From Streptomyces antibioticus (lineage in GTDB: Bacteria; Actinomycetota; Actinomycetes; Streptomycetales; Streptomycetaceae): DNA of 64,000 bases. Positions 1 to 64,000 of the stretch are shown here, piece by piece. Numbering within the stretch: position 1 is the first letter of the stretch; each line of letters begins with the position of its first letter. Under the pieces are notes generated by a model. It had not been told where the DNA came from. It searched no databases and saw only the letters and a list, made by a program, of their open reading frames with translations. The stretch is taken from the NCBI RefSeq assembly GCF_001514065.1, contig NZ_KQ948429.1, positions 62,001 through 126,000 on the forward strand, given 5' to 3'. A program made the position numbers and the translations under genes.

Positions 1-480
1 GACCTGTTCCTCCCCCGCGAGGACCTGGAGTCGTACGCGGCGAAGACGGGCCCGGCAGCCGGCCTCCTCGCCTACGAGGCCCTGCGCGTCGAGCAGCACC
101 GCCCCCGCCTCGGCTTCGAGACCGACCACCGCACCATCCCGCACGAGCTGGGCTGGATCGGCACCGCGGTCCACCTCCAGAAGGGCTGCTACCGCGGCCA
201 GGAGACGGTCGCCCGGGTCCAGAACCTCGGCAAGCCCCCGCGCCGCCTGGTCTTCCTCCACCTGGACGGCAGCGAGGTCCACCTCCCGCCCCCCGGCACG
301 GACCTCCACCTCGCCTCCGACGGCCCGGACGGCCGCAAGATCGGCTTCATCACGACATCGGTACGCCACCACGAACTGGGCCCGGTGGCCCTGGCCCTGG
401 TGAAGCGCAACGTGTCCGTGGACGCACCCCTGGTGGCGGGGGAGACGGCAGCGGCACAGGAGGTCGTGGTCGAGCCGTAG
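1..480 (+). CDS. ygfZ: YgfZ/GcvT-like folate-binding protein, C-terminal part
   Basis: The reading frame is open from the first base and ends at TAG 478-480, leaving 159 residues of the C-terminal part; the start lies outside the window. The segment KGCYRGQE (about residues 62-69 of the visible part) is the signature of the YgfZ family, tetrahydrofolate-binding relatives of the glycine cleavage T protein that help maintain iron-sulfur enzymes. A GcvT-type C-terminal barrel follows the motif. The gene converges on dtd with 22 bp between stops. The family call rests on the motif; the physiological role is family knowledge only. Confidence 0.85.
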   Translation, partial: DLFLPREDLESYAAKTGPAAGLLAYEALRVEQHRPRLGFETDHRTIPHELGWIGTAVHLQKGCYRGQETVARVQNLGKPPRRLVFLHLDGSEVHLPPPGTDLHLASDGPDGRKIGFITTSVRHHELGPVALALVKRNVSVDAPLVAGETAAAQEVVVEP

Positions 481-502
481 GGCTCGTGGGGCTCCTGGGG
501 CT

Positions 503-928
503 TCACATCTCCAGCAGGACCGTGAACGGGCCGTCGTTGGTCAGGGAGACTCTCATCTGGGCGCCGAAGCGGCCCGTTGCCACCGTGGCCCCCAGGGTGC
601 GGAGTTGGGCGACGACCTCCTCCACCAGGGGCTCGGCGATGTCGCCGGGGGCGGCGGCGTTCCAGGTGGGGCGGCGGCCTTTGCGGGCGTCCCCGTACAG
701 GGTGAACTGGCTGATGACCAGCAGAGGGGCGTCGATGTCGCTGCACGACCGCTCGTCGTGCAGCATCCGGATCGACCAGAGTTTGCGGGCGAGTTGGGCC
801 GCCTTCTCCTTGGTGTCCTCGTGCGTCACCCCGACCAGGACACAGAGCCCCTCGCCGCTGATCTCCCCGACCGTCTCGCCGTCGACCACGACGCTCGCGC
901 CGTCGACCCGCTGAACCACTGCACGCAT
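503..928 (-). CDS. dtd: D-aminoacyl-tRNA deacylase (DTD)
   Basis: 141 residues, the normal length of the DTD family, which hydrolyses D-amino acids mischarged onto tRNA in the cytoplasm. Both active-site motifs are visible: SQFTLYGD (about residues 78-85) and the C-terminal NDGPFT, the family's Gly-Pro motif region. I chose the ATG at 928 (MRAVVQRV, the canonical family N-terminus) over one three codons upstream. It converges on the YgfZ-type gene and diverges from rsiG. The motif carries Phe where many members have Val (GPVT); GPFT also occurs in the family. Confidence 0.92.
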
Positions 929-1086
929 GGCCCCCATGATGCCGTGCGCGGAAAGGGCGACGGGCCCGGGGTTTCTTAATGATCCTTACCCCCCAATCTG
1001 GGCCGTTCGGGGGCACTCGGTCACATAGCGGCCACTTGGGGTGGCACGATGCTCACACACGCCGGTCGAGGGGACGGTAGAGGCAC

Positions 1087-1683
1087 ATGAGCACACCGAG
1101 TACCGAGCAGCCACCCGGGTCCGCGTTCCGGCCACCCACGCAGCGGATGGAGGGTCCGGCACCGTCACCGGTGTCCGCACCCCGGCTGCCCGCGGACCCG
1201 CCCGAGCCCGACCTGGCCGTCCTGAGCCTGCCCGAGCTGCGCACCGTGCGCCGGGACGCCCAGCGCGACGAGGCGGACCTCAGTTATGTACGGCGCCTGC
1301 TGCAGGGCCGTATCGACATCCTGCGCGCGGAGCTGGCCCGCCGGTCGCCCGCGGGGGAGGGCTCGGTGGTGGAGCGCCTCCCGGAGATCCTCACGGACGC
1401 CCCGGCCCGCCAGCGTTCCTCCGCCCGCCACGTCACCCTGGGCACCCCGCACAACGAGGAGTACCGCCGGCTGGCCGCCGACATGCTCGCCGAGGTCGAA
1501 CTGTCCGACCTCGCGGCCCGCACGGACGCCGAGCTGAACGCCGCGATGGGCCGCCTCGTCCGCTACGAACAGCAGGTCTCCCGCCGCCGCCAACGCCTCC
1601 AGCACACGACCGACGAGTGCAGCGGGGAGATCGCGCGCCGGTACCGCGAGGGCGAGGCGCAGGTCGACGACCTGCTGATGTGA
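1087..1683 (+). CDS. rsiG: RsiG, c-di-GMP-dependent anti-sigma factor for WhiG
   Basis: 198 residues with a disordered proline-rich N-terminus (1-45) and two long helices forming an antiparallel coiled coil. The published RsiG signature E(X)3S(X)2R(X)3Q(X)3D occurs twice and perfectly: E62/S66/R69/Q73/D77 in the first helix and E161/S165/R168/Q172/D176 in the second. In Streptomyces, RsiG bound to two c-di-GMP molecules sequesters the sporulation sigma factor WhiG. Start ATG 1087 follows a purine-rich GGTAGAGGCAC stretch. It is divergent from dtd and lies just before the dev island; the diguanylate cyclase cdgB lies at the other end of the window. The exact double motif makes this assignment strong. 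Confidence 0.93.
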   Translation: MSTPSTEQPPGSAFRPPTQRMEGPAPSPVSAPRLPADPPEPDLAVLSLPELRTVRRDAQRDEADLSYVRRLLQGRIDILRAELARRSPAGEGSVVERLPEILTDAPARQRSSARHVTLGTPHNEEYRRLAADMLAEVELSDLAARTDAELNAAMGRLVRYEQQVSRRRQRLQHTTDECSGEIARRYREGEAQVDDLLM

Positions 1684-1752
1684 GGGCGGAGGGGGAGCGG
1701 TGGGGGAGAAAAACGTTGGGGCCTGCACCCGTCACCCCCCTACCGTGACCCC

Positions 1753-3009
1753 ATGACCACCCGCCCCGCCATCGACGTCCGCCCCATCACCGAGGCCGAC
1801 ATCCCCGACTGGATCCGCGCCCTCCACACCGGCTTCCTCCGCAGCCCGACCCCCACCCAGGAGGAGATCGACTCCCGCACCGGCTACCTCCTCGCCCACC
1901 GCACCCAGGGCGCCTTCGACGCGGGCCGCTGCGTGGCGACGTACCGCTCCTTCGACCAGGAGCTCACCGTCCCCGGCGGCCGCCAGGTCCCCGCCGACGC
2001 CATCTCGAACGTCGCCGTCACCGCCACCCACCGCCGCCGCGGCCTCCTGACCCGCATGATGACCGAGGACCTCACCGCCGCGAAGGAGCGCGGAGACGTC
2101 GTCGCCACCCTCATCGCCGCCGAGTACCAGATCTACGGCCGCTACGGCTTCGGCCCCGCCACCTCGATGACCGAGTGGACGGTCGACGTCCTCCGCACCG
2201 GCCTCGACCCCCGCCGGCTCACCCCGGACGACGGCGGCCGTATCGACCTCGTCGACGGCGCGGACGTCCGCAAGCTCGGCCCCGACCTGCACGAACGTCT
2301 CCGCCGCACCCAGCCCGGCGCGGTCAGCCGCGACGACCGCTGGTGGCAGGTCAACACGGGCGTGATCCACCTGGACCGCACCCCCTGGACCGAGCCCTTC
2401 TACGCCCTGTACCGCTCCCCGTCCGGCGAGCCCGAGGGCCTGGTGTCGTACGTCTGCGACGACACCTGGCACGACAAGCAGCCGCACGACACGGCCCAGG
2501 TGAACTGGCTGATCGCGACGACTCCCGCCGCCGAGCGCGCCCTGTGGCACTACCTCTGCTCCATCGACTGGGTCACCCAGGTGAAGAGCGGCTGGCGCGC
2601 CCCCGACGACCTGCTCCCCCTCCACCTCCCCAACCCGCGGGCCGCGAAGGCCACCACCGCACAGGCGGACTGGTTGTGGGTACGGCTGCTGGACGTCGTA
2701 CGGGCTCTGGAGGCGCGTACGTACGACGGGGAGGGCGCCCTGGTCCTGGAGGTGGCCGACGCGGCCGGGCTGGCCGGCGGGCGTTACCGGCTGGAGGCGG
2801 CGCCGGACGGCGCGTCCTGCACGCCGACCGGCGCCGGCCCCGAACTCACCGTGGACATCGCCGACTTGGCGGCCCTGTGGCTGGGCGACGAGTCCGCCGT
2901 ACGACTCGCGGCGCTCGGCCGGGTCCGGGAAGAACGAGCGGGCGCCGCCCAAGTGGCCGACGCCCTGCTGCGTACGTCCAGGCGACCGTGGTGCCCGGAC
3001 ATGTTCTGA
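1753..3009 (+). CDS. Eis-type GNAT N-acetyltransferase
   Basis: 418 residues with the layout of the Eis family (enhanced intracellular survival): an N-terminal GNAT domain, a second GNAT-like half and a C-terminal sterol-carrier-protein-like domain. The acetyl-CoA loop is at [15 protein letters not shown] (about residues 82-96). The segment [13 protein letters not shown] and the C-terminal PDMF, whose terminal carboxylate acts in catalysis in the family, also fit. Eis enzymes acetylate amines of aminoglycosides or protein lysines; the substrate here is unknown. Start ATG 1753 lies about 70 bp after rsiG on the same strand, so co-transcription is possible but not shown. Confidence 0.85.
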
Positions 3010-3201
3010 GCGCTCCTTCCGATGGACGACGAGGACGAATCCGTAGCTGTGGCTATTGAGTTGTGGCTGTGCGGTCCATCCCTGTTCGGTTGTCGGTGTT
3101 CAGTTGTGGCTGTGCTGTCTTCTGCTGACCGATCAGGCTCCCGGCTCCCCTCCGGAAGGGAGCCCGATCGGCCGGACTGACCTCGGACGTGGGCGGTCCG
3201 G

Positions 3202-3384
3202 TCAGCCGGACTGGGCGAGCAGCATCACGAGGATCGCCGCTCCTAGGCCGCCGACCATGGTGTTCTTGGCCTTGACGCCGACCGTGAGCAGGAGAAAGGC
3301 GATGATGCCCATCGGCCCCCACTTCCACTGGACGAGCTGCTCGAATCCGATGGCGAGGGCGGCGATGGCGATGGCGAACGGCAT
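3202..3384 (-). CDS. Small membrane protein A, partner of DevE-like regulator
   Basis: 60 residues, almost entirely hydrophobic, with two to three membrane segments (about 2-20, 24-40, 43-57). It carries GFEQLVQWKWG followed by LLLTVGVKAK. The same pattern recurs in the small proteins at 4517-4705 (GIEQTIQWKYG...LLLLSVGLKAK) and, more diverged, at 6532-6756. Start ATG 3384 was chosen because AGGGGGGA lies just upstream; an upstream extension to 3531 would add a non-conserved tail. The gene is divergent from the devE-like regulator, sharing a 194-bp control region with two palindromes. No known family was recognised; function unknown. Confidence 0.75.
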   Translation of the reverse strand: MPFAIAIAALAIGFEQLVQWKWGPMGIIAFLLLTVGVKAKNTMVGGLGAAILVMLLAQSG

Positions 3385-3455
3385 GACGATCCCCCCTGGG
3401 CGAAGCATTGGGCGAAGCCTGGTGTCGTGCTCGGCCTGCTGACGCCAACACCCTT

Positions 3456-3492
3456 GAACATTGACCATGTTCTGAAAGTTGGCGACCAACTT
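3456..3492. promoter_or_regulatory. Two adjacent palindromes, candidate operator for DevE/DevA-type regulators
   Basis: GAACAT-TGACC-ATGTTC (3456-3472) is followed after 3 bp by AAGTTGG-CGA-CCAACTT (3476-3492). Both are perfect 17-bp inverted repeats between the divergent small membrane gene and the devE-like gene. The second shares its core AGTTGG-N3-CCAACT with the palindrome at 4800-4814 before devA. Binding by the GntR regulator is inferred from position and recurrence. Confidence 0.6.
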
Positions 3493-3566
3493 CACTGTAG
3501 TTATCTCCGCTTGGATGCGGCTCATAACCACCTTTCCGCGAACTGCCCAAAGATGGCGGGAAGTTG

Positions 3567-3579
3567 TAGTGTTTGGTCG
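3567..3579 (+). promoter_or_regulatory. Leaderless promoter -10 of the devE-like gene
   Basis: TAGTGT (3567-3572) fits the TANNNT -10 consensus and is followed by exactly 6 bases (TTGGTC) before the GTG start at 3579. Transcription would then begin at the start codon. Identical spacing occurs at 4890-4902 and 6935-6947, supporting a leaderless mRNA. No good -35 box is visible. Confidence 0.55.
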
Positions 3580-4481
3580 TGGACCCGAAACCCGACTCCG
3601 TCAATGGGCTGGAGAAGGCGCAGCGGTCACAGAAGTCTCCTCGTGAGGTGGCGGACGAGCTGCGCTCCCGTATCCGGTCCGGTGAGCTGCGGCCGGGTCA
3701 GCGCATGCCCACCCAGGCCCGGCTGGCGGACGAGTTCGGCGTGGAGCGGGGTGCCGTACGGCAGGCCCTGCGCATCCTGCAGTCGGAGCGACTGCTCACC
3801 AACGTGTCCAAGGGCAGCCCCGCGACCGTCGCCCCCGACCTCGGCAGGGCGCTGACCGGGCCCGGAGCCCCGCCGCTGCCGACGATGGTCGCCCTCGCGC
3901 CGCGCATCGCCGCCGCCTTCGCCGCCCCGCACGTGGAGATCGACGCCCTGTGTCTGACGTCGGTCTCCTTCAACCTCGCCCTCGGCGAACCGCTGCGCCA
4001 GATCCACGCCGGACGTCTGAAACCGGCCAAGGTCGACGTGCGCGTCCTGCTGCCGAGCCGGGACATCGACCTCGCCTTCCCGATCCCCGTGGACCCCTCG
4101 ACGGACGGCAGGGTGCAGCGCCGCTGGCTGTCCCAGCGCAACGCCCAGGGCCAGGTGCTCCAGCACAATCTGCTCGCCCTGCGCGCCACCCACGGCATCG
4201 ACGTCAAGGTCACCTTCCGCGCCCTGCCCTTCACCCCGCCGGTGAAGCTGTACCTGCTCAACAACACGGAAGCGCTCTTCGCCTACTACACGCTCAGCAA
4301 GCGCGAGGAGGAGATCGACCACGAGCACCTGGTGATGTACGACGCGGAGGGCACCCAGTCGATGCTGTTCGCCTTCGATCAGGGGGCCGGGCTGCGGGAC
4401 ACCACCTTCGTCGAGCAGTCCCACCTGTGGTTCAACGCACTGTGGGAGACGATCAGTTCGGAGCTGACGCTCTCGAGCTGA
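3579..4481 (+). CDS. devE: GntR-family developmental regulator, DevE-like
   Basis: 300 residues. An N-terminal GntR winged helix (about 18-85; ADEFGVERGAVRQALRIL) is followed by a family-specific effector-type domain (about 100-300) with LLPSRDIDLAFP and FRALPFTPPVKLYLLN, the latter identical in the next regulator. In S. coelicolor the paralogues devE (SCO4188) and devA (SCO4190) sit in this order and affect aerial growth and sporulation; synteny supports devE here. The GTG at 3579 is preferred over an in-frame TTG two codons earlier because the -10 box ends 6 bases upstream. The ligand of the C-terminal domain is unknown. Confidence 0.8.
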   Translation: MDPKPDSVNGLEKAQRSQKSPREVADELRSRIRSGELRPGQRMPTQARLADEFGVERGAVRQALRILQSERLLTNVSKGSPATVAPDLGRALTGPGAPPLPTMVALAPRIAAAFAAPHVEIDALCLTSVSFNLALGEPLRQIHAGRLKPAKVDVRVLLPSRDIDLAFPIPVDPSTDGRVQRRWLSQRNAQGQVLQHNLLALRATHGIDVKVTFRALPFTPPVKLYLLNNTEALFAYYTLSKREEEIDHEHLVMYDAEGTQSMLFAFDQGAGLRDTTFVEQSHLWFNALWETISSELTLSS

Positions 4482-4516
4482 GGTCTCCCGCAGAGGTGGA
4501 TCCGGGCGGTGCCTCT

Positions 4517-4705
4517 TCATAGGGCCTGCCCCGAGACGAGGAGCGCGAGCACCACGGCACCGACGGAGCTCAGGGCCGGGCTCTTGGCCTTGAGGCCGAC
4601 GCTGAGCAGCAGCAGCCCGAGGATGCCGGCAGCGCCGTACTTCCACTGGATGGTCTGCTCGATGCCGACGACGAAGATGGCGGAGAGAAGATAGATGGCA
4701 GGCAC
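4517..4705 (-). CDS. Small membrane protein B, partner of DevA
   Basis: 62 residues, hydrophobic throughout, with segments at about 3-20, 25-41 and 45-60. GIEQTIQWKYGAAGILGLLLL and VGLKAK align closely with the protein at 3202-3384, so the two are paralogues. The start is GTG 4705, preceded by AAGGGGGAA at a normal ribosome-binding distance. It converges on the devE-like gene (stops 35 bp apart) and diverges from devA. Its pairing with a DevA-type regulator repeats the arrangement upstream. No enzymatic motif is visible; a signal-sensing or regulator-tethering role is only a guess. Confidence 0.75.
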   Translation of the reverse strand: MPAIYLLSAIFVVGIEQTIQWKYGAAGILGLLLLSVGLKAKSPALSSVGAVVLALLVSGQAL

Positions 4706-4786
4706 GGTGATTCCCCCTTAGGGCGTGAGGCGGGCATCCGGGGCGAGCGGATGTGGGGGGTTGGGCGATGAGGAGGCAAAACTTCC

Positions 4787-4814
4787 GCCAACTTGACTAA
4801 GTTGGCAACCAACT
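4787..4814. promoter_or_regulatory. Overlapping palindromes upstream of devA, candidate operator
   Basis: GCCAACTT-GACT-AAGTTGGC (4787-4806) is a perfect 20-bp inverted repeat. It overlaps AGTTGG-CAA-CCAACT (4800-4814), which matches the core of the palindrome before the devE-like gene. Further half-site-like elements follow: ACAACTC at 4851-4857 and 4862-4868, and GAGTTGT at 4884-4890 abutting the -10 box. In S. coelicolor, DevA binds its own promoter region and represses itself; these sites would explain that. Confidence 0.6.
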
Positions 4815-4889
4815 CTGCTGTACTTGTACCCACTTGGTCCTAACTCGGAAACAACTCTCCAACAACTCCCGCTAGATGGATCAGAGTTG

Positions 4890-4902
4890 TACCGTTTGGT
4901 CG
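4890..4902 (+). promoter_or_regulatory. Leaderless promoter -10 of devA
   Basis: TACCGT (4890-4895) is followed by TTGGTC and then GTG 4902. Both the -10 spacing and the 6-base spacer are the same as before the devE-like gene. The GAGTTGT half-site touches the -10 box, so bound regulator would block initiation. Confidence 0.55.
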
Positions 4903-5774
4903 TGACCCAGGAGAACGTGGCAGTGAACGGCAGCAGAAAGCTCTCGCCCCAGGAGATCGCCGACATCCTCCGGGACCGAATCCGCTCCGGCGACCTCAAG
5001 GCGGGCGACCGCCTGCCCACTCAGGCCGAACTGGCCGAGGAGTTCAACGTCGAACGCGGCACCGTCCGCCAGGCTCTGCGCGCGCTCCAGGAGGACGGCC
5101 TCCTCAGCAACGTGAGCAAGGGCAGCCCACCGCGGATCGCCGAGCCGGCCCCCGTGCGCGGCGCCCCGCAGCCGACGATGGTCGGGCTGGCCCCGCGCCT
5201 CACGGAGGCGTTCGCGGCGCCGCACGTGCGTGTGGACGTCGTCAGCCACACCTCCCAGACCCTGATGCTGGCGCTCGGCGACTCACTCCGCGGCATCCAC
5301 GAGGGCAGGATCCGCCCCGAGTCCATCGAGTTCCGCGTCCTGCTGCCGTCCCGGGACATCAACCTCGCGTTCCCGGTCTCGGTCGAACGCGACGGCGAGG
5401 CGGACCCGGTCCACCGCCGCTGGCTGGAGATACGCAACTCGCAGGCCCACGTCCTGAAGTACAACCTCAACGCCGTCCGTTCCACCCATGGCATCGACGT
5501 CAACGTCACCTTCCGGGCCCTGCCCTTCACCCCGCCGGTGAAGCTGTACCTGCTCAACGGGGACGAAGTGCTGCTCGGCTACTACATGCTCGAGCGCCGA
5601 GAGGAGGAGTACGAGAGCCAGACCCTTGAGATGTACGACGTTCTCGGCTCCCACTCCGTCCTCTTCTCCTTCCTGAGGGCGGCGGGCCAGCGCGATGCGG
5701 CGTTCGTGGCGGAATCCCAGAAGTGGTTCGACGCCCTCTGGGAAACCATCACGACGGACCTGACACTCTCCTAG
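4902..5774 (+). CDS. devA: DevA, GntR-family developmental regulator
   Basis: 290 residues with the same two-domain plan as the preceding regulator: winged helix (about 10-75; EFNVERGTVRQALRAL) and a C-terminal domain with LLPSRDINLAFP and FRALPFTPPVKLYLLN. In S. coelicolor, DevA is needed for aerial hyphae and correct septation, is autorepressed and forms an operon with devB. Here its TAG stop shares its last base with the GTG start of the downstream HAD gene, so translation is probably coupled. The GTG start at 4902 is set by the leaderless promoter geometry; longer in-frame starts upstream would run through the operator region. Confidence 0.85.
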   Translation: MTQENVAVNGSRKLSPQEIADILRDRIRSGDLKAGDRLPTQAELAEEFNVERGTVRQALRALQEDGLLSNVSKGSPPRIAEPAPVRGAPQPTMVGLAPRLTEAFAAPHVRVDVVSHTSQTLMLALGDSLRGIHEGRIRPESIEFRVLLPSRDINLAFPVSVERDGEADPVHRRWLEIRNSQAHVLKYNLNAVRSTHGIDVNVTFRALPFTPPVKLYLLNGDEVLLGYYMLERREEEYESQTLEMYDVLGSHSVLFSFLRAAGQRDAAFVAESQKWFDALWETITTDLTLS

Positions 5775-6541
5775 TGACCTCTGATACCAAGCAGACTGAT
5801 CCGATACGGACTGATCCGGCGCAGACTGTTCCGGTGGCGACAGAGACTGAGAATCTCCGGAAACTGATCACAGGGGCACGTTTCGTGCTCTTCGACTTCG
5901 ACGGCCCGATCTGCCGGCTGTTCGCGGGGCACCTGGCGGAGGACGTAGCGAAGGACCTGGTGGAGTGGCTGGCTCGGCAGGGCCTGAAAGGGCTGCTGAC
6001 TGAGGCAGAGCGCAAGCATCCGGATCCGATGGCAGTCCTGCACGCGGTCAACCTGCGTCACCCCGGGAGCGACCTGGTGACCGAACTGGAGGAGCGGCTC
6101 ACCCAGCAGGAGCTCAAAGCGGTGGACTCGGCCATGCCGACGGCGTTCGCGGATCCGGTCATTCGGACCTGGAGCGCGGTAGGCGCTCGGCTCGCCATAG
6201 CCACCAACAACTCGGCGCGCACGGCGACGGGTTATCTGGCCCAACGCGGCCTCGCGGGCTGCTTCACTCCGCACGTCTATGGCCGCACCCAGGACCTCGA
6301 ACACCTCAAGCCCCACCCGCACTGTCTCAACCAGGCCCTGAACGCCATGGGGGCCGCCCCGTCCGCCGCCCTCATGATCGGTGACGCCCCTTCGGACCTC
6401 TACGCGGCCCAACGGGCGGGGGTTCCGTTCCTGGGCTACGCGCGTAATGGGGACAAGGAGCAGGAACTGCGGAAGGCCGGGGCCAAGGATGTCGTGGGTT
6501 CCCTGGAACCGGTGCTGCGGGTGCTGCGGGGTCAGGCCTGA
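5774..6541 (+). CDS. devB: DevB, HAD-superfamily hydrolase
   Basis: 255 residues with all four HAD motifs: FDFDGP (nucleophile Asp and acid/base Asp, about residues 40-45), ATNNS (motif II), KPHPH (motif III lysine) and IGDAPSD (motif IV). The fold resembles phosphoglycolate phosphatase; the substrate is not known. devB lies downstream of devA in S. coelicolor and is also needed for aerial mycelium. Start GTG 5774 overlaps the devA stop by one base, replacing a longer in-frame extension into devA. The first 25 residues are Thr/Asp-rich and probably disordered. The 3' end overlaps the convergent small membrane gene by 10 bp. Confidence 0.85.
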   Translation: MTSDTKQTDPIRTDPAQTVPVATETENLRKLITGARFVLFDFDGPICRLFAGHLAEDVAKDLVEWLARQGLKGLLTEAERKHPDPMAVLHAVNLRHPGSDLVTELEERLTQQELKAVDSAMPTAFADPVIRTWSAVGARLAIATNNSARTATGYLAQRGLAGCFTPHVYGRTQDLEHLKPHPHCLNQALNAMGAAPSAALMIGDAPSDLYAAQRAGVPFLGYARNGDKEQELRKAGAKDVVGSLEPVLRVLRGQA

Positions 6542-6756
6542 AGGCAGAGGGCGAGGAGGGCGATCAGGAGGGCGGAAGCCCACCAGCCCGGGTGGGTGTG
6601 CAGCGTCCGCCCGAGCCATCGCGCCAACGCCCGCAGGAGCACCGGAGCCAGGGCCAGCAGGAGCAGTCCGCCCACACCGGCGAGCCCGAGCTGGGTCTGC
6701 ACCAATTGACCGATCCCGAACTGCAGGACCGCCCCCACAAGTTGGAAGAAGACCAT
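6532..6756 (-). CDS. Small membrane protein C, partner of the third DevA-type regulator
   Basis: 74 residues with hydrophobic segments at about 4-20 and 25-38, an amphipathic Arg-containing stretch (39-53) and a C-terminal hydrophobic segment (57-73). FGIGQLVQTQLGLAGVGGLLLL resembles the QLVQWKWG/LLLL pattern of the proteins at 3202-3384 and 4517-4705, so it appears to be a diverged, longer member. Start ATG 6756 has GAGGTGGG upstream. Its last 10 bp overlap the end of devB. It is divergent from the GntR gene at 6947, repeating the pairing seen twice upstream. Confidence 0.65.
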   Translation of the reverse strand: MVFFQLVGAVLQFGIGQLVQTQLGLAGVGGLLLLALAPVLLRALARWLGRTLHTHPGWWASALLIALLALCLQA

Positions 6757-6798
6757 GCCCCCACCTCGTCCACTTCAGTGAATCGATCAACTACCCGT

Positions 6799-6906
6799 CC
6801 AATTGGACTGGTCCTTGACTGAGGTCTGCCCGGCCCACTTGATCCCTTAACTGTCTAATCCGGGCCGGATATGCCAACAGGCCAATCAGGCCACCAATTT
6901 GACTGG
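6799..6906. repeat. Direct repeat CCAATT(G/T)GACTGG, candidate operator of the third pair
   Basis: The 13-mers CCAATTGGACTGG (6799-6811) and CCAATTTGACTGG (6894-6906) differ at one base and lie 95 bp apart between the divergent membrane gene and the third GntR gene. The first contains the palindrome CCAATTGG. They resemble the CCAACT half-site of the devE/devA operators but are diverged. Confidence 0.5.
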
Positions 6907-6934
6907 AAGCGGTTTGTCGGCGGGCGGTGCGAGG

Positions 6935-6947
6935 TACGGTCGCGATG
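6935..6947 (+). promoter_or_regulatory. Leaderless promoter -10 of the third GntR gene
   Basis: TACGGT (6935-6940) is followed by 6 bases (CGCGAT) and GTG 6947, the same geometry as the two paralogues. TTGTCG at 6914-6919 is a possible -35 with a short 15-bp spacer. Confidence 0.5.
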
Positions 6948-7855
6948 TGAGCGAAGAGCGCGGCGACGGTGGCGGGACCGAGTTCGAACGTGTCCTGTCG
7001 AGCCTGCGCGCTCGCATCGCCGACGGAACGTACTGGGTAGGCGCTCAGCTCCCCCCACAGCGCGAACTCGCCGACGAGTTCCAGGTCTCCCGCGACACCG
7101 TCCAGCGCGTCATACGCGAACTCGGCAACGAGGGCTGGATCAAGTCCCGTCAGGGCAGCGGAACGCGTGTCGTGAAGAGCCCGACCCACGCGGGCTCGCC
7201 ACCGCCCAAACAAGAGGCCACACGGGTGCGTGCGGCGCTCGGCACCTTCATAGCGCGGGCCTTCACGCAGCCGGTCGTACGACTGGATGTGTTCACTCTG
7301 ACGTCCGAGTCCCTGGACGCTCACATACGGCTGCAGGCTGAGCGCATCCGGCTCGGAGAAATCCAGCCCCACCAGATCGAACTGCGCATGCTGCTGCCCT
7401 CGGAGTCGCTGGACCTGCCCTACCCCCGTGCCAAGAAGCCGGATGCCGGGGAGGGGGCGCATGAACCAGCCCAACTGGACCGGTTGCAGGAGCGGTTGCG
7501 CGCCATCACGCGCCGGCACACGACCTCGCTGCGTGTCGCGCTGCGGGATCTGAAGACGGAAGGCCTGGTGCCGGAAGTCGATGTGCAGATTCGGTATGTG
7601 CCGTTGGCCCCGGCGTTCAAGCTGTACCTGCGTCCCGGTGTCGAAGCACTGTTCGGGCCGTATGAAGTGCTGGAGCGCACCATCATGCTGGACGACGGAA
7701 CCGAGGTCGAAGCCAAGGACGTCCTCGGGCTGGGGTCGACGCTGACCCGTCATGTCAACGACGAGGGCGACCCCGACTCTCCGGGCTCTGTGTTCATGGA
7801 GAGCATGCAGGCATGGTTCGACTCATGCTGGGGTCTCCTCGCCGAAACCCCTTGA
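6947..7855 (+). CDS. Third DevA-type GntR regulator
   Basis: 302 residues. A GntR winged helix (about 8-80; DEFQVSRDTVQRVIRELG) precedes the same C-terminal domain type as DevE/DevA, but diverged: ARAFTQPVVRLDVFTLTSES, LLPSESLDLPYP and YVPLAPAFKLYL correspond to blocks in those proteins. The terminal MQAWFDSCW matches their HLWFNALW/QKWFDALW end. Start GTG 6947 fits the leaderless geometry; an in-frame ATG at 6899 lies inside the second operator-like repeat. It could be an older duplicate in the devA family or a regulator acquired with the following two genes. The target genes are unknown. Confidence 0.75.
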   Translation: MSEERGDGGGTEFERVLSSLRARIADGTYWVGAQLPPQRELADEFQVSRDTVQRVIRELGNEGWIKSRQGSGTRVVKSPTHAGSPPPKQEATRVRAALGTFIARAFTQPVVRLDVFTLTSESLDAHIRLQAERIRLGEIQPHQIELRMLLPSESLDLPYPRAKKPDAGEGAHEPAQLDRLQERLRAITRRHTTSLRVALRDLKTEGLVPEVDVQIRYVPLAPAFKLYLRPGVEALFGPYEVLERTIMLDDGTEVEAKDVLGLGSTLTRHVNDEGDPDSPGSVFMESMQAWFDSCWGLLAETP

Positions 7856-8034
7856 AACGGGCTGGTAATCCACTGAGTTTCGAACGGCAGCCAGCTGTCG
7901 GGTGGTGTCCTTCTCAAGTCGGCATCGAATGCCGCAGTCCGCTGAGCCGTGTATGAGGATGGGCACTATGGTGTGCTCACTCTCTTGCGGCGCATGAACA
8001 TTGCAGGCGACGCACAGTCATTCAGGAGTGGCCC

Positions 8035-10266
8035 GTGGGCATTGCGCCACTGCCCGGTCTCCGCGCGCTGGAAAAGGCGGAGGACACCAGGTACGACGAG
8101 TTCGTGCGCTACGCGCGGGCCCTGGGATCGTTCGGACGTGGTCACCACAACCTGAACTACATGGTGCGCCCACTGACGATCGGCCACTCCAGCCTTGTGG
8201 GATGTGAGAACGGGCAGGCGGTCACGGTACGGTTCCGGATCCCCGAAGCACTGCCCGTGGTCATCAGGACGTGGCAGGACGAGGCCGGCCTCCTCAACAG
8301 GATCCGCCGCCATCTCCCACAGGTACCGGAGTGCCTGGTCAAGCGCGACGACATGGTGATCCTCAGCTATGTGGAGGGGGTGCCGCTCTCCAGCATCTGC
8401 CCGAACGGCAAGCCGGTCGACACCGATCTCATCGCGGCCCTCGCCAACCTTTTCGCGGACATGACGCAGGTGCGCAGACAGCATCTGCCTCCCCTGCCGG
8501 AAGCCTGGCCGCGGTCCAGCCGGAACAGTAATGCTTACCTGCGGACGCTGGCATTCTCGGCGGAGGAGCAGATCCGGCGGCGTAACTGGAGGAAGTTCGG
8601 CGGCCTGTTCGCGATGCTGGGCATCCCCGAGGACGCGATGACGCGGTTCGCGGAGCGGGCGCCGGCACTGAAGAAGCGTCCCTACAGCCTGCTGCACACG
8701 GATCTGCACCGGGACAACGTCATCGTCTCCTACCACGGTGATCCGCCCCTGATCTGTGTCGACTGGGAACTGGCCTCCTTCGGGGACCCCTTGCACGACC
8801 TCGCCACCCACCTCGTGCGGATGCAGTACCCCGCCTACCAATGGCAGGAGGTGATCGATGCGTGGCGCAAGGCGATGAGTAATCGGAACAGCAATGCCGT
8901 AGAAGGCCTCGACCGCGATCTGAAGCACTACATCGCCTTCGAGTACGCCCAGTCCGTCTACCCGGACGTGATGCGTGCCGCGACCTCGCTCGGTGATCCC
9001 TTCGACCAGCGTGACCTTGATGCCGCGGTGCACGCGGTACACCGCGCTCTGGCCTCCGCCGAGGAGCCGCTGCGGCTGAAAAGAGTGCCGGACAAGGGCG
9101 AGATCGAACGCACGCTCTTCCGGTGGAACGAGTCCCATGGCGTGAAGGCGAGTCGGGGCAGGACGCCGCTCCAGATCGTCTGGAAGCAGGATCACCGGGT
9201 CACACTGCGTGGGGACTTTCCCGCGGAGGCGGTGAGTGAGGCACTGTGCGCGGAGGGCGCCGCTTCCGCAGACCGGGTGTTCAAGGGGACGGCACATCTG
9301 AACACCGCGGTCGAGGTCCCGGGGGTTCCGTTCCCGGTGATGGTCCGTCGCAAGGTCGGCGGGGCGAACCCACGGGAACGCCGGTTCCTGAACGAGCACG
9401 CCGTGCTGAACGCGATCGAACGGTCTCAGGTCGCGGTGCGTGCTCCACGTGCGCTGGCCCTCGGTACGAGCGGTCTGGACGAAGCGTTCACCATTCATTC
9501 CTACGAGGGTTCGAGCCAGGAGATCAGACCCCCGGACCACCCCGAGCACGGGCTGACGCCGCACGAGGCGGACGATCTCGTGGATCAACTGGCTGCCCTG
9601 ACACAGGTCGACTGCGCCGAGCTGGACCCGATAGCGGGGGTGGACTTCTACTGGGAGTTGCAGTACGAGCTGGTCCGGATGGTGAACGAACTCCCGAAAG
9701 CGACCTCGGAAGTGGCCCGCGAACTGGGGTTGCCCAGCAGCTATCGGCTGTTGGAGATCCTGGAGCGCCGCACCGTGGTTCCACGTCGGCCGGCCCTCCT
9801 GCACGGCGACCTGAATCCATGGAACCTGGTCCGTCGTGAGGGGGGAGGTCTGACACTCATCGACTGGGAGATGGCGATGATCGGCGACCCTTTGTACGAC
9901 CTGGTCCGCCATATCCATCTCACCCCCACGCGCCCCGAGATCCGCGATCGCATGTACCGCCGCTGGTACCGCTCGCTGCCGGAGGAGTACACCAAGGGCT
10001 GGTACGACGACTGGCGGGTGTACCGGTGGATGGAGATCGTCCGCTCGGCCTACGTGGACCTGGACCGTCTGGTGACCGCGGACAGCCTGGAGGCCCCCAA
10101 CGTCCGCCGAGCGGTCGACGCGTATTCGAGGACCCTGGCGGATGCCACGGCGGCCCTCGGCCTCCCCGACCGGCGGACCAGGCCCGCGAACCCCTATCTT
10201 GCCCGCGCGTTCATGCGCCGGGACGATGGGGAGGCACAGACAGTCGGGGTCTCCGCGGACATGTGA
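8035..10266 (+). CDS. Tandem APH-type kinase, two complete kinase domains
   Basis: 743 residues with two aminoglycoside-phosphotransferase-fold domains. The first has HTDLHRDN (about residue 221) and VDWELASFGDP (about 241). The second has LHGDLNPWN (about 588) and IDWEMAMIGDP (about 608). Both therefore keep the catalytic Asp, the Asn and the Mg-binding Asp. The stretch 360-470 begins the second N-lobe. Such kinases phosphorylate small hydroxylated molecules (drugs, choline, sugars); the target cannot be deduced. Start GTG 8035 follows AGGAG at 8024-8028. It probably forms an operon with the membrane protein 52 bp downstream and follows the third GntR regulator. Confidence 0.75.
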   Translation: MGIAPLPGLRALEKAEDTRYDEFVRYARALGSFGRGHHNLNYMVRPLTIGHSSLVGCENGQAVTVRFRIPEALPVVIRTWQDEAGLLNRIRRHLPQVPECLVKRDDMVILSYVEGVPLSSICPNGKPVDTDLIAALANLFADMTQVRRQHLPPLPEAWPRSSRNSNAYLRTLAFSAEEQIRRRNWRKFGGLFAMLGIPEDAMTRFAERAPALKKRPYSLLHTDLHRDNVIVSYHGDPPLICVDWELASFGDPLHDLATHLVRMQYPAYQWQEVIDAWRKAMSNRNSNAVEGLDRDLKHYIAFEYAQSVYPDVMRAATSLGDPFDQRDLDAAVHAVHRALASAEEPLRLKRVPDKGEIERTLFRWNESHGVKASRGRTPLQIVWKQDHRVTLRGDFPAEAVSEALCAEGAASADRVFKGTAHLNTAVEVPGVPFPVMVRRKVGGANPRERRFLNEHAVLNAIERSQVAVRAPRALALGTSGLDEAFTIHSYEGSSQEIRPPDHPEHGLTPHEADDLVDQLAALTQVDCAELDPIAGVDFYWELQYELVRMVNELPKATSEVARELGLPSSYRLLEILERRTVVPRRPALLHGDLNPWNLVRREGGGLTLIDWEMAMIGDPLYDLVRHIHLTPTRPEIRDRMYRRWYRSLPEEYTKGWYDDWRVYRWMEIVRSAYVDLDRLVTADSLEAPNVRRAVDAYSRTLADATAALGLPDRRTRPANPYLARAFMRRDDGEAQTVGVSADM

Positions 10267-10318
10267 CTGACTGACCTGCCGTCGACCCCTTCGGCACGCA
10301 CGGGGGAAGGGGTCACGA

Positions 10319-11233
10319 ATGTCCGCTGGGGGGAGCAGGCCGAGCGCTGATGGTGTGGGTGAGCACCTGAGGCGCATCCAGTCCCGGTACGAACCGGCGT
10401 TCATACGCCTCCTGCTGCTGGCGATTTTCGCCACGGGCCTGATAGCCCAGTTCGTGAAGCCGGTTGGCGACGCTGTGGAGGACAAGGCGTTTCTCGGCGG
10501 CGCCTTGCTCAGCCTCGTCGGTTACGTGTTGTACGACACCATCAAGGACCTGGCGACGACGCTCCGGCGGCCACCACGCGTCCAGGTCGAGTCGCGAGAG
10601 CTCGGAACCTTCGTGGCGGAAGCCTTTCGCGCCCGGGAAGTGGAGATCCGCTTCCTCGGCTACACCGGGGAGACACTCTGCGGCGAACTCTTCCACCACC
10701 TTGAGCGCCTTCTTGAGGACCCCGGCCCCACCAGGCACGTGTCCGTCCGAGTCCTGATCCCTGACTTCGGGCAGCCGATGACCGTGCCCTCGCGAGTGGG
10801 GGAGGACGGGGCGCCGGTGGACGATGCAGATTTCCGAAAGCGCCTGGAGCTCAAGTGCCGGGAGTACGACGAGAACCTCGTGGCCCTTGAGGAGCGACTC
10901 AACGCGCTGGGAAGGGTCACCGCCGAGTGCGAGTACCGGGTGTATCCGGGCATCCCCAGGGACAAGGTCTGCATCTTCAACCGGGAGCTGGTGCTGCACG
11001 GCCTCTACAACGTCGCGGCGCGCAGCATGCCGCGCAGTGGGGGTCCCGAGTTCTACGACCCCAAGGGGTACCGTACCGATCTCAGCGTTTCGTCCCGAGG
11101 CGCAGGTGACGATGCCAGGGCCCTCGTGGCCACGTGGAGCAAGCACCTCGACGACCTGTGGAGCCTGTCGCCGAAACCGGGCTGGCGACGCGGGCCGACG
11201 CTGACTCCGTCTCCCGCGCCGACACCGACGTAG
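10319..11233 (+). CDS. Membrane-anchored protein with a DevA-type C-terminal domain
   Basis: 304 residues. Two membrane segments (about 28-46 and 58-73) replace the DNA-binding domain, and residues 95-300 resemble the C-terminal domain of the three GntR regulators: LGTFVAEAFRAREVEIRFLGYT, VSVRVLIPDF, then a helical insert, then KVCIFNRELVLHGLYNV and WSKHLDDLW at the end. The first membrane segment (ATGLIAQFV) resembles the small membrane partners (AIGFEQLVQ). So the protein looks like a fusion of the two halves that are separate elsewhere in the island. Start ATG 10319 has GAAGGGG at 10306-10312. No catalytic motif was recognised. Confidence 0.65.
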   Translation: MSAGGSRPSADGVGEHLRRIQSRYEPAFIRLLLLAIFATGLIAQFVKPVGDAVEDKAFLGGALLSLVGYVLYDTIKDLATTLRRPPRVQVESRELGTFVAEAFRAREVEIRFLGYTGETLCGELFHHLERLLEDPGPTRHVSVRVLIPDFGQPMTVPSRVGEDGAPVDDADFRKRLELKCREYDENLVALEERLNALGRVTAECEYRVYPGIPRDKVCIFNRELVLHGLYNVAARSMPRSGGPEFYDPKGYRTDLSVSSRGAGDDARALVATWSKHLDDLWSLSPKPGWRRGPTLTPSPAPTPT

Positions 11234-11258
11234 CGAAGAGCCCCCGTACCCTCACCCC

Positions 11259-11867
11259 ATGACCACCCCCGGCCTGCGCGCCCGCAAAAAACAGCGGATG
11301 TACGAGACCGTCTCCGAGATCGCGATCCGCCTCTTCCTCGAAAAGGGCTACGACGCCGTCCCGGTGACGGAGATCGCCGCCGCCGCCGACATCTCCAAGC
11401 CCACCCTCTTCCGTTACTTCCCGGCCAAGGAGGACCTCGTCTTCCACCGCATCGCCGACCACGAGGACGAGGCCGCGCGGGTGGTGAGGGAAGGGCGGGG
11501 GGCGCCGCTCGAGTCGCTTCGGCGGAACTTCCTGGACGGCATCGAGCAAGGCGACCCCATCACCGGCGTCAGTGACCACCCCGCCGTCCGCGCCTTCTAC
11601 GACCTCCTCTACGGCACCCCCGCCCTCGTCGCCCGCCTGCATCTCCACCTCGAACGCTCCGAGGAGGCCCTCGCCGCAGCCCTCGGTGGTGACCTGGACG
11701 CGCGGCTGGCCGCCGGGCAGATCGTCGCCGTGCGGCGCATCCTCGCTCAGGAGAACTGGCGGCGGATCGGAGCCGGGGAGCCCGTCGCCGAGGTGAGGGC
11801 CGCGGCTCTCGGCGATGCCGAGCGGGCCTTCGATCTGCTGGAGGCTGGTCTGCCGCGGTACTCATGA
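11259..11867 (+). CDS. TetR-family transcriptional regulator
   Basis: 202 residues: an N-terminal TetR helix-turn-helix (about 12-58; FLEKGYDAVPVTEIAAAADISKPTLFRYF, cut here only by eye) and a C-terminal ligand/dimer domain with no close family recognised. The gene begins 25 bp after the membrane protein and ends 67 bp before the helR-type gene on the same strand. It could control that helicase or itself through the AT-rich interval 11890-11920. Ligand unknown. Confidence 0.85.
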   Translation: MTTPGLRARKKQRMYETVSEIAIRLFLEKGYDAVPVTEIAAAADISKPTLFRYFPAKEDLVFHRIADHEDEAARVVREGRGAPLESLRRNFLDGIEQGDPITGVSDHPAVRAFYDLLYGTPALVARLHLHLERSEEALAAALGGDLDARLAAGQIVAVRRILAQENWRRIGAGEPVAEVRAAALGDAERAFDLLEAGLPRYS

Positions 11868-11898
11868 CCCGCCCACGAGTCGAGTCTCGGTAAAAAAT

Positions 11899-11935
11899 TT
11901 AACTCGGTTACGTTATATCGGTACGCTCAGGGTCA
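11899..11935 (+). promoter_or_regulatory. Candidate leaderless promoter of the HelR-type helicase
   Basis: TTAACT (11899-11904), a 17-bp spacer and TACGCT (11922-11927) resemble a HrdB-type promoter. The ATG at 11935 lies 8 bases after the -10, so the message would be leaderless or nearly so. The 19-bp rifamycin-associated element described upstream of some helR genes is not seen here. Confidence 0.45.
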
Positions 11936-13962
11936 TGACGTCACCCGACCCCACCCCCCTCACCCACGCCCTCCACCTCGAACGCGCCCACCACGACACC
12001 TGCCGCGCCGCCCTCGCCGCCATGGTCGACGGCGCCCAGGAGCAGGTCGTCGTCGGTGAAGACGTCTCCGCCTCCGGGGCCGACGCCGAAGTCCTCGGCT
12101 ATCAGCTGCGCAGCAAGGCCAAGGAGATGCGGGAGCTGCCGGACGGGCCGTTGTTCTTCGGCCGGCTCGACTTCGACGGCGGTGAACATGCCGGGCAGTG
12201 CTACCACGTCGGCCGGCTCAGGATCAGCGAGCACCCCGCCGCCCCACCCCTCGTCGTCGACTGGCGCGCGCCCGTCTCCCGCGCCTTCTACCAGGCGAGC
12301 GCCCACGACCCGCAGGGCGTCGCCGTCCGGCGGCGGTTCGGGTGGGCGCCGGGGAGCAGGGGGGAGTCCGAGGGCCTGACCGGCCTTGAGGACGAGCATC
12401 TGAGCCGGGGCGAGGACCGCGCCAGCGACATCCTCGTCCGCGAGATCGAACGCCCCCGCGTCGGCCCCATGCGCGACATCGCCGCGACCATCCAGCCCGA
12501 GCAGGACGATCTCGTACGAGGTGATCTCGGCGTCTCCGTGTGCGTGCAGGGTGCTCCGGGGACGGGCAAGACCGCCGTCGGGCTGCATCGGGCCGCCTAT
12601 CTCCTCTACACCCACCCGCAGCGCATCCAGCGCGGCGGCATGCTGATCCTCGGCCCCAACCGCACCTTCCTCTCCTACATCGCGCAGGTCCTGCCCGCCC
12701 TCGGCGAGACCGGCGTACGGCAGTCCACGCTGTCGGAGGAGATCGGCGGCCGGCATTCGGTCACCGGGCGCGACGATCCACCCGCCGCCTTGCTCAAGCA
12801 CGACGTACGCATGGCCGAGGTCCTGCGGCGGGCGCTGTACGCGCGCGTGTCGGCGGAACGGGCCGAAGAGATCGCGATTCCCGAGGGTGCGTACCGGTGG
12901 CGGGTGTCCAGGGAGGCGTTCGCGCGGATCGTGGAGGGGGTGCGGGCGGAGGAACCGCCGTACGCCGTCGGGCGCGAGCGGGTGCGGACGCGGGTCGTCG
13001 CCCACATCCAGGCGCTCGCCGAGCGGCGGGCGGGGCCGCCGCCCCACGCGTGGGTGCGGAAGATGGCGACGGCGGTCCGGCCGTACGTCGATGCCGTGTG
13101 GCCGCGGGTGCGGGCGGAGGAGGTCGTGGCTGAACTGCTCGCGCACGGTGAGGTGTTGGCGGTCGCAAGCCGCGGACTGTTCGACGGTGACGAGCAGAAG
13201 GCCTTGCTGTGGGGCGCGCCGCCGCGGTCGTGGAAGTCGGCGCGCTGGTCGGCCGCCGACCTCGTGCTCCTCGATGAGGTCGCCGGGCTGATCGAGCATC
13301 CCGAGGGCTACGGCCATGTCGTCGTCGACGAGGCGCAGGACCTCTCCCCGATGGAGTGCCGGGCGATCGCGCGGCGGGCGTCGTTCGGTTCGCTGACCGT
13401 GCTGGGGGATCTGGCGCAGGGGACCACGCCGTGGGCGGCCCGGACGTGGGGCGGGCTGCTCGCCCACCTCGGGCGGCCGGACGCGGCGGTCGTGCCGCTG
13501 ACCACCGGGTTCCGGGTGCCGGAGGCCGTCGTAGGGCTCGCGAACCGGCTGCTGCGGTGCCTGGACGTCGACGTACCGGAGGCCCGATCCCTGCGCGGGG
13601 ACGGGGAGTTGAGGGTGCGCGAGGCAGGGGACGATCTGCTCGGCGCGGTCGTGGGCGCGGTGTGCGATGCCCTCGGGCGGGAAGGGTCGGTGGGGGTGAT
13701 CGCGGCCGACGCGGACCTTCCCCGGGTGCGGGCCGCCCTCGACGCGGCCGGCGTCCCGGTGGCCGGGCCGGACGACCTGGCCGCCCGCGTGACCCTCGTC
13801 CCGGCCTCGCTGGTCAAGGGGCTCGAGTACGACCATGTCGTCGCCGTCGAGCCCGCGGCCATCGCGGAGGCGGAGGAACGGGGGCTGCACCGGTTGTACG
13901 TGGTGCTCACGCGGGCGGTGTCGGGGCTGGAGGTGGTGCACGGGCGGCCGTTGCCGTTCTGA
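11935..13962 (+). CDS. helR: HelR/HelD-type RNA polymerase-recycling helicase
   Basis: 675 residues, UvrD-like superfamily 1 ATPase: Walker A GAPGTGKTA (about 205-213), Walker B DEAQDLSP (about 465) and the C-terminal VLTRA motif. The N-terminal region with WRAPVSRAFYQA is typical of HelD-type proteins that insert into RNA polymerase and release stalled complexes. Actinobacterial HelR proteins also dislodge rifamycins and give resistance. The start ATG 11935 is chosen because the preceding TetR gene and promoter end there; a longer frame to 11815 would overlap the TetR gene. Whether it is HelR rather than a general HelD paralogue cannot be decided from sequence reading alone. Confidence 0.75.
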   Translation: MTSPDPTPLTHALHLERAHHDTCRAALAAMVDGAQEQVVVGEDVSASGADAEVLGYQLRSKAKEMRELPDGPLFFGRLDFDGGEHAGQCYHVGRLRISEHPAAPPLVVDWRAPVSRAFYQASAHDPQGVAVRRRFGWAPGSRGESEGLTGLEDEHLSRGEDRASDILVREIERPRVGPMRDIAATIQPEQDDLVRGDLGVSVCVQGAPGTGKTAVGLHRAAYLLYTHPQRIQRGGMLILGPNRTFLSYIAQVLPALGETGVRQSTLSEEIGGRHSVTGRDDPPAALLKHDVRMAEVLRRALYARVSAERAEEIAIPEGAYRWRVSREAFARIVEGVRAEEPPYAVGRERVRTRVVAHIQALAERRAGPPPHAWVRKMATAVRPYVDAVWPRVRAEEVVAELLAHGEVLAVASRGLFDGDEQKALLWGAPPRSWKSARWSAADLVLLDEVAGLIEHPEGYGHVVVDEAQDLSPMECRAIARRASFGSLTVLGDLAQGTTPWAARTWGGLLAHLGRPDAAVVPLTTGFRVPEAVVGLANRLLRCLDVDVPEARSLRGDGELRVREAGDDLLGAVVGAVCDALGREGSVGVIAADADLPRVRAALDAAGVPVAGPDDLAARVTLVPASLVKGLEYDHVVAVEPAAIAEAEERGLHRLYVVLTRAVSGLEVVHGRPLPF

Positions 13963-13987
13963 GCCGGGCGGCCTGTGCCGTGGTGCG

Positions 13988-14830
13988 TCAGCCTTCCAGC
14001 AAGGGGATCAACTGCTGCTCCTCATAGGTCAGATGAGCTTCCAGCTCTGCGGCCAGTCGCTCGAACTCCGCCAGGGCCGTGCCGGGTTCGCCCGCCGTCC
14101 ACACCACCTGCCGCATCTCCAGCACGAGTTCGGCGATCCGCTCGTGCTCCTCGCGCAGCCGGGCCAGCGCGGGGGCGGCAGCGGGATGCCGATCGGCGAC
14201 GAGCGGGAACAGGGCCATGTCCTCGCCGGTGTGGTGGTTGTGCAGGCCCTGGCAGAAGGTGAGGCAGTTGACGCGGAGCTGGGCGCCGAGCGGGGCACCT
14301 GTGCTGCTCTTCTTCAACTCGTCGCGGATGCGGGCGAGTTCGTCCCGGAAGTTGTCGTGGACGAGCTTGATCGCCTCGCCCATGGAGCCGGCCCGGATGT
14401 TCGGCGGGCCGGGTGCGGCGATCTCGTACAGGGCGACCACGGGGAGCAGCCGGTCCCCGGCCTTCTCCTGGTACTCCGCCCAGCCCCGGTCGGCCTCCAC
14501 GGCCCGCGCGAACGACCGGTCGCGTTCCTCGCCCTCCAGCACGACGGCCTGCGCCTCGTACGTGAACGCGCCTGCCTCCACCGTCACTTGGGGATGCGCG
14601 AGGATATTGCGGTACCAGTCCGGATGCCGGGTCGAGCCGCCGGCCGAGGCGATGACCAGGACGCGGTCGCCGCCGTCGGGGAGATAGCCGAGGGGAGTGG
14701 TGTGGCGGGTGCCGGTGCGGGCGCCGGTCGTGGTCAGCAGGAGCAGCCGGCCACCCTCGAACCAGCCGCCGACGCGGCCGTTGTTGGCACGGAACTCGTC
14801 GATGACCTGTTGATTGAAGTCGTTGGGCAT
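13988..14830 (-). CDS. Deazaflavin-dependent nitroreductase-hemerythrin fusion
   Basis: 280 residues. Residues 1-135 are a DDN-type F420-dependent reductase domain (GGRLLLLTTTGARTG, TPLGYLPDGGDRVLVIAS, HPDWYRN). Residues about 150-280 form a hemerythrin HHE four-helix domain with iron-ligand candidates in LVHDNFRDE, HNHHTGED, LREEHERI and ELEAHLTYEE. The pair couples a deazaflavin reductase with an oxygen/NO-sensing or di-iron domain. Start ATG 14830 (MPNDFNQQV) marks the conserved N-terminus; the extension to 15049 overlaps the divergent methyltransferase and is not conserved-looking. It converges on helR with 25 bp between stops. Confidence 0.8.
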   Translation of the reverse strand: MPNDFNQQVIDEFRANNGRVGGWFEGGRLLLLTTTGARTGTRHTTPLGYLPDGGDRVLVIASAGGSTRHPDWYRNILAHPQVTVEAGAFTYEAQAVVLEGEERDRSFARAVEADRGWAEYQEKAGDRLLPVVALYEIAAPGPPNIRAGSMGEAIKLVHDNFRDELARIRDELKKSSTGAPLGAQLRVNCLTFCQGLHNHHTGEDMALFPLVADRHPAAAPALARLREEHERIAELVLEMRQVVWTAGEPGTALAEFERLAAELEAHLTYEEQQLIPLLEG

Positions 14831-15047
14831 TCTTGTCTTTCTCTTCGTCGTCGATCTCGTCGATCTCATGGAGGAGGAACCGAAGGCGAAGAGAAGCGGC
14901 GGACCTCTGGCCCGCACGGGCCTCACGCGGAGGCCGGGTACCCAACTGTCGCGCGGCGCGTGGCCGCAAACCCGGCAGTCATGAGACAGACGGTAGTCGC
15001 GGCACCGAGGACACCGCCACTGGTTTTCCCGCCGGTACGTTGGCCCC

Positions 15048-15776
15048 ATGGCCGACGAGTGCTTCGAGGACGCGCGACTGGCCGCGCTCTACGACCCCCT
15101 GGACCCCGACCGCCGCGACCTCGACGCCTATGTCCGCCTCGTCGGGGAGTTCGGGGCCCGGCGGGTCCTGGACATCGGCTGCGGCACCGGTGTCTTCGCC
15201 CTTCTCCTGGCACACCGCGGCATCGAGGTCGTCGCCGTCGATCCCGCCGGGGCCTCGGTGGATGTGGCCCGCGCCAAGCCCGGTGCCGAGCGCGTCCGCT
15301 GGATCCGCGGCGACGCCACGGACCTTCCGGCGCTCGCCGTGGACCTGGTCACCATGACGGCGAACGTCGCCCAGGAGGTCGTGGAGCCGAAGGCGTGGCG
15401 TGAGACCCTGCGCGGGGCGTATGCGGCGCTGCGTCCCGGCGGCCGGCTGGTCTTCGAGACCAGGGACCCGGCCCGGCGCGCGTGGGAGGAGTGGAACCGG
15501 GAGGCGTCGTACGCCGTGACGGACGTACCCGGCACGGGGGCGGTCGAGAGCTGGGTGGAACTGCTCGACGTGGACGGCCCGTTGGTGACGTTCCGATGGA
15601 CGTACGTGTTCGCCGCCGACGGGCAGGTGCTGACATCGGATTCGACCCTGCGGTTCCGGGAACGCGAGGAGGTGGAGAACGAGGTGCGCGCCGAGGGCTT
15701 CGTCCTCGACGGCATCCGCGACGCACCCGACCGCCCGGGCAGGGAGTTGGTGTTCGTGGCGCGACGCCCGGGATGA
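15048..15776 (+). CDS. Class I SAM-dependent methyltransferase
   Basis: 242 residues with motif I VLDIGCGTGVFAL (about 40-52), an acidic motif II (VVAVDPAG) and a motif near RGDATDLP; typical Rossmann methyltransferase of the UbiE/MT type. Substrate unknown. The ATG at 15048 is supported by the family N-terminus starting close to the SAM motif. It is divergent from the nitroreductase-hemerythrin gene. Confidence 0.85.
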   Translation: MADECFEDARLAALYDPLDPDRRDLDAYVRLVGEFGARRVLDIGCGTGVFALLLAHRGIEVVAVDPAGASVDVARAKPGAERVRWIRGDATDLPALAVDLVTMTANVAQEVVEPKAWRETLRGAYAALRPGGRLVFETRDPARRAWEEWNREASYAVTDVPGTGAVESWVELLDVDGPLVTFRWTYVFAADGQVLTSDSTLRFREREEVENEVRAEGFVLDGIRDAPDRPGRELVFVARRPG

Positions 15777-15796
15777 CAAGGTGGCGTGGCGCACTT

Positions 15797-15816
15797 TTGC
15801 AAGCGGGTGCTTGCAA
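15797..15816. promoter_or_regulatory. 20-bp perfect inverted repeat before the XRE gene
   Basis: TTGCAAGC-GGGT-GCTTGCAA lies 30 bp before the XRE regulator's start, overlapping where its promoter should be (TAGTTA at 15817-15822 is a possible -10). The position suggests an operator for that regulator itself. Confidence 0.55.
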
Positions 15817-15846
15817 TAGTTAGCGAGGGTGCGGCACAGTGGAGTC

Positions 15847-16392
15847 ATGGCATCGCTCAACGTCGGCAATCTCGGTGAGTACCTGCGCGAGCAGCGGCGC
15901 AACGCCCAGCTCTCGCTCAGGCAGCTCGCCGACGCCGCCGGGGTGTCCAATCCGTATCTGAGCCAGATCGAGCGCGGGCTGCGCAAGCCGAGCGCGGAGG
16001 TGCTCCAGCAGGTCGCCAAGGCACTGCGGATCTCCGCCGAGACGCTGTACGTCCGGGCCGGCATCCTCGACGCGGACCGGGACCGGGACGAGGTGGAGAC
16101 GCGCGCCGTCCTCCTCGCCGACCCCTCGTTGAACGAGCAGCAGAAGCAGGTGCTGCTCCAGATCTACGAGTCCTTCCGCAAGGAGAACGGATTCGGGACC
16201 GACGCCGGGGAGCGGAAGCAGGACGGCTCCGAGGAGCCGGAGCCCTCCATAGCCGAGGACGCGCAGAGCGCGCGGAGCGCCCAGAACAGCACCACCAAGC
16301 GCGGTACCCGCAAGAAGAGCACGGCACCCGAGACCACGGCCCCCCGCACGGCCGACGGCAGCGACGCCGACCCGCAGCAGACGGCCAGCTGA
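15847..16392 (+). CDS. XRE-family helix-turn-helix regulator
   Basis: 181 residues: an N-terminal XRE/Cro HTH (about 8-65; RQLADAAGVSNPYLSQIERG), a short helical region (70-115) and a long Ser/Thr/Lys/Glu-rich, probably disordered tail. The ATG 15847 (MASLNVGNLGEYLREQ) is preferred over a codon 18 bp upstream because the domain begins right after it. A perfect palindrome sits just upstream. It precedes the HBHA-like gene by 83 bp on the same strand; a regulator-target relation is possible. Confidence 0.85.
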   Translation: MASLNVGNLGEYLREQRRNAQLSLRQLADAAGVSNPYLSQIERGLRKPSAEVLQQVAKALRISAETLYVRAGILDADRDRDEVETRAVLLADPSLNEQQKQVLLQIYESFRKENGFGTDAGERKQDGSEEPEPSIAEDAQSARSAQNSTTKRGTRKKSTAPETTAPRTADGSDADPQQTAS

Positions 16393-16475
16393 CGTCCATG
16401 CACCACGGACGTCAGCGCCGACCGACCGCGGGACCCAAAACCCTCACCTGAAAGCGACCCGGGAGGACCATCACC

Positions 16476-17120
16476 ATGGCCATCACCGACGACATCCGCA
16501 AGGCCGTCACCGACCCGACCCCGCTCTATTTCCTCGCCGGCGCCGGCGACCTGGCCTACCAGGAGGCCAAGAAGGTGCCCGGCATCGTCGAGCAGCTGCG
16601 CGCCGAGGCCCCGGCCCGGATCGAGGCCGTCCGCGGCACCGACCCCAAGGCCGTGCAGGAGAAGGCCGCCGCCCGCGCCAAGGAGGCCGGTGCCCGCGCC
16701 AAGGAGGCCCAGGAGAGCATCCAGGCCAAGGTCGGCGAGTTCATCGCGACCCTCGACGGCGACATCAAGAAGCTCGGCAGCACGATCGACGCCGACCTGA
16801 AGAAGTTCGGCGAGAGCGCCCAGGACTTCGCCCTGCGCAGCGTCGGCGTCGCCGCCGAGTACGCCGTGAAGGCGCGTGAGACCTACGAGAAGGTCGCCGA
16901 GCACGGCGAGCAGGCCGTCAAGACCTGGCGTGGCGAGGCCGCCGAGGAGATCGAGGAGCTCGCCATCGCCGTCGAGCCGAACGCCGAGCCCGTCGAGGTC
17001 AAGGAGGAGCCGAAGCCGGCCGCCGCCGCCGCTCCGGCCCCCGCGAAGAAGACCGCCGCGAAGAAGGCCCCGGCGAAGAAGACCACCACCGCCAAGAAGA
17101 CGACGCCGCCCGCGAAGTAG
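16476..17120 (+). CDS. Heparin-binding hemagglutinin (HBHA)-like protein with lysine-rich tail
   Basis: 214 residues: short N-terminal segment (1-30) with PLYFLAGAGDLA, long amphipathic coiled coil (about 40-170) rich in Ala/Lys/Glu, then a Lys-Pro-Ala-Thr tail (APAKKTAAKKAPAKK). This is the architecture of mycobacterial HBHA and of the related rhodococcal lipid-droplet coat proteins. In a free-living streptomycete, binding to lipid droplets, polyanions or DNA is likelier than host adhesion. No signal peptide is visible. Start ATG 16476 has GGGAGGACCATCACC upstream. Confidence 0.8.
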   Translation: MAITDDIRKAVTDPTPLYFLAGAGDLAYQEAKKVPGIVEQLRAEAPARIEAVRGTDPKAVQEKAAARAKEAGARAKEAQESIQAKVGEFIATLDGDIKKLGSTIDADLKKFGESAQDFALRSVGVAAEYAVKARETYEKVAEHGEQAVKTWRGEAAEEIEELAIAVEPNAEPVEVKEEPKPAAAAAPAPAKKTAAKKAPAKKTTTAKKTTPPAK

Positions 17121-17221
17121 GGGCAATCGACGGACAGCGGAACAGACAGTGGGCCGGGCACCTCGGGGGTGCCCGGCCCGTTGTACGGGTACGGTGACCG
17201 CGTAATGACGAGCCGAGTCAG

Positions 17222-17575
17222 GTGGTGGACGTTGTGCTGATGCAGGGTTTCGCGGGATTGATGTGGCTGCTCTACCTCGCGATGCTGGCCTTCGCGGTGG
17301 TGGCCTTCGTGATGGCCGCCTTCTTCCGCGAGGACGCGTACCGCGCGGCCGACAAGCAGGGCAAGGGCTTCTGGCTGATCATCCTCGGTATCGCGGTGGC
17401 CGTGAACCTCCTGGTCCCGATGCTGTTCCTCCAGCTCGCGGGCCTGGTCGCGTCGATCGTCTTCTTCGTCGACGTCCGCCCGGCCCTGCGCCAGGTGTCC
17501 GGCGGCGGCCGGGGCCGCAGGGGCGGCGGCTCCAGCAGCGACGGCCCGTACGGTCCTTGGAACGGCGGCAGGTAA
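17222..17575 (+). CDS. DUF2516-family membrane protein
   Basis: 117 residues with three hydrophobic segments (about 8-34, 49-63, 64-82) and a Gly/Arg-rich cytoplasmic tail (GGGRGRRGGG). The FFREDAYRAADKQGKGFW loop is typical of the small actinobacterial DUF2516 family, whose function is unknown. Start could be GTG 17222 or ATG 17240 (MQGFAG); the latter gives the usual length. Confidence 0.75.
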   Translation: MVDVVLMQGFAGLMWLLYLAMLAFAVVAFVMAAFFREDAYRAADKQGKGFWLIILGIAVAVNLLVPMLFLQLAGLVASIVFFVDVRPALRQVSGGGRGRRGGGSSSDGPYGPWNGGR

Positions 17576-17582
17576 AAGGCTT

Positions 17583-17655
17583 TTAGGGGCGCGGGGCTGT
17601 TTCGATTTGCGGCTCCGCCGCGGGGCGCGACCAGCCCCAACGGACGCGCACCCGG
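17583..17655 (+). repeat. Streptomyces intergenic GC repeat, copy 1
   Basis: AGGGGCGCGGGGCTGT, a GCGGCTCCGCCGC hairpin and GCGCGACCAGCCCC follow the DUF2516 stop. Parts recur in opposite orientation at 44601-44649 and 57636-57682. The stem between convergent genes may also terminate transcription. Confidence 0.6.
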
Positions 17656-17686
17656 CACACGACGTCACCCGCGACGGCGCGTAGCC

Positions 17687-19003
17687 CTAGGCCGCCCGAT
17701 CCAACAGCACAACCGCCACGTCATCCGCCAACTCGCCCCCATTGAGCTCCCGCACCTCATTGACGGCAGCCCGCAACAACGCCTCCCCGCGCAGCCCTTC
17801 ACCCAGCTGCCGCCGGACCATCTCCACCATGCCGTCCTGCCCGAGCCGCTCCCGCCCCGCACCGACGCGGCCCTCGATGAGCCCGTCGGTGTAGAGCATC
17901 AGGCTCCACTCCTGCCCCAGCTCCACCTGCATCCGCGGCCACCGGGCCCCGGGCAGCAGCCCGAGGGCGGGCCCGTTGTTGTCGTACGGCAGCAGCCGCG
18001 CCGGCCGACCCGGGCGGGCCACCAGCGGCGCCGGATGCCCGGCGAGGCACAGCCCCGCGCGGCGCCCGTCCGGCGCGATGTCGACCGTGCACAGGGTCGC
18101 GAAGATCTCGTCGTCGGCCCGCTCGTGCTCCAGGACCTGCTGGAGCGTCCCCAGCAGCTCGTCCCCGCACAGCCCGGCCAGCGTCAGCGCCCGCCAGGCG
18201 ATCCGCAGCTCCACGCCGAGCGCCGCCTCGTCGGGCCCGTGCCCGCAAACGTCGCCGATCATGGCGTGCACGGTGCCGTCGGAGGTCCGTACGACGTCGT
18301 AGAAGTCGCCGCCGAGCAGCGCGCGCGAGCGCCCCGGCCGGTAGCGGGCGGCGAAACGCAGCGCCGAGCCCTCCAGCAGCGGCGTGGGCAGCAGCCCGCG
18401 CTCCAGACGCCGGTTCTCCTGCGCCCGTACGCGGCCCTCCGCGAGCCGCCGCTCGGCGGTGTCGGAACGTTTCCTCTCCACGGCGTAACGGATCGCGCGG
18501 CTCAGCAGCCGGCTGTCCAGCTCGTCCCGGAAGAGATAGTCCTGGGCGCCCACGCGCACGGCCTCGGCGCCGCGCTCGGCGTCGCCGGAGGCGGTGAGGG
18601 CGAGCACGGCGTGCCGCGGGGCGAGCTGGAGCACGTGCTTGAGCACGGCGAGCTCGTCGTCGTTCCCGCCGCGCACCGGCACGGGCAACGCCAGGTCGAG
18701 CAGGATGCAGTGGACGTCGTCGGTGAGGAGACGTTCGGCTTCGGTGAGGTTGCGGGCCGTGCGGACGCGGATGGGGTTGCCGGCGGAGTCCAGGAGCTCG
18801 GGCACGAGCGTGGAGCCGCCGGGATCGTCCTCGATCACCAGCAGCGTCAGCTGGGTGCCGTGGTGCTTCTCGACCGTGCCGTCCTTACGCGGGGCCTCTT
18901 CCTTCGGAGGGCCGCCGACCGGGCCGCCGAGCGCTGTCGCGGCCTGCGCCTGACCACCTTCCACGGCCGGGATCGCTCTCTGCCGCGGTACGGGTACGGG
19001 CAT
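17687..19003 (-). CDS. Receiver domain plus SpoIIE-type PP2C phosphatase
   Basis: About 438 residues. A CheY-like receiver domain (about 55-170 from this start; LLVIEDD acidic pair, ILLDLALP with the phosphoacceptor Asp) precedes a SpoIIE/RsbU-type PP2C domain (LLGGDFYDVV, GDVCGHGPDEA, TDGLIEGR, DDVAVVLL). Such proteins dephosphorylate anti-anti-sigma factors to release stress or developmental sigma factors. ATG 19003 (MPVPVPRQ) has GGAAGGAA upstream; ATG 19036 is an alternative. The partner anti-anti-sigma factor is not in the window. Confidence 0.82.
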   Translation of the reverse strand: MPVPVPRQRAIPAVEGGQAQAATALGGPVGGPPKEEAPRKDGTVEKHHGTQLTLLVIEDDPGGSTLVPELLDSAGNPIRVRTARNLTEAERLLTDDVHCILLDLALPVPVRGGNDDELAVLKHVLQLAPRHAVLALTASGDAERGAEAVRVGAQDYLFRDELDSRLLSRAIRYAVERKRSDTAERRLAEGRVRAQENRRLERGLLPTPLLEGSALRFAARYRPGRSRALLGGDFYDVVRTSDGTVHAMIGDVCGHGPDEAALGVELRIAWRALTLAGLCGDELLGTLQQVLEHERADDEIFATLCTVDIAPDGRRAGLCLAGHPAPLVARPGRPARLLPYDNNGPALGLLPGARWPRMQVELGQEWSLMLYTDGLIEGRVGAGRERLGQDGMVEMVRRQLGEGLRGEALLRAAVNEVRELNGGELADDVAVVLLDRAA

Positions 19004-19262
19004 CGTCTTGGGTTCCTTCCCTCCCCCCGAGGGCATGGTGGGGCGAGGGACCTCGACCCACCGACGGGGACCATAGCGGTAGTCGGCGCCGCAACGGAAT
19101 GGTGCACGGCACGCGGTTCGGCGGGCGGCCGCTGTCATATGCCGCGTTCCCTACCGCAGTTGGACACCCCGCCCGAGGTGCGGGAATGACGAACGTCACG
19201 TCCGCACCGGGTTTGCACGACAGCCGAGGTGCCCTGCGTCACGTGACCCCCGCCACGCGGCC

Positions 19263-20342
19263 TCAGGCGTCCGGCCGTACGACCGCCAGGATCGGCATCG
19301 AGCCCGCCCCCGCGATCGTCACCGTCCGCCCCGGGCGCGGGGCGTGCACGATCGCGCCGTCGCCTATGTACATCGCGACATGGCTGGCATCGGAGTTGTA
19401 GATGATGAGGTCGCCGGGCCGCATGTCCTTGATGTCGATTTTCTTCAGCTGCTTCCACTGCTCCTGCGAGGTCCGCGGAATGGGCTGTCCGGCACTGGCC
19501 CAGGCCTGCGAGGTGAGCCCCGAGCAGTCGTAGGAGCCCGGCCCCTCGGCACCCCACTCGTACGGCTTGCCGATCTGCGAGGTCGCGTACTCCACGGCCT
19601 TCTTGCCCTGCGCGGACGCCTTGCCGTTGATCTCGTCGAGGATGCCGGAGTCGAGCCAGGTGCTCTGCGCCTTGTAGGCGGCCTCCTGCTCCAGCCGCGC
19701 CAGCCGCTCCTTCTCCTTCTTCTCGAGCTTGGACTCGAGTTCCTCGGCGGCGGCGATCTGCTTCTTGACCTTCTTCTTGGCGGCGGCCTTGGCCTTCCGG
19801 TTGGCCTCCAGCTTCTCCCACTGCGCGGAGGCGTCGTCGGCGTACTGCTCCAAGTCCTCCTGGGTGCGGGTCATTTCCTCCAGCAGCCCCTTGGTGGCGC
19901 GCTGCCCCTGGAGCACCCGCCCGGCCCCGTTGAGAAAGTCCTCCGGGTCGTCGCTGAGCATCAGCTGCGCCTCGTCGGGCAGTCCACCGCTGCGGTACTG
20001 GGCGGCGGCCGCCGCACCCGCCCGCTTCTTCAGGTCGGCGAGCCGCTCCTGCCCCTTGACGATCTTCTTCGCCAAGGCCACGATCGCGGCCGACTGCTGG
20101 TCGGCGGCCTCCTCGGCGGCGTTGTACTGGTCCGTGGCCACGGCGGCGGCGTGGTACAGGGCGTCCAGCTTCGCGCGTACGGCCTCAAGGTCCTTGTCGG
20201 GCGCGGGGGAGATGCTCGGGGTCGTTGTCGGTGACGGTGTGGGGGTCGGTGCCGCGAACGCCGTACCCGGAGCCGCCAGCACGGTGACCGCACAGACCAC
20301 GGTCACGGCCGCCGTCAACAGCCCCCGCTTGCCCGCACCCAT
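19263..20342 (-). CDS. Secreted NlpC/P60 cell-wall endopeptidase
   Basis: 359 residues: signal peptide (1-30, ending AFA), Pro/Thr linker (31-48), long coiled coil (about 50-245) and a C-terminal NlpC/P60 domain with YDCSGL (catalytic Cys about 269) and HVAMYIGDG (catalytic His about 319). These D,L-endopeptidases cut peptidoglycan stem peptides; the coiled coil often regulates the enzyme or docks it on a partner. Start ATG 20342. No ydaO-type c-di-AMP riboswitch was recognised upstream, although such riboswitches often control this family. Confidence 0.9.
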   Translation of the reverse strand: MGAGKRGLLTAAVTVVCAVTVLAAPGTAFAAPTPTPSPTTTPSISPAPDKDLEAVRAKLDALYHAAAVATDQYNAAEEAADQQSAAIVALAKKIVKGQERLADLKKRAGAAAAAQYRSGGLPDEAQLMLSDDPEDFLNGAGRVLQGQRATKGLLEEMTRTQEDLEQYADDASAQWEKLEANRKAKAAAKKKVKKQIAAAEELESKLEKKEKERLARLEQEAAYKAQSTWLDSGILDEINGKASAQGKKAVEYATSQIGKPYEWGAEGPGSYDCSGLTSQAWASAGQPIPRTSQEQWKQLKKIDIKDMRPGDLIIYNSDASHVAMYIGDGAIVHAPRPGRTVTIAGAGSMPILAVVRPDA

Positions 20343-20479
20343 ACCTCTGCCCCCAAACCTGATTTACCGTCAGTAACTTACGGACGCTTGGGGGATCGTG
20401 CCATGGGCCACCGAAAAGCGACAGAGGTCGCGCTTCAGCGATACGTCGCTCCTCCTGCCCCCGATCCCCGCCCTCGAAG

Positions 20480-20521
20480 ACGATCTCCCCGCCTTTGTGA
20501 CGAAAGACTCACGGAGATCGT
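20480..20521 (-). terminator. Weak hairpin between methyltransferase and NlpC/P60 gene
   Basis: ACGATCTCC (20480-20488) pairs with GGAGATCGT (20513-20521) around a 24-nt loop, just after the stop of the methyltransferase gene. There is no clear U-tract. Confidence 0.3.
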
Positions 20522-20531
20522 TCCCCGCAGC

Positions 20532-21329
20532 TCAGCGGCCCCGAGGCGCCAACGCCTCCCACGCCACGGTCACTTCACCCTGCCGCCACCGCGCAGGCCC
20601 GTCGGTCACGGGCCAGTCCGCGGTCAGGTCGCGCACGGCCCGCATCCAGCGCTGCCGGGCCCCGTACGAGGCGTAGGGCGCGGCGGCTGCCCACGCCCGG
20701 TCGAAGTCCCGCAGGAAGGCGTGCACCGGCTCGCCCGGCACATTGCGGTGGATAAGAGCCTTCGGCAGCCGCTCGGCCAGATCGGACGGCTGCCCCAACG
20801 ACCCCAGCCGGGTGGCGAACGTGACCGTCCGCGCTCCCTCCGCCCCGAGGGCGACCCACACATGCCGCCGCCCGACCTCGTCGCAGGTCCCCTCGACCAG
20901 CAGGCCGCCGGGCGCGAGCCGCGCGCAGATCCGCGCCCAGACCTCCGCGACCTCACCCTCGTCGTACTGCCGCAGCACATTCGCCGCCCGCACCAGCACC
21001 GGCCGCTGCGCAACAGGGATCTCGAACCCCCCGTGCCGAAAGACGAGCCCCTCCCGCTCGTACGGCTTGGCGGCGGCAACCCGGGCGGGCTCGATCTCCA
21101 CCCCGACCACCCGCACGCGCGGCGCGACGGTCCGCAGCCGGGCGAGCAACTCGACGGCGGTCCACGGAGCGGCCCCGTACCCGAGATCGACGGCGACGGG
21201 GTCCTCGGCGCGCCGCAGCGCGGCCCCATGGGTGGCGGCGATCCATCGATCCATCCGCCGCAGCCGATTGGGATTGGTGGTCCCGCGCGTGACAGTGCCC
21301 ACGGGACGGGTACTGGCGCGAGATGTCAT
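20532..21329 (-). CDS. SAM-dependent methyltransferase-like protein
   Basis: 265 residues. AVDLGYGAAPWTAVELL (about 45-61) stands in place of a methyltransferase glycine motif, and VVGVEIEPARV supplies the acidic residue, so a Rossmann-fold SAM enzyme is likely, though the motif is atypical (GYGAAP). The conserved start TSRASTRPVGTVTRGTTNPNR suggests ATG 21329. It is divergent from mshA across 234 bp. Substrate unknown. Confidence 0.7.
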   Translation of the reverse strand: MTSRASTRPVGTVTRGTTNPNRLRRMDRWIAATHGAALRRAEDPVAVDLGYGAAPWTAVELLARLRTVAPRVRVVGVEIEPARVAAAKPYEREGLVFRHGGFEIPVAQRPVLVRAANVLRQYDEGEVAEVWARICARLAPGGLLVEGTCDEVGRRHVWVALGAEGARTVTFATRLGSLGQPSDLAERLPKALIHRNVPGEPVHAFLRDFDRAWAAAAPYASYGARQRWMRAVRDLTADWPVTDGPARWRQGEVTVAWEALAPRGR

Positions 21330-21360
21330 ACGTACGAGGTTATGCGGCACGCGAGCCCCA

Positions 21361-21402
21361 ACGGACCGGCAGCCGGGTACGGCGGTGAGGGGACGCGTCG
21401 GG
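21361..21402 (+). repeat. 42-bp dispersed repeat, copy 1
   Basis: The 42 bp beginning ACGGACCGGC and running through GGGTACGGCGGTGAGGGGACG match 57727-57768 at 40 of 42 positions. Both copies are intergenic and in the same orientation. Confidence 0.6.
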
Positions 21403-21471
21403 CCACGACGCAACGCAAGCCCGAACAGTTGAGCGACCCCCAGTAATGCCTAGGCAAAAACCCCCACGGTC

Positions 21472-21498
21472 GGAATGGGAACCAGCCCCTCCGACGTT
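21472..21498 (+). promoter_or_regulatory. SigR-type promoter of mshA
   Basis: GGAAT (21472-21476), a 19-bp spacer and GTT (21496-21498) match the SigR consensus GGAAT-N18/19-GTT. mshA is a known target of the thiol-stress sigma factor SigR in S. coelicolor, so the site is expected. Transcription would begin near 21505, about 60 bp before the gene. Confidence 0.7.
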
Positions 21499-21563
21499 GC
21501 ACCCCCTTGGAGGGTGCCCCACACCCTCCGTCCGGCATGCCCGCAGCAAGGAGGAAACGCCAC

Positions 21564-22901
21564 GTGAGCCAGTACGTCAGCAGGCTCGGGCGTCGTTCCC
21601 CGGCCACGCCCCCGCGCCTCAGGCTGCACCGCCGCCCCCGCCGCGTAGCGATGCTCTCCGTGCACACCTCCCCCCTCCACCAGCCCGGCACCGGCGACGC
21701 AGGCGGCATGAACGTCTACATCGTCGAGCTCGCGCAGCGCCTCGCCGCGATCAACATCGAGGTCGAGATCTTCACGCGCGCGACCACGGCCTCCCTCCCG
21801 CCCACGGTCGAGCTGTCCCCCGGCGTCCTGGTCCGCCACGTCGACGCCGGCCCCTACGAGGGCCTCGCCAAGGAGGACCTCCCCGCCCAGCTGTGCGCGT
21901 TCACGCACGGCGTGATGCAGGCATGGGCCGGCCACCGCCCCGGGTACTACGACCTCGTCCACACCCACTACTGGCTCTCCGGCCACGTCGGCTGGCTCGC
22001 CGCCCAGCGCTGGGGCGTCCCCCTGGTGCACGCCATGCACACCATGGCCAAGGTCAAGAACGCCAACCTCGCCGACGGCGACACCCCCGAGCCCGCCGCC
22101 CGCGTCATCGGCGAGACCCAGATCGTTCAGGCGGCCGACCGGCTCATCGCGAACACCACCGAGGAACGCGACGAACTCGTCCACCACTACGACGCCGACC
22201 CCGCCAAGGTCGCGGTCGTGCACCCCGGCGTGAACCTGGACCGCTTCTGTCCCGCCGACGGCCGCGCGGCGGCCCGCGCCCGCCTCGGCCTCCCCCAGGA
22301 CGCGCTCATCCCCCTCTTCGCGGGCCGCATCCAGCCCCTGAAGGCCCCGGACATCCTCCTCCGCGCCGTCGCCGTCCTCCTCGACGAACGCCCGGAACTC
22401 CGTTCCCGCCTGGTCGTCCCCGTGGTCGGCGGCCCCAGCGGCAGCGGCCTGGCCAAGCCGGAGGGCCTGCAGAAGCTGGCCGCCCGCCTGGGCATCGCGG
22501 ACGTCGTCCGCTTCCGCCCGCCCGTCGGCCAGGACCAGCTCGCGGACTGGTTCCGGGCGGCATCTTTGCTGGTCATGCCGTCGTACAGCGAGTCCTTCGG
22601 CCTGGTGGCCATAGAGGCGCAGGCGACCGGCACCCCGGTCCTCGCGGCCGCGGTCGGCGGCCTGCCGGTGGCGGTCCGAGACGGCGAGACCGGCTTCCTG
22701 GTCCGCGGCCACAATCCCGCCGACTACGCGCGCGTGCTCGCCCGTTTCGCCGACGACCCGCAGCTCACCCCCCGCGCGGGCGCCGCGGCGGCACGGCACG
22801 CGCAGTCCTTCGGCTGGGACACCGCGGCGGCGGCGACCGCCGACGTCTACACGGCAGCGACCCAGGCCCACCGCCGTCACGTACGCTCCCACCATGGCTG
22901 A
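21564..22901 (+). CDS. mshA: MshA, D-inositol-3-phosphate glycosyltransferase
   Basis: 445 residues, GT4 retaining glycosyltransferase that joins UDP-N-acetylglucosamine to inositol 3-phosphate, the first step of mycothiol synthesis. Seen: [21 protein letters not shown] (N-terminal acceptor/donor loop, about 32-52), HTHYWLSG, and the C-terminal [17 protein letters not shown] donor-binding motif. Start GTG 21564 (VSQYVSRL) has AAGGAGG at 21548-21554. The basic N-terminal 30 residues are typical of Streptomyces MshA. The 3' end overlaps the YbjN gene by 8 bp. Confidence 0.93.
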
Positions 22902-23406
22902 CACCGAGAAAGCGGCGCAGGTCATCGAGGCCGTCCTCAAGGACAACGAACTCGACTGGGAGAGCCCCACCTCCGGCACCTACGTCGTCCAGCTCCCCGG
23001 CACCCGCAAGCTGAAGACGACGGTCTCCCTCCTCGTCGGCCGGCACTCCCTCTCCCTGAACGCGTTCGTCATCCGCCACCCCGACGAGAACGAGTCCGGC
23101 GTCCATCGCTGGCTCCTGGAGCGCAATCTCAAGCTGTACGGCGTGAGTTACGCCGTCGACCAGCTCGGCGACGTCTACGTCACCGCCAAGCTCCCCCTCG
23201 CCGCGGTCACCCCGGACGAGATCGACCGTCTCCTCGGCCAGACCCTGGAAGCGGCGGACGACAGCTTCAACACCCTCCTGGAACTGGGCTTCGCGACCGC
23301 GATCCGCAAGGAGTACGAGTGGCGCGTCTCCCGAGGCGAGTCCACCCGCAACCTCGACGCGTTCACCCACCTCACCCAGCGCCCGACGGACCGCCCCTCA
23401 AGCTGA
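22894..23406 (+). CDS. YbjN-domain protein
   Basis: 170 residues with the YbjN fold pattern ([41 protein letters not shown]; related to type III secretion chaperones). No enzymatic motif. The ATG 22894 lies inside the mshA 3' end, so translation is probably coupled; the mshA-YbjN pair is conserved in actinomycetes. The gene's 3' end overlaps the convergent AraC gene by 9 bp. Confidence 0.85.
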
Positions 23407-24192
23407 CTTGGCGTACCGCCCGGGCGTGACCCCCACCAACTTCCGGAAGTGGCGCGTCAGATGGGACTGGTCGAAGAACCCGGTCGCCGCCGCGACCTCG
23501 CCGGGCCGCCGCCCCTCCAGCAGCAGCCGGCGGGCGCGGTCGACGCGGCGTGAGTTGAGGTACTGGTGCGGGGCGATGCCGTAGGCGGTGCTGAACGCTC
23601 GTACGAGATGGGCGGGATGGGCGTGCAGCAGCGCGGCGGCCTCCTCCAGGGCGACGCCCTCGACGATCCGTGCGTCCAGCAACTCCCGCAGCCGGCGCGC
23701 GAGTCCGGGGTCGGCGCGCGGCACGTCCGTGACCAGGCGCGGCCGTAGATGGGCCGTGAGCCGCTCCCCGATGAACGTCAGCCGGCCGGCCGCCTCCAGC
23801 TCGTCCCCGGGATGGTCGAGGGCGTGGTGCAGCTGCCCGACGCGCCGCCGCAGCAGCGGGTCCCGCAGGTCGGGGGTGTCGACGGCGGACCCGACGAGGT
23901 CCGCGCCGAGCAGCGAGGTGTCGAGATAGACGACGCGCTTGCGGAAGCCGCCCGGCGTGGCGGGGGAGCCGTTGTGCGGGACGTGCGGCGGCAGCAGCGA
24001 CACGGTGTCGTGCGGGGTGCCGTGCTCATGCCGGTCGAGGTCGTACCGTACGGCCCCGTCGTCCACGATCAGCAGCGTCCACGCCTCGTGGACGTGCATC
24101 GGGTAGGCGTACCCCGTGAAGTGCGCGTGGAAGACCTCCACGACACCCGGGACGGCCGGGCGCCAGGCGGTGACTTCCTGCCGGGCGGCCAT
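23398..24192 (-). CDS. AraC-family transcriptional regulator
   Basis: 264 residues: N-terminal cupin-like sensing domain (about 10-100; YAYPMHVHEAWTLLIVDDG) and two C-terminal HTHs (about 165-260; GFFDQSHLTRHFRKLVGVTPGRY). Start ATG 24192 (MAARQEVTAWRP). It is divergent from the DUF2000 gene with 49 bp between starts, a usual arrangement for a regulator and its target. Confidence 0.87.
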   Translation of the reverse strand: MAARQEVTAWRPAVPGVVEVFHAHFTGYAYPMHVHEAWTLLIVDDGAVRYDLDRHEHGTPHDTVSLLPPHVPHNGSPATPGGFRKRVVYLDTSLLGADLVGSAVDTPDLRDPLLRRRVGQLHHALDHPGDELEAAGRLTFIGERLTAHLRPRLVTDVPRADPGLARRLRELLDARIVEGVALEEAAALLHAHPAHLVRAFSTAYGIAPHQYLNSRRVDRARRLLLEGRRPGEVAAATGFFDQSHLTRHFRKLVGVTPGRYAKSA

Positions 24193-24241
24193 GCAAAGAA
24201 CGTACAAGACGAGACCGTACGACCGCCCGCAGCCTTCCTGC

Positions 24242-24703
24242 ATGAGCACTGAACCGATCCGTAGCACCGAGCCGATCCATAGCGCTGAACCGATCCGTTT
24301 CGACACCAAGATCGCCGTCCTGCTGCGTGAGGACCTGGAGTCCTGGCAGCGGCTGAACGTCACCGCGTTCCTCGTCAGCGGCCTCGGCACCGAGATCCCC
24401 GAGGTCGTCGGGGAGCCGTACGAGGACGCGGACGGAGCGCGGTGTCTGCCGATGTTCCGGCAGCCGGTGCTGGTCTTCGAGGGTGCCAAGGAGACGCTGA
24501 AGGCGGCCCACGCGCGCGTGCTGTCCCGTGCGCTGCCGCGCGCGGTGTTCACGAGCGACCTGTTCGCCACCGGCAACGACCGCGACAACCGGGCGGCGGT
24601 ACGGGCCGTACGGACCGCCGATCTCGACCTCGTCGGGCTCGCGGTGTACGGCCCCCGCAATGCCGTGGACAAGGTCATGAAAGGCGCCCGGATGCACCCG
24701 TGA
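24242..24703 (+). CDS. DUF2000-family protein
   Basis: 153 residues. After a Thr/Glu/Ile-rich N-terminal stretch with imperfect repeats (EPIRSTEPIHSAEPIRF) comes a DUF2000 domain (TKIAVLLREDLESWQRLNVTAF; LVGLAVYGPRNAVDKVMKGAR at the end). Related to peptidyl-tRNA hydrolase 2 folds, function unknown. Start ATG 24242. Probably controlled by the divergent AraC regulator. Confidence 0.8.
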   Translation: MSTEPIRSTEPIHSAEPIRFDTKIAVLLREDLESWQRLNVTAFLVSGLGTEIPEVVGEPYEDADGARCLPMFRQPVLVFEGAKETLKAAHARVLSRALPRAVFTSDLFATGNDRDNRAAVRAVRTADLDLVGLAVYGPRNAVDKVMKGARMHP

Positions 24704-25010
24704 CGGAATCTGCACAGCCCGTCCGCAACCGTGCCGTGGGCGGGCGCTGTTGATGCGGAGTTGTCCGGTTCGCGGGCGCGAGCGCGGCGCCGGTCGGCCG
24801 CTGTGGGGTGCCCGGTGTAGAGAACCTGCCCCCAATTCGTGGACGGGTCCTCATGGTTGGGTCACCGATCCCCTCAACTGCCCTGCGACGAGCGCGGACG
24901 CACTGGATGCCGGGCTCGGCTCCGTGGTTTGATCCTGCGCACCGCGCCCCGCCCGCTGTCCCCCGCGGGGCCGTCCCCCCATGTGCACCCATGCGAAGGG
25001 CTGTTTCCTC
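24704..25010. other. Intergenic gap before the GG-leader peptide
   Basis: 307 bp without a convincing gene. It should hold the promoter of the small peptide gene at 25011; short frames here lack starts or conserved content. I recognised no strong promoter or repeat. Confidence 0.4.
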
Positions 25011-25235
25011 ATGAACTCCGCTCCCCAGGTTCAGACCGCCGAGCTCTCCGACGCCGACCTCGACACCGTCTCCGGTGGCCTGGCCCCCCAGATCACCGCC
25101 ACTGTCGGTGACACCACGCTCAGCAGCGCGGACGTCCTCGCCCAGCTCGACTCGGTGAAGGCCACGGCCCTCGGCACCGTCGGCGGTGCGCTGGGCGTGC
25201 TGCCGCACGAGGTCGGCGTGACGGCGAGCTTCTGA
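25011..25235 (+). CDS. Double-glycine-leader peptide without cysteine
   Basis: 74 residues. The N-terminal 25 residues (QTAELSDADLDTVSGG, cleavage expected after GG) look like a class II lantibiotic or bacteriocin leader. The remaining 49 residues are rich in Thr, Ser, Val and Ala and contain no Cys, so lanthionine rings are impossible. No LanM, C39-peptidase ABC exporter or immunity gene lies beside it. It may be an unmodified GG peptide or a decayed precursor. The ATG 25011 is the likely start; ATG 24981 would add ten unrelated residues. The large hairpin at 25255-25300 terminates it. Confidence 0.65.
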   Translation: MNSAPQVQTAELSDADLDTVSGGLAPQITATVGDTTLSSADVLAQLDSVKATALGTVGGALGVLPHEVGVTASF

Positions 25236-25254
25236 TCTCAGGTCTGGTCGTACG

Positions 25255-25300
25255 GCGACGGGCCCCCTGCCATCCCGGCAGGGGGCCCGTCGCTGTTTTT
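25255..25300. terminator. Strong bidirectional terminator
   Basis: A perfect 16-bp stem, GCGACGGGCCCCCTGC with its complement at 25278-25293, encloses a 7-nt loop and is followed by TGTTTTT. It serves the GG peptide gene and the convergent MFS gene. Confidence 0.9.
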
Positions 25301-25314
25301 CCGTTGGCGTCCGG

Positions 25315-26574
25315 TCAGGCGGCGCTGACCTCGGGCTTCGCGAGGGAGGGTGCTTCCGCGAGCGCCGGCTCCTCGGTCGGCAGCCGCCGCATCACGGCCG
25401 CGTACCCGACCCCGGCCACCGTCCCGACGACCGCGCACAGCCCCCACAGCCACTCGGCGCCGTAGTGGTCGATGACGAGACCGGACATCAGCGGGGCGAT
25501 GAGGGAGGCGGCGGCCCAGGACAGGGTGTACATGCCCTGGTAGCGGCCGCGCCCGTGGACGGGGGAGAGGCGGACGACGAGGCTGGTCTGGGTCGGGGCG
25601 TTGACTATCTCGGCGAGCGTCCACACGCAGACGGTGAGGGCGAAGACGCCGATGGACCCGGCGAAGGCGGTCAGCCCGAAGCCGTACCCGGCGAGCAGGG
25701 ACGAGATGACGAGCAGCCGGCGCGGGTCGCGGTGCTGGATGAACCGGGTGACGGGGATCTGGAGCGCGACGATCAGCACCCCGTTGACGGCGATGGCCAT
25801 GCCGTAGTCGGCGGGCGTGAACCCGGCCTCGCCCATCGCCACCGGAAGTCCGACCGCGCCCTGCTGGAAGACGAGGGCGACGAGGAAGGACAGTCCGACG
25901 ACACCCATGTACCGCCCGTCGCGCAGCACGGTCCCGAGGCCGACCTCGGTGTCCGCCTTCTCCTCGCTCGGCGTGCGCTCGGGCCGTGACTCGGGCAGCT
26001 TCAGGAAGACGACGATCGCGCACACGGCGGTCATGCCGGCCTCGATGAGGAAGCCGGCGAGATAGCTGAACTCGGCGATGAACCCGGCGCCCATGGAGGA
26101 GACGGCGAAGCCGAGGTTGATGGCCCAGTAGTTGAGCGAGAAGGCCCGCACCCGGTCCTCGGGCCGCACGATGTCGGCCATCATCGCCTGCACGGCCGGC
26201 CGTGAGGCGTTGGAGGTCAGGCCGACGAGGAAGGCGACGGCGGCGATGGCGGCGGGGTGGTGCATGAACCCGAGCAGAGCGACGGACAGGGCGGTCGAGC
26301 CCTGCGCGACCAGCAGCGTGGGCCGCCGCCCGAGCCGATCGGTCATCACGCCCGCCCCGACGGAGGAGACGACACCGCCGAGCCCGTGCAGCGAGGCGAC
26401 GAGACCGGCGTAGGCGGCGCTGTACCCCCGGTCGAGCGTCAGATAGAGCGCCATGAAGGTGGCGACGAAGGCGCCGAGGCGGTTGACGAGGGTGCTGGTC
26501 CACAGCCACCAGAACTCGCGGGGGAGTCCGGAGACGGTCTCGCGGAGAGCGCGTCTCATGATGACGAGCGGCAT
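25315..26574 (-). CDS. MFS transporter
   Basis: 419 residues with about 12 membrane segments and the MFS loop motif GVMTDRLGRRPTL (about 70-82). It resembles drug/metabolite exporters of the MdtH/YceL type. ATG 26574 has GGGGGAT upstream. Cargo unknown; it is convergent with, not in an operon with, the GG peptide gene. Confidence 0.87.
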   Translation of the reverse strand: MPLVIMRRALRETVSGLPREFWWLWTSTLVNRLGAFVATFMALYLTLDRGYSAAYAGLVASLHGLGGVVSSVGAGVMTDRLGRRPTLLVAQGSTALSVALLGFMHHPAAIAAVAFLVGLTSNASRPAVQAMMADIVRPEDRVRAFSLNYWAINLGFAVSSMGAGFIAEFSYLAGFLIEAGMTAVCAIVVFLKLPESRPERTPSEEKADTEVGLGTVLRDGRYMGVVGLSFLVALVFQQGAVGLPVAMGEAGFTPADYGMAIAVNGVLIVALQIPVTRFIQHRDPRRLLVISSLLAGYGFGLTAFAGSIGVFALTVCVWTLAEIVNAPTQTSLVVRLSPVHGRGRYQGMYTLSWAAASLIAPLMSGLVIDHYGAEWLWGLCAVVGTVAGVGYAAVMRRLPTEEPALAEAPSLAKPEVSAA

Positions 26575-26726
26575 GACAGATCCCCCGGTGATGTAAGTGT
26601 CCCAAGCGGCGATGAGAACTTACATAACAGAGCTCCGGCGAGGCCACTCAATTAACAGATCCCGTCAAGAGTCCGCCCATCGAGCGCGGGCGCGAGCGGC
26701 GGAGCCCTTGGATTACGCTCATACGC

Positions 26727-27488
26727 ATGGCCGACGCACCGTACAAGCTGATCCTCCTCCGCCACGGCGAGAGCGAGTGGAACGCGAAGAACCTGTTCAC
26801 CGGCTGGGTGGACGTGAACCTGAACGAGAAGGGCGAGAAGGAGGCAGTCCGCGGTGGCGAACTCCTGAAGGACGCCGATCTCCTGCCCGACGTGGTCCAC
26901 ACGTCCCTCCAGAAGCGAGCGATCCGCACGGCCCAGCTGGCCCTCGAATCCGCGGACCGCCACTGGATCCCGGTCCACCGCAGCTGGCGCCTGAACGAGC
27001 GCCACTACGGCGCCCTCCAGGGCAAGGACAAGGCGCAGACCCTCGCGGAGTTCGGCGAGGAGCAGTTCATGCTGTGGCGCCGCTCGTACGACACCCCGCC
27101 GCCCCCGCTCGAGGACGGCACGGAGTTCTCCCAGTCCTCCGACCCCCGCTACGCCTCCATCCCCCCGGAGCTGCGCCCGCGCACGGAGTGCCTGAAGGAC
27201 GTCGTGGTCCGCATGCTCCCGTACTGGTACGACGGCATCGTCCCGGACCTCCTGGCCGGCCGCACGGTCCTCGTCGCCGCCCACGGCAACAGCCTCCGCG
27301 CCCTGGTCAAGCACCTGGACGGCATCTCGGACGCCGACATCGCGGGCCTGAACATCCCGACGGGCATCCCCCTGTACTACGAACTCGACGCCGACTTCAA
27401 CCCGGTCACCCCGGGCGGCCGCTACCTCGACCCGGAGGCGGCAGCGGCGGCGATCGAGGCGGTCAAGAACCAGGGCAAGAAGAAGTAG
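26727..27488 (+). CDS. gpmA: 2,3-bisphosphoglycerate-dependent phosphoglycerate mutase
   Basis: 253 residues, glycolytic interconversion of 3- and 2-phosphoglycerate. [10 protein letters not shown] (about 9-18) contains the catalytic phosphohistidine; [24 protein letters not shown] and [14 protein letters not shown] are classic dPGM motifs. Full family length. Ends before a terminator at 27500. Confidence 0.95.
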
Positions 27489-27499
27489 CCATTGCGATC

Positions 27500-27541
27500 A
27501 TGCCCCCTGCCTGCGCAAACGGCGCAGACAGGGGGCATTTT
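27500..27541 (+). terminator. Terminator after gpmA
   Basis: ATGCCCCCTG-CCTGCGC pairs with GCGCAG-A-CAGGGGGCAT around AAAC, followed by TTT; positions 27500-27538 form the stem. Confidence 0.8.
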
Positions 27542-27601
27542 CACGGCCTGGGGACCGCACAGCGAAGGGCCCCGGCGCGCACGCACACCGGGGCCCTTCA
27601 A

Positions 27602-27646
27602 GCCGTACGAGCCGTACGAGCCGTACGAGCCGTACGAGCCGTACGA
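27602..27646. repeat. Five tandem copies of a 9-bp unit
   Basis: GCCGTACGA is repeated five times without a mismatch between the gpmA terminator and the Cys-rich peptide gene. The unit contains the palindrome GTAC. A short frame reading PYE repeats runs through it but has no credible start. Confidence 0.85.
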
Positions 27647-27663
27647 GAGACAGTCGCCCTACG

Positions 27664-27819
27664 TCAGCCGCACTGGCACGGATTGCCCGACTGGCACCCG
27701 CAGCCGCAGCCCGAGCCGCAGCCGCACGCGCCGATCAGCAGCAGGTTTCTGACCTCGGCGGGGTGCTCGGTCTCGCGTTCCTGGGTGGGGTCGGGTGTCT
27801 TGCTCGGGGTGTCGGCCAT
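27664..27819 (-). CDS. Cys-rich 51-residue peptide, metal-binding candidate
   Basis: Too short for most gene lists. 51 residues: an acidic/polar N-terminus (MADTPSKTPDPTQERETEHP), a hydrophobic turn (VRNLLLIGA) and a tail with seven cysteines (C32, C34, C38, C40, C42, C48, C50) spaced by Gly/Ser/Gln. Start ATG 27819 is preceded by GAGGAGGACCC, a near-ideal ribosome-binding site. The Cys-X-Cys spacing recalls metallothioneins. It lies between gpmA and phoU and is read toward gpmA. A metal-handling role is inferred from composition only. Confidence 0.8.
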   Translation of the reverse strand: MADTPSKTPDPTQERETEHPAEVRNLLLIGACGCGSGCGCGCQSGNPCQCG

Positions 27820-27957
27820 GGGTCCTCCTCGAGGCAGGGGTCTGAACTCTCGGCCCTCGGATCAGACCCTGTACCCATTGCATGCCCGCCCAGCCGGTCG
27901 CATCAACGGCGCACTGAGGCTTGCGCACGCCCCGAACAGGCACCCGCGCGCCTGACG

Positions 27958-28647
27958 TCAGGCCCCCTCCGCTCCCGTCACCGGCTGGATGTCCGCCGAC
28001 AGGTCGTCCGCGTGCTCGCCCGTCACCAGGTACACCACCCGCTTCGCCACCGACACCGCGTGGTCGGCGAACCGCTCGTAGTAGCGGCCCAGCAGGGTCA
28101 CGTCGACGGCCGTCTCGATGCCGTGCTTCCACTTGTCGTCCAGCAGGTGCTGGAAGAGCGTGCGGTGCAGCAGGTCCATCTCGTCGTCGTCCTGCTCCAG
28201 CTGGAGCGCCAGGTCGACGTCCTTGGTGATGATGACCTCCGCCGCCTTCGCCATCAGGCGCTGCGCGAGCTGGCCCATCTCCAGGATCGTGGCGTGCAGG
28301 TCGTGGGGGATCGCACGCTCGGGGAAGCGGAGGCGGGCGAGCTTCGCGACGTGCTGGGCCAGGTCGCCGGAGCGCTCCAGGTCCGCCGACATGCGCAGCG
28401 ACGTGACGACGATCCGCAGATCGGTCGCCACCGGCTGCTGCCGCGCCAGCAGGGCTATGGCCCGTGCCTCCAGGTCGTGCTGGAGGTCGTCGACCTTCTG
28501 GTCGGCCTCGATCACGCTCTCGGCCAGCTTCAGGTCGGAGTCGAGGATGGCCGTCGTGGCGCGCCCGATCGCCGACCCCACCAGCCGGGCCATCTCCACC
28601 AGACCGTCGCCGATCGAGTCCAGTTCCTCGTGGTACGCGTCCCGCAT
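27958..28647 (-). CDS. phoU: PhoU, phosphate signalling protein
   Basis: 229 residues, two PhoU three-helix repeats (about 15-105 and 118-205) with the metal-binding ERSGDLAQHVAKL and ERFADHAVSVAKR motifs. PhoU links phosphate transport to the PhoR-PhoP two-component system. ATG 28647 fits the conserved MRDAYHEELD start. It is divergent from phoR-phoP across a shared control region holding PHO boxes, as in other streptomycetes. Confidence 0.95.
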   Translation of the reverse strand: MRDAYHEELDSIGDGLVEMARLVGSAIGRATTAILDSDLKLAESVIEADQKVDDLQHDLEARAIALLARQQPVATDLRIVVTSLRMSADLERSGDLAQHVAKLARLRFPERAIPHDLHATILEMGQLAQRLMAKAAEVIITKDVDLALQLEQDDDEMDLLHRTLFQHLLDDKWKHGIETAVDVTLLGRYYERFADHAVSVAKRVVYLVTGEHADDLSADIQPVTGAEGA

Positions 28648-28787
28648 CAGGGGTCCCTCTCTTACGTCTGCCTCGGGGGTTCCGGGGGCCAGAACCAGCC
28701 TCCGGGAAGCCTGGGAAGGCTCCGGTCGACCGGCGCTGTGAACCCCACGCTCCCACGTTCGGCCCTGTACGCGTCGTTTTCCGCCAC

Positions 28788-28820
28788 CCCAAATGAACCA
28801 TCCCTGGCTCCAAGGTGAAC
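28788..28820 (-). promoter_or_regulatory. PHO box, three 11-bp units
   Basis: Read on the minus strand: GTTCACCTTGG (28820-28810), a degenerate middle unit (28809-28799), then GTTCATTTGGG (28798-28788). The outer units match the PhoP direct repeat G(G/T)TCAYYYR(G/C)G and the spacing is exactly one unit. Between phoU and phoR, so PhoP autoregulation is expected. Confidence 0.75.
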
Positions 28821-28893
28821 TCTGGGCGACGAGTGTTCGAGCTCGCACCCCGATGGCTGTGGCCAGGACCGATCCCGTGCCTAACCTGGATGC

Positions 28894-30147
28894 ATGGACG
28901 TGAACGCGGCGGTCGCCGCAGCGGCAGCGATCGCCGGAGTGCTCACCGGCGTCATCGCCATGCTGGCGTTCCGCTTCAGCGAGCGGGAGCAGAAACGCCC
29001 CACACGTACCTCCCTGCACACCGACCCGGTGCTTCCGCCGGGCGTGGACACCGTCCTGTCCGTCCTCCGCTCCTCCGCGGTCGTCCTCGACGAGGCCGAC
29101 TCCGTCGTCAAGGCCAGCTCGGCCGCGTACGCGCTCGGCCTGGTCCGGGGCGGGAAGCTGGCCGTGGAGCCGATGCTCCTGATGGCCCGGGACACCAGAC
29201 GGGACGGGGAGATACGACAGGTCGAACTGGACCTCCCCAGGCGCGGCACCGGGCGCGGGGAGGCCCTCGCGGTCTCGGCCCGCGTCGCGCCCCTGGGATC
29301 GAGGCTGGTGCTGCTCCTCGTCGAGGACCTCACCGAGGCCCGGCGCATAGAGGCGGTACGGCGCGACTTCGTCGCGAACGTCAGCCATGAGCTCAAGACG
29401 CCGGTCGGCGCGCTCTCCCTGCTCTCCGAGGCCGTCATGGACGCCTCCGACGACCCGGAGGCCGTGATGCGCTTCGCCGGGCGGATGCAGATAGAGGCGA
29501 CCCGGCTCACCAACCTGGTGCAGGAGCTCATCGATCTCTCGCGGGTCCAGAACGACGACCCGCTGGAGGACGCCGAGCCGGTCCGGGTCGACGAACTCGT
29601 CGCCGAGGCCATCGACCGCTGCCGTCACCAGGCCGGCACCAAGCAGATCACCATGGCCTCCGGCGGTACCGCCGACCTGAGGATCTGGGGCAACCGCGGC
29701 CAGCTCGCCGCCGCCCTCGGCAACCTCGTCGAGAACGCCGTGAACTACTCCCCGGCCCGCACCCGCGTCGGCATAGCCGCCCGACGGGTGACCGCGCCCG
29801 GCGGAGAGCACATCGAGATCGCCGTGACCGACCAGGGCATCGGCATCTCCGACAAGGACAAGGAGCGCATCTTCGAGCGCTTCTACCGCGTCGACCCGGC
29901 CCGCTCCCGCCAGACGGGCGGCACCGGCCTGGGTCTCGCGATCGTCAAACACGTGGCCGCCTCGCACGGCGGGGAGGTCACGGTGTGGAGCTCCGAGGGT
30001 CAGGGCTCCACCTTCACCCTGCGACTGCCGGAGGCGGGGGCCGCCCGCGACCGCGCACCACACCAGTCCGGCCTCGACGACGAGACCGGCGGGCCCACCG
30101 ACTCATCCCCGTACGAACCGCTTCCCGCCCCGGAGGTCCTTCCGTGA
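28894..30147 (+). CDS. phoR: PhoR, phosphate-responsive sensor histidine kinase
   Basis: 417 residues: N-terminal membrane segment (about 5-27), PAS-like region (45-145), HisKA with NVSHELKTPVG (phospho-His about 167), HATPase with NLVENAVNYSP, DQGIGI and GTGLGLAIVKH, and a disordered C-terminal tail. It senses phosphate limitation and phosphorylates PhoP. It overlaps phoP by 4 bp (GTGA), so translation is coupled. Confidence 0.95.
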   Translation: MDVNAAVAAAAAIAGVLTGVIAMLAFRFSEREQKRPTRTSLHTDPVLPPGVDTVLSVLRSSAVVLDEADSVVKASSAAYALGLVRGGKLAVEPMLLMARDTRRDGEIRQVELDLPRRGTGRGEALAVSARVAPLGSRLVLLLVEDLTEARRIEAVRRDFVANVSHELKTPVGALSLLSEAVMDASDDPEAVMRFAGRMQIEATRLTNLVQELIDLSRVQNDDPLEDAEPVRVDELVAEAIDRCRHQAGTKQITMASGGTADLRIWGNRGQLAAALGNLVENAVNYSPARTRVGIAARRVTAPGGEHIEIAVTDQGIGISDKDKERIFERFYRVDPARSRQTGGTGLGLAIVKHVAASHGGEVTVWSSEGQGSTFTLRLPEAGAARDRAPHQSGLDDETGGPTDSSPYEPLPAPEVLP

Positions 30148-30824
30148 CCCGTGTGCTTGTCGTCGAGGACGAGGAGTCCTTCTCCGACGCCCTGTCGTAC
30201 ATGCTCCGCAAGGAGGGCTTCGAGGTCGCAGTGGCGACCACGGGCCCCGACGGACTCGACGAGTTCGAGCGCAACGGCGCCGACCTCGTCCTCCTCGACC
30301 TGATGCTGCCCGGCCTGCCGGGCACCGAGGTCTGCCGCCAGCTGCGCGGCCGTTCCAACGTCCCGGTCATCATGGTGACCGCCAAGGACAGCGAGATCGA
30401 CAAGGTTGTCGGCCTGGAGATAGGAGCCGACGACTATGTCACCAAGCCGTTCTCCTCACGCGAGCTGGTCGCCCGGATCCGCGCCGTACTGCGCCGCCGC
30501 GGCGAGCCCGAGGAGGTCACCCCGGCCGCCCTGGAGGCGGGCCCGGTCCGCATGGACGTGGACCGTCACGTGGTCACGGTCTCCGGCTCGAAGGTCGATC
30601 TCCCTCTCAAGGAGTTCGACCTCCTCGAGATGCTCCTGCGCAACGCGGGACGCGTCCTGACCCGCATGCAGCTCATCGACCGCGTCTGGGGCGCCGACTA
30701 CGTCGGCGACACCAAGACCCTCGACGTCCACGTCAAGCGCCTGCGCGCAAAGATCGAACCGGACCCGGGCGCGCCGCGCTACCTGGTGACGGTCCGGGGG
30801 CTCGGGTACAAGTTCGAGCCGTAA
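30144..30824 (+). CDS. phoP: PhoP, response regulator of the phosphate regulon
   Basis: 226 residues: receiver domain with phosphoacceptor in VLLDLMLPG (about D51) and conserved Lys in VTKPFSSREL, then an OmpR/PhoB winged helix ending RGLGYKFEP. It activates phosphate genes and represses antibiotic genes in Streptomyces under phosphate limitation. Start GTG 30144 overlaps the phoR stop. Confidence 0.96.
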   Translation: MTRVLVVEDEESFSDALSYMLRKEGFEVAVATTGPDGLDEFERNGADLVLLDLMLPGLPGTEVCRQLRGRSNVPVIMVTAKDSEIDKVVGLEIGADDYVTKPFSSRELVARIRAVLRRRGEPEEVTPAALEAGPVRMDVDRHVVTVSGSKVDLPLKEFDLLEMLLRNAGRVLTRMQLIDRVWGADYVGDTKTLDVHVKRLRAKIEPDPGAPRYLVTVRGLGYKFEP

Positions 30825-30844
30825 ACCGTCGTACGACGAACGAA

Positions 30845-30880
30845 GGGCGGGGCCTCCGAAGAGGTCCCGCCCTTTCTCGT
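30845..30880. terminator. Terminator between phoP and the lipoprotein gene
   Basis: GGGCGGGGCCTC (30845-30856) pairs with GAGGTCCCGCCC (30861-30872) around CGAA, one G-U pair, then TTTCTCGT. It serves both converging genes. Confidence 0.8.
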
Positions 30881-30892
30881 ACGACCGCTCGG

Positions 30893-31522
30893 CTACTGGG
30901 CCGCGCTCTCGCTCGCCGACACCGACGCCGTCGCCTCGCCCGACGGGGTCGCCGAGCCCGTGGCGGACTCGGTCGGGGACGGGGACGTCTCCGCGGGGGT
31001 CGACGGCAGGTCGGTCGGGCCCCACTTCTCGAAGTAGCTCTTGGCCGGGACGATGAAGGCCTGCAGGCTCACGTCACCGGTCTCGCTGAAGGTGAAGGTG
31101 ACCTTCTGCGCGGCGCCGTCCTTCAGGGCCTCACGGCTGCCGGACAGGACCGCGGAGGCGTTGCCCTCGCCGCCGAGGACGAGAGAGCCGCCGGCCGGGA
31201 CGGTCAGCTTGCCCTTGCCCTTGGCGGGGGAGAGCTCGACGGGCTCGCTGACGCCGGCCACGGTGATCGTGTCCAGGGTCTGCGCGCTGGTGCCGCTGTT
31301 GAACAGGGTCGCGGCGACCACGGCCGGGCCCGTGGACTGCGCGTCGGGCTGGGTGATGACGACGGCGTTCTGCACCTTGATGTCGCCGACGGTGGTGGAC
31401 GCGTTGTCCGGCTTGATCTCCAGGGTCTGGGCGTTGTTGCCGGCGCCGCACGCGGCGAGCGAGGCGATCGAGAACGCGATGGCGGCGGCGGCGAGGGCGC
31501 CGCGTCGAAGGCTGCTGCTCAC
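30893..31522 (-). CDS. Secreted lipoprotein, DUF461-like
   Basis: 209 residues: lipoprotein signal (about 1-24) ending in the lipobox LAAC, a beta-rich domain (25-165) and a Ser/Thr/Ala/Glu-rich C-terminal tail. The domain resembles copper-chaperone-like (PCuAC/DUF461) folds but without a visible Met/His cluster. Start GTG 31522 (VSSSLRRG) with AAGGAG upstream. Its position after phoP is conserved; function unknown. Confidence 0.75.
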   Translation of the reverse strand: MSSSLRRGALAAAAIAFSIASLAACGAGNNAQTLEIKPDNASTTVGDIKVQNAVVITQPDAQSTGPAVVAATLFNSGTSAQTLDTITVAGVSEPVELSPAKGKGKLTVPAGGSLVLGGEGNASAVLSGSREALKDGAAQKVTFTFSETGDVSLQAFIVPAKSYFEKWGPTDLPSTPAETSPSPTESATGSATPSGEATASVSASESAAQ

Positions 31523-32171
31523 GGCGGCGGCAACTCCTTGACTCGAACGGGCGGGCACTGCATAAAGCCGCCCTAAGTGTCTGTCAGCGGCCTTAGGTTA
31601 CCGAGCCGTTCCCGCGTCACCGCACCCGACCCTCCCCTCAAGCGGTCGGCTTCCCTCAGCAGGGCGTAGCCGGCGCGCGAAGGAGGGCGCCGAGTGACCG
31701 CCTTCACCAGTGACTCCCGAGTCGCTTTGGCGCCGTTCTCGTCCGGCATTCACATAAGAGTCCGCGCCCCGCTCGCAAATCTTCAGTGAAGGATTCCGTG
31801 ATCGCCCACGGAATTGATCACGGGCTGATCCGGTGGGCGCTCGTGATTGCGCGCGATTGCGTGTGATCAATTCCGGAATCGGCGCGGAAGCGACTCCGGG
31901 TACCGAACGGAGTAGCGTAAGTCGCACACGTGGAACCAGACATATGGGGACGTTCGTCCTTCCTGGAGGCCCTCCGGATCGGTGTAACGTACGCGTTTCA
32001 CCTCCCCCGGAGAGTGGCTCCCACCTGCGAATACCTTCTTCCGCTCGGCCTCCGCAGCACGTTCCTGTTGCTGTTGTCAAGCCCCGAGATATGCCCTGAC
32101 CTGCGAAAACGCCATTCAGAACGCGCAGTTTCCGTGTTACCCTGGATAGCCACGGAAGGGGTACCTGTCAC
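31523..32171. other. Long intergenic region upstream of carD
   Basis: About 650 bp without a convincing gene; frames here have neither codon bias nor a plausible start. It holds the promoter of the lipoprotein gene on one side and of carD on the other, and a distinctive inverted repeat at 31810-31874. Confidence 0.5.
31810..31874. repeat. 12-bp perfect inverted repeat upstream of carD
   Basis: GGAATTGATCAC (31810-31821) and GTGATCAATTCC (31863-31874) are exact complements across a 41-bp loop. The arms are markedly AT-rich for this genome. The role is unknown: a regulator site pair or an RNA structure. Confidence 0.6.
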
Positions 32172-32654
32172 ATGACGTTCAAGGTTGGCGACACCGTGGT
32201 CTATCCCCATCACGGGGCCGCGCTGATCGAGGCCATCGAAACTCGCCAGATCAAAGGCGTGGACAAGACCTACTTGGTGCTGAAGGTCGCCCAGGGTGAC
32301 CTGACGGTACGTGTGCCAGCGGACAATGCGGAGTTCGTCGGCGTGCGTGATGTGGTCGGTCAGGACGGGCTGGACCGGGTCTTCGAGGTGCTGCGCGCGC
32401 CGTACGCCGAGGAGCCCACGAACTGGTCCCGTCGTTACAAGGCAAATCTGGAGAAGCTCGCCTCCGGCGATGTCATCAAGGTCGCGGAAGTAGTGCGTGA
32501 CCTGTGGCGTCGTGAGCGCGAGCGTGGACTCTCCGCCGGTGAGAAGCGCATGCTCGCCAAGGCCCGCCAGATCCTGGTGAGCGAGCTCGCCCTCGCGGAG
32601 AACACGAACGAGGACAAGGCCGAGGCCCTGCTCGACGAGGTCCTCGCGTCCTGA
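32172..32654 (+). CDS. carD: CarD-family RNA polymerase-binding regulator
   Basis: 160 residues: N-terminal RNA-polymerase-interaction domain (about 1-60; [16 protein letters not shown]) and helical C-terminal DNA-binding domain (65-160). CarD stabilises open complexes at promoters, including rRNA promoters. Full length for the family. First gene before ispD-ispF. Confidence 0.93.
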
Positions 32655-32989
32655 CGACGCTCGCTGCCGCCAGGTCAGCACTCTGAAAATGCCGCGGTGC
32701 CCGATGACGTTTTCCCGTCGCCGGGCGCTGCGGCATGTCCATGCCCGGACACCGTACGTTCGCACGCGACCGTCCGGTGCGACCACTGGGATGGAGACCC
32801 CCGACGCCTTGGAGCCCCCGAGGTACCTGGAGCGAGCCCCCGAGACACCTGGAGCCCCGATACTTGGCGTGCCGGGCCCGGGCAGCTGGCTCGACCGGCG
32901 CGTCACGGAAGGGTCCGGTCAAGGCGTCGCGCCCGGCACGCTGTCTGTCGTACCCACGTTGGCCGAGCACACAAACCTGACAGGAACCG
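32655..32989. other. Intergenic gap carD-ispD with a 22-bp tandem repeat
   Basis: 335 bp with no gene. 32812-32833 and 32834-32855 are tandem 22-bp units (GAGCCCCCGAG..ACCTGGAGC) matching at 20 of 22 positions, preceded by a degenerate partial copy. Confidence 0.5.
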
Positions 32990-33754
32990 ATGTCTGACGA
33001 TTCGCGCCCTTCGCCCACGACACCCCGTGCCGAAGCCCGCACAGCGGTCGTGATCCCGGCCGCCGGCCGGGGCGTACGCCTGGGTCCAGGCGCCCCCAAA
33101 GCACTCCGCGCGCTGAACGGCACCCCGATGCTGATCCACGCGGTCCGCGCGATGGCCGCCTCCCGCGCGGTCTCCCTGGTCGTGGTCGTGGCCCCGCCCG
33201 ACGGCGCCGCCGAGGTCAAGAGCCTCCTCGACGCGCACGCCCTGCCCGAGCGCACCGACTTCCTCATCGTCCCCGGCGGCGCCGAACGCCAGGACTCCGT
33301 GAAGCTCGGCCTGGACGCCCTGCCGCCGGACTACGACATCGTCCTCGTCCATGACGCGGCCCGCCCGCTGGTCCCGGTGGACACCGTCGACGCCGTCATC
33401 GAGGCCGTACGGGACGGCGCGCCGGCCGTCGTGCCCGCGCTGCCTCTCGCCGACACCGTCAAGGAGGTCGAGCCCGCCTCGGCCGCGGGCGACCCGGAGC
33501 CGGTCGTCGCCACCCCCGAGCGCGCCCGGCTGCGTGCGGTGCAGACCCCGCAGGGCTTCGACCGCGCGACCCTGGTCCGCGCCCATGAGACGGTCACCGG
33601 CCACGTCACCGACGACGCCGGCATGGTCGAGCAGCTCGGCCTGACCGTCGTGGTCGTCCCCGGCCATGAAGAGGCATTCAAGGTGACCCGCCCCCTCGAC
33701 CTCGTGCTCGCCGAGGCGGTCCTGGCCCGCAGGAGGCTCAACGATGGATTCTGA
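32990..33754 (+). CDS. ispD: IspD, 2-C-methyl-D-erythritol 4-phosphate cytidylyltransferase
   Basis: 254 residues, third step of the MEP isoprenoid pathway (MEP + CTP). [18 protein letters not shown] (about 22-39) is the nucleotide-binding loop; VHDAARPLV and QTPQGF are family motifs. It overlaps ispF by 11 bp, a conserved pair. Confidence 0.95.
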
Positions 33755-34244
33755 GACGTCCGTGGTCCTTCCTCAGGTCGGCATCGGTACCGACATCCAC
33801 GCCTTCGAAGAGGGCCGCGAACTGTGGTGCGCCGGGCTGAAGTGGGAGGGGGAGGGGCCGGGTCTGGCCGGTCACTCCGACGCCGACGTCGTCGCGCACG
33901 CCGCCTGCAACGCGCTGTTCTCCGCGGCGGGGCTCGGCGACCTCGGCCGGCACTTCGGCACCGGCCGTCCCGAGTGGTCGGGTGCTTCCGGGATCACCTT
34001 GTTGACGGAGGCCGCGCGGATCGTGCGGGACGCCGGATTCCGGATCGGGAACATCGCCGTACAGGTCGTGGGACCGCGCCCGAAGATCGGCAAGCGGCGG
34101 GACGAGGCCCAGAAGATCCTGTCCGAGGCGGCCGGGGCACCGGTGTCGGTCTCGGGCGCGACCACGGACGGACTCGGCTTCCCCGGCAGGGACGAAGGAC
34201 TGATGGCGGTGGCGACCGCACTGGTCGTCCGAACCGGAGGATGA
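33744..34244 (+). CDS. ispF: IspF, 2-C-methyl-D-erythritol 2,4-cyclodiphosphate synthase
   Basis: 166 residues, fifth MEP-pathway step. Metal ligands in GTDIHAF (D and H) and the [10 protein letters not shown] motif are present; [14 protein letters not shown] is the C-terminal family motif. Start ATG 33744 inside the ispD end, so coupling is likely. Confidence 0.95.
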
Positions 34245-34320
34245 ACCCTCGGACGAACCCGAGGATGACTGTTATCCACATCCGTCCGATGCACTAGGCA
34301 TCGCCTACTACCCTGGTCTC

Positions 34321-35718
34321 GTGACTATTCGCCTGTACGACACCAACGCCCGGCAGATCCGTGACTTCACCCCGCTCACGCCGGGCTGCGTCTCGATCTA
34401 CCTCTGTGGTGCCACCGTGCAGGCCGCACCGCACATCGGGCACATCCGGTCGGGGCTCAACTTCGACATCATGCGCCGGTGGTTCGAGTACCGCGGCTAT
34501 GACGTGACGTTCATCAGGAACGTCACGGACATCGACGACAAGATCATCGCCAAGGCGGCCGAACAGGGCCGCCCCTGGTGGTCGATCGGGTACGAGAACG
34601 AACGCGCCTTCAACGAGGGCTACGCCGCCCTCGGCTGCCTCCCGCCCACCTACGAGCCGCGGGCCACCGGCCATGTGACCGAGATGGTCGAGATGATGCA
34701 GGGCCTCATCGAGCGCGGCCACGCCTACGAGGCCGACGGCAACGTCTACTTCGACGTGCGCTCCTTCCCCGGCTACCTGGAGCTGTCCCGGCAGGAGCTG
34801 GACAACCTGCTCCAGCCGTCCGGCGAGGGCGAGACCGGCAAGCGGGACCCGCGCGACTTCGCCATGTGGAAGTCCGCCAAGCCCGGCGAGCCCACCTGGG
34901 GCACGCCGTGGGGCCGCGGACGTCCCGGCTGGCACCTGGAGTGCTCGGCCATGGCGCACAAATACCTCGGCACCGCCTTCGACATCCACGGCGGCGGCCT
35001 CGACCTGATCTTCCCGCACCACGAGAACGAGATCGCCCAGGCCAAGGCCTTCGGCGACGACTTCGCCCAGTACTGGGTGCACAACGCCTGGGTCACCATG
35101 GCGGGCGACAAGATGTCCAAGTCGCTGGGCAACTCCGTGCTGGTCAGCGAGATGGTCAAGGCCTGGCGCCCGATCGTGCTGCGCTACTACCTCGGCACCC
35201 CGCACTACCGCTCGATGATCGAGTACAGCGAGGAGTCGCTGCGCGAGGCCGAGTCGGCGTTCGCCCGCATCGAGGGCTTCGTGCAGCGCGTCGTCGAGAA
35301 GGCCGGCCATGTCGAGCCGTCCGCCGAGGTGCCGCCCGCCTTCGCCGAGGCCATGGACGACGACCTGGGCGTCCCGCAGGCGCTCGCCATCGTCCACACC
35401 ACGGTCCGCCAGGGCAACTCCGCCCTGGCCGCCGACGACAAGGAAGCCGCCGTGGCCCGCCTCGCCGAGGTCCGCGCCATGCTCGGCGTCCTCGGCCTGG
35501 ACCCGCTCGACCCGCACTGGGCCGGCGAGACCGACCGCGGCGAGGACCTGCACGGCGTGGTCGACAGCCTCGTACGCCTCGTCCTCGACCAGCGCGAGGC
35601 CGCCCGCGGACGCAAGGACTGGGCCACCGCGGACGCCATCCGCGACCAGCTCAACCAGTCCGGACTGGCCATCGAGGACAGCCCCCAGGGCCCCCGCTGG
35701 AGCCTCGGCCCCCGCTGA
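34321..35718 (+). CDS. cysS: Cysteinyl-tRNA synthetase
   Basis: 465 residues, class I synthetase. CGATVQ with the zinc Cys, HIGHIRSG (HIGH motif, about 39-42) and KMSKSLGN (KMSKS, about 265) are intact. A mycothiol-making actinomycete also has the related MshC, but that protein lacks this length and context; the canonical cysS position after ispF supports CysS. Confidence 0.93.
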   Translation: MTIRLYDTNARQIRDFTPLTPGCVSIYLCGATVQAAPHIGHIRSGLNFDIMRRWFEYRGYDVTFIRNVTDIDDKIIAKAAEQGRPWWSIGYENERAFNEGYAALGCLPPTYEPRATGHVTEMVEMMQGLIERGHAYEADGNVYFDVRSFPGYLELSRQELDNLLQPSGEGETGKRDPRDFAMWKSAKPGEPTWGTPWGRGRPGWHLECSAMAHKYLGTAFDIHGGGLDLIFPHHENEIAQAKAFGDDFAQYWVHNAWVTMAGDKMSKSLGNSVLVSEMVKAWRPIVLRYYLGTPHYRSMIEYSEESLREAESAFARIEGFVQRVVEKAGHVEPSAEVPPAFAEAMDDDLGVPQALAIVHTTVRQGNSALAADDKEAAVARLAEVRAMLGVLGLDPLDPHWAGETDRGEDLHGVVDSLVRLVLDQREAARGRKDWATADAIRDQLNQSGLAIEDSPQGPRWSLGPR

Positions 35719-35817
35719 GCCCCGTTCCGGTCACGAAGATCGATTGTGCCGTCCGGCTCTCCGGGCGGCACACTTCATAGACGTACGAACATTTCGACGA
35801 CGTAGGACAGGTAGGTC

Positions 35818-36759
35818 ATGGCAGCCAACAACCGCCGCATGTCCGGCAAGAAGGGCGCGCAGGTCGGCAGTGGCGGCCAGCGACGCAAGGGTCTCGAGGG
35901 CAAGGGTCCGACCCCGCCCGCCGAGATGCGCAAGAAGCACAAGAAGAACCGCATCGCCACCGCCAAGGCGAAGCAGGCGGCGCGTCGTCCCGTGCCGCGC
36001 GGCCGGGGCGGCAAGGGCACGTCCGAGATGGTCGTCGGCCGTAACCCCGTGGTCGAGGCGCTGCGCGAGGGTGTGCCGGCTTCCACCCTCTACGTCCAGC
36101 AGTTCATCGACAACGACGAGCGGGTGCGTGAGGCGCTCCAGCTCGCGGCCGAGCGCGGCGGGATCAACCTCATGGAGGCCCCCCGCCCCGAGCTCGACCG
36201 TATGACCAACGGCCTCAACCACCAGGGCCTGGTCCTCCAGGTCCCGCCGTACGAGTACGCGCACCCCGAGGACCTCGCCAGCGCCGCCTACGACGACGGC
36301 GAGGACCCGCTGATCGTCGCGCTGGACGGTGTCACCGACCCGCGCAACCTGGGCGCCGTCGTCCGCTCCGTCTCCGCCTTCGGCGGCCACGGCGTCGTCG
36401 TGCCCGAGCGGCGCGCCGCCGGCATGACCGCCGGTGCGTGGAAGACGTCCGCCGGTACGGCCGCCCGGACGCCGGTGGCCCGTGCCACCAACCTCACGCG
36501 CGCCCTGGAGGGCTACAAGAAGGCCGGCATCGTGGTCGTCGGCCTCGCCGCCGACGGAGAACACGAGATCGGCGAACTGGAGGCCCTGGACGGCCCGGTC
36601 GTCATCGTGGTCGGCAGCGAGGGCAAGGGCCTGTCCCGACTCGTCGGCGAAACCTGCGACTTCCGCGTCCGCATCCCGATGCCGGGCGGTGCCGAGTCGC
36701 TGAACGCCGGTGTGGCGGCGGGGATCGTGCTGTACGAGGCGGCGCGTCGGCGGGGCTGA
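35818..36759 (+). CDS. rlmB: 23S rRNA 2'-O-methyltransferase of the RlmB/SpoU family
   Basis: 313 residues. A basic Lys/Arg-rich N-terminal extension (1-70) precedes an RNA-binding substrate domain (75-150) and a SPOUT domain with [22 protein letters not shown] and [13 protein letters not shown]. Members methylate G2251 of 23S rRNA. In streptomycetes, relatives can also act as resistance methylases, so target site is inferred. Confidence 0.87.
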
Positions 36760-36911
36760 TGGCGGGGTGCTTCCGCGGCGCCCGCCGCGGCTGAACGCGC
36801 GTGCCCATCCTCACCCGTACGGGGTAATCGGGGTGTTCTGCGCAAGCTTGACGGGGTCCGGACACATCCGGGCAGTCAAAGCAGTGTCCTAAACACACGT
36901 CACTCGGTTAG

Positions 36912-38540
36912 ATGAGTGTGGACACCAGAACACCCCGCACACCCACGGGGGACCGCTCGTCGGGCTTCAACTCCGGATTCGCCTCCGGACTCGACGACGC
37001 TCCCGCGCTGAGCATGGTGAAGGTGCCGAGCGATCCGGCGCAGATCATCGTCAATCACGCCAGCTTCCGCGTGCAGTTGGGCGCGACGACGAGACGCGCG
37101 GCCCAATCCCCGCGGATCGCCCGGCACTTGAGCGCCACCGAGGACACCGCCCGGATGCCCGCCGTCGGTGCCACGGGCACCGGTGCGGCGCGCCGCCGCC
37201 CCGTCGTCTGGAGCGGCAAGTCCGCCCCCGACGACACCGGCGCCCACCGCCTGCTCCAGGCCGTGCGAGGCGGCGTCCGCCCGGTCGCCGAGGAGCCGAC
37301 CGCCGACGCCGGAGCCACCCAGGTCATCCCCCGCCTCGACGTCGACGGCGGCTACGGACCCGGCTACGACGACGCGTTGACCCAGACCGTCGAGACCCCC
37401 GTCGTCGGCGCCCAGCGCACCCACGAGCCGCTGCTGCCCGGCATGCGCACGGTGGGCAGCGCCTACGACGAGGAACTCGCCTACGCGGACGAGCAGTTCG
37501 CCGAAGCGGTCGACGAGGAGACCGGCACCCCCGGCAGGCGCCACGGCGACGACCCCGCCCGGCACGCCTACTACCCGGGCCGCCGCATGAACCTCGGCGT
37601 CGTCCTCCTCCCGCTGCGCATCTTCCTCGGCTTCATCTCCATCTACGCCGGCATGGGCAAGCTGTGCGACCCCGTCTACTTCGACGGCGGCAAGCGCGGC
37701 TCCATGGTCAAGTGGCTCGACACCCTGCACCCCTGGGAAGTCGCCGAGCCGCTGCGCCAGTTCGCGCTGCACCACCCCGTCGGCTCCGGCCTGGTCATCG
37801 CCTTCCTCCAGGTCATCGTCGGCGTCCTCACCATCCTCGGCTGCTGGCAGCGCGTCGCCGCCGCCGTCGGCGCGATGCTCTCCGCCGCGCTGCTCCTCAC
37901 GGTCAGCTGGAAGAGCGTCCCCGCCTACGACGCGCCCGACATCATCTACCTCGCCGCCTGGTCGCCGCTGATCATCGCCGGCGCCCCCGTCTACTCCATC
38001 GACGGCCGCCTCGCGGGCAGTGCCTGGCGTCGCCTCGGACCCCGCTCCGACATCTGGGACCTGCGCCGCTACGTCCTGCGCCGCGGCGCCCTCGTCAGCG
38101 CCATCGTCATCGGCCTCACCCTGCTCATCGGCTCCCTCCTCGGCGGTGCCGTCCGGGACGCCGACCGGGTCGTCGTCCCCGGGCCCGGCGAGGCCCCGCG
38201 CAACGAACTCCCGGGCTCCCCGCTCCCGCAGGACCCGGCCAAGCACAAGAAGCGCCCCAAGGCCTCCACGTCGCCCACGCAGGGCGCCACGGCCGGTTCC
38301 ACCCCCTCCGGCGCCGCGACCACCCCGGGCGCCACCCGCGACACCGGCACGGCCGGCACGCCCAGCCAGACCCAGGGCACCGGACAGGCGCCGCCCCAGC
38401 AGTCCTCCCCGGCCCAGCAGGCCCCCAGCACCAGCTCAGGACCGACCGGCTCCACCGGCGGCACCGGCTCCAGCGGAGGAACGGACACGGGAGGCTCGTC
38501 CTCCGGTGAACCGGGCCTGGTAGGCGGCCTGTTGGGGTAG
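36912..38540 (+). CDS. DoxX-family membrane protein with long disordered flanks
   Basis: 542 residues. Residues 1-220 are a polar, probably disordered cytoplasmic stretch; residues about 225-400 hold four membrane segments of the DoxX/DoxD family (LPLRIFLGFISIYAGMGKL, VIAFLQVIVGVLTILGCW, AMLSAALLLTV, IIYLAAWSPLIIAGA); a further segment lies near 395-415; then a Ser/Thr/Gly/Pro-rich tail. DoxX proteins bind quinone or act in redox/thiol stress. ATG 36912. Confidence 0.8.
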   Translation: MSVDTRTPRTPTGDRSSGFNSGFASGLDDAPALSMVKVPSDPAQIIVNHASFRVQLGATTRRAAQSPRIARHLSATEDTARMPAVGATGTGAARRRPVVWSGKSAPDDTGAHRLLQAVRGGVRPVAEEPTADAGATQVIPRLDVDGGYGPGYDDALTQTVETPVVGAQRTHEPLLPGMRTVGSAYDEELAYADEQFAEAVDEETGTPGRRHGDDPARHAYYPGRRMNLGVVLLPLRIFLGFISIYAGMGKLCDPVYFDGGKRGSMVKWLDTLHPWEVAEPLRQFALHHPVGSGLVIAFLQVIVGVLTILGCWQRVAAAVGAMLSAALLLTVSWKSVPAYDAPDIIYLAAWSPLIIAGAPVYSIDGRLAGSAWRRLGPRSDIWDLRRYVLRRGALVSAIVIGLTLLIGSLLGGAVRDADRVVVPGPGEAPRNELPGSPLPQDPAKHKKRPKASTSPTQGATAGSTPSGAATTPGATRDTGTAGTPSQTQGTGQAPPQQSSPAQQAPSTSSGPTGSTGGTGSSGGTDTGGSSSGEPGLVGGLLG

Positions 38541-38597
38541 ACGGGCCGGTGGGAGGCATCCTCGGGCAACCCACCGGCTGAACCGCAGGCCCGACGA

Positions 38598-38628
38598 CGA
38601 AGGGCCCCGCAAGCTGCGGGGCCCTTCG
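38598..38628. terminator. Bidirectional hairpin between DoxX and nucleotidyltransferase genes
   Basis: CGAAGGGCCCCGCA (38598-38611) pairs perfectly with TGCGGGGCCCTTCG (38615-38628) around AGC. The U-tract is weak, as usual in Streptomyces. Confidence 0.75.
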
Positions 38629-38663
38629 TGATGTCCGGTACTGAAGGGGCTGCGACGGGGCTG

Positions 38664-39395
38664 CTAACGCCCCAGCGCCGCCAGCTCCTTCGCGGCCTCC
38701 GTCAGGTCCTTGGCCGTGTCGATCGCCCGCCAGTAGGCCCCCTGCGGGATCGGGAACCCGGCCAGTCGCAGCTCGCGCGCCAGATGCGGGAACGTGGTCC
38801 GCTCGTGGTCCCCGCGCTCGGGGAGCATGCCGGCGAACTCGGGCGAGAAGACGTACACACCGGCATTGATCTCGTACGTCGTCGGCGGCGACTCGATGAA
38901 GTCGGTGACGTGACCGAACCCGTCGGTCTGCACGGCACCCCACGGGATCCGCGGACGCGCCAGCGCCAGCGTCGCCACCGCGTCCCGCTCGGTGTGGAAG
39001 TCCGCCATCTCGCGCAGCGAGAACCGGGTCCAGATGTCACCGTTGGTCGCGAACCAGGGCTTGTCGGGGTGCGGGAGATGCGCCGCCGCGTACTTGAGGC
39101 CGCCACCGCGGCCCAGCGGCTCCGTCTCGACGACGGTCGTCACGTTCACCGGCAGATCGGCGGAGGCCAGCCACTTCTGCAGGACGTCGGCGAGGTGGCC
39201 GCAGCTGACCACCACATCGGTCACGCCCTCCTCGGCGAGCCAGGCAAGCTGATGGCCGATGATCGGCGTCCCCGTACCGGGGATCTCGACCATCGGCTTG
39301 GGCCGGTCGTCGGTGTAGGGGCGCAGCCGTGAACCCTGGCCACCTGCCAGGACGACGGCTTGAACGGGGCGGGACGCGGCGTTCGGATCGGTCAT
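38664..39395 (-). CDS. Sugar-nucleotide pyrophosphorylase-like nucleotidyltransferase
   Basis: 243 residues, NTP_transferase family: VVLAGGQGSRLRPYTDDRPKPM (about 14-35) is the nucleotide loop and Lys pocket; TEPLGRGGGLKYA and NGDIW supply the metal Asp. Short version without a left-handed beta-helix. Makes an NDP-sugar from a sugar phosphate; which one is unknown. Confidence 0.83.
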   Translation of the reverse strand: MTDPNAASRPVQAVVLAGGQGSRLRPYTDDRPKPMVEIPGTGTPIIGHQLAWLAEEGVTDVVVSCGHLADVLQKWLASADLPVNVTTVVETEPLGRGGGLKYAAAHLPHPDKPWFATNGDIWTRFSLREMADFHTERDAVATLALARPRIPWGAVQTDGFGHVTDFIESPPTTYEINAGVYVFSPEFAGMLPERGDHERTTFPHLARELRLAGFPIPQGAYWRAIDTAKDLTEAAKELAALGR

Positions 39396-39505
39396 GACCG
39401 AACTGTACGTGGCGTCCCGCTCGCGGCTTCTGCCGGTAACCGTTTCTTATTCAGCCGTAAATCGCCACAAGAGGAATAACGACTTCCAGTGGGCCTCGGC
39501 AGGCT

Positions 39506-39949
39506 TTAGGTGTGCGAGGCCGCCACACCCGTGGCGAAGGAGGTGTCGCAGACGGGGCGGGCGTACGACTGCGCGCGCGTCGGGCCGTACACCCGCACCG
39601 CCGCGCGGCCCAGCGCCCGCGCGATCGACGCGCAGTGCTTCGCGAGCGACGGGCGGTCGTTGACGGCCTCCTGGAGGTGGGTCAGCGCGATGCCGGGGTC
39701 CTCCTCCTGGAGCTCCGCGAGGAGCTTGTCACGCAGCACGTCCTGCGGGGCCCGGGCCTTCGCACGCGCCGCCGAGATGTCGGAGGCGGTGAGCACCGAG
39801 TCCGAGGGGCTCCCCGTCCAGTTGACCCGGGTGACCGCGAGGGTCCCGGAGAGCACCAGGAAGACGGGCAGGACAAGGGCGAGCGTGCGGCCGATACGGC
39901 GGGCGGGGCCCCGGCCGCGTCGCGTCTGTGGGTTAGTGGAGTGCTTCAC
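39506..39949 (-). CDS. Hypothetical single-span membrane protein
   Basis: 147 residues: Arg-rich N-terminus (1-20), one membrane segment (21-41; TLALVLPVFLVLSGTLAVT) and an Ala-rich extracellular helix region to the end with two Cys (CASIARAL and PVCDTS) that could form a disulfide. No family recognised. Start ATG 39949. Confidence 0.65.
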   Translation of the reverse strand: MKHSTNPQTRRGRGPARRIGRTLALVLPVFLVLSGTLAVTRVNWTGSPSDSVLTASDISAARAKARAPQDVLRDKLLAELQEEDPGIALTHLQEAVNDRPSLAKHCASIARALGRAAVRVYGPTRAQSYARPVCDTSFATGVAASHT

Positions 39950-40102
39950 GCGTGTGAGGGTAGCGCGGGGTGATGATTTGGCGACATTTAGTCACCGGTT
40001 CGGGGGATGAACTGGTGCCTCGAATTGGGTAAGGCGTTGACGCACACGGCTCGAAATGCCCGTTCTGCCGGGGTATTTGGATGCGGTGCCGGGGGCGCGA
40101 GA

Positions 40103-40130
40103 AGGGCCCCGCAGCGGTCTGCGGGGCCCT
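40103..40130 (-). terminator. Terminator downstream of msiK
   Basis: AGGGCCCCGCAG (40103-40114) pairs perfectly with CTGCGGGGCCCT (40119-40130) around CGGT, about 50 bp after the msiK stop on the minus strand. Confidence 0.75.
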
Positions 40131-40183
40131 CTTCGTCAACCTGGGTGATTCACCCGGGTTGTTCTGCTGCTGGTTTCGTCGCG

Positions 40184-41272
<1,089 letters not shown>

Positions 41273-41330
41273 GGTGAAGGGCCCCCTTCTACCGGCAGGA
41301 ACGTGCCGGACGATCCGTTGTAGGAAGGTG

Positions 41331-41344
41331 GTGGAGTAGTCCAC
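41331..41344. promoter_or_regulatory. DasR-site-like palindrome upstream of msiK
   Basis: GTGGA-GTAG-TCCAC. On the minus strand it reads GTGGACTACTCCAC and matches 11 of 14 bases of the dre core GTGGTCTAGACCAC. DasR controls N-acetylglucosamine and chitin genes, which need MsiK. Confidence 0.4.
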
Positions 41345-41450
41345 ACAGGTGAACTTCAGCGGACGCTACCTGGCGTTTGCCGGATCTGTCAGTACTCCGG
41401 GCCATGTGAACTTCGTCGAAATTTTCGAGAGGGCTCCACCGGGACCTGGG

Positions 41451-41456
41451 TACACT
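41451..41456 (+). promoter_or_regulatory. Likely -10 box of the tRNA-Thr gene
   Basis: TACACT lies 31 bp before the tRNA 5' end. No convincing -35 box is visible. Confidence 0.4.
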
Positions 41457-41486
41457 GCACGGGCGCGTACGCGAAGCCGTACGTCT

Positions 41487-41560
41487 GCCTCCTTAGCTCA
41501 GATGGCCAGAGCAACGCACTTGTAATGCGTAGGTCGTCGGTTCGAATCCGACAGGGGGCT
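41487..41560 (+). tRNA. tRNA-Thr (anticodon TGT)
   Basis: A 74-nt cloverleaf: acceptor GCCTCCT/AGGGGGC (one G-U), D stem GCTC/GAGC, anticodon stem ACGCA/TGCGT with loop CTTGTAA, and T arm GTCGG-TTCGAAT-CCGAC. Loop sequence gives anticodon TGT. The 3' CCA is not encoded. Confidence 0.95.
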
Positions 41561-41566
41561 CGGTCG

Positions 41567-41603
41567 AAACCCCAGGTCAGATGTTCTGACCTGGGGTTTT
41601 TCA
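41567..41603 (+). terminator. Terminator after tRNA-Thr
   Basis: AAACCCCAGGTCAGA (41567-41581) pairs perfectly with TCTGACCTGGGGTTT (41585-41599) around TGT, followed by TTTC. It also lies at the end of the convergent kinase gene. Confidence 0.9.
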
Positions 41604-42488
41604 TTCAGTGGAGCTCCGCAAACGTCGTGCGATCTCCAGTTGCTGCGCGTCCATCGGACGGCCGTCCTCGATCTCCCACAGGGAGGTCTGGAGCACGCGC
41701 CCCAGCGTCCACGCACGCGCGCGTGCCCGGTCGAGAGCCAGTACCTCCGTCATGGCGTCGAAGCGCCAGATGACGTCGTCGGGGTCGAAGCGGTTCCACA
41801 GGGCGGGCAGGAGGTCGAAGCCAGGGTCGCCGGCGAGGGGCTTGGGGTCGATCGCGAGCCAGTCCGTGCGGTCGGCGCCGAGGACGTTGTCGTAGTGCAG
41901 GTCCCAGTGGAGGAGGCGGTCGCCGGGGTCGTCCGCGACCTCCCGTACGGCGGCGGCGCAGTCGGCGAGCAGTGCGCGCGCCTCCCCGTCGGCGATCCGC
42001 TCCAGCGCCCGGGGCGCCCGCTCCAGCATGGACCGGGCGATGTCGCCGAGCCGGCGCAGGCCCGCCGGGGCCGGGAAGGTCGTCAGGTGGGTGAGGAGGC
42101 GGGCGATGACCTGGACGGCCTCGTGGGTGTCGGGGACGTAGGACAGCATGCGGGCCGGGTCGAGGCGTTCCAGGAGCATCGTGCCGGTGGGTTCGTCGTG
42201 GTCGAGGAGGCGTACCGCGCCGTCGCCGTTCCAGACGCGCAAGGCGACCGGTTCGCCCGCGCTCTCCTCGTCGAGGAGAGGCAGCTTGAGGACGGCTCCG
42301 GTGCCGTCGGCGCGCAGGACCGGCAGGACGAGCGCCGTGACGCCGTGCATGGCGGCGCCGTCCAGCCGCAGATCCCAGCGTTCCAGGAAACTCGCCGCCT
42401 GCTCCGGCAGTCCGGCGATGAACGCCCGCCCCGCCGCTCCGTTGAACTTCTCCTGCGCCGCCGCGAGTCCATCCGGAATGTCGATCAC
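41601..42488 (-). CDS. APH(6)/hydroxyurea-type phosphotransferase
   Basis: 295 residues, streptomycin 6-kinase-like family: LLHWDLHYDNVLG (catalytic Asp and Asn, about 195-207) and WLAIDPKPLAGDPGFDL (metal Asp). Family members phosphorylate streptomycin or hydroxyurea; in streptomycetes many are chromosomal with unknown substrate. The GTG 42488 (VIDIPDG) is chosen; the upstream extension overlaps the divergent gene's start region. Confidence 0.83.
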   Translation of the reverse strand: MIDIPDGLAAAQEKFNGAAGRAFIAGLPEQAASFLERWDLRLDGAAMHGVTALVLPVLRADGTGAVLKLPLLDEESAGEPVALRVWNGDGAVRLLDHDEPTGTMLLERLDPARMLSYVPDTHEAVQVIARLLTHLTTFPAPAGLRRLGDIARSMLERAPRALERIADGEARALLADCAAAVREVADDPGDRLLHWDLHYDNVLGADRTDWLAIDPKPLAGDPGFDLLPALWNRFDPDDVIWRFDAMTEVLALDRARARAWTLGRVLQTSLWEIEDGRPMDAQQLEIARRLRSSTE

Positions 42489-42521
42489 GCGGCGAGCGTA
42501 GCGACGTGGGTAAATCGGCTC

Positions 42522-43175
42522 ATGGGAATTACCCGGGGCCTGCACAGGGTGTGGACGTACGTGCGCAGCGCGCCCGGCACGTACCTCTGGCTGGCGGTCC
42601 TGTTCGTGACGACGGTGGCCTTCCATCACATGTCACCGGACTTCGAGGCGGAGTTCCTGCGGCAGCGGTCGACGAACATCCGTGAGCTGTCCAGCAACCC
42701 GGTGCGGGTGCTGGTGTCCAGCGCGATGTGGATCGACGGCGGACGGTGGCTGCCGTACGCCGTCCTGTACTCCGTCTTCCACGCGCCGGCCGAGCGCTGG
42801 CTGGGGACGGCGCGCTGGCTGGCGGTGTGTGCGGCGGCGCATGTGCTGGCGACGCTGATCAGCGAGGGCGCGCTGCTGTGGGGGATCCGGCACGGGATGG
42901 CGCCGGAGTCGGCGGTGAACACGTTGGACATCGGGGTGAGTTACGCGCTGGCGGGGGTGGTGGCGGTGCTGGCGTACCGGATTCCGGTGCCCTGGCGGGC
43001 GCCGTACGCCGCCGCCGTGCTGATCGTCTACGGGGTGCCGCTGGTGACCGGGCGGACCTTCACGGACCTCGGGCACTTCACTTCCGTGTTGATCGGGTTC
43101 GCCTGCTATCCGCTGGTCAGGGGCCGTGCAAAACCACGAAATCCGAAGGAGACAGCGGCGGCCGTGCAGGGTTAA
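42522..43175 (+). CDS. Rhomboid-like integral membrane protein
   Basis: 217 residues with about six membrane segments (TYLWLAVLFVTTVAF, LPYAVLYSVFH, LAVCAAAHVLATLI, YALAGVVAVLAY, YAAAVLIVYGVPL, HFTSVLIGFACYPL). The layout fits rhomboid-like families of streptomycetes. The GASG-type serine protease motif is not seen; DIGVSYALAG occupies its place, so it may have a non-canonical active site or none. ATG 42522, 9 bp before the next gene's start. Confidence 0.7.
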   Translation: MGITRGLHRVWTYVRSAPGTYLWLAVLFVTTVAFHHMSPDFEAEFLRQRSTNIRELSSNPVRVLVSSAMWIDGGRWLPYAVLYSVFHAPAERWLGTARWLAVCAAAHVLATLISEGALLWGIRHGMAPESAVNTLDIGVSYALAGVVAVLAYRIPVPWRAPYAAAVLIVYGVPLVTGRTFTDLGHFTSVLIGFACYPLVRGRAKPRNPKETAAAVQG

Positions 43176-43184
43176 CGTCCCGGC

Positions 43185-44591
43185 ATGAGCAGCTCGGCCA
43201 CCGCTGTCGTGAACGGCGGCATCTCGTTCTGGTTCGCCGACGACGGTCTCCCGGCGGTGCGCGAGCCGCTGACCGGGGACGCCACGGCGGACGTGGTGAT
43301 CGTCGGAGGCGGATACACCGGTCTGTGGACGGCGTACTACCTGAAGAAGGCCGCCCCCTTCCTCCGTGTCACCGTCCTGGAGCAGAAGTTCTGCGGGTAC
43401 GGCGCCTCCGGCCGCAACGGCGGCTGGCTCTACAACGGCATCGCCGGCCGCGACCGCTATGCGAAGCTGCACGGCCATGAGGCGGCGGTGCGCTTGCAAC
43501 GGGCGATGAACGACACCGTCGACGAGGTCGTCCGGGTCGCGGCGGACGAGGGCATCGAGGCGGACATCCACAAGGGCGGGGTACTGGAAGTCGCCCGCAC
43601 GCCCGCCCAGTTGGCCCGCCTCAAGGACTTCCACGCGCACGAGCTGTCGTACGGCGAGAAGGACCGCGAGCTGTACGGCGCCGGTGAGACGGCCGAGCGG
43701 ATCCGGGTGGCGGACGCGGTCGGTTCGACCTGGACGCCCCACGGGGCGCGGCTGCACCCGGTGAAGCTGGTGAAGGGGCTGGCCGCGGCCGTCGAGGCGC
43801 TGGGCGTGGTCGTTCACGAGCAGACGCCGGTGACGGAGATCCGGCCGAAGCACGCGGTGACGCCGTACGGCACGGTCCGCGCCCCGTACGTCCTGCGCTG
43901 CACCGAGGGGTTCACGGCGAGCCTCAAGGGGCAGCGGCGGACCTGGCTGCCGATGAACTCGTCGATGGTGGTGACCGAGCCGCTGACGGCCGCGCAGTGG
44001 GCGTCGGTCGGCTGGGACGGGCGGGAGGCGCTCGGGGACATGGCGCACGCGTACATGTACGCGCAGCGCACCGCCGACGGGCGGATCGCGCTGGGCGGGC
44101 GCGGGGTGCCGTACCGCTTCGGGTCGCGGACGGACAACGACGGACGGACGCAGGCGGCGACGGTCGAGGCGCTGCGGGACATCCTGGTCGGCTTCTTCCC
44201 GTCGCTGGCCGGGGTCGCCGTCGAGCACGCCTGGTCGGGGGTGCTGGGGGTGCCGCGCGACTGGTGCGCGACCGTCACGCTGGACCGGGCGACGGGGCTC
44301 GGCTGGGCCGGGGGGTACGTGGGGTCGGGCGTGGCCACCACTAACCTTGCTGCGCGGACGTTGCGTGATCTGGTGCAGCTGGACTCTGGGCAGGGGGGCC
44401 GGACCGAGCTGACGGATCTGCCATGGGTTGGGCACGAGGTTCGTAAGTGGGAGCCGGAGCCGTTGCGGTGGTTGGGGGTGCAGGGGATGTACGCGACCTA
44501 TCGGGCGGCTGATCGGCGGGAGCGTGTGTCGCATTCGGCGGAGTCTTCGAGGCTGGCGCAGATTGCGGATCGGGTTTCGGGGCGGCACTGA
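43185..44591 (+). CDS. FAD-dependent amino-acid/amine oxidoreductase (DAO family)
   Basis: 468 residues. ADVVIVGGGYTGLWTAYYL (about 35-53) is the FAD dinucleotide motif, YGASGRNGGWLYNGI the second FAD contact, and WSGVLGVPRDWCATV with GYVGSGVATTNLAA the C-terminal FAD region. It resembles PuuB-type gamma-glutamylputrescine oxidases and glycine oxidases. ATG 43185 follows the rhomboid-like gene closely, so the two are probably co-transcribed. Confidence 0.82.
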   Translation: MSSSATAVVNGGISFWFADDGLPAVREPLTGDATADVVIVGGGYTGLWTAYYLKKAAPFLRVTVLEQKFCGYGASGRNGGWLYNGIAGRDRYAKLHGHEAAVRLQRAMNDTVDEVVRVAADEGIEADIHKGGVLEVARTPAQLARLKDFHAHELSYGEKDRELYGAGETAERIRVADAVGSTWTPHGARLHPVKLVKGLAAAVEALGVVVHEQTPVTEIRPKHAVTPYGTVRAPYVLRCTEGFTASLKGQRRTWLPMNSSMVVTEPLTAAQWASVGWDGREALGDMAHAYMYAQRTADGRIALGGRGVPYRFGSRTDNDGRTQAATVEALRDILVGFFPSLAGVAVEHAWSGVLGVPRDWCATVTLDRATGLGWAGGYVGSGVATTNLAARTLRDLVQLDSGQGGRTELTDLPWVGHEVRKWEPEPLRWLGVQGMYATYRAADRRERVSHSAESSRLAQIADRVSGRH

Positions 44592-44600
44592 GGAGTGTTC

Positions 44601-44649
44601 GCTGCGGGCCGGTGGGGGCTTGGCGCGCAGTTCCCCGCGCCCCTAGGTG
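44601..44649 (-). repeat. Streptomyces intergenic GC repeat, copy 2
   Basis: GCTGCGGGCCGGTGGGGGCT and CGCGCAGTTCCCCGCGCCCCTAGG closely follow 57636-57682 and, inverted, the core of 17583-17655. Lies between convergent genes. Confidence 0.7.
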
Positions 44650-44651
44650 GG

Positions 44652-46208
44652 TTATGCCGGCGTTTCTGACAAGGGTGCCGGTGTCTGGGCTTCCCGCCCT
44701 GCCGGTTTCGTCGTCACCATCAGTGCCGCCACCGCCCCCGCCAGCAGCATGATCCCCGCCGCCCACCAGATCGCGACCGTGTACCCGTGCACGACCGCCT
44801 CCTTCGACACGAGGTCCCGGTCGGCCGCGCCGGTCAGATGGGCCGTGAGATAGGCCGTGCTGCTGGTCGTGGCGATCGTGTTGAGCAGGGCCGTGCCGAT
44901 CGAACCGCCCACCTGCTGGGAGGTGTTGACGGTGGCCGAGGTGACGCCGGAGTCCTGCGGGGCGACGCCCGCCGTCGCGGTGGCGAAGACCGGCATGAAG
45001 GTCAGGCCCATGCCGAGGCCCATGAGGAGCAGCGCGGGCAGGATCTGCGTCGCGTAGTCGGAGTGGATCGTCATCCGGGTCAGGATCAGCATGCCGCCCG
45101 CGGCGAGGACCATGCCGGGAGCCATCAGCAGCCGGGGCGGCACCCGGTCCATCAGGCGGGCCGAGATCTGGGTGGAGCCGACGATGATCGCGGCCGTGAG
45201 GGGCAGGAAGGCCAGGCCCGTCTTGACGGGCGAGTAGGCGAGGATGACCTGGAGGTAGTAGGTCATGAACAGGAACAGGCCGAACATGCCGATGACGGCC
45301 AGCCCCATCGTGAGGAAGCAGCCGGCGCGGTTGCGGTCCTTCACGATGTGCAGGGGGAGCAGCGGCATGGGGGCCCTGTTCTGCCACCACACGAAGGCCG
45401 CCAGCAGGACCACGCCGCCCGCGAGGAGCCCTAGGACCAGCGGGTCGCTCCAGCCGCGTGGCTCCGCCTCGCTGAAGCCGTAGACGATGGCGACGAGGCC
45501 GCCGCAGCCCAGCAGCGCGCCGGGCACGTCGAGGCGGGCGCCCGTGTTGCCGGGGCGGTCGTGCAGGAGGGCGAGGGCGCCGAAGACGGCGACGATGGCG
45601 ATGGGGACGTTGACGTACAGGCACCAGCGCCAGTCGAGGTACTCGGTGAGGAGCCCGCCGACGATGAAGCCGATGGCGGAGCCGGACCCGGCGAGGGCGC
45701 CGTAGATGCCGAAGGCCTTGCCGCGTTCCTTCGGGTCCGTGAAGGTCGTCGTCAGCAGGCTCAGCGCGGACGGGGCCAGCACCGCGGCGAACACGCCCTG
45801 GAGGGCGCGGGCGCCGAAGAGCATGCCGGAGCTCTGGGCGGCGCCGCCGAGCGCGGAGGCGGCGGCGAAGCCGACGAGGCCGATGACGAAGGTGCGTTTG
45901 CGTCCGACGAGGTCGGCGATCCGGCCGCCGAGCAGGAGGAGGCCGCCGAAGGCGAGGGTGTAGGCGGTGATCACCCACTGTCGGTTGCCGTCGGACATCC
46001 CCAGGTCCTCCTGCGCGGAGGGGAGGGCGATGTTCACGATGGTGGCGTCGAGGACGACCATCAGCTGGGCGAGAGCGATGATCACCAGGCCCCACCAGCG
46101 GCGCGGGTCCACCTGATCCGGTTCACCTGTTCGGGTGACACTCATCCCGCCAGAAGACCATGAATCGGGAGGTATCGCATCTGCGGCGGGTGCCTTGCGG
46201 TTGCTCAT
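44652..46208 (-). CDS. DHA2-type MFS drug exporter
   Basis: 518 residues with about 14 membrane segments, motif A GGRIADLVGRKRTF and the DHA2 motif VLDATIVNIALP (about 52-63). Multidrug export by proton antiport is the family role. ATG 46208 overlaps the stop of the oxidoreductase gene upstream by 4 bp (ATGA), so the genes are co-translated. Third gene of a minus-strand operon starting at 48392. Confidence 0.88.
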   Translation of the reverse strand: MSNRKAPAADAIPPDSWSSGGMSVTRTGEPDQVDPRRWWGLVIIALAQLMVVLDATIVNIALPSAQEDLGMSDGNRQWVITAYTLAFGGLLLLGGRIADLVGRKRTFVIGLVGFAAASALGGAAQSSGMLFGARALQGVFAAVLAPSALSLLTTTFTDPKERGKAFGIYGALAGSGSAIGFIVGGLLTEYLDWRWCLYVNVPIAIVAVFGALALLHDRPGNTGARLDVPGALLGCGGLVAIVYGFSEAEPRGWSDPLVLGLLAGGVVLLAAFVWWQNRAPMPLLPLHIVKDRNRAGCFLTMGLAVIGMFGLFLFMTYYLQVILAYSPVKTGLAFLPLTAAIIVGSTQISARLMDRVPPRLLMAPGMVLAAGGMLILTRMTIHSDYATQILPALLLMGLGMGLTFMPVFATATAGVAPQDSGVTSATVNTSQQVGGSIGTALLNTIATTSSTAYLTAHLTGAADRDLVSKEAVVHGYTVAIWWAAGIMLLAGAVAALMVTTKPAGREAQTPAPLSETPA

Positions 46209-47185
46209 GGTTCGAGTACGACCTTTCCGGTGGTGCCGCGGGTCTCCAGCGCCCGGTGCGCGGCGGCGGCCTCGGCCAGCGGGAAGCGCTGCACGGCCGG
46301 GGTGAGGCGGCCGGCGGCGGCCTCGGCGAGGGCACGGAGTTCGAGGGTCTGCACGGGGTGGGGGCCGCCGGCCTTCCGCATCATCACGGGACCGAGGACC
46401 TGCTCGGAGACGCCGTCGACGAGGTAGGGCTCGCCGCCCTGGATGCCCTCGGCGGACCAGCCGAACACGAGGTGCTTGCCGCCGGGGGCGAGGAGGCCGA
46501 CGGCCTCGCGGGCGACGCTGCCGCCGACACCGTCGAAGACGACGGTGACCTTGTCGCCGCCCAGGTGGGCGCGGACCTTGTCGGGCCAGGCCGGGTCCTT
46601 GTAGTCGACGGCGAGGTCGGCGCCGTTGGCCTCGACGCGGGCGGTCTTGGCGGGGCCGCCGGCGAGGCCGACGACGGTGGCGCCGGCGTTCTTGGCGTAC
46701 TGCACGAGCAGCGTGCCGATGCCGCCGGCGGCGGCCGGGACGAGGACCACGGAGTCGGGGCCGAGCTCGGCGAACTGGAGGATGCCCATCGCCGTGCGGC
46801 CGGTGCCGATCATGGCGACGGCCTCGGCGAAGTCCAGGTTGCCGGGGATCTCGTGGACGCGGTCGACATCGGTGACGGCGAGCTCGGCGTAACCGCCGGG
46901 CGCGAACCCGAGGTGGGCGACGACCCGCTTGCCGAGCCAGAGAGGGGCCACGTCCTCGCCGATGGACTCGACCACGCCGGCCACCTCGCGGCCGGGGATC
47001 GTGGGCAGGCCGGGAAGCTCGGGCAGCGGGCCCTGGGCGCCCTCGCGCAGGGCGGTGTCCAGAAGGTGGACACCGGCGGCTCGTACGGCGATACGGACCT
47101 GCCCCGGACCGGGGCGGGGGTCCTCGGTCTGCTCGTAGGTGAGGTTCTCGGCCGGGCCGAAGGCGTGCAGGCGGATGGCGTGCAT
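46205..47185 (-). CDS. Zinc-independent quinone oxidoreductase (MDR family)
   Basis: 326 residues: N-terminal GroES-like domain and Rossmann domain with AAAGGIGTLLVQYAK (NADPH motif, about 148-162) and GGVGG-like DGVGGSVAREA. No structural-zinc cysteines are seen, as in QOR enzymes that reduce quinones or enones. ATG 47185 (MHAIRLHAFG) with AAGGGAG upstream. Middle gene of the minus-strand operon. Confidence 0.87.
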   Translation of the reverse strand: MHAIRLHAFGPAENLTYEQTEDPRPGPGQVRIAVRAAGVHLLDTALREGAQGPLPELPGLPTIPGREVAGVVESIGEDVAPLWLGKRVVAHLGFAPGGYAELAVTDVDRVHEIPGNLDFAEAVAMIGTGRTAMGILQFAELGPDSVVLVPAAAGGIGTLLVQYAKNAGATVVGLAGGPAKTARVEANGADLAVDYKDPAWPDKVRAHLGGDKVTVVFDGVGGSVAREAVGLLAPGGKHLVFGWSAEGIQGGEPYLVDGVSEQVLGPVMMRKAGGPHPVQTLELRALAEAAAGRLTPAVQRFPLAEAAAAHRALETRGTTGKVVLEP

Positions 47186-47231
47186 GAAGGGCTCCCTTGA
47201 CGGTTGCTGTCTCGGTCTCCACCCTCCAACC

Positions 47232-48392
47232 TCAAGCATGCTTCAGGTCAAGGGCGTTACGGCCGAGGGCCAGCGACACGGCGGTGAGGGCGCTGTTGAA
47301 GGAGACCTCGGACAGCACGCCCGGGGCGGCCACCTGGTCGCCGGCGAGGTAGACGCCGTCGCCGCGGTCGATGGCGGGACGGTCCCGCCAGCTGGTGCCG
47401 GGCAGGTCGACGGCGCCGGTACGGCCGTTCGCGAGGGCCTCACTGCGCCAGGTGACGCGGTCCCGCCAGCCGCCGAAGGCGAGGTCGAGGAGGGTCTCGG
47501 CGCGGGCGACGCCGTCCGCCTTGGACTCGTGCGGGGCGACGGGGATCTGGCCTTGGATCAGCTGCTCGCCGGCCGGGGCGAGGGTGCGGTCCTGAGCCGT
47601 GAAGCGCTCGATCCAGCCGGGGGAGTCCAGGTCGGAGACGGCGAAGGCGTCACCGCGCCGGGTGCGCACGGCGAGGTCGATGAGGGCCGTACGGCCACTG
47701 GTCCACGTCAGCGTGGGGTCGGCGAGGAGACGGCGGGCGGCGTCGAGGGAGGTGGCGACGACGACGGGGGTGTCGGTGGGGAGGCTGTCGACGCGCGACA
47801 GGGTCTCCATCCGCACCCCCAGATTCCAGGCGCGGGCGGCCATGCGGTCGACGACGGTCGCCCAGCCGCCGACCGGGTAGTGCGCTTCGGGCGGCAGCTT
47901 GGTGGCGCGGCGCAGCCGCTCCTGCACGAAGGCCGCGGACAGGGCGCCCGGGTCATGATGGAAGAGGGCGACGGCGGAGTAGTGCGCGGCGCCGCGGGCG
48001 CCCTCCTCACCGGCGATGCCGGTGGCCCAGGTCAGGAAGTCGGTGTCGACGGGGGCCGGCGGCAGCCCGGGGCGCAGCAGCTTCAGCATCGCGAAGGGCG
48101 GGGTGCGGCGCAGGACGCCCTTGTGGCGCAGCCGCAGCCGGGCCGCCTCCAGGGGCGGTATAGGGGCGAGCGGTCCGATGAGGTCGCGCTGCTTGAGCCA
48201 GGCCCAGTGCGGGCCGCCGTTGTAGAGGGCGTGCGGGCCCTCGTTGGTCCGGTACGGCCCCTCGGCGGTCCGGGCCCGCCCGCCGAGGGTGTGATGGGCC
48301 TCGTGGACGGTGACCTTGGCGCCCGCTTCGGCGGCGGTGATGGCGGCGGTGAGTCCGGCCAGGCCGCCGCCGATGACGGTGATGCGGTGCAT
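47232..48392 (-). CDS. FAD-dependent amine oxidase/phytoene desaturase-like protein
   Basis: 386 residues: ITVIGGGLAGLTAAITAAEAG (about 4-24, FAD motif), GGRART, and GDGVYLAGDQVAAPGVLSEVSFNSA (C-terminal FAD region). Related to desaturase-like NAD(P)/FAD proteins. Substrate unknown. Likely first gene of the operon with the quinone oxidoreductase and exporter, 46 bp upstream of the former. Confidence 0.8.
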   Translation of the reverse strand: MHRITVIGGGLAGLTAAITAAEAGAKVTVHEAHHTLGGRARTAEGPYRTNEGPHALYNGGPHWAWLKQRDLIGPLAPIPPLEAARLRLRHKGVLRRTPPFAMLKLLRPGLPPAPVDTDFLTWATGIAGEEGARGAAHYSAVALFHHDPGALSAAFVQERLRRATKLPPEAHYPVGGWATVVDRMAARAWNLGVRMETLSRVDSLPTDTPVVVATSLDAARRLLADPTLTWTSGRTALIDLAVRTRRGDAFAVSDLDSPGWIERFTAQDRTLAPAGEQLIQGQIPVAPHESKADGVARAETLLDLAFGGWRDRVTWRSEALANGRTGAVDLPGTSWRDRPAIDRGDGVYLAGDQVAAPGVLSEVSFNSALTAVSLALGRNALDLKHA

Positions 48393-48416
48393 GGGGTGTC
48401 CTCACGGTGGTGTGGG

Positions 48417-48477
48417 CTGTCGCGGAACGACGGGGGAGTGCGCTGTCGCGGAACGACGGTGGAGTGCGCTGTCGCGG
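48417..48477. repeat. 26-bp tandem repeat, 2.3 copies
   Basis: Units 48417-48442 and 48443-48468 (CTGTCGCGGAACGACGG(G/T)GGAGTGCG) differ at one base; a 9-bp third copy follows. It lies upstream of the operon start at 48392. Confidence 0.8.
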
Positions 48478-48579
48478 ATATGACGTTCCGTGCGGGCCGG
48501 AATGTGACGTGAGGGGCGTCCTGCCAGGTCAGAGGGTTGGTCCCGGGGCGTTGTCAGTGGTGGGGTGCAGCATGGGGGG

Positions 48580-49257
48580 ATGGCGAGCAGAGCGGCGGGC
48601 GGGACGGGTGTGAAGGGTGCGCGGCGGCCGGAGGTGCGGTTGCCGGCGTTGGAGGCGTTCGACGGGGGTGCGCTGGAGCCGGACGGGGACTACGACGGGC
48701 TGGAGTTCCGGGAGCTGGACCTCGCCGGGCAGGACGGCGGGGGCGCGCGTTTCATGGACTGCGCGCTGACGGGGTGCGCGCTGGACGAGACGCGGCTGCG
48801 CCACGCGCGTGTCCTGGACTCGGTGCTCACCGGCGTACGGGGCGTCGGCACCGACCTCTCCGACGCGACCCTGCGGGACGTCGAGCTGGTGGACGCCCGG
48901 CTGGGCGGGGTGCAGTTGCACGGGGCGGTGCTGGAGCGGGTGGTGATCCGCGGCGGCAAGATCGACTACCTGAACCTGCGCACGGCACGCCTGAGAGACG
49001 TCGTCTTCGAAGGCTGCGTCCTGGTGGAACCGGACTTCGGAGGCGCCCGCCTGGAGCGCGTCGAGTTCATCGACTGTGCGTTGAAGCGCGCGGACCTGAC
49101 CGCGGCGACCCTGACGGACGTCGACCTGCGGGGCGCGGTCGAACTGGACATCGTGCGGGGCGTGGGGCGGCTGGCGGGGGCGGTGATCAGCACGGCCCAA
49201 CTGATGGACCTGGCACCGGTGCTGGCGGTCCAGATGGGGATCCGGGTGGAGGGCTGA
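48580..49257 (+). CDS. Pentapeptide-repeat protein
   Basis: 225 residues with roughly 24 imperfect A(D/N)LXX-type repeats (TDLSDATLRDVELVDARL, ADLTAATLTDVDLRGAVEL), which fold into a right-handed quadrilateral beta-helix. Some relatives mimic DNA and protect gyrase; most have unknown roles. Start ATG 48580 or GTG 48565; the repeats begin near residue 40. Confidence 0.82.
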   Translation: MASRAAGGTGVKGARRPEVRLPALEAFDGGALEPDGDYDGLEFRELDLAGQDGGGARFMDCALTGCALDETRLRHARVLDSVLTGVRGVGTDLSDATLRDVELVDARLGGVQLHGAVLERVVIRGGKIDYLNLRTARLRDVVFEGCVLVEPDFGGARLERVEFIDCALKRADLTAATLTDVDLRGAVELDIVRGVGRLAGAVISTAQLMDLAPVLAVQMGIRVEG

Positions 49258-49305
49258 CAGGGGGAGCTGCTGAGGCCCCCGGCTTCCTGATCCGCCGGAC
49301 AGGCC

Positions 49306-49806
49306 CTAGCTCACCCGAGGGAACTTCGCCTGCAAGCTCCAGATCGCCGGGTTCTCGCCCAGGTCGTCGTGGAGGTCGACCAGGTCGGCGATGAGGTCGT
49401 GGAGGAAGTCGCGGGACTCGCGGCGGAGTTCGGCGTGGGAGAAGGTCAGCGGGGGTTCCTCGGCCGGCATCCAGTCCGACTCGATGTCCACCCAGCCGAA
49501 GCGGCGCTCGAAGAGCATGCGATCGGTGGACTCGGTGAAGTCGAGTTCGGCGTGCTGGGGGCGGGCCGCGCGGGAGCCGGCCGGATCGCGGTCGAGGCGT
49601 TCCACGATGTCGCACAGCGCCCACGCGAAGTCGAGCACCGGCACCCATCCCCAGGCTGTGGACAGCTCCCGGTCCGCCTTGGTGTCGGCGAGGTAGACGT
49701 CCCCGCAGAACAGGTCGTGCCGCAGCGTGTGGACGTCCACGCGGCGGTAGTCCGTCTGGGGCGGGTCGGGGAAGCGGTTGGAGAGGGCGTAGCCGATGTC
49801 GAGCAC
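49306..49806 (-). CDS. Hypothetical cytoplasmic protein
   Basis: 166 residues, acidic and Trp-rich, no membrane segment, signal peptide or known motif. VLDIGYALSNRFPDPP at the start and DFLHDLIADLVDLHDDLGENP near the end suggest an alpha/beta fold. Start GTG 49806; no other start in frame. Divergent from the M1 peptidase gene. Confidence 0.65.
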   Translation of the reverse strand: MLDIGYALSNRFPDPPQTDYRRVDVHTLRHDLFCGDVYLADTKADRELSTAWGWVPVLDFAWALCDIVERLDRDPAGSRAARPQHAELDFTESTDRMLFERRFGWVDIESDWMPAEEPPLTFSHAELRRESRDFLHDLIADLVDLHDDLGENPAIWSLQAKFPRVS

Positions 49807-49865
49807 GTACGTGATGGTGTCACGCCGCCAGGGAGGGGCCTTCGGCGCGCCATAGGATCGCTGAC

Positions 49866-51269
49866 ATGTCCCGATCCGCGCGCCTTGTCCCGGCCTGTGT
49901 GGCCGCCCTCACCGCCCTCGCCCTCACGGCCACGGCATGCAGCGGCGGTGGCGGTGGCGGCGTGCAGGGCACCCCGGGCGGGGCAGGGGTCCGGGACCCG
50001 TACTTCCCCGAGGCGGGCAACGGCGGCTACGACGTCGGCCACTACGACCTGCGGCTGTCCTACGACCCCGACACGGAACAGCTCTCCGGCACCGCCACTC
50101 TCACCGCCCGGGCCACCCAGGACCTGTCCGCCTTCGACCTGGACCTGAAGGGCCTGGACGTCGAGAAGGTCACCGTCGAGGGCAGGGCCGCCCGCTTCAA
50201 CCGCACCGGGCAGGAACTGACCGTCCGCCCCCACGACGACCTCGACGAGGGCGAGACCTTCGAGGCCGAGGTCCGCTACTCCGGCACCCCGCGCACCCTC
50301 ACCGACGCCGACGGCTCCCACGAGGGCTGGCTGCGCACCGCCGACGGAGCCGTGGCCCTGGGCGAGCCGATCGGCTCGATGACCTGGTTCCCCGGCAACC
50401 ACCATCCCTCGGACAAGGCGTCGTACGACATCACGGTCACCGTCCCCGAGGGCCTGGAGGCCGTCTCCAACGGGGAGCTGCGCGGAAAGCGGACCCGCGA
50501 CGGGCGCACCACCTTCTCCTGGCACACCGCCGAGCCCATGGCGAGCTATGTCGCCACCCTCGCCATCGGTGACTACGACATCCGCCGGTCCACCGCGGGC
50601 GGCGTGCCCGTCTACAGCGCCGTCCAGGAGGGGGAGAGCGCGAAGGCGCTGGACCGGCTGCCCGAGGTCATGGACTGGGCGGAGACCAACTTCGGGCCGT
50701 ACCCCTTCTCCTCCACCGGCGCGATCGTCGGCGGCGAGGACGACGCCGAGTACGCGCTGGAGACCCAGAACCGGCCGTTCTTCCCGGGCGCCCCCGACAC
50801 CGGGCTCCTGGTGCACGAGCTCGCCCACCAGTGGTTCGGCGACTCCGTGACGCCGAAGAGCTGGCGGGACATGTGGCTCAACGAAGGGTTCGCGACCTAC
50901 GCGGAGTGGCTGTGGGAGGAGGACGAGGGCGGCGACAGCGCCAAGGACACCTTCGACGAGCTGTACAAGGAGGGCGAGGACGAGTACCCGGACCTGTGGG
51001 CCTTTCCGCCGGCCGAGCCCACGAGCGGCGCGCACATCTCCGACGACCCCGTCTACCAGCGCGGCGCGATGGTCATCCACAAGATCCGGCAGACGGTCGG
51101 GGACGAGGCCTTCTACGACATCGTCCAGGGCTGGACGGCCGAGCACCGGCACGGCAACGCCGGCACCGACGACTTCACGGCCTACGTCGAACAGCGGGCA
51201 CCCGACGAGGACTTCGACGCGATCTGGGACGAGTGGCTGTACGGAGAGGGCAAGCCGGCGCGGCCATAG
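49866..51269 (+). CDS. Lipoprotein M1-family zinc aminopeptidase
   Basis: 467 residues: lipoprotein signal with ATAC lipobox (about 22-25), N-terminal beta-sandwich (50-215) and M1 catalytic domain with HELAHQWFG (about 318-326) and the third zinc ligand in NEGFATYAEWLWEE. The usual GXMEN motif is GEDDAEYALETQ here. Shorter than classic PepN (about 850 residues) because the C-terminal helical domain is absent. Membrane-anchored peptide degradation. Confidence 0.87.
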   Translation: MSRSARLVPACVAALTALALTATACSGGGGGGVQGTPGGAGVRDPYFPEAGNGGYDVGHYDLRLSYDPDTEQLSGTATLTARATQDLSAFDLDLKGLDVEKVTVEGRAARFNRTGQELTVRPHDDLDEGETFEAEVRYSGTPRTLTDADGSHEGWLRTADGAVALGEPIGSMTWFPGNHHPSDKASYDITVTVPEGLEAVSNGELRGKRTRDGRTTFSWHTAEPMASYVATLAIGDYDIRRSTAGGVPVYSAVQEGESAKALDRLPEVMDWAETNFGPYPFSSTGAIVGGEDDAEYALETQNRPFFPGAPDTGLLVHELAHQWFGDSVTPKSWRDMWLNEGFATYAEWLWEEDEGGDSAKDTFDELYKEGEDEYPDLWAFPPAEPTSGAHISDDPVYQRGAMVIHKIRQTVGDEAFYDIVQGWTAEHRHGNAGTDDFTAYVEQRAPDEDFDAIWDEWLYGEGKPARP

Positions 51270-51404
51270 CCGGTCGCCGGTGGTCACAAGGTGACCGCAG
51301 GTGGTCGTATGCGGGCAGCTTGTGCAGGGCCGCCCCGCGTGCGCATCGGTATACCTAGGGTGAGCGCCTCGGACAGGTAACCGGTTCGCTGCCGAGGGGG
51401 CGCC

Positions 51405-53771
51405 ATGGACAGCTTCGTACAGCCCGCGCTGCCGGCCCAGGACACCGACGACGTCGGACTGCCCGCCGAACTGACCCGGTTCATCGGCCGGGAGGCCGAA
51501 CTCGCCGAGATCCAGGACGTGGTGCATCGCGAGCGGCTGGTGACGCTGATGGGCGCGGGCGGGGTCGGCAAGACCCGGCTGGCGCTGCGCACGGCCCGGC
51601 GGATGCGGGAACGCTGCCCGGACGGCGTGTACTTCGTGGAGCTGTCCGAGCTGCGCGACCCCGAGCTGCTGGCCAACGCGGTCGCGGCGGTCGTGGAGCT
51701 GCCCGAGCAGTCCGAGCGGGCGGCCCGCACCCCGCTGGAGGCGCTCATCGCCTACTTCGGGGCCCGCAGGCTGCTGCTCGTCCTCGACACCTGCGAGCAT
51801 CTCGTCGACGCCTGCGCGGTGTTCGCCCGGTCCGTGCTGCGGCACTGCCCGCAGATGCGCATCCTGGCGACCAGCAGGCAGCCGCTGGACGCGCCCGGCG
51901 AGCGCGTCCTCCAGGTGCTGCCGCTGCCCGTCATCGACCCGGACGACGACGCCCGGCCCGGCGCCGAACCCGGCGACGCCATGCTGCTGTTCGCCGAGCG
52001 CGCGGCGGCAGTGGTCCGAGGCTTCGCCCTCACCGAGGCCAACCGCGGCCCGGTGGCCCGTCTGTGCCACCGCCTGGACGGCATCCCGCTGGCCATCGAA
52101 CTGGCCGCCGTACGCCTGCGCGCACTCTCCCTGGAACAGCTCCTCGCCCGTCTCGACCACCGCTTCCGCCTCCTGTCCGGCGGCAGCCGCGGAGTGCTGC
52201 CCCGCCACCAGACCCTGCGCACGGCCATCGACTGGAGCCATGGACTGTGCACCGAGCAGGAGCAGTTGCTGTGGGTGCGGCTGTCGGTGTTCGCGGGGGA
52301 GTTCGAACTGACCGCCGCCGAGGAGGTGTGCTCGGGGCCGAAGCTGCCGCCGGAGGAGATCCTGGAGTGCCTGATCGGCCTGGTCGACAAGGCGATCGTG
52401 CTCCGCCTCGACGACGAGGGCGACGGCAGCGACGCCCGCTACCGCATGCTCGACACCCTCCGCGAGTACGGCCGCGAGCGCCTCGCCGAGAGCGGCGCCG
52501 AGCCGGAGTACCGCATCCGCCACCGCGACCACTGCCTCGCCCTGGCCGAGGAGTTCGACGCCCGCTGGCTCACCCGCGACCAGGTGGTGTGGATGCGCAG
52601 GGCCTGGCGGGAGCGGGCCAGTCTCCGCTCGGCACTGGAGTTCTGCTGCACCGAACCCGGCGAGGCCACCGCCGGCCTCCGCCTCGCCGCCGCGCTGTGG
52701 GGCCTGTGGCTCGGCACCGGGCGCACGGTCGAGGGCCTGTACTGGCTGGAACGCCTGCTCCCCCTGTGCCCCGAACCGCACCCTGCCCGGGTGACCGCCC
52801 TGCGCGTCGCCGGCCACCTCGGCCTCATGTCCGGCGCCCACGACCGCGGCCTGGAGCTGACCGCCCGCGCCGAGGACACCGCGCACGACGGCGGCGACTC
52901 GGTCGACACGGCCTACGTCGTCTTCAACCGCGGCCTCGCCCACACCCTGCTCGGCGAGGTCGACTGGGCGCTGGAACGGCTCACGGACGCCCGCGAACGG
53001 TTCGCCGGCCTCGGTGAACGGGGCGGCGAGGCATGGATGCTGGGCACGATGTGCGGGGCGTACGTCTGCGCCGGCGAGTACGACAAGACGCTCGCCACCT
53101 GCGAGGAGACCCGCCCGGTCCTGGAGCCGCTGGGGGAGCGCTGGGTGCAGGGCTGGGTCGGCTGGATCCAGGGCTGCGCGCTGTGGGGGCTGGGCCGACA
53201 CGAGGAGGCGGCAGCCGCACTGCGCTCCGCCCTGACGATGTGCCTGGAGATCAACCACACCCAGGGCATCGCCTTCTCCCTCGACACCCTCGGCTGGGTC
53301 GCCGTCGCCGAGGGCCGCCACGAGCGGGCGGCAGCGCTGCTGGGCGCCGCCGACCGGCTCTGGGAGAGGTTCCACGACCCGCGGCTCGGCATCCCCGCCA
53401 TGCACCGGGCCCACGCCGAGGCGACGGCCGTGACCCGCGGCGCCCTCGGCGAGCGCCGCCACGAGGAGCTGTACGCCGCCGGAGCCGCGCTGTCGCTCCA
53501 GGAGGCCGTCGACCGCGCAGTGGGCGAGAACCGCAGGACAGGCGCCAAACGCGCCCAGGGGCAAGGGGGTTGGGCCGCACTCACCGCCCGGGAGCGGGAG
53601 ATCGCGGCCCTGGTCGCGGAGGGCCTGTCGAACCGTCGTATCGCCGAACGGCTCAGCATCTCCAAGCGCACCGTGGACTCGCACGTGGAGCACATCATGG
53701 GCAAGCTCGGCTATGCGTCCCGCACCCAGATCGCCGCCCTCGCGGTGGCCCGGTCGACCGCCGGCCGCTGA
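51405..53771 (+). CDS. Large ATPase-TPR-LuxR regulator
   Basis: 788 residues: NB-ARC-like ATPase (about 25-290; Walker A GAGGVGKTRL at about 47, LLLVLDTCEHLVDA Walker B), winged helix and TPR-like repeats (300-690) and a C-terminal LuxR/GerE HTH (about 722-785; LSNRRIAERLSISKRTVDSHV). Regulators of this layout control secondary metabolism or protease genes. Converges on the M4 peptidase gene. Confidence 0.87.
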   Translation: MDSFVQPALPAQDTDDVGLPAELTRFIGREAELAEIQDVVHRERLVTLMGAGGVGKTRLALRTARRMRERCPDGVYFVELSELRDPELLANAVAAVVELPEQSERAARTPLEALIAYFGARRLLLVLDTCEHLVDACAVFARSVLRHCPQMRILATSRQPLDAPGERVLQVLPLPVIDPDDDARPGAEPGDAMLLFAERAAAVVRGFALTEANRGPVARLCHRLDGIPLAIELAAVRLRALSLEQLLARLDHRFRLLSGGSRGVLPRHQTLRTAIDWSHGLCTEQEQLLWVRLSVFAGEFELTAAEEVCSGPKLPPEEILECLIGLVDKAIVLRLDDEGDGSDARYRMLDTLREYGRERLAESGAEPEYRIRHRDHCLALAEEFDARWLTRDQVVWMRRAWRERASLRSALEFCCTEPGEATAGLRLAAALWGLWLGTGRTVEGLYWLERLLPLCPEPHPARVTALRVAGHLGLMSGAHDRGLELTARAEDTAHDGGDSVDTAYVVFNRGLAHTLLGEVDWALERLTDARERFAGLGERGGEAWMLGTMCGAYVCAGEYDKTLATCEETRPVLEPLGERWVQGWVGWIQGCALWGLGRHEEAAAALRSALTMCLEINHTQGIAFSLDTLGWVAVAEGRHERAAALLGAADRLWERFHDPRLGIPAMHRAHAEATAVTRGALGERRHEELYAAGAALSLQEAVDRAVGENRRTGAKRAQGQGGWAALTAREREIAALVAEGLSNRRIAERLSISKRTVDSHVEHIMGKLGYASRTQIAALAVARSTAGR

Positions 53772-53982
53772 GGTTGTGCCGCCCGGCGCGTGGTGATGAT
53801 CCGCCGACAGACCACCGTACGCACCGGACGGCCTCGCAGCCCTTCGGCGGCGGGCTCTGTGGTCGCACCCCGCACAGTCTGCGCCGGCCCGGCGGCCGCC
53901 CGCATCGGCAACAACACCCATGTCCGAACAGGTGGGATGCCGAGGCGGACGGCCTGGGTATGCCCACAAGGGGCCAGCACGG

Positions 53983-55608
53983 CTACTGCACGTTGACGGC
54001 CTTCCAGGCCGCCGCCACCGCGTTGTACTCGGCGCTGCCCGCCCCGTACAGGGCGCTCGCCGCCTGGAGGGTGCCGGTGCGGGCGCCCGCGTAGTCGGTC
54101 GAGGACGTGAAGTACGTCGTCAGGGCCTTGTACCAGATCTGGTAGGCCTTGGCGCGGCCGATGCCGGTGACCGTGGAGCCGTCGTACGTGGGCGAGTTGT
54201 AGCTCACCCCGTTGATCGTCTTCGCGCCGCTGCCCTCGCTGAGCAGGTAGAAGAAGTGGTTGGCGACACCGGACGAGTAGTGCACGTCGAGCCGGCCCAC
54301 GGTGCGCGACCAGTAGTCGGCCGAGCCGCCGTCCTTGCTGGGCTTGTCCATGTAACGCAGCGGGCTGCCGTCACCGTTGATGTCGATCTTCTCGCCGATG
54401 AGGTAGTCCCCGGGGTCGGCGGAGTTGTTGGCGAAGAACTCCACGGAGGTGCCGAAGATGTCGGAGGTGGCCTCGTTGAGCCCGCCCGACTCCCGGCTGT
54501 ACTTCAGCCCCGCGGTCGCCGCCGTGAGCCCGTGGCTCATCTCGTGCCCCGCGACATCGAGCGAGGTCAGCGGGTGGGAGTTGCCCGAGCCGTCGCCGTA
54601 CGTCATGCAGAAGCAGCTGTCGTTCCAGAAGGCGTTGACGTACGCGTTGCCGTAGTGCACCCGCGAGTAGGCGGCCTTGCCGTCACCGGCGATGCCGTTG
54701 CGGTTGAAGGCGGACTTGTAGAAGTCCCAGGTGACGGCGGCACCGTAGGCCGCGTCGACGGCGGCGGTCTGCCGGTTGGCCGGGGTGCCGTCGCCCCAGG
54801 CGTCGTCGGCGTCGTGGAAGAGGGTGCCGGTCCCGGACGTACCCCCGTTGAGGTCGTACGTCTTGTGCCCGCCGCGCCCGGAGTCGACGAGGTCGAACCC
54901 GCCGGAGGTGGCGGCGGTGGTGCCCAGGGACACGGTCCCGCTGTACTCACTGGTGCCCGTGCCGGTGTCGATGCCCTGGTACTCGTAGATCTTCTTGCCG
55001 GTGGTGGCGTCGGTGATGACGTGCAGCTCGCTCGGGGTGCCGTCGTGCTGGAGCCCCTTGACCACGGACTCGTAGGCGAGGACGGGCTTGGCCCCGGCGG
55101 CCCAGACCACCTTGCGGGCGGAGGCGCTCCCGGAACCGGCGTCGGCGAGGGCCGCCTTCCTGGCAGCGGAGGCGGATATCCGTGCGTCCGTCGACGCGAC
55201 GGCTATGCGCGCGCCGGTCGCCTTGCTGACGCCCTTGAGCGCGCCGCTCTTCGCCACGTGGGTGACCAGGTCGCCGCCCAGTACGGGCAGGCCGGCGTAG
55301 GTGCGCTCGTAGCGGGTGTGGACGGTGCCGTCGGCGTCCTTGACGACGTCCCGGACGACGAGCGCCTCCTGGGCGCCGAGCCCGAGCTCGGCGGCGGTCG
55401 AACCGGCCGCGTCCTGCGCCGACTTGAGGGCGACGGCTCGGGCGGAGGCGCTGAGCGGGAGGGCACTCGCCCCGTTGACGGACGTGGGGGCCGCGGTGGC
55501 GGCACCGTTCTGCAGCGCGAGCACGACCATCGCCGCCGAGCCGATCAGTGCGGCGGCACGCAGAGTGGTCGTACGGGGAGTGCGGGGGGTGCGGGACTGC
55601 AGTCTCAC
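53983..55608 (-). CDS. Secreted M4 (thermolysin-family) neutral metallopeptidase
   Basis: 541 residues: signal peptide (1-40), FTP/PepSY propeptide (45-200) and catalytic domain with HEMSHG (zinc helix, about 355-360) and GLNEATSDIFG (third zinc ligand). Two adjacent Cys in SCFCMTYGDG. Extracellular protein degradation. ATG 55608. It sits tail to tail with the large LuxR regulator. Confidence 0.93.
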   Translation of the reverse strand: MRLQSRTPRTPRTTTLRAAALIGSAAMVVLALQNGAATAAPTSVNGASALPLSASARAVALKSAQDAAGSTAAELGLGAQEALVVRDVVKDADGTVHTRYERTYAGLPVLGGDLVTHVAKSGALKGVSKATGARIAVASTDARISASAARKAALADAGSGSASARKVVWAAGAKPVLAYESVVKGLQHDGTPSELHVITDATTGKKIYEYQGIDTGTGTSEYSGTVSLGTTAATSGGFDLVDSGRGGHKTYDLNGGTSGTGTLFHDADDAWGDGTPANRQTAAVDAAYGAAVTWDFYKSAFNRNGIAGDGKAAYSRVHYGNAYVNAFWNDSCFCMTYGDGSGNSHPLTSLDVAGHEMSHGLTAATAGLKYSRESGGLNEATSDIFGTSVEFFANNSADPGDYLIGEKIDINGDGSPLRYMDKPSKDGGSADYWSRTVGRLDVHYSSGVANHFFYLLSEGSGAKTINGVSYNSPTYDGSTVTGIGRAKAYQIWYKALTTYFTSSTDYAGARTGTLQAASALYGAGSAEYNAVAAAWKAVNVQ

Positions 55609-55848
55609 TCGGTCTCCTTCGGGCCGGCCTCAAGGGTGTCGAGGCACAGGCGAGGCACATGACTGGCACAGGTGGGGCACAGAGTTGCGGCGAGCGAGGA
55701 GAGGGTGACACCCGAAACGGCCTGTTTGACAGGCCGCCGTCAAGACTTTACGTGTTCTTGTCCGAAAGCCGGTGGCCGAGATCCGCTATGCGGACACTTG
55801 ACCCATGGTCAACTCTCCGCTTGTTAAGCGAAGTTGGCAGCGAAACTG

Positions 55849-56379
55849 TCACTCCTGCCGCGCGCCACCCAGCTCCTTGCGCAGAACAGCGCAGGGACGG
55901 CCGAGCTGGAGGTCGGCCCGGTGCCCGATGACCTCGAAGCCGAGGGCGGTCCAGAAGGCGAGCGCCTTGGGGTTGTTGTCGAGGACGGCGAGCCGTACGG
56001 CGCTGCGACCGGCCGCGCGGAACCGCTCCTCGACAAGCCCCGCGACCCGCTTGCCGACACCCTTGCGCTGCGCCGCCGCGTCCACCATCAGCAGCCCGAT
56101 CCAAGGATCGGGATCGTCGGGATCGGGATGACGGGCAAGAGTGATCACCAGCCCCACCACCCGGCCCTCGCTACGGGCGAGCAGCACCTCCACCTCCGGC
56201 TTGGCCAACTCGTCGGCCAGCGCGGCGGCCACCTGCTCGGGACGGATGTCGTCCGGGTCGGGGAAGTCGCCGCTGAGGGCATGGAACTCACGGTTGGAGG
56301 CGTAGAGCGCGGTGAGTTCGGTGAGCACGGGGGCCGGAATGTCGTGATCGGCCGTCAGGGGAAGCGATTCGAGAAGCAC
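55849..56379 (-). CDS. GNAT acetyltransferase
   Basis: 176 residues: central GNAT motif A (WIGLLMVDAAAQRKGVGKRVAGLVEERF, about 92-119) with the acetyl-CoA loop QRKGVGKR, and motif B LAVLDNNPKALAFWTALGF. Substrate unknown. Between TerD and M4 peptidase genes on the minus strand. Confidence 0.85.
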   Translation of the reverse strand: MLLESLPLTADHDIPAPVLTELTALYASNREFHALSGDFPDPDDIRPEQVAAALADELAKPEVEVLLARSEGRVVGLVITLARHPDPDDPDPWIGLLMVDAAAQRKGVGKRVAGLVEERFRAAGRSAVRLAVLDNNPKALAFWTALGFEVIGHRADLQLGRPCAVLRKELGGARQE

Positions 56380-56405
56380 GCGGCGACGCTACCCCCGGAC
56401 AAGCC

Positions 56406-56433
56406 GGAACCCCCGGCCGAAGCCGGGGGTTCC
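56406..56433 (-). terminator. Terminator after terD
   Basis: GGAACCCCCGGC (56406-56417) pairs perfectly with GCCGGGGGTTCC (56422-56433) around CGAA, 20 bp after the terD stop. Confidence 0.75.
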
Positions 56434-56451
56434 AAGGCGACCACGCAACCG

Positions 56452-57027
56452 TCAGACGTTGACGCCGAAGTCCTGCGCGATGCCCACCAGACCCGAGGCG
56501 TAGCCCTGGCCGACGGCGCGGAACTTCCACTCCGCGCCGTTGCGGTACAGCTCGCCGAAGACCATGGCGGTCTCGGTGGCCGCGTCCTCGGACAGGTCGT
56601 AGCGCGCGATCTCGGCGCCGCCGGCCTGGTTGACGATGCGGATGTAGGCGTTGCGGACCTGGCCGAAGTTCTGCGAGCGGTTCTCCGCGTCGTAGATCGA
56701 GACCGGGAAGACGATCTTGTCGATGTCGGCCGGCAGACCGGCCAGGTTGACGTTGATCGCCTCGTCGTCGCCCGCGCCCTCGCCGGTGCGGTTGTCACCG
56801 GTGTGGACGATGGTGTTGTCCGGGGTCTGCTTGTTGTTGAAGAACACGAAGTGGGCGTCGGAGTAGACCTTGCCCTGCGTGTTGACCGCGATCGCGGAGG
56901 CGTCGAGGTCGAAGTCCGTACCAGTGGTCGTGCGGACGTCCCAGCCGAGGCCCACGGTGACGGCGGTCAGGCCCGGAGCCTCCTTGGTGAGCGAGACGTT
57001 GCCACCCTTGGACAGGCTTACAGCCAT
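56452..57027 (-). CDS. terD: TerD-family calcium-binding stress protein
   Basis: 191 residues, standard TerD length. [20 protein letters not shown] (about 27-46) and [14 protein letters not shown] hold the calcium ligands. TerD homologues are linked to tellurite resistance, calcium and development in Streptomyces; several paralogues usually exist. ATG 57027 ([13 protein letters not shown]). Confidence 0.92.
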
Positions 57028-57184
57028 GGTTGGGAGTCCTTTCCCTCGTTTATGTACGGCTCGAAGCTACATCTACCCCTATGAACGCCGAGAGGGGTAG
57101 CGAAGGTTCCAGCTGTCTTTACTTTCTTTACCGAACAGACAGTGAACGATATTCGCGTGACGTGTGCCGGTCAGCCGAGGGACG

Positions 57185-57622
57185 ATGGACGGCATGTCCG
57201 GTCCTTACGTCATCCGCGGCTCCGTCTCCCTCCCCGAGGCCGAGCTCCAGTGGCGTTTCTCGCGCTCCTCCGGACCCGGCGGCCAGCACGTCAACACCAG
57301 CGACTCCCAGGTGGAACTCCGCTTCGACCTGGCCAACACGGACGCGCTCCCCGACGTCTGGAAGACCCGAGCCCTGGAACGGCTGGCGTCCCGCCTGGTG
57401 GACGGTGTCATCACCGTCCGCTCCTCCGAACACCGCTCCCAGTGGCGCAACCGCGAGACCGCGGCGGTGCGACTGGCGGCGCTCCTGGCCGAGGCGACGG
57501 CACCGCCGCCCAAGCCGCGAAAGCCGACGCGCATTCCGAGGGGCATCAACGAACGCCGGTTGAGGGAGAAGAAGCAGCGCTCGGAGACGAAGCGGGGACG
57601 GACGGGCCGGGACTGGGGCTGA
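57185..57622 (+). CDS. arfB: ArfB/YaeJ-like ribosome-rescue release factor
   Basis: About 145 residues: release-factor catalytic domain with SSGPGGQHVNTSDS (GGQ motif) and the basic C-terminal tail (PRGINERRLREKKQRSETKRG) that inserts into the empty mRNA channel in ArfB proteins. It hydrolyses peptidyl-tRNA on stalled ribosomes. Start ATG 57185 (GAGGGACG just before) or 57194. Divergent from terD. Confidence 0.87.
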   Translation: MDGMSGPYVIRGSVSLPEAELQWRFSRSSGPGGQHVNTSDSQVELRFDLANTDALPDVWKTRALERLASRLVDGVITVRSSEHRSQWRNRETAAVRLAALLAEATAPPPKPRKPTRIPRGINERRLREKKQRSETKRGRTGRDWG

Positions 57623-57635
57623 GCTCCGGAGGATG

Positions 57636-57682
57636 GCTGCGGGTCCGTTGTGGCTGGTCGCGCAGTTCCCCGCGCCCCTAGG
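57636..57682 (-). repeat. Streptomyces intergenic GC repeat, copy 3
   Basis: GCTGCGGGTCCGTTGTGGCT, then GGTCGCGCAGTTCCCCGCGCC. Closely matches 44601-44649. Confidence 0.7.
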
Positions 57683-57726
57683 GACGTCGCAGTCCCCGGC
57701 GTATGACAGGAGAGGCGCGTACCCCT

Positions 57727-57768
57727 ACGGACCGGCACCCGGGTACGGCGGTGAGGGGACGTGTCGGG
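57727..57768 (+). repeat. 42-bp dispersed repeat, copy 2
   Basis: Matches 21361-21402 at 40 of 42 positions (AGC/ACC and GCG/GTG are the differences). Confidence 0.6.
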
Positions 57769-57948
57769 GGGTGTCCGCCCGCAGCGGTTGGCGCGTCAAC
57801 ACGGGCGCCCTATATAAGTGCCCGATTCCGCGCCGTTCCGAGGACGGACACCCCCCGGCGCGGCCCCGACCCCCAACGCACCGCACCCGCCCCGCTGTCA
57901 CAACCCGCACCCGACATCCGTCAACACCACGACGGAAAGGTGTGACAG

Positions 57949-58812
57949 ATGACCGACACCGGCAACAGCAACGACAACGACTTCCTCGCCCGCCGCTTCG
58001 AGACCCACCGCCCCCACCTCAGCGCCGTGGCCCACCGCATGCTCGGCTCGGCCGCGGAGGCGGAGGACGCGGTGCAGGAGGCCTGGTTCCGCCTCAACCG
58101 CACCGGCGCCGAGGACATAGACAACCTCGGCGGCTGGCTGACCACCGTGGTGGGCCGGGTCTGCCTCGACATGCTCCGCACCCGCACCTCCCGGGCCGAA
58201 CAGCCCCTGGAGTCCCACGCCCCCGTCCCCGACACCACCGCCGACCCCGAACAGGACGCGCTGCTCGCCGATTCCGTAGGCGTCGCCCTCCTCGTCGTAC
58301 TCGACACCCTCACCCCCGCCGAACGCCTGGCGTTCGTGCTGCACGACCTGTTCGCCGTCCCTTTCGAGGAGGTCGGCGAGATCGTGGGCCGCACCCCGGC
58401 CGCCGCCCGCCAACTCGCCAGCCGCGCCCGCCGCCGCGTACAGGGAGCACCCACGCCCGCCGCCGACGAAGCCCGCCGACGTCAGCGGGAGGTCGTCGAC
58501 GCCTTCCTCGCCGCCGCGCGCGAGGGCGATTTCGAGGCCCTCGTAGGCGTCCTGGACCCGGACGTCGTGGCACGCAGCGAGGCCGGCGTGACGACCGGCG
58601 CACTCGCGGTGGCAAAGGGTGCGACCAGCTTCGCCGCCCTGGCCCGCACCGCGCTCCCCGCCCTGGTCGACGGCAGGATCGGCATCGCGGCCGTGGTCGA
58701 CGGACGCGTGGAGCGCACGCTGGCGTTCACGTTCGTACGGGACCGGATCGCGGTGATCGACATCGTGACGGACGCCGCGCGCGTGGCCGACAGCACCGTC
58801 GAGCTCCTCTAG
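57949..58812 (+). CDS. ECF sigma factor with C-terminal SnoaL-like domain
   Basis: 287 residues: sigma-2 (about 12-80; HRMLGSAAEAEDAVQEAWFRL), sigma-4 (about 120-170; PFEEVGEIVGRTPAAARQLASRARRRV) and a C-terminal SnoaL/NTF2-like domain (about 180-285). In ECF groups with this fusion, the C-terminal domain controls activity in place of a separate anti-sigma factor; none is adjacent here. ATG 57949 has GGAAAGGTGTGACAG upstream. It overlaps the convergent GNAT gene by 4 bp. Confidence 0.87.
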   Translation: MTDTGNSNDNDFLARRFETHRPHLSAVAHRMLGSAAEAEDAVQEAWFRLNRTGAEDIDNLGGWLTTVVGRVCLDMLRTRTSRAEQPLESHAPVPDTTADPEQDALLADSVGVALLVVLDTLTPAERLAFVLHDLFAVPFEEVGEIVGRTPAAARQLASRARRRVQGAPTPAADEARRRQREVVDAFLAAAREGDFEALVGVLDPDVVARSEAGVTTGALAVAKGATSFAALARTALPALVDGRIGIAAVVDGRVERTLAFTFVRDRIAVIDIVTDAARVADSTVELL

Positions 58813-59288
58813 CCCAACGCGAGCACCCCGACGACCTCGCCCTCCACCGTCTCCCCGTTCGGCCGGAACCCCAGCCCCAGATAGAAGTTCTCGGGCCCGT
58901 GCTCCCCGGGATGCCAGGTGACGTACAGCTCGTCACCACCCCGCCGCCGGATCTCCGCCGCCACCGACTCCACGGCGAACCGCCCGTATCCCCGTCCCTG
59001 CGCACCCGCGTCGATGTTCAGCCGCCACAGCCCGGACCGGATGGCGGTGCCGTCGTCGCGCCAGTCGATGTCGAAGAAGGCCATGAGGAAGCCGACCGGA
59101 CGGGCGTCGTCACCGTCGACGATGAGGCGGGGCCAGGCGGTGCCGGGATGGACGTAGGCCTCGGCGAGGGACTTCACCACCGGGGACACCGCGAATTCCT
59201 GCTCGGGCAGGACGCGAATAGCGAGGGCGGCGTCGATATTGCGCGGGGTTATTTCTTCGAGGCGGGGGCCGGAGCCGGACACGATCAT
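58809..59288 (-). CDS. GNAT acetyltransferase
   Basis: 159 residues from ATG 59288 (MIVSGSGPRLEEITPRN): GNAT motif A LNIDAGAQGRGYGRFAVESVAAEI (about 85-108) with the QGRGYG acetyl-CoA loop, and motif B PENFYLGLGFRPNG. Resembles spermidine/aminoglycoside-type acetyltransferases. Substrate unknown. Confidence 0.83.
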   Translation of the reverse strand: MIVSGSGPRLEEITPRNIDAALAIRVLPEQEFAVSPVVKSLAEAYVHPGTAWPRLIVDGDDARPVGFLMAFFDIDWRDDGTAIRSGLWRLNIDAGAQGRGYGRFAVESVAAEIRRRGGDELYVTWHPGEHGPENFYLGLGFRPNGETVEGEVVGVLALG

Positions 59289-59335
59289 GTGCCGCACCCT
59301 AGAGCGGCCCACAGTTCGGCCACACCCGAATTACG

Positions 59336-59899
59336 TCACCCCAACTGCCGGTACCGCCCCCGGAAGTACATCAGCGGCCCCCCGTCGGCGCTCGGCACAT
59401 GGGCCGTCAGCACGCGGCCGATCACCAGCGTGTGGTCGCCCGCCGTGACGCGCTGCTCGGTGCGGCACTCCAGCGTCGCCAGCGCGCCCCCGACGAGCGC
59501 GGCGCCGGTCGCCGAGCCGCGCACGTACGGGATGTCCTCGAAGAGCAGCCGGTCGCTGAGCCGGCCCTTCATCGCGAAGCGCCCCGCGATGTGCCGCTGG
59601 CTCTCGGCGAGGACGGAGACGGCCCACAGGGGCTGTTCGTCGAGGAGGTCGTCCATGCGGGAGCCCTCCCGCAGGCTGACCAGCACCAGCGGTGGGTCCA
59701 GGGACACCGACATGAACGAGGTCGCCGTCATGCCGACGTCCTCGCCCTTGGGCCCCTCCGCGTCCAGCGGCGGCTCGAAGGCGGTCACCAGGACCACACC
59801 CGCGGCCAGCCGGGACATGGCGGCGCGGAACTCGTCGTTGCTCACCCCCTCAGGATGCCCGGAGGGGAGGACGGTGGCGGTGGGGGCTGTGTTCGGCAC
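59336..59899 (-). CDS. Flavin reductase-like FMN-binding protein
   Basis: 187 residues, flavin reductase (HpaC/RutF) family: VGMTATSFMSVSLDPPLVLVSL (about 55-76) and GDHTLVIGRVLTAH form the FMN pocket. It would supply reduced flavin to a monooxygenase; none is adjacent. GTG/ATG start at 59899. Confidence 0.87.
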   Translation of the reverse strand: MPNTAPTATVLPSGHPEGVSNDEFRAAMSRLAAGVVLVTAFEPPLDAEGPKGEDVGMTATSFMSVSLDPPLVLVSLREGSRMDDLLDEQPLWAVSVLAESQRHIAGRFAMKGRLSDRLLFEDIPYVRGSATGAALVGGALATLECRTEQRVTAGDHTLVIGRVLTAHVPSADGGPLMYFRGRYRQLG

Positions 59900-60071
59900 G
59901 TCGGGAACGCTAGTGTCCGCCCGGTGGCCGCCGCATCGGACCTCCGCCCGAACCCGGACCTAGGACCCCCGACCTACCAGCTCATAGGCACGCCGCACAT
60001 GCCGACAAAGTTTGCGTTCAGTAAACGCACAGCGAAAACGCAGAAACACCACTCAATTGTTCATCTTTAGC

Positions 60072-60087
60072 TGTGACTTGAGTCACA
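60072..60087. promoter_or_regulatory. Crp-type palindrome upstream of cdgB
   Basis: TGTGA-CTTGAG-TCACA is a perfect enterobacterial-type CRP site and also fits GTG(N)6GNCAC, the motif reported for S. coelicolor Crp. About 130 bp before the cdgB start. Confidence 0.5.
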
Positions 60088-60102
60088 AGGGGCATTAATT
60101 GT

Positions 60103-60115
60103 TGACCCTGTGTAC
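60103..60115 (+). promoter_or_regulatory. BldD box upstream of cdgB
   Basis: TGACCCTGTGTAC contains the full BldD core ACNCWGNGT. cdgB is a known BldD target in S. coelicolor, and BldD is itself c-di-GMP controlled, so this would be feedback. Confidence 0.6.
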
Positions 60116-60216
60116 CGAGTGGGCAGCGCGCTGTGATTCAGTGGCGGGGAAGCTGCCAGAACGATACGCCGATGAGAACCCTTGATTCGCTGCGAGGTCT
60201 CGGGGGGAGGGCGAGC

Positions 60217-61869
60217 ATGGAGACCGAGTCGGAGCCCTACGTCCGCCTTGCCTCTCTGCGGCAACTGCATCAGGTCATGGCGGACATGAACACCGCCCGG
60301 TCTCTTGCGGACACCCTGCAGACGGTCGCCGACGGCGTCGTCACCGGCCTCGGCTACGAACTGGCGTGCGTCAACCTCGTCCGCCCCGACGGCGACCTCG
60401 TCGTCGCCGCCTTCGCCGGCAACCCCGCCGCCGAGGCGCTGATCACCGGCCGGGTCGGCTCCCGCGAGTCCTGGGAGCGCCGGCTGAGCATGGGCGAGAA
60501 CTGGGGCGACCTGGTCTTCATCCCGCACACCGAGGGCTGGGTCCTCGACGACGACGACGTACCGCAGTGGTACACCGACGGCCCCGCCCCCCGCTTCGAG
60601 GACGAGTGGCACCCCTCCGACCGGCTCTTCGCGCCGATGTTCACGCCGGGCGTGCAGGGCGGCTCGTGCGGTGAGCTGATCGGCGTGCTGTCGGTGGACC
60701 GGCCGCGCAACGGCCGACGGCCGGGCGCGTGGGGTCGCGAAGCGCTCCAGATGTACGCGTTCCAGGCCGCGATCGCGATCAGCAACGCGCGTCTACGTGC
60801 CAACATGCAGCGCGCACTGGTCAGGCTCGAAAGGGAGCAGCAGGCACTCAGGGCGAGTGAGGAGAGCTTCCGGCAGGCCTTCGAGTACGCCCCCTCCGGC
60901 ATGGCCATCGCCGAGATGGGCGGCGACCAGCACGGCCGGATCCTCAGGACGAACGACGCGCTGTGCCGGCTCCTCGGCCGCCCCGCCTCCGCGATGCGCC
61001 GCTACTCCTTCTCCGACCTCGTCCACCCCGAGGACATAGGCACCCTGCTGCGCACCTCGGCGGAGGGCGGCCGCGCGGAGCTGCGCCTGGGCCGGCGCGA
61101 CGGCACGTACGTCTGGGTCTCCCTGCGCAACTCGGTCGTCGCCGACGCCGCGGACGGCCCGCGCTTCCTCCTCACCCACGTCGAGGACATAGAGGACCGC
61201 AAGCGCCGCGAGCTCCAGCTCGCCCACCGCGCCTCCCACGACTCCCTCACCGGCCTGCCGAACTCCGCCGAGCTGCGGGCCCGCCTCTCCTCCCGCCTGT
61301 GTCAGCGGGCCGCACACCCGGGCGCCCTGGAGTCCCTGGACGCGGCCTACGGCCACCCCGCCTTCGACGCCCACGGCCACGGCTTCGACTTCCGGCCCGG
61401 CGCCGATTCCTTCGACGCCTACGACCACCACGTGCACACCGTCGCCCCCGAGAGCGACCAGGACGACGGCACCAAGGGGCTCGCGGTCCTCTTCTGCGAC
61501 CTCGACGGCTTCAAGTCGATCAACGACCGGTTCGGGCACAACGCCGGTGACGCGGTCCTCATCGAGGTCGCCCGCAGGCTGACCCGCCAGGTCCGCGACG
61601 GCGACACCGTCGCCCGGCTCGGCGGTGACGAGTTCGTCATCCTCGCCGACGGCCTCGGCCGCGCCGACGCCGCCGACCTCGCCGTACGCCTGCGCAACGA
61701 GATCATCCAGCCCATCCGCGCCGAGGGCCGGGCCGTCCGGGTGGGCGCCAGCTTCGGCATCGGGTGGGCGCACTGCGGCATGACCGCCGACGAAGTGCTG
61801 AAGTCAGCCGACGAGCGGATGTACGTAGAGAAACGATCTCGTCCCAAACAGCACAGGCGCGCGGGATGA
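60217..61869 (+). CDS. cdgB: CdgB, GAF-PAS-GGDEF diguanylate cyclase
   Basis: 550 residues: GAF domain (about 15-190), coiled-coil linker, PAS/PAC (about 215-335) and GGDEF (about 345-545) with the intact catalytic RLGGDEFVIL. It makes c-di-GMP from two GTP. In S. coelicolor, CdgB (SCO4281) affects aerial growth and antibiotics and is repressed by BldD. ATG 60217 (METESEPYV) has GGGGGGAGGGCGAGC upstream; ATG 60172 is an alternative. The GGDEF domain has an unusual His/Asp-rich insertion of about 50 residues between its first helix and LAVLFCDLDGF. Confidence 0.87.
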   Translation: METESEPYVRLASLRQLHQVMADMNTARSLADTLQTVADGVVTGLGYELACVNLVRPDGDLVVAAFAGNPAAEALITGRVGSRESWERRLSMGENWGDLVFIPHTEGWVLDDDDVPQWYTDGPAPRFEDEWHPSDRLFAPMFTPGVQGGSCGELIGVLSVDRPRNGRRPGAWGREALQMYAFQAAIAISNARLRANMQRALVRLEREQQALRASEESFRQAFEYAPSGMAIAEMGGDQHGRILRTNDALCRLLGRPASAMRRYSFSDLVHPEDIGTLLRTSAEGGRAELRLGRRDGTYVWVSLRNSVVADAADGPRFLLTHVEDIEDRKRRELQLAHRASHDSLTGLPNSAELRARLSSRLCQRAAHPGALESLDAAYGHPAFDAHGHGFDFRPGADSFDAYDHHVHTVAPESDQDDGTKGLAVLFCDLDGFKSINDRFGHNAGDAVLIEVARRLTRQVRDGDTVARLGGDEFVILADGLGRADAADLAVRLRNEIIQPIRAEGRAVRVGASFGIGWAHCGMTADEVLKSADERMYVEKRSRPKQHRRAG

Positions 61870-61987
61870 TCCCCAGGTCAGAGAGCTGATGCGATCCGAG
61901 TCACCCGTTTGGGCCAGCTGGAGCGGGTAGGCTCGCCATCCTGACCACACGTATCGCATCCGCCCGCACCCGCTGAGGAGTACCTGG

Positions 61988-62947
61988 ATGACGTCCGGCA
62001 CCAACGGCGCGAACACGCCGCCCGAGGACGACGACCCGTTCGGCTACCTCTACGCCGACGGGCAGGCCAACGGAGCGCAGCCGCCCTCCGGTGGCTACGG
62101 CTACCCGAACATCGTCAACCGGACGCGCCCCGTCGGACAGCGCCAGTACGGCCAGCAGCAGACCGCGCCGTACGGACAGGTCCCGCAGCAGCCGGCGCCG
62201 CAGCAGGGCGCCTACGGCCAGCCGACCAACGCGCACTACGCCGCGCCGGAGACGTTCCCGGGCGGCGCCCCCACCACGCAGCAGTCGTACGGCGGCCATG
62301 GCGGCAACGGCGGCGGGCGCGGCCGCGGACCCAACACCAAGGGCCTGCTGATCGGCGCCATCGCGGTGGTCGCCGCGGTCGTCATCGGCATCGGCGTGGC
62401 CATGCTCGGCGGCGACGACGACAAGGACGCGGGCGGCGGCGACGCGTCCGCCTCCCCGTCCGCCCAGCAGAGCAGCGAGCCGAGCCCCTCGAAGACCTCC
62501 TCCGAGGTGACCGAGGAGGACCTGCCGAAGATCGACGCGAAGGCGCTCTCGCTGAGCCCCGGCATCACCACCGCGACCGACGTCAAGGGCGCCAAGGCCG
62601 ACGGCGGGATCTACCTCAACGGCTTCAACCAGGTCGGCGCCTCGGTCACGTGGAACGTGAGCGGCATCCCGAAGAGCGGCAAGTACACGCTGTACACGGG
62701 CTACAGCGTCCCCGGCAAGGACGCCACCGCGACCCTCTCGATCAACGGCACGGCCTCCACGACCCCGGTCGGCATGGACAACTACGCCAAGGGTCCCGAG
62801 GGCGACTACGCCAAGGGCTGGACGCAGACGTACAACTACGTCCAGCTCAACAAGGGTTCGAACACCATCAAGATCTCCTGCGAGCAGGGCAACCAGTGCG
62901 ACGCCCTCCTCGACCAGCTGTGGCTGGTGAAGGGCTGGGTCAAGTAG
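61988..62947 (+). CDS. Membrane-anchored CBM35/CBM6-like protein
   Basis: 319 residues: Gln/Tyr/Gly/Pro-rich cytoplasmic N-terminus (1-115), one membrane segment (about 120-142; LLIGAIAVVAAVVIGIGVAML), acidic Ser-rich linker and a C-terminal beta-sandwich (185-319) typical of CBM35/CBM6-like carbohydrate-binding folds (GSNTIKISCEQGNQCDALLDQLWL). It may bind a cell-surface or extracellular glycan. Two Cys near the end could form a disulfide. Confidence 0.75.
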   Translation: MTSGTNGANTPPEDDDPFGYLYADGQANGAQPPSGGYGYPNIVNRTRPVGQRQYGQQQTAPYGQVPQQPAPQQGAYGQPTNAHYAAPETFPGGAPTTQQSYGGHGGNGGGRGRGPNTKGLLIGAIAVVAAVVIGIGVAMLGGDDDKDAGGGDASASPSAQQSSEPSPSKTSSEVTEEDLPKIDAKALSLSPGITTATDVKGAKADGGIYLNGFNQVGASVTWNVSGIPKSGKYTLYTGYSVPGKDATATLSINGTASTTPVGMDNYAKGPEGDYAKGWTQTYNYVQLNKGSNTIKISCEQGNQCDALLDQLWLVKGWVK

Positions 62948-62954
62948 GAGCGGG

Positions 62955-63884
62955 CTAGGCCGCGTTGACCCCGCCGGTCACCGCGACCCGCTCCAGCAGA
63001 TCCTCGTAGACCTTCCGGTCGAACTCGCCCGCCACCGGCGCCGCGACCGTCGCCGCCGACAGGGCGACCGCGCGGGCCAGCCGGTCCGGCCACGGCAGGT
63101 GTTCCACCAGCCCCGACAGCAGGCCCGCGACCGCCGAGTCGCCCGCGCCGGTCGGGTTGCCGTGGAAGCGAGTCGGCGGGGTGGCCCGCCAGCGGCCCTC
63201 GGGGGCGGCGGCGAGCAGGCCGCCGGTGCCGAGGGAGGCGACGACCGCGCGGGCGCCCCGGCGCAGCGCGTCCTGCGTGGCCCGCAACGGCTCGTGGGAG
63301 CCGGTCAGTTCGGCGAGTTCGTCGGCGTTCGGCTTGATGAGGTCGGGGCGGGCGGCCACGCCCCGGCGCAGCTGCTCCCCGCTGGTGTCGAGGAGCACCG
63401 GCACCCCGGCCGCCCGAGCCGTCCGCACCAGTCCCGCGTACGCGCCCACCGGCACGCCCGGCGGCAGACTGCCGCACAGGGCCACCGTGTCCGCCGACGC
63501 GAGGAGATCCTCGTACGCCTCCTGGAAGGCCGACCACTCCGCCGGGGTGACCGCGGGGCCGGGCTCGTTGAGCTGGGTCGTGTCGCCGGTCCGCTCGTCG
63601 ACCACGGCGATGGTGCGGCGGGTGGCGCCGGAGACCGGGAGCAGCGCGTCGACCACGCCCGGGGTCGCGGTGAGCCGGTCCTGGATGACGCGGCCGGTGG
63701 CGCCGCCCGTGAAGCCGGTGACCGTCACCTCGTGCCCGAGGGCCGCCAGCACGCGGGCCACGTTCAGGCCCTTGCCGCCGGGGCGTTCCGTGACCTCGGA
63801 GACCCGGTGGGAGGCGTGCGGCTTGAGGGCCGGTACACGGTAGGTGATGTCGAGAGCGGTGTTCAGCGTGACCGTGAGGATCAC
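62955..63884 (-). CDS. PfkB-family sugar-phosphate kinase (1-phosphofructokinase type)
   Basis: 309 residues: GGKGLNVARVLAALGHEV (substrate loop, about 36-53) and the C-terminal catalytic GNPTGAGDSAVAG (Asp base, about 241-253), with KPNADELAELTG. Resembles FruK/LacC-type kinases of fructose 1-phosphate or tagatose 6-phosphate. In related genomes nagA/nagK genes lie just beyond, so a role near amino-sugar use is possible. Start GTG 63884. Confidence 0.82.
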   Translation of the reverse strand: MILTVTLNTALDITYRVPALKPHASHRVSEVTERPGGKGLNVARVLAALGHEVTVTGFTGGATGRVIQDRLTATPGVVDALLPVSGATRRTIAVVDERTGDTTQLNEPGPAVTPAEWSAFQEAYEDLLASADTVALCGSLPPGVPVGAYAGLVRTARAAGVPVLLDTSGEQLRRGVAARPDLIKPNADELAELTGSHEPLRATQDALRRGARAVVASLGTGGLLAAAPEGRWRATPPTRFHGNPTGAGDSAVAGLLSGLVEHLPWPDRLARAVALSAATVAAPVAGEFDRKVYEDLLERVAVTGGVNAA

Positions 63885-63916
63885 CTGGGCCGACCTCCCC
63901 CGAAGACGTTGCTGAG

Positions 63917-63945
63917 CCGTTTGGTGGGGTGATCATGCCAAACGG
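63917..63945. promoter_or_regulatory. Inverted repeat upstream of the PfkB kinase gene
   Basis: CCGTTTGG (63917-63924) and CCAAACGG (63938-63945) are perfect complements 13 bp apart, 33 bp before the start. A candidate operator; regulator unknown. Confidence 0.45.
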
Positions 63946-64000
63946 ACGGCGGTCGGCCCAGTCTCCCAGGACAACCGCCGCCCTCAACAGATGGACAGAT

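Follow-up and report, generated by a model that had tools for sequence, protein, structure and literature searches.

The 64,000-nucleotide window of Streptomyces antibioticus DNA analysed here carries three modules, each made up of a DevA-type GntR regulator, with a C-terminal domain predicted to adopt a phospholipase-D (PLD)-like fold, and a divergent gene for a small hydrophobic protein (S1, S2 and S3). On balance, we lean towards S being a sigma-driven membrane output that is repressed by its own regulator, and not a sensing partner of it; the layout of promoters and palindromes points to S as the regulated gene. Each module would form a two-key gate on this tiny membrane protein, in which the repressor would bind a candidate palindrome that covers the region where the divergent S gene starts. 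The S promoter would be read by SigB-family sigma factors that act in stress and sporulation, those for the devA-linked S2 being SigF/H/N, so that S would be produced only with the sigma factor active and the repressor released. Added to the known dev locus are a predicted, catalytically dead PLD-like domain, a membrane paralogue (M), and a SigB-type promoter with a palindrome at S2.

Three paralogous modules

All six open reading frames of the initial annotation were recovered in place (Table 1), and the C-terminal domain was indeed common to the GntR regulators devE, devA and R3, each divergent from a homologous hydrophobic protein of 60-74 residues. The GntR DNA-binding domain PF00392 was detected in all three regulators (E 7e-17, 4e-18 and 2e-20; Pfam), and BLASTP within the window set gave identities of 58% for devE/devA, 33% for devA/R3 and 31% for devE/R3. 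The genes are those of the S. coelicolor devA/devB/devC/devE locus, in which, according to the available part of its description, DevA and DevE (SCO4188) are GntR paralogues, devB lies downstream of devA, and the small gene divergent from devA is devC (PMC3187754). The regulators carry the C-terminal domain required of the DevA subfamily, and devA itself has devB downstream and devC, here S2, divergent from it.

Table 1. Positions within the window of the three modules, their neighbours and candidate control elements
Feature	Position	Strand	Basis
S1, 60-aa hydrophobic devC-like protein	3202..3384	-	ORF; S-family profile E 6.8e-23; divergent from devE
Candidate operator palindrome AGTTGG-N3-CCAACT, devE/S1 region	3477..3491		relatives' alignment
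SigB-like element facing S1, GTTATG-N14-GGAGAT	3503..3528	-	diverged -10; weak assignment
devE-type GntR regulator with PLD-like C-terminal domain	3579..4481	+	ORF, homology
S2 (devC), 62-aa hydrophobic protein	4517..4705	-	ORF; profile E 1.6e-26; divergent from devA
Candidate operator palindrome AGTTGG-N3-CCAACT, 11 bp below S2 -10 box	4800..4814		relatives' alignment
SigB-type promoter facing S2, GTTTCC-N15-GGGTAC	4826..4852	-	sequence match
devA-type GntR regulator	4902..5774	+	AlphaFold model, mean pLDDT 90.8
Degenerate-HKD PLD-like domain of devA	5181..5753	+	predicted fold, alignment
devB, HAD-type phosphatase/hydrolase downstream of devA	5786..6541	+	Pfam PF00702 E 1.1e-17
S3, 74-aa hydrophobic protein	6532..6756	-	profile E 3.7e-8 to 7.8e-13; divergent from R3
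R3/S3 candidate operator palindrome CGTCCAATTGGACT, core TCCAATTGGA	6796..6809		relatives' alignment
SigB-like promoter facing S3, GTTAAG-N14-GGGCAG	6826..6851	-	sequence match
R3, third DevA-type GntR regulator	6947..7855	+	homology, profile
743-aa double kinase (two APH-type stretches) following R3	8035..10266	+	Pfam PF01636 E 1.4e-42
M, predicted membrane hairpin fused to PLD-like domain	10319..11233	+	homology, profile, prediction

Within the window set, BLASTP matched S1 to S2 with an E of 5e-13 or 5e-6 depending on the direction, and S3 to S1 only with an E of about 1 and to S2 not at all. S3 enters the family by profile search (E 3.7e-8 when seeded with S2, 7.8e-13 when seeded with S3), and the S genes of related loci belong to the same profile; as expected of a devC family, these are small homologous reading frames that diverge from DevA-type genes. 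The small proteins are one family with a conserved pairing. The QLVQ(W) pattern that had been noted for them is off in one detail, S2 reading QTIQW and S3 lacking the W. The S genes look coding (GC at codon positions 1/2/3 of 0.61-0.74/0.37-0.41/0.87-0.94), with only moderate constraint (median dN/dS 0.40-0.66 over at most 600 random pairs per class), which tells against the favoured reading. Searches for known families gave no significant match to S (best E 0.021 in Pfam, 0.12 in NCBIfam and 0.072 in PHROGs; none in PADLOC). The literature search likewise found no role assigned to the small proteins, as the initial annotation had stated, although the devA-side member already bears the name devC in the part of PMC3187754 available.

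In a tree of 102 of the 184 S sequences, three clades corresponded to the three partner regulator classes, so regulator and S were duplicated together; the three copies are paralogous duplications and had been wrongly described as independent. Among 81 related loci, a sample biased to R3-bearing Streptomyces, a devB relative was present in all 81, following devA and not devE or R3, a relative of the double kinase in 77, and an M-type membrane-anchored paralogue in 28. The span of the initial annotation took in the phosphatase; the double kinase and M lie beyond it.

The C-terminal domain and its membrane-anchored form

The alpha/beta fold of the regulator C-terminal domain is, in the predicted structure, that of the PLD superfamily. 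Active PLD enzymes carry the catalytic motif HxKx4D. Across 331 domains, the aligned His at K-2 was found in none (3 gaps) and the Asp at K+5 in one (2 gaps), and the HxKx4D string occurred anywhere in only six; the HKD catalytic residues are lost. A search for a sequence relation between the domain and solved structures returned a single match, to a frataxin-like protein (E 0.81), which was judged to be chance. Most rows of the structure lists obtained with the devA model were taken by the DNA-binding domain, and M was therefore modelled next. M carries the regulators' C-terminal domain (E 4e-11 to devA by BLASTP in a small set; profile E 3.9e-52), a feature absent from the initial annotation. 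FAM83B came first in the Z list and MITD1 first in the Foldseek list for M, the latter also containing RadA-type chains with E values of 0.009 or higher. FAM83B and MITD1 belong to the PLD-like proteins that lack phospholipase activity or have functions beyond it, and are not known as transcription regulators; their fold resembles the DevA-type domain at an identity of 12-16% over the aligned part. The HutC/UTRA and FadR regulators have the GntR DNA-binding domain in common with DevA, and only those parts align with the devA model; their C-terminal folds differ from that of DevA.

The archaeal TrmB regulators, whose DNA-binding and effector domains are PF01978 and PF11495 (PMC4158304), appear to resemble DevA in fold only, through a PLD-like effector domain. 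Unlike TrmB, DevA has a GntR-type DNA-binding domain, and no solved structure was detectably related in sequence to its effector domain; PF01978 fell below its cut-off of 25.6 bits in devA and R3 (15.1 and 20.4 bits), and PF11495 was not among the Pfam matches listed for the regulators. DevA would represent the TrmB plan in bacterial GntR form, its catalytically dead domain reading a small ligand as the similar domain of TrmB reads sugars. The linked devB phosphatase and kinase suggest that this ligand may be a phosphorylated metabolite or lipid head group, and M would keep the ligand-reading domain at the membrane.

Promoters and palindromes facing the small genes

The palindromes were derived from the alignment of relatives, not from footprinting, and are regarded as candidate operators. 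At devA, the palindrome lay 11 bp below the SigB-type -10 box in 61 of 62 scorable loci. The S2 promoter has the GTTT-type -35 and GGGNA-type -10 elements of SigF/H/N promoters; that of S3 agrees in part (GTTA at -35), and the S1 element has diverged (-10 GGAGAT). The S2 promoter likewise matches the SigF/H/N promoters reported for S. coelicolor, in which group SCO4189p, taken to be the devC promoter, is listed on the basis of a two-plasmid test performed in E. coli; the available text does not connect SCO4189 with devA or with any palindrome (PMC8346170). At R3, a loose SigB-type pattern was found in 53 of 59 regions with S, and a looser promoter was kept in 20 of 28 without it, which counts against the gate. 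The R3/S3 palindrome, with GTCCAATTGGAC as the candidate R3 target, is the sole place in its own genome within one mismatch of AGTCCAATTGGACT. Genome-wide, the exact AGTTGGN3CCAACT pattern and its reversed control each had two copies; with no excess, counts alone are uninformative on a wider DevA regulon.

The devE regions are less easily accommodated. The devE/S1-type palindrome was present in 47/47 regions with S and 29/30 without, and the S1-facing SigB-like element in 38/47 and also 29/30, respectively; the GGG form was not enriched (7/47 against a shuffle mean of 5.5). A promoter-palindrome block whose 11-bp spacing is kept in 29 of 30 S-less regions cannot serve S alone at devE, and its persistence after the loss of S is left unexplained by the gate. 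It would be expected if S were an autonomous small membrane stress protein, tied to the regulators by history, and the palindrome served only regulator autoregulation, as would the three loci (L232, L057 and L059) in which S is intact although promoter and palindrome are lost. We nevertheless consider this improbable, as a constant 11 bp separates the palindrome from the S promoter at devA as at devE, while the medians for the distance between palindrome and regulator start are class-dependent (79, 103 and 115.5 bp, compared as class medians only), and the SigB-type promoter follows S in a separate set (8/10 with S, 0/26 without).

Both devA and devE are needed for normal Streptomyces sporulation; the available part of the report names no ligand for DevA or DevE and no targets beyond devA-devB. 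It describes neither a fold nor a sigma-type promoter, a palindrome or a membrane-bound paralogue, and nowhere uses the word "membrane" (PMC3187754). With a putative PLD-like pseudoenzyme as sensor, a sharply defined palindrome, and a promoter of SigF/H/N type in front of the little-studied devC, there is now a target to test, a class of ligand to consider and a way towards explaining the devA and devE mutant phenotypes. A wider and distinctly speculative proposal is that in Streptomyces dead PLD-like domains are sensors of phospholipids or phospho-metabolites, in soluble repressor and membrane-anchored forms, gating sporulation-sigma-driven micro membrane proteins, and that the three duplicated gates time successive hyphal-membrane changes in aerial growth and septation; if true, three timed gates would explain both phenotypes.

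Occurrence of S with and without its regulator

Among the 81 loci, S lay within 400 bp of 78/80 devA, 47/77 devE and 59/87 R3 genes; in this biased sample it is thus found beside devE more widely than in S. sviceus and S. coelicolor, the only species for which devC-like genes beside devE are given in the available text of PMC3187754. It was missing at 30/77 devE and 28/87 R3 genes, through repeated changes, and no S was found adjoining the regulator in 17 loci outside Streptomyces. Absence beside most devA homologues, which the initial annotation had named as evidence against itself, therefore applies outside Streptomyces and not inside it. Of 150 Streptomyces genomes, 84 had both S and the regulator domain, one S only, 18 the domain only and 47 neither (Fisher p 9e-23, related genomes being counted as independent), so that 18 of 102 domain-bearing genomes lacked S.

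This co-occurrence, together with the co-duplication into three matching clades, the example of M, in which the regulator domain is fused to a predicted membrane hairpin, and a fair distance correlation for S3-R3 (0.61, partial 0.56), would suit the partnership originally suggested, in which S, as a membrane subunit, would bind the regulator C-terminal domain and tether it or relay a membrane signal. Such a partnership is unsupported by the data as a whole and appears unlikely. The cognate correlation was absent for S1-devE (rho -0.10) and weak for S2-devA (0.26, below the 0.49 of S2-devE), leaving physical co-evolution of S1 and S2 with their regulators unsupported, and S3 correlated with devB too (0.52). 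Regulators without S, as counted above, and S without its usual regulator alongside (L232, L057/L059 and L235) also argue against it. Nor does S look like a detached M hairpin: hhalign of the S profile against 31 M N-termini gave a probability of 0.18 (score 10.3), compared with 0.27 (11.3) for the reversed control. The column-shuffled control is noisy, three of its 40 replicates having aberrant scores of about 130; the real comparison still shows nothing.

A small hydrophobic product adjoining a dedicated regulator might also be a membrane toxin held off by it in an addiction-like pair, and the aberrant aerial hyphae of devA mutants, as described in the available part of PMC3187754, could reflect derepressed S. 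This is very improbable given that L232 keeps S in a genome with no regulator-domain match, that L235 has S in tandem, and that the family searches, PADLOC included, gave S no significant match. The repressed-output reading remains the one we favour. Some S genes may have been overlooked, since a small hydrophobic ORF is rightly placed at three of the 28 S-less R3 genes (L124, L151 and L142).

The S family and its place beside the regulators

The three GntR genes (devE, devA and R3, with a common C-terminal DevA-type domain) and the three small divergent ORFs (S1, S2 and S3, respectively) were confirmed where the initial annotation had placed them. The family of small hydrophobic proteins (S) is real, and the motif proposed for it proved loose, with S2 reading QTIQW. 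Homology between S1 and S2 is clear, that of S3 to the family shows by profile only (E 3.7e-8, S2-seeded profile), and two glycines are invariant among 41 aligned members. Codon-position GC and dN/dS values of 0.40-0.66 mark S as protein-coding. The devE and devA regulators share 58% identity, and R3 is 31-33% identical to either.

The available text of PMC3187754 names devA (SCO4190), devE (SCO4188), devB and devC, and describes devB as a phosphatase transcribed together with devA, devC as a small hypothetical protein divergent from devA, negative autoregulation of devA, and sporulation phenotypes of devA and devE; a literature search on devC with devA and devB in Streptomyces returned nothing beyond this paper. 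A scan of genome contigs yielded 130 loci, and the best 80 were retained (81 with the window), a set biased to R3-bearing Streptomyces by this selection and the R3-type query, in which a divergent S lies within 400 bp of 78/80 devA, 47/77 devE and 59/87 R3 genes (four fragments left out). S next to devE is thus commoner than the available text of PMC3187754 states, where a devC-like gene is retained there in S. sviceus and S. coelicolor only. SCO4187 (putative membrane protein, 6268 Da), marked down in the accessible table of genes differentially transcribed without bldA (PMC2000904), is probably this S, judged by its locus number.

In a tree of 102 of the 184 S sequences (34 per class), three clades (support 94, 99 and 86) coincide with the partner classes, with two changes, the fewest possible, vs a shuffled mean of 48.9; inner forks are weak owing to few columns and long R3 branches. 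Co-duplication of S and regulators lends some support to the earlier proposal of a partnership, in which S may sense or tether at the membrane what is read by the regulator's C-terminal domain.

Promoters and palindromes of the divergent regions

On the S strand, 71 of the 78 devA-S2 regions contain a SigB-type promoter and 53 of the 59 R3-S3 regions a looser one; the S1 element is a variant with a poor -10. The commonest hexamers of devA-S2 regions, GTTTAT and GGGGAC (36/78), are those given for SCO4189p, listed as SigF/H/N-dependent in the accessible part of PMC8346170, and this match, together with a number between devE and devA, suggests that SCO4189 is devC. Where both -10 and palindrome were found, AGTTGG-N3-CCAACT starts 11 bp below the -10 in 61/62 devA and 38/38 devE regions, and the R3 palindrome TCCAATTGGA lies 18-21 bp from it in 38/39. 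As read from sequence, this arrangement matches a repressor site over the S start region, at which the regulator would act. Cross-talk between devA and devE is possible since they have a palindrome in common; transcript data in the available text of PMC3187754 argue against it.

In a separate, more diverged set, whose loci are related to each other and whose S-less regulators are in many cases from outside the genus, the strict promoter occurs at 8/10 regulators with S vs 0/26 without, and the palindrome at 8/10 vs 1/26. A devE promoter-like and palindrome block with exact spacing is intact in 29/30 devE regions without S, persisting despite several separate S losses. The block would then act for devE itself, drive an unannotated transcript, or have outlasted S because those losses happened recently.

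Separation of S and regulator

Regulators without S weigh against the partnership. S state changes number 9 on the devE tree and 19 on the R3 tree (at least 5 and at least 10 forced by well supported branches, respectively). Among 150 Streptomyces genomes, S occurs in 85, the regulator domain in 102, both in 84 and S alone in 1; in a class sample of 394 genomes, the domain occurs in 44 (29/40 within the genus, 15/354 outside). S was not found adjoining the regulator at 15 loci outside the genus, two on 3-6 kb contigs, nor at two further ones (L054, L058). The regulator is more widely spread than S in the genome samples examined.

S present without its regulator also counts against the partnership, as does the distance test; the proposal keeps some support. 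The L232 genome gave no match to the regulator domain, and S of L057 vs L059 shows a dN/dS of 0.36 on few changes. In these three loci, promoter and palindrome are both lost. The S1-like gene of L235, where no devE was seen within 8 kb, retains the palindrome common to devE and the still-present devA.

Features of the window and of related loci
Locus	Position	Feature
Window	3477-3528	devE promoter-palindrome block
Window	8035-10266	double kinase (743 aa; two APH-type stretches), located between R3 and M
Window	10319-11233 (+)	M, predicted membrane hairpin, then regulators' C-terminal domain
L232	4283-4543	cluster gone; lone intact S between its flanking genes
L057	4368-5432	devA lost; S retained, divergent from devB, R3 downstream
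L059	8678-8980	as L057
L235	3916-4522	second S, nearest S1, in tandem behind S2 next to single devA
L234	5495-7455	devA and devE of one genome both interrupted at similar residues (150-190); assembly fault or real
L062 (genome G007)	3657-4889	another DevA-like protein outside the dev cluster, 42% to devA over residues 31-289; S not found adjoining
L192	741-1496	M-type protein outside the genus, two predicted membrane helices and domain

The membrane paralogue, the kinase and gene order

Hydropathy of M, the membrane paralogue, indicates one or two helices, varying by member. M-type proteins occur in 28/81 loci, 24 on the + strand as in the window (two being fragments) and four, distant at 27-31% identity, on the - strand; none of the 28 loci has S adjoining M, and profiles detected no relation between the M hairpin and S. 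The phosphatase and kinase in the cluster suggest that the ligand may be phosphorylated, or a substrate of these linked enzymes. Gene order, with flanking names assigned by eye, is deacylase, 1087 ORF, GNAT, S/devE, S/devA-devB, S/R3, double kinase, (M), TetR and helicase; with some loci cut short, relatives of devB are present in 81/81, of the kinase in 77/81 and of GNAT in 76/81.
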